From positions 31,401,493-31,465,492 of the forward strand of contig NC_133223.1 of assembly GCF_040436345.1 (NCBI RefSeq): a stretch of DNA of 64,000 nucleotides. Reading direction: 5' to 3'. Made by a program: the position numbers and the translations under genes. The stretch is from Pagrus major. Its lineage: Eukaryota > Chordata > Actinopteri > Spariformes > Sparidae. The notes beneath the pieces were generated by a model. That model was not told the DNA's origin. It was given only the letters and a program-made list of their open reading frames with translations, and made no database searches. Shown piece by piece: positions 1-64,000 of this stretch (positions are counted from its first letter, which is position 1; each line of letters begins with the position of its first letter).

Positions 1-229
1 AAGTGCAGCACCCTGCTATTAATGCCCCGGGAAGTGAGCTGAGGCTTTTTATCATTAAGTTGACTAAAATATATGAGTTTTATTTGACTAAAACAAGCAT
101 TTTCATGCTATGACTAAGACTAAAATGGCTTCCAAAATTAACACTGAGGCCTTTGTGTGTATCCACTGATGAAACATGAAATAACCTGTCATCACCTTCC
201 TAGCAGAGGAACCACAGCTGAGGACCTAC

Positions 230-3200
230 CTTGACTGCCTTGGCCGTCTCCAGCGACTGCTCCGGCGGGATGCCCACCTCCCTCTCCCTAAGGAGCTGCT
301 GGGTGAAGTAGGTGATGTCTCGTCCTGCGATGGGAATGTGCTTTATACAGCTGCCAATTACATAACCTTCAGCCTGAGAGAGACAGGGAAGCGGATACAG
401 ACACAGAAGTTATGTCATATAATGTGAAACTTAATAGGGAAGTACAAGTGTGTAGAAAACACAGAGACACAAATGTTTTTCCATCACTGCGAGGCCCTCT
501 CCACGTCCCCACGGTGTTGTGTTTGGCCCCTTTTTTGTGCATGTTCAGCAGCGGCTACAGACATGCTGATTCAGTCATCCAGCCGCTAAATATATTCTGC
601 TAGCACATTTCCTAAATCTGAGTAATTCCTTCCATCCTCTGAAAAACCGTGGCCTACTTTCAGACATCAACACCATCCTGTTACTGAGCAAGCAGACAGG
701 TGGAAATATAATCTTTTAAAGGGGACGAAATTCTTAATTCTTGTCCACATGGTGTATAAAAACCTCAATGTAACGCTTCTTTACAAAATGCTGCACCTAC
801 TCAGGGTTTAGTATGAGTTGTCAGTGTTGTTTCAAGCCTCTATGAAAATAAATGTATAATCATAATGAAAAATAACACATTTCCTCTGAGTTTAAGACCC
901 TAACTCTTTTAGCCCAGCTCCTGAATGGCCAGAAGGAGAGCACACATCCTTCAGTGTTTTCTTACAAACTACTTCAATCTGCTAACCTTGCCTTTACCTT
1001 CAGTTCTCTTTTCAGCCCACACACACCTACACCTCTGGTTTCTGAATGCACATATAGGCCTGCTTCTTTCAGTTTTTCTCTCCATGCTCTGTTGACCTTC
1101 TCCATCAGCAACACAACTCCTGATGTTTTCTCTTCGTGTGTGGAGGAGGCTTGTTGTTGACAAGCTTTTACATACAATGATATCAGTGGTAGTTAATTGA
1201 TCATGGATTCTCTCAAATGGATGAAAAAATAACAATTAAAATGCCAAAATGGGTCCTAGGTGGCTGTTAATATATCTGAGCGGCACGCCAAGGAAAGCCT
1301 ACGTGTGGGAAACACTGAGGGAGTGAGTGTTCGCCTGTCGATCTGGAAACTCACCACAGGGATGACGTGGGTGACACCATCTCCACTGTCGATGACGGTG
1401 CCCGTCAGCGTCCTCTCTCCTACCTGTCTGGACGTCCAGGAGGCTGCTAGAGCAAGCACAGCCTGAAACACAGATGATGGATTAAAAACTGACTTTGAGT
1501 CAGAATTATAAATCAGATGAGAGGAATATCTGCAGGTATCAGGTGTATTTCCTCGTCATATACAAACTAGATGACCCGGCATCTCTCACCTGCACAGCGA
1601 TGTACAGCCCAGGTACGTTGAAGGACTCAAACATGATCTCGGCCGTGTACTCTCGGTTTTCTGGTGTGTTCAGAGGAGGCTCTGTCTGCAAACAGAGAAA
1701 TAAACAGAACATCAACACAGTCATTTTTCTCTCACAATTCAGACTTAAAAGAAAAAGTGCGGTCTTTGTGCCAACATTTTGTATTTACTCGTCCTTGGCT
1801 GATGAGCCAAAATGTTAATTTCACTGTCCATCACGAGCAGTTCTGGCCTGACCACATTCTTTAAGTCTCTTACCAGGAGGAAGTAGTGGTCCTCAGGCTC
1901 AGCCCTCAGGTACTTGAAGATGATCTGCTCCATGAAGCGCTCCATTAGGTCCCAGTCCTCCACGATGCCATGACGGATTGGCCACTGTTGGAACAAGGGT
2001 TCAGCTAATTAAGAAACTTTTTGTGACATAAAAATGCAACATCATTTTAAAAAGTATACTCTCCTTTTGGATTGATCTTCCTGTCTAAACGGCTTCTCTA
2101 GCCATCTGTGTTTTTGTGAGATTGTTGCATAGACGACCCTTTAAATATCTGTACTTCAGTCAAACATACATGACAACAGGTGCATTGACATAACACAGTT
2201 TCTCTTCTGTGTCTGCAGATAAACGCTGCAACAACAATGTCTGAAATGCACAGCATGTAACTTGTCTCATGACATCATGCAGGTGCAGCTGATTGCCATC
2301 AGCCACAACACTTAGAGGTGAAAGTAGTTTCGTAACAGTTTGAACTTGTCAAACACTGAACACTGATAACAATCATTATAGCTGCTTTCCATTTCAGTGT
2401 CTCAGCTCCATACTACATAAAGACTGTATATAAAACATAGTGTGTATTACTTAACTTTTAGTATGCTTTTATGCAGTTATATAAGAAATAATCGTATAGT
2501 AATCGCTTTTATACCAACAGGAAATGACACAATATGTAAGTGATTGCACATCAATCAAAAGACTTTAGGATGAAGACATCAATTAAACTAATGGTGCATT
2601 CATGCGCTGTCAGAATAATCGTTATTATTGACGTTACATACGCATTTCACATGTGTTAAATGTAAAGTGCAAATGTTTCATGGTAAATGAGTTGATAGAG
2701 CTGTTTCCCACTCCGAGCTTGACCTTGGTAAAGTCTCTCTCCTCCATGTTTTGGTAAAAGAAAAACAGACGCCCACTACCTCAGCAAAATGGCAAGAAAG
2801 TCTCTCCTTTCTTGTTCATGAATCACTAAGTGACACACAGACGATGAATATATCCAACATATCAGACATGGTAATTGCTTTGCCGGCTGCTCCTGTGGGC
2901 GTGTTGAGCCGTCAGGGTCACGTACCTTAGTGGAATATGAGGGCTTGTCTACTGCTTCATCTCCGATGTAGAAGTCCAAGTCATCCACCCCCTTCATCAT
3001 CCTCCGCTGGGCCTGGTCTCCGACCTTGGCTGACTCTTTGATGGCGATACCTGACAAGAAAACAGAGATCATAATCTCTCTTACAGAGTTGTGTGTACAT
3101 TTTATTGTTTCATCATTAATCATGAATCGTTAAACATTTAAATTAACATTTTTTTGCATTATATATCCAAACTTCAGCTTTAAAATTGGATGTGATAGAG

Positions 3201-6200
3201 ACCCATTAGGATTTGAACACGATAGGTGTTACAGTGACAATCTCAGGTAACAGTGGAATAACTGTAGAAACTCTACACTGCAAAAGAGAAAGAGCCAAAC
3301 TGATGGAGGAGGCAAAGAAGGTGAAGAAGGAAAGTGATAGAAATCGAGATGAAACGAGAGCAAACAGACGGGGAATTCAATCGATGGAGAGTCTGTTCCC
3401 TCTTTCATATGCGTTTCCTCTTACAACGGGGACTTCAGGTGGTTCAAAACTGGCCTTCTCTCTACTAGATCAGTCAGTAACAAAACCTGCCTACTTATTA
3501 ACACAACCAGGTGTTTCGCTCTGCCTTTTCATAGCACTGAGATCAGGGTTTCTAGGTCAATTTTTCTGAGGATTTTTACAGTTGTGTTTTTGCTTTGGAA
3601 AGTAGCCAGTTTACTTACTTCGTCTTTGCAACAGTGGAGCCAACAGTAATACAACAGGGAAACACTGGGAATGAGAAAGTTGTCTGTTTCTGCTTTAAAC
3701 TGTACTTTCATCTGACGTTCTGCTTATTTGCATTGACTATTTGTACTGTATTGTTTAGGTTTCGAGCCAACAAAGTGTTGTGGGGTCAAAAAAACAATAA
3801 AATCTCTTAATTAAAATGCTGATGTGAGTTTATACTTCCATAGTGTTGTGAAAGGATTAATATTACAATCGCGAAACCCAGGATTTCTCTCAGACTTCCA
3901 TTAAAATCTAAAATCCTTCACGTCACGGGCTTGTTTGGCTTGTTTGGCTGGTGTGAGGGGAATTCAATGCACAGTGAAAATACTCACATGATGGAACGAT
4001 GAACTGTGGCTCTGTGTTCCCTGCATACCCAAGTTTGGTGTAACTGCAAGAAGAGAAGAATCACATTTCATTATATAGACGCTGCAGCTTCAGGACATTA
4101 AAAAAGAAACCACCTGCTACACTACATTTGTATTCATGAAAGTTTACTTCAGTAAAGATTATTTTTGGCTGCTATCGTTTTGATCAATGCCATCACTGTC
4201 CTTTGGCGCGTTGGTTGGGTGCCAAAAGCAGCGGCGGCTCTGGAGTTTGCTAATGCGAGGCCATTAAAAGAGCCATTCATGTCACATCGGGAAACTGAAG
4301 ACTATTCATATTTGTCTCGGGTGAAAAAGAAAAAGATCACTTCTGCATAAACTGACCATCCTTAATATAAACTAGCTGTGACCTTAACACTGCTGCATTC
4401 TTTATTGGCTACTTCTCTACGCAAGAGGGAAGTGGCACGAATAAAAAGATGATGTAAGATGTGTCTAAAAATTCATTCTGACTACGACACACGAGCAAAA
4501 TTTCCACCTCCATGCTCACAAACCGCTCAGTTAAGACACCTTCAGTCTTAGCATCAAAGCCTTTTACAGCCTCCCTCTCGGTACAGAGGGTGTTGTTTGG
4601 GGCAGATGCTAACCAGATGTAGTCCCGACTGGGGTAGGCCCAGACAGGACTCTCATACTCCCTGCTCACAGGGCCCGAGGGACTGATAGAGGACACTGCT
4701 GACGACTGCCAAAGCACTGTGGGCATAATAGGCCACATCCTGGTCATAACAGTGGCTCCTTTGAATTTCACTTTATAAAAAAAGAGGCAGGACGGGCCAC
4801 ATCAGCAGTCGGGAAATGACTGAATGTTATGAGGAAACTTTGGTCTCAAATATGCTCAAATGTGAGTTATAATGATTTGTTAAAAATAGTCTGTGGTTTG
4901 GTTTTGTGCACCTACAACTTTTTAGATTCAACCTGAAACAGGCTCACGAATGCTTTTACATTTCCTGTCCTGAGCACCATTCAAAGGTTTCTTTTTCCTG
5001 GATTACAGGAAATGATGCGTTACATTTCTATGAAGGTGACAACAGATATTTGTGTAGAATAAATACAGACAGGAAACAGCACACTACTCTACAGTGAGTG
5101 TCTTTAATACTGGTGGTGCAAGTTTGCAAGTTCTTTTCACCGTCTATTCTCCATCGTGCCATCGTTTATGAACGCACATCACTGGCAAATGTCAGTGTAA
5201 TGTTTGAGAACCACATTTCTGGGGTTGCAAAAAATGTCAGCTAATGTGTAAATATCAGAAGTTCCTAATATTAATATCGGCATCAGCCCCAAAAATTGAG
5301 TATCAGTCGGGATATGCCTTCTATGGTTTCTCTAAGAGTTTAAGGTTTGTAATATCGTACCTGCCACCTTCTTAAATGAAAATTCATATCAGTTGAAGGC
5401 TGCATTGATAACCCCCCCTGCCCTGAGCACATCAATCTAGCTAAATTTTAAAAAACATAATGCAAAAAAGATGCAATTTTAATGTCTAACATTTGAATGA
5501 CACAGTAGATGCCCTGATAACTAAGAGCACTTTCCTCCACAACACGTGTTCATCATGTGTTTAACTAAAATACGAAACATCTGCTTCCCAGCTGGACAAA
5601 GAGACACAACCTAGATTTATGTCTTTCTTTATTCTGTCACCCTCCTCTGTCATGAACTGAGACCACCATCATCATCGTCTGCCTCTTTCTGCTTCAGCTG
5701 AGTATCTTTTTGGTTTGTCAGGAGCTGAAAACGTAGTGTGGATGTGTGAATAAAGTTATATAATCTAATCTGGCAACTTCACCTATCTGTCAAGCGCACT
5801 GAGCTGCCTGCCAATGTTGATTTTTAAAAAGGTAGAGCCAGGAGAAAGAGCACAATGAGAACACACAATAGCTCGTGTTCAAATACAGTAAAAACCTGAG
5901 GGGAATAGTTGGCAGGACCACCGTGTTCAGTCGTAGCAAAAAAAAGAAAAATGGAAGCACACTTTTGTCAGAATTGTCAATATTTTTTTAGGTCCAAGTT
6001 TATACACTGCCTTGGAATATAAAGAAATTCTCCCACTAGTGACTTGCTATGTATCTCCCTCTGATGTGTCATGTCTCTGGGCTTGACAGAGGAATGTATG
6101 CAGAAGTTTCTTCACTGCTAATGACACTAAATAACACCACTTTGACATCCCTTAAGGGCAAAAGAAATGAACTTTTATTATCTTTTAAATAAATCAGTCA

Positions 6201-9200
6201 ATGAGTCAATGTGCCTGAACAACAATAACTCGTGTTAAGAACAATATGGATTTTCTATCATCTACGACATCAACTGTTCATGTCTGCGCCAACACCAGCT
6301 GAACAGCGATCAGATAAGAGTGTCAGATAAAAGCCAGAACAAATAGTGACAATATGGAGGTGCATTTTTCAGGAGTTATGCAATCAACATACTGTATCTC
6401 AGTGAGCTTTGTTACTCACGCTCAAAACCTGAAAGCTGCATTATTTAAAATTTACATTGAATTAACTATGACTATTTGTGTACTGACGATCCCACAAAGA
6501 ATTATCACCCGACAGCTTTAAGGTCAATGGAGCATTTTAGTGTCTTTCAGCTGACTACTTTACTATTTAACTGATTCAGTGTCATTACTGTCAGCTACAG
6601 TATGTTCTGTGAAAAGACGATCAATAATCTATACACAACCTGCTCGGCGCCAAACAGCAGGTGAGGTATTTATTAGCTATCAAGTTAGACGAAAGAAGAG
6701 TGAATATTGGACTTGAAGTCATCAGTTGCACAAAAACACAACTGAAAATGAAAAGCTAATATTCTTATAAAATAAGCCCCTGCTTGCTAACATCTCTGGC
6801 ACAAAACGTGAGCACACAACTCAACAAAATATATAATGAAGAGCGCGTCGTTTTTACACATTTTATGGCAGAAAATGTTACATATATCTTTAAATTATAT
6901 CTTGATATTACCAAATAGTGGATACATGATAACAAAATACTGTTCTGCATATTTTGCATTTACGACCTCATGTCCTTTAACTCTAAAAATAAAAATCAGG
7001 TATCAGCCAGTCAAAGCTGCAAAAAGATTTAATGTAGTTTAATTATTTAGAGGATTAGACAAACTTGTGCAACTTGTTTCAATATAAATGCTGCATCACT
7101 GTGTTATTACAGTCATTATTATCAGAGTTTGAACAGTGTGTCATGGTCTGACTGCTTTTAGTATCACATTTCTGGACATGTTTTTCTTACTGCCAACATG
7201 ACATCGCCCCTTTGTCCCTAAAAAAAAATCCCAAAAGAGCTTAAACTGGCGTTCAGTGATAACAACAGCTGTCTTATGACAGTAACGACGAGGTGAGCAG
7301 ACAGCAACTAAATGTAGCAGCAGCACTCTGAACACCTTCATACCACAGAGCCGTCCCAGCTTGTCTGCTTCAACCTGCCTCGACACGCAGCACCACATGT
7401 CTGACTGTGGACATCATCGCACAGGACAGCTGGAGCTGAGCGCAACAACCACACTAACAACTGGAGTTAACATCTTTGTCAAACTATCATATGTTGGTAT
7501 ATTTTAAATATCATCCAAAATGTGCAATATCTAGATACGGTACGGTAACTACGGTAGAGCTGCAGAGATGTCCTGGCCTTTATAACTTGCTCCTCGGCTG
7601 TAAGACAACATGTTTGTTTGGTACTGACACCAACAAACGTCACATCATCGTGATTTTAAAAGTTGTGAATCATCTCACAATCCTAATATCTCTCAAAATA
7701 ATCACAATTTACCATGTTGTGGAGCCCTACAATCGTGTCATTTAAGTAATACCCCTGCTGACTGAAGCTCGTTAATGATTGCAGCCTTATGACATTTCAG
7801 CTGTTTGCACAGGACGGATAAAGACTGACTCCACCCAACATTTCGACTGCATCAGGCTGCAACACCTGAGACATTTTTTTGGCTTGGGACTTCCTTGATT
7901 TGACCGTGCAAAGCTAGTTCTGCACAAAAGATAACCTCACCATAACTACACCCAAATCTGGATGTGACTGTGGTGCTTTCGTCGCATGATCAAGTTCTCT
8001 AATAATAGCAATCAGGCTAGTTAGGAGGTTGGTGTGCTAAAGGAAGTGGGGTTGTCACTATTTGGACACCGTGTGCATGACTCAGATACAGCTGTTGAAC
8101 TCCCTCGGCACATCTGCCTGAAGGCTGGTGCTCTCTGGCTGCAAGTTTCCACTTAAAACATCTCATCATGAGCTAAACTATGACTTCATGACCAAGCAGA
8201 TTAAAAGGAAAAACTCTTGCAGTCATCGATATTGGAACATATGTGTTATGACTCCGAGGTTTGGCCACAAAGTCGAGGCCATCTGCCTCGATGAGCACAA
8301 ACCAGCGCAGGAGCTAACCCACTTCTTTCTTTTGCTGTCTCAGAGGCAGCAGACTGGTGAGCTGCCTGAAGGGAGGAGGAGGGGGGACGAATGCAATGTG
8401 AGGAGTGATGAGTTCAAGCCTCTGCATGCAAAGCAATGCAAACCACTTTTATCCCCCAAAACTAATTGAGCATACCTTTCCTGCTTCTGCTGCTGAGTAC
8501 TGTTATCTGACTAAAAGGCTAAGAGACATTTCTCCTCCTTAAAGTGAGAATTACAGAGACGAATGCACTGGTTGGGCTCATGTGGACACAGTGAAAACAG
8601 CTGAAAAGAAAGTATAATGATGGAAGAGAAGAATGACACTAAATAAATAAATAAACAAATAAATAAAATCTACCCACACTGATCAATACAAACCCTGCTG
8701 CAGGAGGAGCTAACAGAAAATCCAGCTCTGTGTTATTGTCTCTTGTTTGTTTTTTTTTTGTTTTTAAAATCCCACAAAAGCAGATTCTCATTGTGTCGAC
8801 ACAAGTGAGACGATTTGGGTTTGGGTAAATAATCGGTAGCCTGACGAAGGAGAGAAATAAGAGAAGTTAATTAAAAAAGCATGCTCGGATGCCGAGAAAC
8901 GACCATATAAGGACTAAAAAGCGTGAATGAGGAAGTGTAGGCTGAGTAGGAAGTAGCACTGCGCATGCTCAAATCCTGACCGACTGAGCAGAGAGATTTA
9001 TGAAAGGCAGAATATAACACATTAGCATACAGCTCGATCGAGATAATGACAGCCAGCTAAATGAAATGAATGAAACCAGCTGTGAGGTGGTGAAGAAAAA
9101 AACACTGGCTGGGTCTTCTTGCAGAGAAAATCATCCCCCCCCCCCTTTTCCTCGACAGGAAGAAAAACACTACCATGCTAATTATGAAGCTAGCTTACAG

Positions 9201-9433
9201 AGCTATGTGGAAAATAAATGGTTGCCCTTCACAGCAGCTCAAACGACCCGACTGGGGTTGTTTTATCCGGGGTATCACAGTTAGCTGCTCGTTAGCATGT
9301 TAGCTAGCTGCTGCTGCTGGTGCTGCTGCTGACACTGACAGTCCCTCCACCCGAACCCTCCCTTGTCCAACCCGGTTCGAGCAGCTTACCCGGTGCCGCA
9401 GTCGACAACACACGCCGGTAACCGTCCAGCCAT
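230..9433 (-). CDS. actr3: Actin-related protein 3, Arp2/3 complex subunit (5' half; gene continues off the left edge)
   Basis: Seven minus-strand coding exons are visible: 9390-9433, 3988-4043, 2926-3050, 1874-1984, 1590-1685, 1355-1462 and 230-373. All have GT..AG borders and compatible phases, giving 228 codons. The protein starts [15 protein letters not shown] and keeps the actin-fold nucleotide loops (DCGTG near residue 11, DSGDGVTH around 170). It reads as Arp3 rather than its paralogue Arp3B because the N-terminus has GRLPA and KESAKVGDQ. Arp3 is normally about 418 residues, so roughly 190 codons lie to the left of the window; positions 1-229 are intron. In the cytoplasm Arp3 pairs with Arp2 as the template for branched actin filaments. 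The start is the ATG at 9433, in a CpG-rich segment. Intron 1 is unusually long (about 5.3 kb). No frameshift or missing residue was seen. Confidence 0.96.
7555..7665 (+). repeat. Dispersed repeat copy A
   Basis: The stretch from 'gctgcagagatgtcct' through 'acatgtttgtttggta' to 'cacatcatc' is matched in the same order and orientation at 63221-63320, with a few small indels. The family is not identified. Both copies lie in introns of unrelated genes, which fits an old interspersed element. Confidence 0.7.
8641..8667. repeat. AAAT-type microsatellite
   Basis: Short run of AAAT units with one interrupting AAAC, inside actr3 intron 1. Confidence 0.8.
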
Positions 9434-9600
9434 CTCTCTCTCTCTCTCTCGGTTAAATTTGGATGGATAGCAGCAGGTCTGTGTCGGAACCACCGAGCCC
9501 CGCACAGTCAGTGCCGTGTCCACTTCCGCACTCGGCTCCTGGCAGCCAGGAGGGAGAGGCAAGATGGCGGAGGCCGTCAATCATCCGGGGAGGACGGGCA
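9434..9600 (-). promoter_or_regulatory. actr3 5' UTR and CpG-rich promoter region
   Basis: GC-rich sequence directly upstream of the actr3 ATG. It contains a CT/GA-rich run (9432-9450) and the decamer AAGATGGCGG at 9561-9570, the classic YY1-type motif often found at transcription starts of housekeeping genes; here it reads on the plus strand, opposite to the gene. The transcription start is inferred to lie near it. No TATA box was seen. Confidence 0.5.
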
Positions 9601-9631
9601 TCGGTCGGCGTGTTGACTCGGCCCCCTTTAT

Positions 9632-9634
9632 GAT

Positions 9635-9673
<39 letters not shown>
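9632..9673. repeat. (TTTA)n microsatellite
   Basis: About ten uninterrupted TTTA units close to the actr3 promoter. Confidence 0.95.
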
Positions 9674-9677
<4 letters not shown>

Positions 9678-10099
9678 CACACGTTCATAATATAACTGTG
9701 TAGTCAGGTGAGGGTGTCAATAAAGATTAACAGTTTTGAATAGTACTCCTATATAAAGAGCTGCTGGAGGTAAAGTGTGATAAAAGATTAAAAAAAAATA
9801 TATATATTATGATAAATACATTTTATTAACTGTGAATGATTGGGTTTGCTAATTGTCAGTTGTAAAGTGCTTTGATAAAGTCTCATATATTATATAAAAC
9901 AGTTTAGATTTTATTAAAAAAAGATGTTCCCGTCCTTTTCTCACATGGGGAATAGATTGTAATGTTTGTATGATATTGAAATTAAAATTCTGATCCATAA
10001 ATAAATACATTTAAATGGATATTGAAAACCAAGTGTTGTTGCTATTACTATTGTCATTAATAATATTGATTTTATATCGACTAACTTATGTTATAAATT

Positions 10100-10806
10100 A
10101 TCCTTTTATCATTATTATCATTATTATTATTATTATTATTAGTAGTAGTAGTAGTCGTAGTTTCAGTATTATTGTTTTTATTAGCAGTAGTAGTAGTCAT
10201 AGTAGTAGTATTGTTGTTTTTATTATTATTATTATAATTATTGTTATTATTATTGGTAGTAGTTGTTGTTGTATTGTTGTTTTGATTATTATTACATTAT
10301 TATTAGCAGTAGTAGTCGTAGTTTCAGTATTATTGTTTTTATTAGCAGTAGTAGTAGTCATAGTAGTAGTATTGTTGTTTTTATTATTATTATTATAATT
10401 ATTGTTATTATTATTGGTAGTGGTTGTTGTTGTATTGTTGTTTTTATTATTATTATTATAATTATTGTTATTATTATTGGTAGTGGTTGTTGTTGTATTG
10501 TTGTTTTGATTATTATTATTATTATTATTATTACATTATTATTATTATTATTAGTAGTAGTAGTATTACTGTTTTGATAAGTAGTAGTAGTAGTAGTAGT
10601 TTTAGTATTATTGTTTTTATTAGCAGTAATAGTAGTAGTATTGTTGTTTTTATTATTATTAGTAGTAGTAGTAGTAGTAGTAGTAGCAGTATTACTGCTT
10701 TGATGAGTAGTAGTTGTAGTTTTAGTATTATTGTTTTTATTAGCAGTAATAGTAGTAGTACTGTTGTTTATTATTATTATTATTAGTAGTAGTAGTAGTA
10801 GTAGTA
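10100..10806. repeat. Compound TTA/GTA/GTT trinucleotide array with higher-order duplications
   Basis: About 0.7 kb built almost wholly of trinucleotides (TTA, GTA, GTT) in alternating blocks. Blocks recur in the same order: a segment beginning near 10150 returns about 165 bp later near 10315; a roughly 62-bp 'attattgttattattattggtag'-like block occurs near 10230, 10395 and 10460; a third block near 10590 returns near 10710. This shows segmental duplication on top of simple slippage. The poly-Ile/Ser/Asn open frames here are products of the repeat. Confidence 0.93.
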
Positions 10807-11211
10807 AGCATAATGAAACCAATATGATTGTGATACATAACAAAGTATTACTATATAATAACATTTTTACAATAAGCCCACATATATAATTAAAAACATA
10901 CGCAACACCTGGCTGTGCTTTTATTAATACAGATAAATTAATAAATACATTCCGGGCGGAGTTCCTCCTGATTTCAGAGCACAAATTGAATAAATAATTG
11001 AATAAAAATCATTATTAAAATATATATCTATAGGTAAAAACCTGTAAACTGTCTGTCCTCCGGGTCAGTAGGTGGCAGCAGCGGTCGCTCCTCCAGCCGC
11101 ACCACAGAAGAAGAGACACTTAATCCGCTGTGTTTACAGTGATGGAGCCGCCGGTGTGCAGCAGCAGCAGCCAGTAGGTTCTGGTCCGGTACCGGTGCTC
11201 TCTCTGGATAC

Positions 11212-13474
11212 ATGACACACTTCAGAGGTCAGATCCGGGGGCCACACTGGGGTCCGACCATGGACAACCTGCTCATCGACTTCTGGAGGAAACACGAGTG
11301 TCTTTATAATTCCTCGGCTTCTTCTTACTACGACCGGGACCTGAAGAACCGACTGTGGAGCGAGTTCGCCTCGTCCATCGGAAAGTCCGGTACTGTTGTT
11401 ATTTATTTAACATGTGCAAAAAAACAACAACATGCAAGAAAGAAGTAGCTGGGAGGTACAAACCTGTTTAACTTTGTATTTGTAGAATATTATTTGTTAA
11501 TTTGCACTGTAACTTTCAACAGAAGTAGACCGATTATACCGAATATCGGCCCGATAATCGTCCGGGCCGATATTCGGTATCTTTTTGATTAGTTGTATCA
11601 ATTTTTTTAATTATTCATTTTTGGGGTCCAATGTCAATAACAGTAATAGGGAGTTAAAAATATTCCATTAGGTATATCTGTCGGCCGATATACGCACATT
11701 TTTTATAATGATGACTCACGTGTGGTTATAAGATGCGTTATAGAGGTTTTTACAGTTCAGCAATAAACTTTATCGCTCAAAATTCAAAATGACACCAGTG
11801 CTGAAACAGGAAACTTCACAGGGAAGTTAATAATTATAAATTACCCCGAGCATCTTTTTCTGACTTCTGCAAAAGGAGAATACAGACATAAATACAGAAA
11901 TTAATAAGTAAATAACTATATAATTTAAAAATTGGTAAATAAATAAATAATTAATAAATGAGAAAGGGTTAGGGTTGTAAATAGTTGTAATTAGTAATCA
12001 CTAATACATGTAATAATAGTTAGTAATACAAAGTTTAATAATTACAGAGGTAAATTAAAGCAAAATATCAATTTATGTCACATTTTATAAATTTAAATAA
12101 TGACTACATTTATTCTCATTTTTATTTTTAGTGCATTTAATGGCATATTAATTTATTGATTGAGACATTTTTGTATTTAGTTATTTAGTTATATAGTGCA
12201 GAAGAAGTATAAAGTTGCAAAAAATGAAAATACTTAATTGAATTGTACCTCAAAATTGTACTTGTGTCAATTATAGTTAGTTACATTTCATCACTTGTTA
12301 TTCTAGATTTTGACACTGAGATTTTTATTTTTACTGCAAATGAATATCGGTTCCAAATATTGGTTATTGATTACTAATAACCGGTAACTATAAAAACTAT
12401 ATCTGTCGATCATTACGTCTTCTTTACTATTAAGTTGCTGTTCTTCAGTCATAATTATGCATATCTTACTGAAGCTGTTTTTCTTGCAGTATCTGATGTT
12501 GAGAGAAGATCGAGATCCCTCCGGACTCAGTATGGGCGGGTCTTATATCACCCGGAGAGGGTCCACACGGCCCAGCAAGAGATGCTGAGGGAGAAACTGG
12601 ATTTCCTGAGGCCGTACATAGTTCGCAGGCGCGGTGATCCACGTCTGGTATGTTTGAAACCGATGCATGAAAAGCCTTGAAGGCAGCTTTGCAGATCTTG
12701 ATTGCAGATTTTTTTTCCTGCTTGTACTTTTTGCAGGGGGAAAAGTTTGATGATCGGGAGGAGGACAACGAGGAGCCAGAGACCGAAGGAAGTATTGATC
12801 AGGAGATGGGAAGCTCATTTGGCAGCCCGCTGGATGCTGATGTGACCGGACGAGATCTGGATGATGAGCCCCAGTCCGGCTCCTCCACCCTCCGCCGTCC
12901 AAACCCACAGCCTCAGGTTACAGACGTCATGTCTTTGAGCTGTCCGCACCATCACAACGACGAGGGCTCCCCCGACCAAACAGCGAACGCATCCAAACAC
13001 GACCTGCTAAACCAGTTCGCAGAGGTGATGCTGGCAGATATGCGTCACATCAAAGACCCCATGGTGCTCATGAGACTCCGCCGAGACATCACCGACCTGG
13101 TGTTCAAAGCGGTGGAGGAGGACGCGCAGAGACGATGCGTTCGAGCACCGTCTGTGCCCGGGCCGCGGGAGAGCGCGCAGTCACGGAGCTGCTCCAGGCC
13201 CCAACAGGCGTGTTCACAGACAAACTACTCCTGGAGGCAGAGGTTTCTGAAGAGGAAGAGTAAAGGGTGTGAGGTTGGGAGGAGGAGGTGGGAGGAGATG
13301 GAGCACACGAGGAGGACGTCCAGGAGTCAGTCGTCGCAGCCCGTCCAGCAAAGCCAAGCGCTGGAGGGGATGAGCGAGAGCAGCTCTCAGGTCGTTATTC
13401 AGGCCTCTGAGATCAAACGAGAGATGGACGCTCACACAGTGAAGATTGAGGAGGAGATACTTCCACTGGCTTGA
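11212..13474 (+). CDS. MADF/BESS-domain DNA-binding protein (uncharacterised)
   Basis: Three exons, 11212-11389, 12490-12647 and 12737-13474, join in phase with GT..AG borders to give 357 residues. Residues 20-105 (LIDFWRKHECLY, RDLKNRLWSEFA, RRSRSLRTQYGR) show the spaced aromatic and basic pattern of a MADF (Myb/SANT-like) DNA-binding domain. An acidic, Pro/Ser-rich linker follows. Residues 201-240 (LLNQFAEVMLADM...LMRLRRDITDLVFKA) look like a BESS-type interaction helix. A basic Arg-rich stretch comes next, and the C-terminus has IKRE and VKIE. Such proteins are usually sequence-specific regulators, some domesticated from Harbinger-type transposon accessory proteins; the target is unknown. 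The ATG at 11212 has poor context; an in-frame ATG at 11260 sits in ACCATGG and may be the main start (341 residues). A MITE begins about 50 bp after the stop. Confidence 0.82.
11536..11580. repeat. Perfect 18-bp inverted repeat in MADF-gene intron 1
   Basis: Left arm 11536-11553 and right arm 11563-11580 are exact reverse complements around a 9-nt loop. The core 'ccgatattcgg' recurs in weaker form at 5255-5320, 12340-12420 and 34314-34400, so this is probably the tip of a dispersed fish repeat family. The rest of the 1.1 kb intron is AT-rich with no exon. Confidence 0.75.
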
Positions 13475-13525
13475 AAGTGTTGGAGACAAAGTCGACACTG
13501 TTACTTGTGTAGGTTAGGAGGCCTC

Positions 13526-13913
13526 TTAAAGGGCAACTCCACCCTTTTTACATATTAAAGTGTGTTTACAACTGCATATGTGAAAAGAGTAGTATAAAGC
13601 CTTTTGTGTCTCCAGAGGAAGCTGCATGTAATCTGATAAAGCGCCTCCAGCGATGTCACTCAGCGGGTCAGTTGCATTGTGGGTAATGTAGGAAAGAATG
13701 CATGTTCTGCTGTATCAGTTTGATCGTTTGTCTTCACACTGGAGTGAAAACAGGTTATAGGAGTGCATTTCTGCTTTTGAAAACCTGAAGCCTACATTAC
13801 CCACGATGCAACTGCCTCTGGAGCCACAAAAGGCTTTAAACTACTTTTTTCACATGTGCAGTAGTACTAACACAACACTGTAAACACACGTTAATGTGCG
13901 AAACTGCCCTTAA
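13526..13913. mobile_element. MITE-like element with TTAA at both borders
   Basis: The outer ends read TTAA-AGGGCA on the left and TGCCC-TTAA on the right. Long imperfect inverted arms pair inward: 'gtgtttac', 'aaagccttttgtg...ctccagagg', and 'gttgcattgtgggtaatgta' with its complement near 13794-13813. There is no coding capacity. TTAA target duplication and GGGC-type ends are typical of piggyBac-like nonautonomous elements; the superfamily call is inference. It starts 52 bp after the MADF-gene stop, so it probably lies in that 3' UTR. Confidence 0.7.
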
Positions 13914-15231
13914 ACAGTAAGTGATAACAGTAGAAAGTAGATGAGACAATTCTTTGGTTAGATTGAGGCACAAAAACACTTCAGGTGTAGGAAAACCTGT
14001 TGCTTTGGCTCACCTGGTTCATCTATCCAAAAAGATATCATAGTTTCATGATATCACATTATATGGTACTATGCAAGTATTATCAGTTACAATGACCCTA
14101 ACAATCTCCTGACAGACATGAAACTTGATATGAACTGGAAATATTGTTTTTTTTTAATAGCATTAATACGGGAGGATTCGATACTGTAGAAAAGCAAATG
14201 TACACAGTAAGATAATCGGCAGTTCAAACTATGGTCGACCTTGAAAGCGGTATCTTTGCTGCAACCCTACCTGGTTCTGTCGCGGCTGAAAAATGGCTTC
14301 CCGTCTCCTTAAAGCACGACACCATCATCCAACCCTTCTCCTGGCACTGTAGTCAGCTCATGTACAAGCAATGTGAAGGTGATATGACGCACATTGCGGG
14401 AATGTTTATATATAAAAACACACAGATTTAACGTTTCTGTGGTTTGCAAAAAACACAAATGCAAAAATATTTTATACTGGCAACTTTGCTGAGTAAATAT
14501 AAGGGACTGTTCCCAGGATAAAGAGGGAGCCGACCGAAGGACACTGATGTAAAGTACCGAGGAGCAACTGTAATATCAGGAACCAAATCACTTCTCTGCC
14601 TTTTCAAACACAAACTGTTGAGTTTCTAATGAATCTGTGAGCTTCAGAAACTATTCAGACTAACTGCTGGTTCGTATGTAAGCGTGGTATTAAACATGGA
14701 AGTAACATATGGATGACCTGCTTCTATTAAAGAGAAAACACCTGATTTCCCTCTTGTTGTTGTTTTGTGTGTGTGAGTACTTGCTCTGTAGACGGTGTGT
14801 TTTTGTCTTTGAATGGTGTTTGGACACTGAGCTGAACTTTGCTTTAAATTTGAGCAGTAAAATGAAAAATATTGATAGTTGCAACCACTGACCAGCAGAT
14901 GGTGGTGTCAATAAACATATGGATTACTGCTGATATGACATTTTTTAATAATTAAAAACCAAAATCAGAGACTGATATGCAATCGAACAAAATTAAAATA
15001 TAAATGATAGCATCTTTTGCTAATGCGTAATGAGAAAACAAAGGTAAATAAATACAAATTAGTTTACCATAATTTAAAAAAATAAATAAATACGTCTTTT
15101 AGGTGTTTTTTTTGAGTGCCTGTCTGTGCGACGTTCGAGGTCCTTCGCATTTTCACTCAGGCAGGGCAGACGGTTACCCCGGAGGGTCCTGAACACCACA
15201 CACACACACACGTGTGCTGCGCTCTGTAATC
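13914..15231. other. Intergenic region before ddx18
   Basis: Mostly AT-rich with no supported exon. AATAAA occurs at about 14911 on the plus strand and could end the MADF transcript. The last 110 bp, which include a short CA repeat at about 15198-15211, form the ddx18 5' UTR and promoter area. Confidence 0.55.
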
Positions 15232-18200
15232 ATGGCGGACCTGCAGATGAAGCTTCTCCGGAAGAAAATCCAGAAAAGAAGCGAAAAGAACAAAGAGCGA
15301 AAACTACTTAAACAGACAGACGAGCAGGAGACAGGTGAGGCCGGTGGAGCGAAATTATTCGGTTGTTGTTGTTGTTTGTTTATCGTGTTTCTGTGGCGGT
15401 GACGAACTTCACATGCTAAGCTAGCTGCGTTAGCTCCTCACGGCATGTTTCTGATCGGGAGGTCCTTAAATGTAGAAAATGTTGAATTTCACTGACACAC
15501 ATAATGTTAGATTAGATTAACGTATCACATTGGGATATTATTTTGCGTATGTCACAGTAATTTGTCACAGATGAGTGGGGTTTTCATGGTTTCCTCGCTT
15601 ACGTTAAGCTAGCTAGCATTCAGGTTTCCAGTTTTCCTTCAAGATGAGACTCAGCAGAGCAAAATCTGAAGTATTAACTTGTGCTGATGTTTTTGTACAG
15701 TGATAATATGTTGTCATGTAACTGTTTTTACATTGTAATGTTTTATTTTCTAAAGAGATGTTGTCTCTGTCTCCTGCCGAGGGACTGCAGATGCAAATTA
15801 GCTTTAAGCTAACTGTGCTGCAGCTAAGGAGCTGTGCACTGTCAAATAATAAATACACTTAAGACTGACTGACAGAAGCGTAATGAAACATTTTAAATCT
15901 TTATTAAGTATAATCATGAAGCACGTCATGACTACTAACATTTCTTTCCACATTATTTGACTAATCTTCTCTTGAAATGTGTTTTTGACAGTAAACTCAA
16001 ATGGAGTGGAGGAGGAGTGTGAGGAGACAGTATCTGCATGCAAGACAGACAAGAAGCCCAAGAAAATCCAGAAGAAGCCGACTGAAGCACCATCCGAGGG
16101 GACCACGACAGAGGAAACGTCTCTGAAGAAGAAGAAAAAGAAGAAGAGAAAACTTGCAGACACCTCTGAGTCACCAGGTAACAGAAAGAGGAGTTCGACA
16201 ACATGAAACTGACGTGTTGGTGTTTTTGTGGTGACAAACTAACATGTTTTAATCTTTATACCAGCTGAGAAGAAGACCAAAACAGTGAAGGAAGATGACG
16301 AGGAGGAGGACGAGGAGGAGGAGGGAGCGGCATTAGCAGATGAGGATGGAGATCAGGCTGCTGCCAAACCAGAGGGAGCTTCAGATGAAGATGATGATGA
16401 GGAGGAAGATGATGATGATGATGAGGAGGAGGAAGATGATGAAGATGAGGAGGAAGAGGAGGACAAACCCAAAGAGGGAGATGATGAAGAGGAAGATCAG
16501 CCTGAATTACCCTCTGGCTTAACAGGTATTTAAGTTCAGCCGTACAACAAAGACTTTGTCATACTTAAAACTGCGGCTTCTCCATTATGGCAGAAATCAT
16601 TATCGTGATTATGTTGATCATTATTTAGATCACGATTAGTTCTTGATGTCCTTTATCTTTTAATGTAATTCAACTGAAAAACAAATGAAAAAATATCTTA
16701 GTGTTTAAGATATAATAATAATATGTAATTTGAAAATATTGAGAGTGGAGCGATCGAGAGGGAGGTCAGACATCAGAAAAGGAGCAGCAGGAAAATGGTG
16801 TTTCACATCTCGGAGTTTATTTTGATCAAACCAGAGCTGATGATTGTTGAAACGGTGGAAAGACGAGCCAAGATGTTTTTTTTCTGTGTTTCTGAGTTTT
16901 TAGTTTGTTTGCGTTGATTTTTAATGAAGTGTGTTTTACGTGATATAATTTGTGGTTTTGTAAATGGAGTCTGGTGGCTTTAAGGAGATATAAGGGCTGT
17001 TTCTGGTTAAACATAAAGGATCTCACAAAACAGAAGGTTCATCTCTGTAGGACTCATTTCTGTAACGTTGTCAGACTCTCAGAATAACATGTTCAGCCTG
17101 TCAAAGGAAAATCGAGCTTTCCAAACTTTTCAAACTTTTTGGACCTAATAGTCATTTACACACCAAAATATGTAAACTTAGGGCCCAGATTTGAAAACGC
17201 CACAATTCCCCTTTTAATTATAATCTTATTCACCAGAAACCAGGTCTCTTTTTTTTTTAAGTGTTGTCAATGAGAGAAAGTATAAAGAGTATTCATTTAC
17301 CGAAGTTCAGGACAAATGTTGCCTTCATGTGTTGCCCGTTCAGTGTTTCCATCATGAAACGGGTGTCAACTGAGGCATACAGAGACTCTTGTGGTTGTCT
17401 TTGGGAGGAGTCACCAGTGATTCTCCTGACAGGATTTAACTGCAAGGACACGACGGATTAGTCTGAATATCTCCAGGAAAATGACCTTTCTGTGTTTGCT
17501 TTCTGTTCTCACACTTTTTCTCAGCTTTTCTCTAAAACAAACCTGCCTTTGCGAAATCATTGCACTCACTAACTGACCTGATGTTTCAGGAGCATTTGAG
17601 GACACGTCCTTCACTTCTCTTTCTGAGCTGGTGAGTGAGCACACGCTGAAAGCGGTGAAGGAGATGGGCTTCGAGCACATGACTGAGATCCAGCACAAAA
17701 GTATTCGCCCCCTGCTGGAGGGGAGGTAAGTCGGTTTATCTCTGTAACTCATGTACCAGAATGTCAAACTGCAATACTTCAACACCATCACAGATCATCA
17801 GCTGGTCGGAAAAAGTAATATCACTGTGACTACGTTGATACTAACAGTGTTCTGTCTGCTTCTCTGCAGGGACGTTCTGGCTGCTGCAAAGACAGGAAGT
17901 GGTAAAACGTTGGCCTTCCTCATCCCGTCTATAGAGCTCATCTACAAACTCAGGTTCATGCCCAGAAATGGTAAGATGATTATCTATCCCTTGTTCTTCT
18001 GGGCTGCTGAGGGGATTATATAGCTTTCACCCAACGCATCAAACTGTATTATGTAAGTTGAGTTGAAGTCTGTAACTAACACCTTCTCCTCTTCCTCCTC
18101 GTCCTCCCAGGTACCGGTGTCGTGATCCTTTCACCCACGCGTGAGTTGGCGATGCAGACGTACGGTGTGATGAAGGAGCTGATGGTGCATCACGTGCACA

Positions 18201-20664
18201 CCTATGGTCTGATCATGGGCGGCAGCAACCGCTCAGCTGAGGCCCAAAAACTGGCCAATGGTGTCAACATCCTCGTGGCCACACCTGGCCGTCTGCTGGA
18301 CCACCTCCAGGTGAGCGTTACATTATTTCTTTAGAGGTCACTGTGATTTGTAGAGTTGGTGGTTTTGGCACATTAATCAAACATGTTACAAGCTGTTTTA
18401 TCACTGCTTTGTGTTGTTTCAGCTCCTGATTGTCTTTAATACTTGAATACAAATATTTAAAAAGACATTTGTGCCTTCAGAATACGACTGGATTCATGTA
18501 CAAGAACCTGCAGTGTCTGATTATCGACGAGGCCGACAGAATCTTAGAGGTTGGCTTCGAGGAGGAACTGAAGCAGATCATCAAGCTGCTGCCGAGTACG
18601 TATCTACTGCCGCCAACTCTCTGTCCTCTGTGGTCGGATAGTCTTTCTTTTTCAAACCCTCTGAGCCATCCTGCTCTCTACACCACTGATTAATGTTTGT
18701 TCCTGTGTTTTCTCCAGAGAAGAGACAGACCATGCTGTTTTCAGCCACTCAGACCCGTAAGGTGGAGGACTTGGCTCGTATCTCCCTGAAGAAAGAGCCG
18801 CTGTACGTCGGCGTGGACGACAACAAAGACAACGCCACCGTTGACGGCCTGGAGCAGGTACTGTCGCTGCATTTCTGTGGGATCTGTTAGGACGTATACG
18901 ACATATAATCTGATGTGAAGTGACGTGTGTTGTGTTTCAGGGCTACGTGGTGTGTCCGTCAGAGAAGCGCTTCCTGCTGCTCTTCACCTTCCTGAAGAAG
19001 AACAGGAAGAAGAAGCTGATGGTCTTCTTCTCTTCCTGTATGTCTGTGAAGTTCCACTACGAGCTGCTCAACTACATCGACCTGCCCGTCATGGCCATCC
19101 ACGTAAGACGAGTGACTGTGTGATCCAGAAGCTTCATCCACAAGCCAGCTGCTGTGACAACAAACAAAAACACAACCGTTTCTTCTTCTTCTGTTTCTCA
19201 GGGCAAGCAGAAGCAGACCAAACGTACCACCACCTTCTTCCAGTTCTGTAACGCCGACTCAGGCATCCTGCTGTGTACTGACGTGGCGGCTCGAGGGCTG
19301 GACATCCCCGAGGTGGACTGGATCGTCCAGTACGACCCCCCAGATGACCCCAAGGTATCAAAACTACTCCGACATAATGCCACAGAGTATTAATTCTCTT
19401 TTAGAGTCGCAGTGGAGTGACGGTTAAAGATGTGCGTCAAGCTTGTCTTCATGTTCACAGGAGTACATCCACAGGGTGGGCAGGACAGCCAGAGGCATCA
19501 ACGGCAGAGGCCACGCGCTGCTGATCCTCCGACCAGAGGAGCTGGGCTTCCTCCGCTACCTGAAGGTGGCCAAGGTAACCATCTCCAACTCAAACCTGTC
19601 GTGCAGAATAACAATGTTTTAAAATATACATTTTCAAAGTGCCCACAAGTGTTAATAAAATAAATAAAACAAGGGCCTGCAGGTTTTTGGGCTCTGAAGG
19701 CAGCCTTTACTAACATTAATGTGCCGTGTCTTTAAGGGGGATTTGTCTTTATTAACACGTGTCTTCTGTTGTCCAGGTCCCTCTGAGCGAGTTTGATTTT
19801 TCTTGGAGTAAAATCTCTGATATCCAGTCCCAGGTAAGAATTCTACTTCTTCAGCTTCAACAAGCTTGTTGAATCTTAAAAAGTCTTCAAATATCTTGTA
19901 TAAAATGTTTTCTGCAATTAAAACCTCAGAAATTCAAATTGAAGACTATTCCAAGACTTTTAAGGCCTTTTTAAAAAATGTTCTTCTAGATTAAAGTCCA
20001 CATTTCTGACATTTATCTGCAAAGTTTTAATAAGAAAAAGATGATTTGTCAAATAGTCTGTTTAAATTTGGTTAGAAATGATTTTTGGAAAAGGATCTTA
20101 AAAAACATAATACCTGCATTCATCCTGTAAATGCTAGCTGTTCAGCTCTGTGAATGAAATTCAAAGACCACCTGACGGCTCCAGTCTCATTTCAAACTGC
20201 TTCCTGTCCTCCAGCTGGAGAAGCTGATCGAGAAGAACTACTATCTCCACAAGTCGGCTCAGGAGGCCTACAAGTCCTACGTGAGGGCTTACGACTCCCA
20301 CTCGCTCAAACAGATCTACAGCGTCAACACCCTCAACCTCCCCATGGTGGCGCAGTCGTTCGGCTTCAAAGTGCCTCCATACGTCGACCTGAGTATCCTT
20401 TGCTGCGATTTGACACCAAACTGTTCTTGTTTTTTGACACGGACGTCGTTTTTTATTTTAGAAGTCATTATGTTTCGTTCCAGTGTTGCTTTTCTTTAAC
20501 TCGCCTTCTCTCCAGACGTCAACAGCAGCAGAGGTGTGAAGATACAGAAGCGCGGCGGCGGAGGAGGGTTCGGATACCAGAAGTCCAAACAAGGGCACAA
20601 GTCCAAATTCTTTAAACACGTCAACAAAGGGGGGAAGGGAGACAGGCGGCAGTTCTCCCGCTGA
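15232..20664 (+). CDS. ddx18: ATP-dependent RNA helicase DDX18 (Has1 orthologue)
   Basis: Fourteen exons join in phase into 684 residues: 15232-15334, 15992-16177, 16265-16525, 17590-17725, 17870-17970, 18111-18310, 18481-18595, 18718-18857, 18941-19102, 19202-19354, 19461-19574, 19777-19833, 20215-20392 and 20516-20664. The N-terminus ([16 protein letters not shown]) is basic; exon 3 encodes a long Asp/Glu tract. The helicase core then shows the Q motif (about 184-215), AKTGSGKT (about 235-243), PTRELA (271-276), [12 protein letters not shown] (345-348), SAT (376-378), ARGLDIP and HRVGRTARG (523 on). The C-terminus ends in a Gly/Lys/Arg-rich tail ([10 protein letters not shown]). Has1/DDX18 is a nucleolar helicase for large-subunit ribosome assembly. 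The first ATG sits in CATGGCGGAC, a common housekeeping start context. All motifs are intact, and the length is close to human DDX18 (about 670). Confidence 0.97.
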
Positions 20665-20892
20665 ACCCTTCCAGCAGACTAAATCCTGGACTGATTCCTC
20701 TTCTGTGTATCTGAAGAACTTTTTATTACATGAACTTCCTGTCTGGAACCAGGTGTTATGACACCTGTTTCTCTGACATCATAAGACCCCCGTTTCCTTC
20801 CTACGAGTTGTGTAAAAGTATTTTGTAAATGTTGAAGAATTCCTCGTGTTGACCAGAAATGCTCGACTTTCTTCATTTCACCTGCCCGGATT

Positions 20893-20898
20893 ATTAAA
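20893..20898 (+). terminator. Candidate ddx18 poly(A) signal (ATTAAA)
   Basis: First hexamer-type signal after the ddx18 stop, about 230 bp downstream; placement only. Confidence 0.4.
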
Positions 20899-21001
20899 TC
20901 TATTGACTTTATATACATTCAGTTTGCTTTATTCATGTTCTGTAGACTTTTCTAATTACAATCACTTGATTCAAACCATGTGAGGTGCTGACGTCCTCAT
21001 T

Positions 21002-21007
21002 TTTATT
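21002..21007 (-). terminator. Candidate gk poly(A) signal (AATAAA)
   Basis: Minus-strand AATAAA about 110 bp from the ddx18 signal on the other strand, consistent with tail-to-tail ends. It depends on the tentative gk terminal exon. Confidence 0.3.
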
Positions 21008-21192
21008 ATATAACTTTCCATCATCATCACATTCATTGCAGCGTCGATACAGTCCTGCAGAGCGAAAGGACTCTTGCTTTACATCTCATCAAACAAAATA
21101 GACAAAAAACAGCTGGCAGGCATGCAGCAATTAATACAGTCACTAAATGTTCCCTTTAAATGATGGAAAATCTGAATAGAAATTTAACTTAA

Positions 21193-22047
21193 AGGTCCCA
21201 TACTGTAGGAAGTGAGATTTCCATGTCTGTTTTCATTGTAAAGCAGGTCCAGGTGCTGTTAAATTACTGTGAAAGTTTCAAGGAGAGACGCACACAGCTC
21301 ATACTCAGAAATGTTCCTTTAAACGAGCCTTAAAGTTTGTAGTTTCGGGGTTTTATTTCCTGGTTATACGCAAGGAATTTTAAAAAAGAAGAAAATGTCA
21401 TTACGTCACTGAATCTCACTGTGGTGTCAGCTGTATTGTTGGTTCCTCCAGTTCGCTGTGTGATCAGTCTCATCAGTGATATTTGCTCAAAATCGTTAAC
21501 CCTGGGTCTGAGCTGTGTTCATTTAATGTTCATCAGAAGTCATACGACGTAGATCCCATAGACTTCAATACAGCTGTCACCGCACCAAGAGTCCAAGATT
21601 CACTGACGTCATGACCCCTCGTTTTTATTTTCTATGAGCTGGCCCAGAAGTTAGCATCACCCTGGTTCCAACGGCAAAAAGTCTGAAGAAATTCTGTTGT
21701 GTTTTTAGGATTATTGAGGAAAATAATCACTGTGGCAAACAAGTTTTTGATTCTTACACATTTTGTTCAGCAGTATTATCTTCAGATGAACACCCCTTAG
21801 ATCTTAAATGAAATCTCCGGAAGTAAAAGCCGCGACTTAGACGTCACCATCACTTAACTTCCTACTACGCTCTTCTACTCACACTGAAATATAAACTGAT
21901 CAATGTACAAGTGGTAGAGATCGCTGTGATGATGTTTAATGTCCCCGACAACCTCTGTAGTCTCAGTTAGACACTTGTTAGCAACCCTTGTTTTTAACAA
22001 ACGTAAATGCTCATAAAAAATTAAAAACGAACACAATATGGGACCTT
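21193..22047. mobile_element. MITE-like element, ends AGGTCCCATA, TTAA target sites
   Basis: The left end reads TTAA-AGGTCCCATA (TTAA at 21189-21192) and the right end TATGGGACCTT-TTAA (TTAA at 22048-22051), so the termini are inverted and flanked by TTAA. It is about 855 bp long with no open frame. It resembles widespread teleost elements beginning with this motif. A piggyBac-type origin is inferred from the TTAA sites. Confidence 0.75.
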
Positions 22048-22946
22048 TTAAGTTCGAAGTATCTTCATTCTGAATTTAAGTGAGCTCCTAGATTTTCATC
22101 AGTGAAGGTGTAAAACGGCTCGGATTTAAAAAATCTAATCTGAAAAATACAAATCTGTGTTCACAGGATCAACATGTTGCTTTGACTTGATGGATTAAAT
22201 CTGACCAGTAATTATGAGCTTGAAAAAAAAAAAAGTCATAAAAATCACTTTCTAAAAACACTTTTCTTTCCCTTAAAACACTGCAACACTCCAACGATCA
22301 TCCCTCCAGACACGACAAATAAAGTGCTGTTGAGAGCCTGCAGTGTCACTCCTCGATAATACAAAACCTTAAAAACATTTGTGTTTTTCCTGTCGATCCC
22401 AAAAAGTTTAAGCTCATGTAAAAATCCAGTACATTATTTCTTTTTGACTCAATATCTCATAAAACCTTTAAACTCGAAGGACAAAACACGTCTCCCTCCT
22501 CTAGTTCCTCAAAGAACAACCCAGAACAGACGCTGAGTTAGTCCCCGTCAACAACGCTATGTACAGAACAGACGGTTAAAAACAACAGTACAGTATCCGT
22601 TTTGTTACAGTGACGAGGTACGATAGTGCAACTCTTTACTTCAGACGAGGAACACCTGAACATCCCGTTGCACAAGTTGAAGCAGGCAAAATTCACAGTT
22701 TTTCAAGGATGGTTTCCCTTTTATGCGAAAAGGAAGACGACAGAAGTTCAATCAGAATTGGTTCCACTCCACAGGTCTTCTCTCTTCAGACCAGCTGGCA
22801 CTTGAGGTTGATGATGAACTGTGTCACTACTGCTAACAAGGCTGCGCGTCTCACGTCACGCAGCCGCCAAGTCCCTCAGTCACCGTGAGCATGTTTCCTC
22901 TTCCAGTTTCGCTCCATAGTAGGCTTCCAATGTTCCCGTACCGAGA

Positions 22947-37959
<15,013 letters not shown>

Positions 37960-38272
37960 CTTTGTACTTTTCAGAACGACACTCAGAACCAGACGCTGAA
38001 CCGGACCGGCTGTCGGCTCTGGACCGAGCTGTGATCCTCAAATCGACTCGGTTTCTTTTTCTTTCTTTTTTTTTAAATGCCAGCAACTGCTCCGCGCGAG
38101 GGGTCGGTCGGCTGGGCGGGCTGACCGTCGCGAGCGCGTCGGGGGATGTACCGGAACCGGCCGGCGCTGACGACGACGCGATTGGCTGAGCGTCAGAGGG
38201 CGTGGGTCACACGCTGACCAATCAGAGCTGGGGGCACGTTGTGCGGAGGTCCAATGGAATGAGAAAGAATGC
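37960..38272 (-). promoter_or_regulatory. gk 5' UTR and CpG-rich promoter
   Basis: CpG-dense sequence just upstream of the gk ATG. Several CCAAT boxes occur in either orientation: ATTGG near 38180, ACCAATCAG near 38217 and CCAATGG near 38251. No TATA box is evident, so an NF-Y-type CpG-island promoter is the likely class (inference). Confidence 0.6.
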
Positions 38273-38557
38273 TGCATTCAGGTGCTCCTCGGATTGGCCC
38301 CGCTTTCCGAGGTGGGAAGTCGTCCTTTCTCCGGAATGTGGAAACAACGTGGACGTTAGAAAGAAGTTGTTTTAGATTTTATCGCTCAGACATTTTAAAC
38401 AACACGTTGACAGCCGTTTCCGGTATTTGAGTGACAAGTGTACCAACAGTTTCTCAACTCTCCCAATTGTTGTTGTTCCAACTTGAGTGGGCATTCATGT
38501 GAATTTTCCTAGTCGGAAAAACTTTTTTTGCGATAATTCCGACAGCACGTGAACGCA
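38273..38557. mobile_element. MITE-like element abutting the gk promoter
   Basis: The left end TGCATTCAGGTGCTCCTCGG and the complement of the right end (TGCGTTCACGTGCTGTCGG) agree at most positions, giving imperfect terminal inverted repeats on a 285-bp element. Inner arms 'gggaagtcg'/'cctagtcgg' are weakly related. A similar single end occurs near 2592-2615. Target duplication was not resolved. Confidence 0.55.
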
Positions 38558-41426
38558 CAGAAATACATCCATCCATAAAGCATAATTTGCTCTGTGTACT
38601 TATTAAAACAAAAACAACAACAAACAATATAAGTGGAACAAACTGTGTGTATGTAAGGAACTTAAAGTAGAGATAATAAAAGATAAATACATAAAAAAAA
38701 TATTCAGAAGATTTATTAAGATGAGGGATTTAAAGGTACAACATGCAATTATCACTGAAAACATAAAAAAATGAACAAATTATTAACAGAACTTGCAGAA
38801 ATAAAATGTTTTAGTTTATTATGTCTATGAATTGTATTGCAGAGATATCTACTGAAGTTAGCCTGCTAAACAGCTAGCCCGTCCTGGTCCAAAGCTCCTG
38901 TGGTAGCAGTGTAAACACAACACTCCCCTGGTCCTTGAACCACCAGTCAGGACCACTAGCTGCATGGCTAACTGAGCTAACTAGCTATCAGCAGCTACAG
39001 GTAACAGCAGTTAGCGGTGATACTGTGGTAATATGCTACCCCCTGTGTTTTGAGTATGAACATATTACACCTTCAAGTGGCAATTTCATCTCTGTAAGGT
39101 AGTAACTTGCAAACAATGCAGGTAATTACATATTTTCCTCGTAACAAATTGGAGGTAGAGTAATTTAGAGGAATTAGTGCATGGAGACTTGACAGGGGGA
39201 ACAGTATCTGACAGTCACCCTGCTATAATGGACACATTTAGGCATAGCTGGCTGAAAAACACAAGATTTACATGTGAATTTTACAGATGTGTGTGTTCCT
39301 CTCATATTAGAAACCAGGGGGAGCCGTCTCTGACAGTCATACTGTATTTTCAGCTGTCAGGAAGCGTTCCCTGCTGTAAATGAGGTGGTTTAAAGACAAA
39401 TATACAACCTAATGAAATGTATGATGAGTTTTTAGTCTACAATTACTTTAGACTTCCTCTCAGCGCTGTGAAAGTGTACTCGTTGGGACAGAAAACCATC
39501 ATAGCTCAGCAGCTGTTGCAGCAGCAGCAGCTCTCATTCGCTCAGACGGGTGTCAGACGGGACGGACAGCCTAAAAATAGCATTAATCTTTATTTGGCTT
39601 TGAGGAGTCTCTCTTAACTACACAGAGCTGTCGAGGCAGACTGATGATCCACTCACTGCTAATTATCATGATCAGAAGGCTACAGGGGAAACTGATAGCC
39701 CCCCCCTTAATCAAATGCTCCTTTTTCTTTTTCAGAAGAAAAAATGGCACCCGAAGGCCACACACCTTGCTCACCCTTGTCCCCCTGAGGAACAACAACA
39801 GCCCCCCATCAAGCTGAAACACAACATTGGTTCTTTCTGTCCATTTTTGAGAAGATATATTTGGGCTTCTTGCACAAGCTAATCAAAATTTCACTTGATT
39901 GAATCAAACATGTCTTTATCTGACAATGAAGATGAAAAAGAAGAAGAAATAAAGAAGAGCTGAAAATGAAGCCAGTTTTGATCAATATTCCTGATTAGTT
40001 TGTTTCATCAAATGTTTACATTTTAATTATTTCACTGTGAACCCACCCACGTCATACATATAGACAGAAAAAAACACTAAAAACAATTACAAATAGACAC
40101 AAACCGATAAGAAGCCCAGTCAAAGCTCTGTAAGTTTTCACTTCCATCGTGTTCAAGCCATTTCTTCAGTTTTTCTTTTGGTTTTTGTTGTTTGATCGTT
40201 TACCGTGTGATGTTTTCATCTTTGTATATCATTTTTAAAGTTTAGTTGACTTGTTCTGTTATTTACTGTGACCTTTTATGGTATAAGATCATTTGTAAAG
40301 ATTTCTAAACTTGCTCAAAGGCAGATCATAGTTTTAGACCAACATCTGACCCTGCTGGTTCGGCACAGACGCCTCACAGGTCAAGTTTTAGGAAATTAAG
40401 GCCAAACAGGGATGAAGGTCTTAGTAAACTACGGGAACTTGGAGACTAATATTTGCTTTCAGGATATTCAAACTCATGGAGATGGAAATGTATTAGTTTA
40501 ATGTGTATTTTGTATCGATACTTGCTATAGTAACATTTTCTTAAGTGTAATGTATTCTCAATATATTGAAATCTTCTGTTATCTCCATTATTTATGAAAT
40601 GCAGGAAATCTGGTTATGAATTTGCTGCTACAGAACCAGTACAGGACATGTGACAGAAATATATGTATCAGTGTTTTTACTGTGTTATTGTCATTCACTC
40701 TGATTGACTGAGTGACATCACAGTACCTGTGGTGACCCCTACAGTCCAGAAGTCTGTTCTACACCTGTTGACACTGAACTGTTACTCCTACAGTCACCCT
40801 GAGCATTAAAGTCTACATGTCTCTATCAGCCACAGTGATTTTGTATGTACAGAACTGATCAGGTTCCCTCCTGTTTTGATCACACTCCAAACAGAAAACA
40901 AATACAAGCATACCAAAAACACACGGTACAGGACAAAAAAAGGAAACACCTGGTGTGTGTTTTTATTACCTGTGCATTACAACCAAACCCACAACACTGG
41001 AGATCATTGATAAGAGATCGTCTGGATTACCTCGACAATACATCAATAGTGCAATACTTGCTGAAATGAACATATTTATAATCCAAGATTTCCTTTGTCA
41101 AACATTCCTTTCGTAATTTAAAAAGATTGTCTCTGTAATAAAATAGAATTTTAGCAAATTCTTATATGTTTCTCGTTACTCTTTTAAATATGTCGAGCAT
41201 TTGTAATTTGTTTGTAACTTTTCAGTAGAGTCATAAAGTAATATGTCCATCTCATCACATCATATTTAAGAGTGCATACACCAAAACTACAACAAGAAAG
41301 ACATAATTGTGCTTAGTCCAGTAAATAAATATGCAAAAGTACAGATTTAAATGGCTCAAATACATTTAAATCAATATAAAGTCACATAATCTTTCAATGA
41401 CAGTCAGTTCTTTGAGTCGCAGCTCA
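38558..41426. other. Intergenic region between gk and the PDE9 gene
   Basis: No supported exon on either strand. AT-rich, with short A-runs and no strong repeat signature. Part of its right end should be the 3' UTR of the PDE9 gene; a minus-strand AATAAA is seen near 40963 but no nearer one is convincing. Confidence 0.6.
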
Positions 41427-44400
41427 CTACACGTCTGGTTTCGAGGCTTCAGGTCCGGCAGCGTCCGTGTGGCTGTCAGCTGAGCTCTGCCTGCCCACCG
41501 CTGTCTCTTTACTCTTGGCTGCGTTCTCACTGATGGTCCGGTTCTGTTTCTCCCTCTCCAGAGCTTTCTCCATCTCTGTGTAGTAATCCAGAGCCTTTCG
41601 CACTGGGTCGATAATGTGTTGCTGCAGAATGAATAAAAGAGAGAGAAAACTTAACTTGTTGAAACCCAACAGGCATGTTGCTCAGGGTTAGTATGTTTCT
41701 GAATCTTTTAAATAAATTACCTCCAAGCAGGGGAAGAGGTTGGCCAGCTCGATGAAGAGAGGCAGAAGGACAAATCTGATGAAGCCTGTTTGAGATGAAG
41801 GCTTGGTGACTTTGTCCCGGTCCATGAAGGGGGTGACTGGAAGACCCTCTAACTTCTCCATGTCACTCTGAGAGCAGATAGACCACACAGTGTTAAAGCT
41901 TCAGGATGCTGCCTCACAAGGGTTTGAATTAAACTCAACAAAAACATAAATGCAACAGTTTTGTTTTTTCACGAGTTGAAGCAGAAAATCTCAGACTTAA
42001 CTGTGCACACAAAAGGCTTATTTCCATTTCCATGTAACTGGGCATTCTGCCTCCCTAACCCTTAAAATGTTGTTGAAGTACTGACACAAATTTCAAAAGG
42101 TTTTGCTCCTACAAAGAACTTTAATATTTTGTTGATTTTAAAGGCCCTGGTGGACAAACGTGGTATTGTTTCCACCGTCAAAACCACAAAATATAATGTC
42201 AAAAATAAAACGATCTACAGAAAATCCTCCTCCTGTTTCTTTTTAACTGGCTAATGTCCTACTTGCTGTAACTTCGCCTGGGAAAATGTAAGCACAGGCT
42301 CTTCCACTTTAAATAGAAATATTTCATCTTCTCGCTGATGGTCTCATTTGCATATGCAGGTCATATAGAGGCATAACTGTTTCATAACCAGTCAAAAACT
42401 CCTTGTAGTAGCTTTAACTTGTGAAAAGTGGGAGCAAAAACAAGTGTTTATATTTTGGTTGAATGTAGTAGAACCACACAGACATTTCATTTTTAAATCA
42501 TGTCAGGAAAACTCGAAACAATCTTCTAAAGTTCTCAAACTAATAATGGGCTGTTGCCTTTGTATGAAATGTCTTTACAATAGGATTTAGTTACCTGGTT
42601 GTAGAACTCCTGCAGGAGACAGTCCAGCCAGGGCTCAGCCACCTCCATGGGCCGCGCCTCGTTGGATATATCGCTCACTTTGATCAGAATCATCATCAGC
42701 TGCACACACAACAGGAAAGACTCAGATATTAAACAGCTTCACGTTAACATTTCTGATCAAAATGTTTGGTTTGTGTTTACATTTGCTCTCCTCTCACCAC
42801 ATCTCCGTGCTCCTTGTTGGTGAAGTCAAAAGCCGGCAGGATGGACTTGAACTTGTTGAGAATCTCGTTGTGTCTCGTCATGTCAGTGGCCAGGATGCAT
42901 CTGCAAATACGACAGAATAAATACTGAAATTCTGATCCACATCTAAAAGATAAGCAAATCATGTATGAACGTATCCCAGATAGCAAAATTGTACCAGACA
43001 CCCTCATCCGGCCCACATACCACGTGGAATAATGGCACTGGGGTGGTCCGCTCCTGTTTGCCAGATCTGAGCCAAAAGCAGCCACAGCACGACCACATGT
43101 CAGCCAAGAGCAAACAGAATAAACCAGAACTGGCCCCAGCGTGGGCAGATCCAGCCCACCAGAACAGAATGAACTGTGGCCCAGATCTTGGTCAGTTCTG
43201 GTGTATTCAGTTTGCTCTTTGCTGACATCTGACCATATATGAACGTATCACAATTTTGCTATGTGGGATAAAATTCATATGTGAAAATGTGAATTTCTTC
43301 AGTAGAGAATTTCATTCATAAGTGAAAAAAGCCAGTAACTTGTGAAAATGTCCACCTCACACGTAACATTATCTTATTTTCACATTAAAAAAGAACCAAT
43401 CACTTGTTCACGAGACATTATTTTATTTTCACATTAAAAATATTCATATGGATGTGAAATGTGGAAAGGCAAATTTCACGTGTCATTTTCATTTGGGACT
43501 ATCGTGATTAAATAACATGAGATAATGTGTGTGCTAAAAGAAGCAGGAAGATGATCTCACTTGATGATTCCTTCTCTGATCTGTTTGTACTGATCCATGG
43601 ACAGATTTCTGAAGATGTTGCTCTCTGTCTACAAAACAGAAAATCGTTGGGTTATTGTCAACTTAAGTAACTAAAAGTTGTTTCTTAATGGCAGCTTGGA
43701 CAGAAAGTTTTGAACCAACAGCATGTCGTCATCTTTACCTTCTCCAGTATCTCAAAAGCTACAGCGCAGTGGTGGTTCTCCAGTGGAGAGATGTCATTGT
43801 AGCGGAGAGCGAGTTCAGTCCGAGCATTTATCTGAAACGTGGTCAGACATTAGTTAATTATTAGAGTTTCTGATTAACATTAAATAGAGTTGATGCACAA
43901 AGAGTAGATTTAATGTACCTGATAGGCGTTGTTGTATCCTGTGTGGTCGAGGTCGTGGCAGACTGCAGAGGTCAACATGATCAGCAGGTTGACGCTGTCC
44001 ATCTTACTCCTCAGGTCAGTCAGCCAGATCAAACCATACATCTGAAGAGGATGTTTTTTGATGGACAGTAAGTCAGCATGTTGCTTGACACGACCAAGGT
44101 TAGATACGCAGCAAGCAATGTAGGTTAATAAAGTTCATACAGCTCACACGTTAGCAAACAACTGCTCACTTACATATTCAGCAGTCATGAACAACATGAT
44201 CTTTGCAACTCCTGAGAAAAATACCAGGCTCCATCACTTGCTAAGTCAAGGGCATAATGTGTGTGTGTCCAATTAAAACACACACACTTTGACACTCACA
44301 CACTCAATAAAATCTATTTTAAGGCGATGTCCTGTAAAAACTATTCCCCAGTCCCCCAGTTGCTTGAAAGAATTTCCTTCACTTAGAGGTTGTTCTAACT

Positions 44401-47400
44401 AAACCTTCTTCTAAATATTAAACCAAAACCATGAGCTGAAAGCTTCACAGAGCTGCAGAATTTGGCCCTATTCCTCTGTGACTTTGTTCACATGTGCCAC
44501 CCCTTTTACATTACGCACTAATCCGATGTACTGATATCAAACATATTGATTAATGCAGATTTAAAGAATGAATCTTTTGTGCAAGTGTCCTCCTTCATGG
44601 ATGTGCTCTCACCAGAGTACCCTCTTGACCCTGAGGGCTGGATGTCCTTCACCAATTAGCTGATGGCATAATTGCACAATTTCATGATTACAGACACAGT
44701 TGGGCTCTCTGTGATTTGCCCTGATGAAACTTCACTCTAAAACACACATGCGCTCACCATCTGTGTGACACAGAAGCAGTGCTTGAAGTTGTGGAAAGGG
44801 ATGTTGTTGTATCTTCTGTAGACTTCGAACAGGAACTGCTGCAGAACTTGAGGCTCAATGTTGAAGGTCGCTATGAAGTCCAAATCTGTGTACATGACCT
44901 GCAGGAGCACCATGATCTCTGCATCCTCCCACTGCCTGCACACACACGCAAAACACACACAACATATATGAATAATTTCCTTTTAAATCTTCTGCCTGTC
45001 CTGTGCTGTTTCCACACATGAGCAGTACTCATGCTTGTATTTTTGCAACGATATCCTGATATATAATTCATTTGAACACACTTTGTTGATAGAAGCAAAA
45101 ATGTAGAATACCAGCTTTATCCTTTATAATACCTCTTATCTCACACAAAGGGAAAGAAAGAAAAGAAAAGCACATTTTATCAGGGTTTCAAAGGAATCCT
45201 GTTATTTACTATGATTATGCCCTACTCGAAGCTTTAGTTTTCTGTTCATAATCACATATCTCTCCATCAACACCATTGTGGGTTTGTTTTAAAAGCTTTT
45301 TGAACAAATGAAATGATGACCAGGCCTGACTGAACGCAGCATACGCTTCCTCCCCATGAAGCCCACTTCAAACATGGTGTGTTGATTAAGCCTTTTATGA
45401 AGACCTTCTTTTGATTTGTGAGCCCTTTGCAGGCCTATTTATATTGAAATGAGTGTGTCTATTGGAAGAAAAGAGGGCGGCTCACATCCTCTTCAGAAAC
45501 GCATCAGAGGTGCATGTTGAGCACGACTTCCATTAGCTGACCGTCTTTCTGTCACACAGGAAACAGGTGCACCGAGTGGTTTTCACTCCTGATCACACAG
45601 GCGCAAAGACATCACAGTGATGAAGACTAATGAAAACATCTCCAAACTCACCAGTTATCAAAGGTTGGAGTCTTCAAGTACTGCCTCACTTCGTCTGATA
45701 CTTCCAGGGAGCTGCAGGGTGACAACACGCGTGATTACGAGATATTCAAACATAATATTTGGTAGCACAAGTGAGCTCTGCATGTGAACGTGCCTCATTT
45801 GGAGAAACTTTTCCCGTACATGCTCACACTCCTTCCTGGTCTTGTGCAGGGTTCTCTTGTGGTAGAACGGGGAGGGCTTGTGTGTTCCTTCTGACAGGTC
45901 TTTAAACAATCCCAGCCAGCTCAGATGCTCCACACTCTGAGGAAAAAAGACTTAGACTTAGACTTCACTTTATTGATCCCGTTGGGATGACTCCCTCAGG
46001 GAAATTGAATTTCCAGCAGCATACAGTTCACAATAAACTCTTAGCTAAAAATAGAAAATAAAGATAGGAATAGAACAAAATACATTCCTATCTTTATTTT
46101 CTATTTTTAGCTAAGAGTTTATTGTGAACTGTATGCTGCTGGAAATTCAATTTCCCTGAGGGAGTCATCCCAAGAAGCATAAATCCAGGCACCTGAGGCT
46201 GGAGGTCAGAGAAACACATCGTTCTTTACGTCAAATACCCGAACCAACCCCTTCAAAATAGGCCAGGAATCGTTTGCATGTCATGTTTTTGTCAGAGACT
46301 CCCTGGAAATTTGTATCAACAGCCATGCTAGTAGATATTTGTGGCTGTACAATTGTGAAGTCTTACAATTGACTCAATTAACTTAAGTAGTTATGGCAGT
46401 CCATCAGAGTCATTTTACTAAAACCCAAAAATTTAAAACTCATGGTGGTACGAGGGGAAATGTTTGAGGATCACCACAGTCTGTAGCATGCATTGTCTGG
46501 GAACCACACGTCTGCACCAAATCTCAAGTTTGTAATGTTCTTATTTCTGATGAAGATTTAAAAACTCCATATTTCGAGCAGCTTTAAATCCCCCGGTCAC
46601 TTTGTCCGTACCTCGAGTTTCTCCCGGAATGAATCAACCTGTTTCTTCATCTCGTACACGACTGCAGGAGTCTCACCGGCCTCGATCAAGATTTTCTTCT
46701 CCAGGCCCTGCAGTCTGAGATCCCACACCATCAGTGAGGTGTTAAGTCAGAAGACATTTATTTTTACCTTTGGACTGTGTTGTACACAGTCTTCTTGGCT
46801 TCCTTGTTCAAAGAATAAAGAATCCAAATGCCAGATCTCTGACTCAGACTTTTTCACCTTTTTCATTAAATATGACTCAAATTCTCCGAAAGAATATCAT
46901 GTTTCTCTCATTTCCCACCTTGCCTACCTTTTCTCCATGGACGAGAGGTCAAATCCGAGTGCACCGGCAAGTTCTGCACCTGAAATCAAAAGTAAAGATG
47001 GAGACTGTCAGCGTTTGTTTACATAAACCCCAGCACTGTGATTCCCATGATGCTGAATTAAAGATACCTAACGGCTCACTGTTGCAGTCGGAGGCCACCA
47101 CCTCCAGCTTGTAGCAGGAGTTCGGGCTGTTGGGCTCCAGACTCGGGGAGATGTTGATTATGTTGCCTTTGGGGTTGTACAGCTTCAGGATGTCGTGGGG
47201 TCCCGCCTCGGCTGCAGAGCGGAAAAGATCTGGAAGGAACGGCTCATTTCAACCGGACATTTTGACTAGATGTTGGGACAATTTCCAGCCGTGTTTTTCG
47301 CAACGTAACCGGATATTTTTGACTAGACATCGGAGCAAAACCAGTAATAAGAGCATCTTTTGAATTGCAAGGCATGTTTATAAACTGCATGATCACCAAA

Positions 47401-48127
47401 TACAAAGGATGACCACAGGCCAAACGGATTTGACATAACTTTCCAACCCAAAATTGTGCTTAAAAATGGCTTATAGCTGATTGATAAGCATCTGCAAATG
47501 ACTGTAATTACTACTTATGAGCCCCCACTAAGTCTGCCGAATTAGAGAGTGGTACCACTTCTACGTAAGACTGCCACAGATGCATAGAGACTCTACAGTC
47601 AAAACTCTAATCAACATGTTTTAACTCCAAATGACAAACAACTGTTTCCAGAAAATACATGCTTATGTTAATATTTTTTATGAGATCTTAAATAAGGTGT
47701 TTCTTTTGCCTTCCTCCCCACTTGAGACGAAGCACACATGAAGAACATGTGAAGCCGATCAGGAGCTGTCAGTGGCAGCTGTATCGCTGCCTGTAGCTCA
47801 GACAACCTCCAGAACACTTAAACAAGTCTGTGTAACGACTGATCTGTGCGTCTGATCCACAGAAAACTGTTAGAATAGTTGTCTGTCAATGAACTGTCTT
47901 CTGTTAATGCAACTGCAACTATTAATTCTTAAACTCTGTAATGGTATATGCGTGTATATTTGCACTCAGACACACCACACATGCATTTTCTCATATATAT
48001 AAATGAACTTTAAATGGTAACCTCATTTTCTGCTCCTACCTTTGACATCCTGGGCCGGGCAGTCCAGAGGGAACTCAGCCTGCTCCGGTCTCCCGTTCAC
48101 CGTGAAGTAGATGATTTTTGTTGCCAT
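41427..48127 (-). CDS. pde9a: PDE9-type cGMP-specific 3',5'-cyclic phosphodiesterase
   Basis: Fourteen minus-strand exons join in phase into 539 residues: 48040-48127, 47068-47229, 46928-46979, 46612-46714, 45794-45936, 45652-45711, 44758-44935, 43919-44041, 43739-43831, 43561-43628, 42798-42900, 42595-42699, 41721-41867 and 41427-41621. The N-terminal ~200 residues ([20 protein letters not shown]..., then a helical stretch) match PDE9 layout. The catalytic domain has [24 protein letters not shown] (His291/Asp292), a second metal Asp401 in VSDISNE, and the invariant Gln452 in SSQTGFIRF. It hydrolyses cGMP. The Lys/Glu-rich tail is not catalytic. Exon 5 ends at a GC donor. Divergence from mammalian PDE9A suggests one of several fish paralogues; the exact one is not resolved. 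An ATG 5 nt upstream opens an 11-codon overlapping frame, and an AATAAAAG box lies about 80 nt upstream. Confidence 0.93.
42974..43268. mobile_element. MITE with 19-bp terminal inverted repeats and TA target duplication
   Basis: Left end TCCCAGATAGCAAAATTGT and the complement of the right end (TCCCACATAGCAAAATTGT) differ at one base. TA dinucleotides flank both sides (42972-42973 and 43269-43270). It is 295 bp long with no coding capacity, in the PDE9 intron between exons 10 and 11. The TA duplication fits a Tc1/mariner-type nonautonomous element. Confidence 0.85.
45982..46173. repeat. Perfect 90-bp inverted repeat (hairpin) in a PDE9 intron
   Basis: Left arm 45982-46071 and right arm 46084-46173 were compared base by base and are exact reverse complements, separated by a 12-nt loop. 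The left flank ('actttattgatccc', 'gggaaattgaattt') resembles the end of common fish retroposons, so the structure looks like a recent inverted duplication of an element end. It lies in the intron between exons 4 and 5. Confidence 0.95.
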
Positions 48128-48132
48128 GTCAT

Positions 48133-49745
48133 GAGCTCAGAGCCACTGATGTTGCTGTGTGCACTGCTGATTTCAGTGGTAAACACTCCACCCCCATGCT
48201 TTTATTCCCTCCACCTCCTCTTCTGCTCCTCCTTCCTTTCTTTTGTACAACAACATTTTTTTCAAATGACAGCAGGAGGAATTAATTGAAAATACAATTT
48301 GTTTCATTTGTTTCATTAATAAGTGCTTTTTATGATAATTATGAATCATTGTCTTATAGATATGTTATTAATACATACGTTTGAGATCTCATAATTATGA
48401 CATAAAAAGTCAAATAGAATAATAATACGAACAAAACGAGAACATTTCTGAGGAAAATTTGCGTGATGCTTGGTAAGGAAGTATAAATAGAGATAGCTGT
48501 GATGTCTGTGAGAGAGAGTGGGACAAAATGGCCGACAAAAAGATCGCTCAATGAGTTGCCATCCATGGACATTAGACTGACACCTAGTAGTACTTAGCAG
48601 TACTCATTTACTACAAAATACAGGAAAAACAAAGATGGGGAACATTAATAAAATCTGAAAGGACGAATTGAAACATTTTTCTAAATCTTTTTTGAAAAAG
48701 CACTACAATCCAATAAAAAGAGGTGTGTCTCACTCAACCACTACAGGAAGACATTTTGGAATTGATTTTGAGTTGATGGGTCACATGACCTGGAAGTTAT
48801 TGGGAAAAAAATGACAATTTTTAATAAAAATACTTTAAAAAATTAAGAATTTTCATGGAAAAAATATTTTAAAAATTGAAAAAGCACACCAGGAAGACAT
48901 TTTGGCATTGATATTGAGTCACACTATGATTGGTCACACGGACCCGGCGCCATATTGGGTCTTAAGAGGTCTTCGCCTCCTCAGTTGTATTTTTGCCCCC
49001 TCTGTTTAAGTTTTATACATCGATAGAAAAACACCAAAAAGTTTTTTCCAAGATACACGTGATCATAGTTAGCTGTTGTTTCAGGACCATGGACAGCACA
49101 GTTACACGTAATGCAGGTAATCTGACAGATTGTTGTAATTTTTCAGCTTCCCAATTGAGTGAAAAGATGAAAAGATCACATTTCAAGGTAAAACAACACA
49201 TTGATGACTCGTTAGCTGATGTTAGCATTAACGTTTGATCCTGTGTGTTTCACTTCCACGTTTAGACAACAGGATGTGTGTTGATATTTCTGAAATCATT
49301 TACGGCCTTCCTAATCGCATCGTATCAAGCCAAGGACGTTACATTCAAACCTGGATACCTGGATACTGTGTCGGAGGCATTTTATTCCTATGAGTGGCAC
49401 ATGAAGCCAAAATCACTCATCTAGACTTTATTGGACCAAATGGCTCAAATTATAATAGACAAAAACACCCAACAGGTTCTTTATAAATCAGGGGTGAGCC
49501 GAGTTAAAACCACAACTGAGACTAATTTAAAAAAAGGGTTTACCATAAAAATAACCAATACAGACAACTGTAGTACAGGCGACAGAGACTCACAGGGTCC
49601 TGCTGCTTCAGGCTCCTGTGCTGGCTCGTCTCCAGGGTTCGGCTCGTCCTGTTCCTCTCGGTTGCTCGTGTCGGTAATTCATCTGTTCAACTCGTCCATC
49701 ACCTGCAGGAGGAGAAAGAGGAGCTGTGGTAGTTTTACGTCTCTG
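48133..49745. other. Region upstream of the PDE9 gene, left flank of the satellite
   Basis: Contains the PDE9 promoter near its left end and two partial copies of the spacer repeat (48749-48925). The rest is AT-rich. At 49590-49706 (minus) a pyrimidine tract and CAG are followed by a short open stretch (VMDELNR-stop or a 30-codon alternative frame) that could be a terminal exon of the unidentified minus-strand unit; this is weak. Confidence 0.45.
48749..48925. repeat. Relative of the satellite spacer, partly tandem (about 142-bp unit)
   Basis: 'tcacatgacctggaag' at 48780 runs through AT-rich sequence to 'ggcattgatattgagt' near 48920, matching the spacers inside the satellite except for a ~20-bp extra AT-rich stretch. 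The end motif 'ggaagacattttgg.attgat.ttgag' also occurs 142 bp earlier at 48749, so the spacer is itself part of a short tandem. Confidence 0.85.
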
Positions 49746-52700
49746 AGGAGGTTTTGTGTCTGTTTTGTGTCTGTGTCTGTTTTGTGTCTGTTTTGTGTCT
49801 GTTTTGTGTCTGTGTCTGTTTGTGAATGTTTTGTGTCTGTTTTGTGTCTATGAAGGTTTTGTGAAGGTTTTGTGTCTGTTTGTGTCTGTTTTGTGTCTGT
49901 TTTGTGTCTGTTTTGTGTCTGTGAAGGTTTTGTGTCTGTTTTGTGTCTGTTTTGTGAATGTTTTGTGTCTGTTTTGTGTCTGTGAAGGTTTTGTGTCTGT
50001 GAAGGTTTTGTGTCTGTTTTGTGAAGGTTTTGTGTCTGTTTTGTGAAAGTTTGTGAAGGTTTTGTGTCTGTTTTGTGTCTGTTTTGTGTCTATGAAGGTT
50101 TTGTGAAGGTTTTGTGTCTGTTTGTGTCTGTTTTGTGTCTGTTTTGTGTCTGTTTTGTGTCTATGAAGGTTTTGTGAAGGTTTTGTGTCTGTTTTGTGTC
50201 TGTTTTGTGTCTGTGAAGGTTTTGTGTCTGTTTTGTGTCTGTTTTGTGAATGTTTTGTGTCTGTTTTGTGTCTGTGAAGGTTTTGTGTCTGTTTTGTGAA
50301 GGTTTTGTGTCTGTTTTGTGAAAGTTTGTGAAGGTTTTGTGTCTGTTTTGTGAAGGTTTTGTGTCTGTTTTGTGTCTGTTTTGTGTCTGTGAAGGTTTTG
50401 TGTCTGTTTTGTGAATGTTTTGTGTCTGTTTTGTGTCTGTTTTGTGCCTGTTTTGTGTCTGTTTTGTGAAGGTTTTGTGTCTGTTTTGTGAAAGTTTGTG
50501 AAGGTTTTGTGTCTGTTTTGTGAATGTTTTGTGTCTGTTTGTGAATGTTTTGTGTCTGTTTGTGAATGTTTTGTGTCTGTTTGTGAATGTTTTGTGAATG
50601 TTTTGTGAATGTGTCTGTTTTGTGTCTGTTTTGTGCCTGTTTTGTGTCTGTTTTGTGTCTGTTTTGTGCCTGTTTTGTGTCTGTTTTGTGAAGGTTTTGT
50701 GTCTGTTTTGTGTCTGTTTGTGAAGGTTTTGTGTCTGTTTTGTGAAGGTTTTGTGTCTGTTTGTGAAGGTTTTGTGTCTGTTTTGTGAAGGTTTTGTGTC
50801 TGTTTTGTGAAGGTTTTGTGTCTATGTCTGTTTTGTGTCTGTTTTGTGTCTGTTTTGTGTCTGTTTTGTGTCTGTTTTGTGTCTGTTTGTGAAGGTTTTG
50901 TGTCTGTTTGTGAAGGTTTTGTGTCTGTTTGTGAAGGTTTTGTGTCTGTTTTGTGAAGGTTTTGTGTCTATGTCTGTTTTGTGTCTGTTTTGTGTCTGTG
51001 AATGTTTTGTGTCTGTTTTGTGAAGGTTTTGTGTCTGTGTCTGTTTTGTGAAGGTTTTGTGTCTGTTTTGTGAATGTTTTGTGTCTGTTTGTGAATGTTT
51101 TGTGTCTGTTTGTGAATGTTTTGTGAATGTTTTGTGAATGTTTTGTGTCTGTTTTGTGTCTGTTTTGTGAAGGTTTTGTGTCTATGTCTGTTTTGTGTCT
51201 GTTTTGTGTCTTTTTTGTGAAGGTTTTGTGTCTGTTTGTGAAGGTTTTGTGTCTGTTTGTGAAGGTTTTGTGTCTGTTTTGTGAAGGTTTTGTGTCTGTT
51301 TTGTGTCTGTTTTGTGTCTGTGTCTGTTTTGTGAAGGTTTTGTGTCTGTTTTGTGAAGGTTTTGTGTCTGTTTTGTGTCTGTTTTGTGTCTGTGAATGTT
51401 TTGTGTCTGTTTTGTGAAGGTTTTGTGTCTGTTTTGTGAAGGTTTTGTGTCTGTTTTGTGTCTGTGTCTGTTTTGTGAAGGTTTTGTGTCTGTTTTGTGA
51501 AGGTTTTGTGTCTGTTTTGTGAATGTTTTGTGTCTGTTTTGTGTCTGTGTCTGTTTTGTGAAGGTTTTGTGTCTGTTTTGTGAATGTTTTGTGTCTGTTT
51601 TGTGAATGTTTTGTGTCTGTTTTGTGAATGTTTTGTGAAGGTTTTGTGTCTGTTTTGTGAATGTTTTGTGTCTGTTTTGTGAATGTTTTGTGTCTGTTTT
51701 GTGTCTGTGTCTGTTTTGTGAAGGTTTTGTGTCTGTTTTGTGAAGGTTTTGTGTCTGTTTTGTGAAGGTTTTGTGTCTGTTTTGTGAATGTTTTGTGTCT
51801 GTTTTGTGTCTGTTTTGTGTCTGTGTCTGTTTTGTGAAGGTTTTGTGTCTGTTTTGTGAATGTTTTGTGTCTGTTTTGTGAATGTTTTGTGTCTGTTTTG
51901 TGTCTGTGTCTGTTTTGTGTCTGTTTTGTGTCTGTTTTGTGAATGTTTTGTGTCTGTTTTGTGTCTGTTTTGTGAATGTTTTGTGTCTGTTTTGTGTCTG
52001 TTTGTGAATGTTTTGTGTCTGTTTGTGAATGTTTTGTGAATGTTTTGTGTCTGTGTCTGTTTTGTGTGTGTTTTGTGTGTTTTGTGTCTGTTTTGTGAAG
52101 GTTTTGTGTCTGTTTGTGAAGGTTTTGTGTCTGTTTGTGAAGGTTTTGTGAAGGTTTTGTGTCTGTTTGTGAAGGTTTTGTGTCTGTTTGTGAAGGTTTT
52201 GTGTCTGTTTTGTGAATGTTTTGTGTCTGTTTTGTGAAGGTTTTGTGTCTGTTTTGTGAAGGTTTTGTGTCTGTTTTGTGAATGTTTTGTGTCTGTTTTG
52301 TGAAGGTTTTGTGTCTGTGAATGTTTTGTGTCTGTGTCTGTTTTGTGTCTGTTTTTTGAAGGTTTTGTGTCTGTGTCTGTTTTGTGAAGGTTTTGTGTCT
52401 GTTTTGTGTCTGTGTCTGTTTTGTGTCTGTTTTGTGAATGTTTTGTGAATGTTTTGTGTCTGTTTTGTGTCTGTGTCTGTTTTGTGAAGGTTTTGTGTCT
52501 GTTTTGTGAATGTTTTGTGTCTGTTTTGTGAATGTTTTGTGTCTGTTTTGTGTCTGTGTCTGTTTTGCGTCTGTTTGTGAAGGTTTTGTGTCCGTGTCTG
52601 TTTTGTGTCTGTTTTGCGTCTGTTTGTGAAGGTTTTGTGTCTGTTTGTGAAGGTTTTGTGTCTGTTTGTGAAGGTTTTGTGTCTGTTTGTGAAGGTTTTG

Positions 52701-52931
52701 TGTCTGTTTTGTGTCTGTTTTGTGAAGGTTTTGTGCCTGTGAATGTTTTGTGTCTGTTTTGTGTCTGTTTTGTGTCTGTTTTGTGAATGTTTTGTGTCTG
52801 TTTTGTGAATGTTTTGTGTCTGTTTTGTGTCTGTTTTGTGTCTGTTTGTGAAGGTTTTGTGTCTGTGTCTGTTTGTGAAGGTTTTGTGACTGTTTGTGAA
52901 GGTTTTGTGTCTGTTTTGTGTCTGTTTTGTG

Positions 52932-53048
52932 TCACATGACCTGGAAGCTATTGGGAAAAAAATGACAATTTTTAATAAAAATACTTGGAAAAATATTTTA
53001 AAAATTAAAAAAGCACACCAGGAAGTGTCTTTGGCATTGATATTGAGT
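52932..53048. repeat. AT-rich spacer, copy 1
   Basis: Starts 'tcacatgacctgg', includes 'tgacaatttttaataaaaat', and ends 'ggcattgatattgag'. Nearly identical to copies at 54102, 55315, 55713, 56336 and 56658. Confidence 0.93.
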
Positions 53049-54101
53049 TTTGTGTCTGTTTTGTGAAAGTTTTGTGTCTGTTTTGTGAAGGTTTTGTGTC
53101 TGTGTCTGTTTTGTGAAGGTTTTGTGTCTGTTTGTGAATGTTTTGTGTCTGTTTTGTGAAAGTTTTGTGTCTGTTTTGTGAAAGTTTTGTGTCTGTTTGT
53201 GTCTGTTTGGTGTCTGTTTTGTGTCTGTTTTGTGAATGTTTTGTGTCTGTTTTGTGTCTGTTTTGTGAAGGTTTTGTGTCTGTCTGTTTTTGAAGGTTTT
53301 GTGACTGTTTGTGAATGTTTTGTGAATGTTTTGTGTCTGTTTGTGTCTGTTTTGTGTCTGTTTTGTGTCTGTTTTGTGAATGTTTTGTGTCTGTTTTGTG
53401 AATGTTTTGTGTCTGTTTTGTGTCTGTTTTGTGAATGTTTTGTGCCTGTTTTGTGAATGTTTTGTGCCTGTTTTGTGAATGTTTTGTGAATGTTTTGTGT
53501 CTGTTTTGTGAATGTTTTGTGAATGTTTTGTGCCTGTTTTGTGTCTGTTTTGTGTCTGTTTTGTGAATGTTTTGTGTCTGTTTTGTGTCTGTTTTGTGAA
53601 TGTTTTGTGTCTGTTTTGTGTCTGTTTTGTGAAGGTTTTGTGTCTGTTTTGTGAATGTTTTGCATCTGTTTGTGAATGTTTTGTGTCTGTTTTGTGAATG
53701 TTTTGTGTCTGTTTTGTGTCTGTTTGTGAATGTTTTGTGAATGTTTTGTGAAGGTTTTGTGTCTGTTTTGTGAATGTTTTGCATCTGTTTGTGAATGTTT
53801 TGTGTCTGTTTTGTGAATGTTTTGTGTCTGTTTTGTGTCTGTTTGTGAATGTTTTGTGTCTGTTTTGTGAATGTTTTGTGAATGTTTTGCATCTGTTTGT
53901 GAATGTTTTGTGTCTGTTTTGTGAATGTTTTGTGAATGTTTTGTGTCTGTTTGTGAATGTTTTGTGTCTGTTTTGTGAATGTTTTGTGTCTGTTTTGTGA
54001 ATGTTTTGTGTCTGTTTTGTGTCTGTTTGTGAAGGTTTTGTGTCTGTGTCTGTTTGTGAAGGTTGTGTGACTGTTTGTGAAGGTTTTGTGTCTGTTTTGT
54101 G

Positions 54102-54218
54102 TCACATGACCTGGAAGCTATTGGGAAAAAAATGACAATTTTTAATAAAAATACTTGGAAAAATATTTTAAAAATTAAAAAAGCACACCAGGAAGTGTCT
54201 TTGGCATTGATATTGAGT
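54102..54218. repeat. AT-rich spacer, copy 2
   Basis: Near-identical to copy 1; about 1170 bp further along. Confidence 0.93.
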
Positions 54219-55314
54219 TTTGTGTCTGTTTGTGAAAGTTTTGTGTCTGTTTGTGAAGGTTTTGTGTCTGTGTCTGTTTTGTGAAGGTTTTGTGTCTGTT
54301 TGTGAATGTTTTGTGTCTGTTTTGTGTCTGTTTTGTGAATGTTTTGTGCCTGTTTTGTGTCTGTTTTGTGAATGTTTTGCATCTGTTTTGTGAATGTTTT
54401 GTGTCTGTTTTGTGAATGTTTTGTGTCTGTTTTGTGTCTGTTGTGTGAATGTTTTGTGTCTGTTTTGTGAATGTTTTGTGAATGTTTTGTGTCTGTTTTG
54501 TGAATGTTTTGTGAAGGTTTTGCATCTGTTTGTGAATGTTTTGTGTCTGTTTTGTGAATGTTTTGTGTCTGTTTTGTGTCTGTTTGTGAATGTTTTGTGT
54601 CTGTTTTGTGAATGTTTTGTGAATGTTTTGCATCTGTTTGTGAATGTTTTGTGTCTGTTTTGTGAATGTTTTGTGAATGTTTTGTGTCTGTTTTGTGAAT
54701 GTTTTGTGTCTGTTTGTGAAGGTTTTGTGTCTGTGTCTGTTTTGTGAATGTTTTGTGTCTGTTTTGTGAATGTTTTGTGAAGGTTTTGCATCTGTTTGTG
54801 AATGTTTTGTGTCTGTTTTGTGAATGTTTTGTGTCTGTTTTGTGTCTGTTTGTGAATGTTTTGTGTCTGTTTTGTGAATGTTTTGTGAATGTTTTGCATC
54901 TGTTTGTGAATGTTTTGTGTCTGTTTTGTGAATGTTTTGTGAATGTTTTGTGTCTGTTTTGTGAATGTTTTGTGTCTGTTTGTGAATGTTTTGTGTCTGT
55001 TTTGTGAATGTTTTGTGAATGTTTTGCATCTGTTTGTGAATGTTTTGTGTCTGTTTTGTGAATGTTTTGTGAATGTTTTGCATCTGTTTGTGAATGTTTT
55101 GTGTCTGTTTTGTGAATGTTTTGTGTCTGTTTTGTGAATGTTTTGTGAATGTTTTGCATCTGTTTGTGAATGTTTTGTGTCTGTTTTGTGAATGTTTTGT
55201 GTCTGTTTTGTGAATGTTTTGTGTCTGTTTTGTGTCTGTTTGTGAAGGTTTTGTGTCTGTGTCTGTTTGTGAAGGTTTTGTGACTGTTTGTGAAGGTTTT
55301 GTGTCTGTTTTGTG

Positions 55315-55431
55315 TCACATGACCTGGAAGCTATTGGGAAAAAAATGACAATTTTTAATAAAAATACTTGGAAAAATATTTTAAAAATTAAAAAAGCACA
55401 CCAGGAAGTGTCTTTGGCATTGATATTGAGT
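55315..55431. repeat. AT-rich spacer, copy 3
   Basis: Near-identical to copy 1; about 1213 bp after copy 2. Confidence 0.93.
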
Positions 55432-55712
55432 TTTGTGTCTGTTTTGTGAAAGTTTTGTGTCTGTTTTGTGAAAGTTTTGTGTCTTTTTGTGTCTGTTTTG
55501 TGTCTGTTTTGTGTCTGTTTTGTGAATGTTTTGTGTCTGTTTTGTGTCTGTTTTGCATCTGTTTGTGAATGTTTTGTGTCTGTTTTGTGTCTGTTTGTGA
55601 AGGTTTTGTGTCTGTGTCTGTTTTTGAAGGTTTTGTGACTGTTTGGGAAGGTTTTGTGTCTGTTTGTGAAGGTTTTGTGTCTGTTTTGTGAAGGTTTTGT
55701 GTCTGTTTTGTG

Positions 55713-55829
55713 TCACATGACCTGGAAGCTATTGGGAAAAAAATGACAATTTTTAATAAAAATACTTGGAAAAATATTTTAAAAATTAAAAAAGCACACC
55801 AGGAAGTGTCTTTGGCATTGATATTGAGT
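55713..55829. repeat. AT-rich spacer, copy 4
   Basis: Near-identical to copy 1; only about 398 bp after copy 3. Confidence 0.93.
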
Positions 55830-56335
55830 TTTGTGTCTGTTTGTGAAAGTTTTGTGTCTGTTTGTGAAGGTTTTGTGTCTGTGTCTGTTTTGTGAAGGTT
55901 TTGTGTCTGTTTGTGAATGTTTTGTGTCTGTTTTGTGTCTGTTTTGTGAAGGTTTTGTGTCTGTTTGTGAATGTTTTGTGTCTGTTTTGTGTCTGTTTTG
56001 TGAATGTTTTGTGCCTGTTTTGTGTCTGTTTTGTGAATGTTTTGTGTCTGTTTTGTGAATGTTTTGTGTCTGTTTTGTGTCTGTTTTGTGAATGTTTTGT
56101 GAATGTTTTGTGTCTGTTTTGTGTCTGTTTTGTGAATGTTTTGTGAATGTTTTGTGTCTGTTTTGTGAATGTTTTGTGTCTGTTTTGTGTCTGTTTTGTG
56201 AAGGTTTTGTGTCTGTTTTGTGAAGGTTTTGTGTCTGTTTTGTGAATGTTTTGTGTCTGTTTGTGAAGGTTTTGTGTCTGTGTCTGTTTGTGAAGGTTTT
56301 GTGACTGTTTGTGAAGGTTTTGTGTCTGTTTTGTG

Positions 56336-56452
56336 TCACATGACCTGGAAGCTATTGGGAAAAAAATGACAATTTTTAATAAAAATACTTGGAAAAATAT
56401 TTTAAAAATTAAAAAAGCACACCAGGAAGTGTCTTTGGCATTGATATTGAGT
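56336..56452. repeat. AT-rich spacer, copy 5
   Basis: Near-identical to copy 1; about 623 bp after copy 4. Confidence 0.93.
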
Positions 56453-56657
56453 TTTGTGTCTGTTTGTGAATGTTTTGTGTCTGTTTTGTGTCTGTTTTGT
56501 GAATGTTTTGCGTCTGTTTTGTGTCTGTTTGTGAATGTTTTGTGTCTGTTTTGTGAAGGTTTTGTGAATGTTTTGTGTCTGTTTGTGAAGGTTTTGTGTC
56601 TGTTTGTGAAAGTTTTGTGTCTGTTTGTGAAGGTTTTGTGTCTGTGTCTGTTTTGTG

Positions 56658-56774
56658 TCACATGACCTGGAAGCTATTGGGAAAAAAATGACAATTTTTA
56701 ATAAAAATACTTGGAAAAATATTTTAAAAATTAAAAAAGCACACCAGGAAGTGTCTTTGGCATTGATATTGAGT
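56658..56774. repeat. AT-rich spacer, copy 6
   Basis: Near-identical to copy 1; about 322 bp after copy 5. Confidence 0.93.
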
Positions 56775-56942
56775 TTTGTGTCTGTTTGTGAAAGTTTTGT
56801 GTCCGTTTGTGAATGTTTTGTGAAGGTTTTGTGTCTGTTTTGTGCCTGTTTTGTGTCTGTTTTGTGTCTGTGTCTGTTTTGTGAAGGTTTTGTGTCTGTT
56901 TTGTGTCTGTGTCTGTTTTGTGAAGGTTTTGTGAATGTTTTG

Positions 56943-57141
56943 TGTCTGTCTGTGGAGGATTTGTGTCTGTCTGTGGAGGATTTGTGTCTGTCTGTGGAGG
57001 ATTTGTGTCTGTCTGTGGAGGATTTGTGTGTCTGTCTGTGGAGGATTTGTGTGTCTGTCTGTGGAGGATTTGTGTGTCTGTCTGTGTCTGTCTGTGGAGG
57101 ATTTGTGTGTCTGTCTGTGTCTGTCTGTGGAGGATTTGTGT
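56943..57141. repeat. Distinct terminal array of TGTCTGTCTGTGGAGGATT-type units
   Basis: At the right edge the unit changes to about 20-22 bp ('tctgtctgtggaggatttgtg') repeated about eight times, with later units expanded by extra TCTG/TGTG. It is related to the main array through GTGTCTG but is a separate homogenised block. Confidence 0.9.
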
Positions 57142-58428
57142 GTCTGTTTTGTGTTGTGTCTGTGTTTTCAGTCTGCTCTGATTGGTCAGCTCACACAGGC
57201 CTGTGATAGATAAGAATGACGCTGAACACATGACTGAAGCCAGGCAGCAGAAGCTTCTGGTGAAAGAAAGAATCTCACAAGGACGTTTCTCAGACAGCAA
57301 CTTCAAAGGCTCATGAAGCTCATCAAGCAGTCTATTAACATACACCTGAACGCTCTACAAGTGGAGATGTACCAGATCTGAACACAAACCTACAATACAC
57401 TCAGACGCAGACAAATTACACTTTTTGGACTAAGATCTGACCCCTCAAGGCGTCAACACAAGACCTCAGAGTGTAATGTGTCAGTCACCCGGGTGTTTAC
57501 AGCAGCGTTCAGCTCTCAGTTCCCTGCACTTCTACCATGAATGAGACAACAACATCTGCTTCTCAACCAAAAACATCACCACCGCACAATTGCACGTCAG
57601 AGAAAGACTATGATCCTTATTAGTGGCCTGCTGGGCAGTGAGGCCGAGGCTAACGTTACAGCTTACAAGATCTTTGTATGGTGTTGTCAAGCTGGATGCT
57701 GTGTGCTAGTCAAAGTTGCACACAGCTGCAAAGCAAATGCATTCCTGCAATTTGATCATTTCTTTTTACTACGGAGCTTCAGCATTACCTTCAGGGCAAA
57801 GGCGTCCACACTACCTTGTTACTGGGCTCGCTGGTGAACCACCACTAGCGACAGGTGAGGACAGTGAACCAACTGCTGGCGTCAGGCTAGCTTCTACCGT
57901 GGCCCTGAGCTTGTCCCTAGCCAGGCCAACGTGCGTCCACTTCGGCCTGAACTAAACACGCACACTTCAGGCACGCTTCTACCAACAAGGCCTCTGTAAC
58001 CAGAGACTCTGTATGCTGGCGGGAACGCACGAGGGCTCATAGGATACGCTATTACCAATACCAGTCAGCCGAACAAAGCTCCTGCTTCTGCCATTGCCTG
58101 TGTGGCCACAGCTTACAGCTTAAAGGACAGCGCAAGGACATTTGCCCTACAAGATAACTGAACTCCGGTCAAGCTAGCCTGTGACGATCAATGACAACAC
58201 CAGGTTTGCCTAGCAGACCACTAATGTCTGATTACTGTTACTGAACTTTTGTGCCGAGAACTCTACGGTGGTGAGGTGGTTGTCGTAGCTTTCACAAACA
58301 CAAACACAAACACAAACCTTCAATACACTCAGAAGGACGCAGACAAACTAACAACCACTGAAGAGAAAGCTTACACAGGTTGCACTTCATTCAGAAAATG
58401 CTTTCTGCAAACTAGAGCTGAAAAAGAG
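57142..58428. other. Unassigned, probably repeat-derived DNA right of the satellite
   Basis: Higher in GC than the flanks, with no recognised exon; the 98-codon open frame at 57541 has no family resemblance. A motif of about 37 bp ('acacaaacct.caatacactcaga...cgcagacaaa') occurs at 57381-57418 and again at 58310-58350 in the same orientation, bracketing about 0.9 kb, which suggests an inserted or duplicated unit. Confidence 0.5.
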
Positions 58429-59329
58429 GAAGAGGAAATATAAACAATAAGGCTGTAAACAACACCTAAATGCATTTATTTGATCTCATTAATGAACACC
58501 GATCAGCCACAACATTAAAACCACTGACAGGTGAAGTAAATACCTAGATCATCTGGTTCCAATGCCATGTTCTGTTGGGAAAGATTGAGTCCTGGCATTC
58601 ATGTGGACGCCCCTTTGACGAGCACCACTCACCCAAACACCGTTGCAGACCCAGTAAACCCCCGCCTGGCAATGACACTACTCGATGGCAGTGGCCTCCC
58701 AGCAGGACAATGTGGCTGCAACACTGCAGAAACTGCTCAGGAACGACCCGAGGAACGTGACAAAGAGCTCAAGGTGTCAACCTGGCCTTCAAATTCCTCA
58801 GATTTCAATCCGACTGAGCATCCACTGGATGTACCGAGCCAAGAGCGATCCACGGGGGCCCCAACGTGGATGGGACTTGGCTCTGGTGCATCCCACAGAT
58901 GCTCAACTGGATTGTAATATGGGGGATCTGGAGGCCAGTTCGACACCTTGAGTTCTCTGTCATGAAACTCAGGTCGTTCCTGAGCAGTTTCTGCAGTGTT
59001 GCAGCCACACTGTCCTGCTGGGGGGCCACTGCCTTCAAGGAGTGCTGTTGCCATGAGGGGGTCAACATGGACTGTGGCAGTGTTTGGGTGGGTGGTGCTT
59101 GTCAAAGAGGCGTCTACATGAATGCCAGGACTCAATGTTTCCCAGCAGAACATTTGATTGAAACGAGATGATCCATGCTCACTTCACGTCAGTGATTTTA
59201 ACGTTGTGGCTGATCGATGTATTAACAGGTTAAATACTTAATATTAATTAAATACTTACTACTATAAATGAGATCAAATAAATGCATTTTATTCTTTTTT
59301 AACAGCCTTATTATTTATATTCCCTCTAA
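58429..59329. mobile_element. Foldback element: two inverted Tc1-like transposase remnants
   Basis: The arms (about 58429-58880 and 58890-59329) are imperfect reverse complements, starting with 'gaggaaatataaa.aataaggctgt', then 'aaatgcatttatttgatctcat', then 'gatcagccacaac.ttaaaa'. Each arm translates, with breaks, to a C-terminal Tc1-type DDE fragment: plus strand ...DGSGLPAGQCG...ELKVSTWPSNSSDFNPTEH and minus strand ...EGSGPPAGQCG...ELKVSNWPPDPPYYNPVEH, resembling the 'LTWPPNSPDLNPIEHLWD' end of the family. The right arm carries an extra ~35-bp AT-rich insertion. Both copies are degenerate and cannot encode an active transposase. It is probably a nonautonomous foldback rather than two independent insertions, because flanking sequence is also inverted. 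Confidence 0.8.
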
Positions 59330-59369
59330 GTAAAACAAAACACATTTTAAAAATACTACTTGGACTACT

Positions 59370-59375
59370 TTTATT
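59370..59375 (-). terminator. Candidate poly(A) signal for the minus-strand unit
   Basis: Minus-strand AATAAA about 35 nt after the candidate stop at 59409. Confidence 0.4.
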
Positions 59376-59810
59376 TCCCCTTCAAGTTACTTTTTTGCCT
59401 ATTTGCTATTACACCTCCACTGCAGGTACTGACCTGTGTTTGGTCCCTGTAAGACCAGGTATCTCTCCTCTCCGGGTCTGATCACCATACAGGTCAGAGT
59501 TCCTTCCATCTGAAGCTGCTTCGTCGTCGGCTTTCTGCACAGTCCTGAACTCATCACTGCAGGGCTCACGGGAACACAGCAGACAAGTCCCACTGTTCAC
59601 TGAGAGAGAGGAGGAACCACTTTAACATCATGACTACATAAAACATGGATATTAATATTCAAAGTTCAGAGAGCATATTTAGGCTTGGATTGAATTAGCT
59701 GAAACCAAATAGGTGAAGCTGCTTCGCCTTGCTTGGTTTTTAAACCTGGTAACACTGAGTACACCTGTCCCTGATCACCTGAGGGGTCTGGATTCTTTGT
59801 AACGTACAAA

Positions 59811-60171
59811 CAGGCTTGGGGAGTAACGTAATATATGTAATGGGATTACATAATTAGGATACAAAAAAGTAACGGTATTCTGAGTAAGTTACAGAAGAAT
59901 AGATGTAATTAGATTACAGATACATCCAGTTACAAAGGGTTTTCTAACAGGATTATAACTTTAATTGAATTTTTAAATTAAATAATTTTATTAATATTTC
60001 TTTTCTCTAGTCTTTATTTGCATATGGTGTTTTAGTATTGAGGTAATCTAAAACTAACGAAGGTAATCAAGTTACATTACTTTAATATTATTAAACCTCG
60101 ATTACGTTACTGTCTACATTTTTTAAGTAACTTTATCAGAACACATTTTTAAAGTAACCTTCCCAACACTG
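59811..60171. mobile_element. hAT-like nonautonomous element with CAGTGTTGGG-type ends
   Basis: The left end CAGGCTTGGGGAGTAACG and right end AACCTTCCCAACACTG (complement CAGTGTTGGGAAGGTT) are imperfect inverted termini. They are flanked by a degenerate 8-bp duplication (cgtacaaa / catacaag). The body is rich in 'gtaac/ttac' runs, typical of a very common fish repeat. No coding capacity. Confidence 0.75.
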
Positions 60172-61202
60172 CATACAAGTAACATTTAGTGCTTTATAGA
60201 CGAGTAATAAGACTTTAAAGTTGATCTATTGACACACAGGGAGTCAGGGCAGTGATTTAAAAACACATTAAAGCAGAACTGAGACAAACACACAGAAACC
60301 AGTCTGTGCAGACTGCAATAAGGCTGCAGATTGTGTGTATAAACTACTTCTGCTGCTCAAAATGACCTTATGTGTGTCTGCTTCATGGTGTTACAGGCAG
60401 CACTTCAGGTATATTTCATATCAGCTGCTGTTATAACGTTATAAACCTCTCACAGAGCTGCTGTTAGTGTTCATTAATGTGATAAGAGATGACAGAGAGG
60501 CGACAATAACCTACACACACATCATTAAACACAACACAGGGGCCCTGTTAGCTGACTGTGCTGTATTCAGAGCTTTTCACATATTCAAGCTAACACGGTT
60601 GTATGAACATGCTAACGTGACACAGCAGGATCACGGCTACACACCTTAGCTAACATGCAAACCTGTCTGTAAAAACACGACTTTTAAAAAAAAGACGAAT
60701 TTTAAAAAGGTTCATATGTCGTTACCAGTTGATAAAGGCAGCTGAGCCGCTGGTTACATGTTTCCCAAACCCTGCAGTGCATCTGCAACAACTTTAAAGT
60801 CAGCTAGCTAACAGCTACCATAACGACTCTGTCACTTAACAGTAACCTTTAGCTAACCAGGTTTCATGACGTCTTAAAAATGAACTAATTAAAAAAAGTT
60901 TCATGCCGAATTTACCTAAACAAGCGACTTGTTTGGGATAGTGTCTCAGTATGAATTTACTGTGTCATTACTCCTGTCATAAACAAGGCAGAGAAAAAAA
61001 CCTTCAAAATCACAACGGAGGTTTGGTGTACCGAACAAAACACAGAGGGATACAAACTAATTGATCTATACACACACAGCAATAAATGAAACTGTACTGA
61101 ACTGCACTTAAATAAAGCAGATTCACACAGAATGGTCCAGTTACCTGGTTCGTGTCCTCAGAGAAGAGCTGCTCCGATCAGAGTGAATCTCATCAGCGAC
61201 AT

Positions 61203-61336
61203 TTTAAGAGGGAATTAAAAGTTTTGGCGCGGATCGCCTGTCTGAGTCGTGGGCGGGACTTATTTTGCGCGCGAAATTGCCCTTTTTGGCGCGCGGCGCC
61301 TTCATTCGTCACTGAGTCTGTGGGCGGGACTTATAC
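61203..61336 (-). promoter_or_regulatory. Promoter with E2F-like sites and duplicated GC boxes
   Basis: Immediately upstream of the minus-strand first exon. E2F-type cores TTTTGGCGCGG (61222-61232), TTTTGCGCGCGAAATT (61263-61278) and TTTTTGGCGCGC (61283-61295) lie between two copies of GTGGGCGGGACTTAT (61249-61263 and 61320-61334). No TATA or CCAAT box. This cluster is typical of G1/S-regulated promoters. Confidence 0.6.
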
Positions 61337-62470
61337 AGACAGCACCTGAGTGACAGTTACCTGGATCAGACCAGAGATTAATAGAGCTGTTATTAAGATT
61401 AAATAAAGTCACGATACTTTAATATTGTGATACTTGGTTTACATTTCTGACTTCAGTAACTGTATCACAATACTTTTAAGAATAATGCAGAAGGAAGATT
61501 TTATCCAAATTCTTCAGGAAAACCCCAAATCATCATCCAGAAGATTGGGTCTTGGGTGCAGGTGGGCCGATCAATAAACAGATGATGAATTTTCATGAAA
61601 AACATTTTTTTAAAAATCGAAAAAACACGCAAATTCAAATTCAATCCCACCCCTTCTCCATCAATCTTTAGCTAATAATTCAGCATAGGCTTCCTCATTT
61701 AATCATAACTTATGAATATATAAATAAATAAATATGTAATATATATGTACATGTATATCATACATAAACATAAAAATATATGTAATTTCTAACCAAATAT
61801 GTCCTGCAAAATATAATTAATTTATCAACATTATCTTATGTATTATAACTTATATATTGATTTGTTTTTGTCTTGTATAAACATGTACTATTCCCATAAT
61901 TAATTAAATATGTTATACTAATTTAAGTAGGTATGTATTCTCCAGCACCTACTTACCCCTCACCATACATATCTACATATTTACACTTTCCTTTCTGCAT
62001 AAATAAATAAATAAATAAATAAACAATGCCTTCCTGCATCCCTGTACCTTGTGAAAATCATGTTTTTGTACATTTATTAACCACAGACTTCAACAGTTTT
62101 TTAATGGAAAATCTTGCAACATATTTCATAAATTATTAATGATTAACCAATAATCGATGACGGTTATCAATTAAAGAAGCTGCTTAAAATGTGCATCCCT
62201 AAATCCAGCAGCTGCTTTCACCTGAGTAAAGGTGTCATTTCTTCCTCCACCACTGGGCAGCTGTTAATGCAGTGCGTCCTCCAGGCCTGTAGGGGCGCTG
62301 TGCGCAGCGCGCCGCAGTACATCAACCCTCCGCCACCCTTCCCTCGGCTTCTTCTTGGTCGTCGCCACATGGACTGCCGGAGGAAGAGACCAGCGTGGTT
62401 CGCAGAGAGCTGCTCAACGAGGCTTGTTGTCATTTTTCGGTCCATGTCTCGTGTAGTTAATTAAATCGAA
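61337..62470. other. Intergenic AT-rich DNA and nifk promoter
   Basis: Mostly AT-rich with AAAT microsatellite runs (61690-61745, 62000-62023). A weak relative of the satellite spacer ('gaattttcatg.aaaa...aaaaatcgaaaaa') is seen near 61587-61625. From about 62260 a CpG-rich stretch probably contains the nifk promoter and 5' UTR. No other gene was seen. Confidence 0.6.
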
Positions 62471-63696
62471 ATGACTGAAAGTAAAGCAGAAACGCTTTCC
62501 AAGCCGCCCAAAGAGCTGCTGGCTCTGAACCCGAAACAGGAGTCCGAGTTCAAGAAGAAGGTCCAGGAGGCGAAGAAGAACCAAAGCAGCAAGGTGGGTC
62601 GAGAGGAAAGTTCGGCCTGAAGCAAACATAAAGCCACGTTAGACGAGGGAGCTTTTACTTTATTGTTTTATCTAACAAAATCTGTTCACTCCTAAAGGTA
62701 ACAGCTGTTTAACTGAACTGTGCAACTCGTCGGATTTTCTGACCAAGCTAATCAGAAATGTGCGCTAGCTTAAATGCTACTGCTAATCCTTTTAGCCACG
62801 ATGGCTACGTACTTTACTTTTTACTCACACAGGATGGATTATTGTGCATTTAAAGGTCATTTTACAGTTTATAGAAACAAAAAATACAAACGTGGATATC
62901 ATACTTATATTTAGTAATAATGCCACAAATATGAGGCTACCTAAAGTAGAGTTAGCAGCATGGTAATGATTGTAATAATGATAAAATAAGTCGTGGTGGT
63001 TCTGGGGAATCACAGGTCTTCATAATACAGTACGCGAACTTTTACTGGTTGCTTTTCATAAAGGATCTTTGTACATGTAAAATTCAAATTAACAGCCCTT
63101 TATATGAGGGTAATAGAAGAGGCTACGACAGCACAATTAATTGAAATATAATCAAAAGTGTACTTTTTGTGTGGAATATATCATAAATGTGTGAAAAACG
63201 ACATCATAAAGAAGAGCTGTAGTGCTGCAGAGATGTCCTCGCCTACAAATCTTCTCCTGGTGTAAGAAAACATGTTTGTTTGGTACAGACCCAGACTGTC
63301 ACATCATCATGATTGGAAACCCACTAATCATAAATTCATGTCGTAATATCTGTCAAAGTGAGCCAAAACAAAAGCCCAACAAAAGCCCCTTTTTATTACA
63401 GACATTTTGTCTTGTCATAGTTTTAAATCCCAGGTATTTACACCGGTATCTCTAAGTATACCAACTATATCTGTTATTAGATAAATGTATAACTGATTCT
63501 TGCCTTGCTTTACAGTGTACAGATGTTAATTTATCACCTTCTTGTTTCCTGTATTTGCTGTTCACAGGGGCTTCGTTTGACTCCCGGGGTGATTTATGTC
63601 GGTCATCTGCCGCTCGGGCTGTTTGAGCCTCAGCTCAAAACTTACTTTGAACAGTTTGGTAAAGTCCTGAGGCTGCGGCTGTCCAGGAGTAAAAAG
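62471..63696 (+). CDS. nifk: MKI67 FHA-domain-interacting nucleolar phosphoprotein, first two coding exons (runs off the right edge)
   Basis: Exon 1 (62471-62593, 41 codons, [27 protein letters not shown]...) and exon 2 (63568-63696, 43 codons) are both phase 0 with GT..AG borders. Exon 2 opens the [43 protein letters not shown], with RNP2-like IYVGHLP and the NIFK-typical RLSRSK segment. Vertebrate NIFK is about 290 residues, so some 200 codons lie beyond the window. The protein binds pre-rRNA and the Ki-67 FHA domain in the nucleolus and at mitotic chromosomes. The start is the first ATG after a CpG-rich leader. Confidence 0.9.
63221..63320 (+). repeat. Dispersed repeat copy B
   Basis: Matches 7555-7665 in the same orientation (gctgcagagatgtcct, acatgtttgtttggta, cacatcatc.tgatt). 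Located in nifk intron 1. Confidence 0.7.
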
Positions 63697-64000
63697 GTAA
63701 GAGACCAGAGTGTAACCTGTGTATATTTTTGAATATGCACCTTATCTTAGTTTTTTATTTTTGTCCACCTTACTGACATTTTATTTGTACACTGATTCTA
63801 TCAAGTTCTACCTTAACTTACTTCCAAGTTTTAAAAAAATTCTTAAATTTGGTAAGAATTAACAAGATGAGTGATTAAATTTGAAGTTTTCCCTCTAAAG
63901 TTTGGCTCAGACTGAAAATGATCTCAGATGTATCAGTGATCTGAGGTCAGATAACTGAGCCTAAAGTATTCTGGTGCATTAAAGCTTATCACCTGTTCAA

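Follow-up and report, generated by a model that had tools for sequence, protein, structure and literature searches.

A mosaic minisatellite between PDE9A-like and NIFK genes in Pagrus major, with six identical copies of an embedded 116-bp element

Results

Positions 49746–57164 of the window, the whole 64,000-nt stretch of Pagrus major DNA that was analysed, form a mosaic tandem array of ~7.4 kb. To its left is a PDE9A-like gene (minus strand, exons at 41.7–44.9 kb and weaker matches to 48.1 kb) and to its right NIFK (plus strand, matches from 62.5 kb); the array itself is outside recognised exons. Both flanking genes are vertebrate-like. Its units are mostly 10, 11 and 17 bp long, with TTTTGTGTCTG, TTTTGTGAATG and TTTTGTGAAGG as the main forms alongside shorter and longer variants. 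The features of the array and its surroundings are as follows.

48781..48918, plus strand: diverged sequence related to the 116-bp element, lying outside the array (79% identity, 138 columns, E 1.8e-34)
49723..49750, plus strand: degenerate left edge, similar by local alignment to the GGAGG-type 21-bp unit at the far right
49746..52931, plus strand: left block, mosaic of 10/11/17-bp units without the embedded element; AAGG 69 versus AATG 40
52932..53047, plus strand: 116-bp element, copy 1 of six identical copies
53048..54101, plus strand: tract 1, 1054 bp, start and end common with tracts 2 and 4
54102..54217, plus strand: 116-bp element, copy 2
54218..55314, plus strand: tract 2, 1097 bp, start and end common with tracts 1 and 4
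55315..55430, plus strand: 116-bp element, copy 3
55431..55712, plus strand: tract 3, 282 bp, unit order not clearly akin to tracts 1, 2 and 4
55713..55828, plus strand: 116-bp element, copy 4
55829..56335, plus strand: tract 4, 507 bp, start and end common with tracts 1 and 2
56336..56451, plus strand: 116-bp element, copy 5
56452..56657, plus strand: tract 5, 206 bp
56658..56773, plus strand: 116-bp element, copy 6
56774..56937, plus strand: tract 6, final stretch of 10/11/17-bp units
56938..57164, plus strand: right block, 21–23-bp units (TGTCTGTCTGTGGAGGATTTG), variant form of the TCTG+AAGG dimer

Tandem Repeats Finder (TRF) recovers an 11-bp array at 49751–56337 (614.9 copies, 71% matches), and additional rows reach 57164. 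Cutting 49746–57164 at T-runs and writing it as a string of unit types gives 572 pieces, 565 of them shorter than 40 nt, with 433 pieces of 11 nt, 81 of 10 nt and 45 of 17 nt; the three main forms occur 245, 94 and 53 times, respectively. The mixed 10–11-bp units described in a first-pass annotation are therefore present. That description of very short units was incomplete, having overlooked both the 116-bp element that occurs six times and the dimer that acts as the working repeat. Annotating the locus as a single 11-bp array, as in the TRF output, likewise conceals its higher-order structure.

The order of the units is non-random, as first noted by eye. Adjacent pairs of A-type units (AATG/AAGG/AAAG) number 38, against 107.2 ± 5.9 in 2000 shuffles (minimum 90), and because unit types alternate so strongly, the working repeat is a 21–22-bp dimer. 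The reported left-to-right gradient in unit type is also seen: among the 551 of 572 pieces that could be classed, AATG, AAGG and CTG-ending units count 40, 69 and 158 left of 52932 and 92, 35 and 157 right of it (chi-square p=1.8e-7, an overstated value since the units are copies of one another). Right of 52931, 47% of the sequence consists of exact repeats of at least 150 bp, the 116-bp element itself contributing, versus 0.6% of the left part. Judged from these repeats, the gradient coincides with recent copying, mainly in the right half of the array. The strand asymmetry remarked on earlier is equally clear, with GC skew of 0.57–0.67 and AT skew of -0.49 to -0.77 in seven 1-kb bins (50001–57000) and GC skew near zero in the flanks (0.005 at 48001–49000, -0.002 at 57001–58000).

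Six times the array is interrupted by one AT-rich, non-repeat element of 116 bp, whose copies are 100% identical (0 differences over 116 bp) and spaced at 1170, 1213, 398, 623 and 322 bp. From 52932 rightwards, these elements and the intervening minisatellite tracts of 206–1097 bp make up a higher-order repeat. Three of the five tracts (1, 2 and 4) are alike at both ends and differ in middle and length, with 0, 7 and 7 edits per 120 bp at their starts and 1, 7 and 8 at their ends. In 400 phased random array pairs the count is 26.4 ± 11.4 (5th percentile 14); the minimum of 0 edits means that identity also occurs among randomly paired array windows. The unit strings of tracts 1, 2 and 4 align above 30 shuffles each (98 versus 51.6 ± 5.1, 23.5 versus 6.6 ± 3.0 and 28.0 versus 4.7 ± 3.3), and the remaining 7 of 10 tract pairs are not clearly above shuffles. 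Blocks copied whole, and more alike than their inner units, are thus found among the six elements and tracts 1, 2 and 4, with tracts 3 and 5 not clearly in the set in a unit-level comparison that covered tracts 1–5. Within a tract, start and end correlate at 0.74, a value that 10 of 120 permutations reach with five tracts only. When the two sides of each element copy are compared, left with right, the correlation is -0.41 (15 pairs; reached by 658 of 720 permutations), so the flanks of one copy have no shared history.

Both edges of the array resemble its interior. On the left, the local alignment score for 49700–49750, of which the last 5 bases belong to the array, is reached by 3 of 300 shuffles, and that for 49725–49775, about half array, by 0 of 300. 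On the right, the separate array that had been set apart from the rest does consist of 21–23-bp units; these are another version of the dimer seen elsewhere in the array, with an alignment score of 39 where the maximum among 300 shuffles is 31. Outside the array, the diverged relative of the 116-bp element lies 0.8 kb to the left, and before it, at about 48736–48773, comes what aligns as a similar unit's end (0 of 300 shuffles score as high). A 42-bp piece of this relative also matches AT-rich sequence at 61587–61628 (86%, E 7.9e-7). A third upstream unit and a kinship of the right flank to the upstream element, each with a score reached by 12 of 300 shuffles, were unconvincing and were set aside.

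Discussion

We consider the array very probably a noncoding, locally amplified mosaic minisatellite, shaped by slippage or unequal exchange of units together with duplication of element-bounded blocks. It contains a longer element in six identical copies and so resembles an ordinary array that copies itself at two scales. An old dimer of 21–22 bp may have been the starting point; what is observed is that unit types alternate and that kindred units stand at both edges. This dimer would have expanded as 10/11/17-bp units slipped or were exchanged unequally, and a 116-bp AT-rich piece, kin to the sequence 0.8 kb to the left, would have entered the array. Blocks of one element and one tract would then have been duplicated in register with the element, possibly by unequal exchange; tract ends are shared in three of the five tracts. 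Differences of hundreds of bp have built up between tract middles and none between the six elements, which suggests, from one assembled sequence, that copy-number turnover outruns point mutation or that conversion homogenises the elements. The element-bounded copies thereby support the earlier proposal that variant order records a history of exchange, with the exchange mechanism itself being what we infer.

As a function, the array is probably of little importance, and we found no evidence of one. As a record it is useful: the identical embedded elements are fixed landmarks between mosaic tracts, and long reads from several individuals could therefore measure unit-level and block-level turnover separately.

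The array may instead belong to a dispersed element, a transposon or repeat family whose unit is the 116-bp piece and whose minisatellite sits in the junctions between tandem units. We hold this to be possible though unlikely. The upstream relative is itself preceded by a similar unit's end, a junction just where the array has its minisatellite, and the 42-bp partial match supplies a second site; one diverged relative and one AT-rich partial match are the signs of dispersal within the window. However, a search of the window with the 116-bp element brings out no further prominent copy (best scores of 33–34 tied among several places, the one shown being AT-rich), and the third unit and right-flank relation are not convincing. 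Transposon-derived satellites such as Tetris TIR-220 are comparable in that tandem units of a longer element serve as building blocks of the array; the 116-bp element differs in having no shown terminal inverted repeats or dispersed copies (PMC4079207). Somewhat more speculatively, the 116-bp element could be an ancestral tandem repeat unit, with the minisatellite seeded at the junction between such units. It would now serve as the homology anchor for exchange and fix its register, so that tract ends stay alike and middles turn over. If so, duplication of blocks, slippage of units and point mutation could be timed against each other at one locus.

An assembly artefact, in which expansion of a truly shorter array or the joining of haplotypes gave identical element copies, is improbable. 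Arrays of this kind are hard to assemble, and six perfect element copies and exact repeats of up to 266 bp are what such an error might leave, but the copies differ in tract length and carry private unit variants, which simple read duplication would not produce. The identity of the elements might partly reflect assembly. In a contamination check, the exact element pattern has 0 matches in the prokaryote collection genome_contigs.

Selection for ~11-bp T-tract spacing, making the array a large, intrinsically curved domain with a role in chromatin organisation or nucleosome positioning between the two genes, is very improbable. Curvature is indeed predicted, because T-tracts recur about every 11 bp: the end-to-end ratio over 126 bp is 0.690 in a wedge model (shuffled 0.927, flanks 0.943) and 0.706 in an AA/TT-only model (shuffled 0.927, flanks 0.945), and the curvature is lost when units are made 2 bp longer (0.951). 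The absolute values are unreliable, since with the wedge parameters used a curved control scored 0.78, less curved than the array. Yet the array is not tuned for curvature. Shuffling unit order leaves it at least as curved (0.671), shortening units by 1 bp makes it more so (0.560), and similar values come from artificial sequence with a T4 tract at 10- or 11-bp intervals (0.480, 0.664). The spectral peak lies at 10.9–11.0 (15.0, 14.8) with 11.3 at 10.5, and the 17-bp units (45 of 565) break phase. Curvature was thus rejected as a selected property.

A minus-strand low-complexity protein rich in K/T/Q/N/H is hardly credible. The three minus-strand frames stay free of stops for as many as 659, 1027 and 1382 codons, against at most 178 on the plus strand, but the main units contain no minus-strand stop in any frame, so that composition opens all three; unit lengths of 10, 11 and 17, none divisible by 3, keep no reading frame, and the 116-bp element is open in only one frame. 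Expansion through hairpins or fold-back was also rejected, as the folding energies of four 146-nt stretches from the array are 0, 0, -0.3 and -0.5 kcal/mol, values matched or bettered by 200, 200, 175 and 157 of 200 shuffles. The 116-bp element folds near its shuffles (z -0.48), and Rfam gave no match at gathering score over the whole window.

Human MS32/MVR-type loci are euchromatic minisatellites or VNTRs with variant-repeat mosaics. On sequence features, the array fits this known minisatellite/VNTR type. Strictly, satellite DNA forms very long arrays at many heterochromatic loci; the term satellite used at first pass exceeds the evidence, a single locus between genes fitting minisatellite/VNTR. 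One or more of four unit strings turn up in 60 papers, and among the 20 matches listed the titles have nothing to do with fish repeats; the exact 22-base dimer pattern has 0 matches in viral_contigs, and other literature searches gave general analogues or little. Minisatellites are defined by head-to-tail units of 6–99 bp (PMC2688266), and minisatellite/VNTR arrays span 0.5–30 kb in euchromatic regions (PMC8122249). The 10/11/17-bp units, the 21–22-bp dimer, the 7.4-kb length and the position between PDE9A-like exons and NIFK all fall within this description. Like the loci described there, it combines short units, kilobase length among genes and interspersed variants; unlike them, it has an embedded 116-bp element and element-bounded higher-order copies, seen in one assembled sequence (PMC8122249). 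With mosaic tandem repeats it shares multiple unit types within one array, although the examples given there are runs of 2–5-bp units and here 10/11/17-bp units alternate, with a dimer and higher-order copies (PMC10118999). The Tetraodon ten-nucleotide minisatellite, likened here by its description, is also a fish repeat with a variable ~10-bp unit; it is a prominent subtelocentric repeat, whereas the present array is known from one locus (PMC2688266).

Organisation of the minisatellite

The minisatellite at 49746–57164 is real, structured, and noncoding; it belongs to a known kind and has a higher-order organisation provided by an embedded element. TRF describes 49751–56337 as an 11-bp repeat (615 copies, 71% matches) and several further rows reach 57164, which confirms the tandem array of short units proposed in the first-pass annotation. 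Cutting at T-runs gave 572 pieces, of which 565 are below 40 nt in length; 433 of these measure 11 nt, 81 measure 10 nt, and 45 measure 17 nt. The most frequent units are TTTTGTGTCTG (245), TTTTGTGAATG (94), and TTTTGTGAAGG (53), followed by TTTGTGAAGG (37), TTTGTGAATG (33), and TTTTGTGTCTGTGTCTG (27). The T/G strand asymmetry noted earlier is strong in all seven 1-kb bins of 50001–57000.

The order of units is non-random, as had been suspected. When units were classed as CTG-ending or A-type (AATG, AAGG, AAAG), 38 A–A neighbours were observed versus 107.2 ± 5.9 after shuffling (2000 shuffles, minimum 90); the classes therefore alternate, making the working repeat a 21–22 bp dimer. The ten-base units TTTGTGAAGG and TTTGTGAATG directly follow a CTG-ending unit in 65 of 70 cases. 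The left–right gradient in unit type is also real, but the right side is at the same time where recent copying took place. Right of 52931, 47% of the array lies in exact repeats of at least 150 bp, to which the embedded element itself contributes; to the left the figure is 0.6%.

Embedded element and block duplication

This element, 116 bp long and lacking the minisatellite motif, occurs six times and separates five minisatellite tracts.

Element copies 1–6, starting at 52932, 54102, 55315, 55713, 56336, and 56658: six identical 116-bp sequences
Tracts 1–5, between successive copies: 1054, 1097, 282, 507, and 206 bp

Both the starts (0, 7, and 7 edits per 120 bp) and the ends (1, 7, and 8 edits per 120 bp) are shared among tracts 1, 2, and 4, where phased random array windows give 26.4 ± 11.4 edits (5th percentile 14, minimum 0). 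Their unit strings align better than shuffles do and their lengths differ by up to 590 bp; for the remaining seven of ten tract pairs, unit-string alignment is not clearly above shuffles. Start and end distances within a tract correlate at 0.74 (reached by 10 of 120 permutations; five tracts), while the left and right flanks of one element copy correlate at −0.41. Across these five tracts, similarity thus seems to follow the tract rather than the element copy, a suggestive pattern that would be expected if blocks of element plus tract had been duplicated in register with the element.

The lack of differences over 6 × 116 bp is compatible with at most about 0.43% substitution per copy (P = 0.05), assuming a star tree. 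Fourteen singleton forms, some of them point changes, occur among 567 units, so private substitutions are present, at a low level, in the minisatellite too; on a rough reading, the element's identity does not require selection. The value of the array is as a record of how repeats turn over; the analyses made here gave no evidence of function.

Origin and array edges

To the left of the array, at a distance of 0.8 kb, lies a diverged relative of the element (48781–48918; 79%, E = 1.8e-34). It is preceded by what aligns as the end of a similar unit (alignment reached by 0 of 300 shuffles), and within the array the corresponding junction is occupied by the minisatellite. A 42-bp AT-rich part of this relative also matches 61587–61628 (86%, E = 7.9e-7).

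The far-right block of 21–23 bp units (56938–57164), previously described as a different array, is present and is a variant of the TCTG+AAGG dimer, with which its alignment scores 39 against at most 31 in 300 shuffles. The left edge, 49700–49750, five bases of which belong to the array, resembles this block (score reached by 3 of 300 shuffles). Judged by these alignments, both ends carry the same unit type, which is probably older.

In the right flank, 57381–57418 and 58309–58350 form a direct-match pair (42 columns, 86%).

Physical and coding properties

Wedge models predict a curved array (end-to-end 0.69–0.71 versus 0.93 shuffled and 0.94–0.95 in flanks), absolute values being untrustworthy since a curved control scored 0.78. 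The predicted curvature stems from T-tracts spaced about 11 bp apart; it is independent of unit order and shows no tuning to 10.5 bp. The four array stretches that were folded form no hairpins. On the minus strand, open frames reach 659, 1027, and 1382 codons simply because the units lack stop codons.

Genomic setting

About 41.7–44.9 kb, minus strand: PDE9A-like exons (Pfam PDEase_I, solved-structure match, PDE9A probe)
62.49–62.61 kb, plus strand: NIFK match (E = 4.9e-4)
63.57–63.70 kb, plus strand: NIFK match (E = 3.2e-11)

Pfam PDEase_I was found in five reading frames (one of eight in one set, four of ten in another), and PDE9A was the best solved-structure match for the single frame tried. 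The human PDE9A probe gave weaker N-terminal matches at 47.09–47.25 kb (E = 0.44) and 48.04–48.12 kb (E = 5.1), in fitting order and strand. The frame at 63.57–63.70 kb carries Pfam RRM_1, with human NIFK second-best of five solved-structure matches. The nearest PDE9A-like match, a weak one, is about 1.6 kb away from the array, and the NIFK match is about 5.3 kb away; these positions place the array between divergent genes or within a 5′ intron.

Between PDE9A-like matches, a perfect inverted repeat at 45982–46173 (90-nt arms, 12-nt spacing) may reflect either a fold-back element inserted recently or an error of assembly. Another, at 58547–59173 (289-nt arms, 82% complementary), has in its frames an NPVEHLWD-like motif, as in Tc1-type transposases; the single frame tried had no Pfam match at 0.01. 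A second mosaic array of TTA/TAG-type triplets occupies 10097–10806, with longer periods of 63 and 161 bp (the latter 95% matches). A CTE_SPB4 domain (DEAD-box rRNA helicase C-terminal extension) at 20236–20382 is presumably DDX18-like, and a minus-strand frame at 37846–38037 resembles the start of glycerol kinase.
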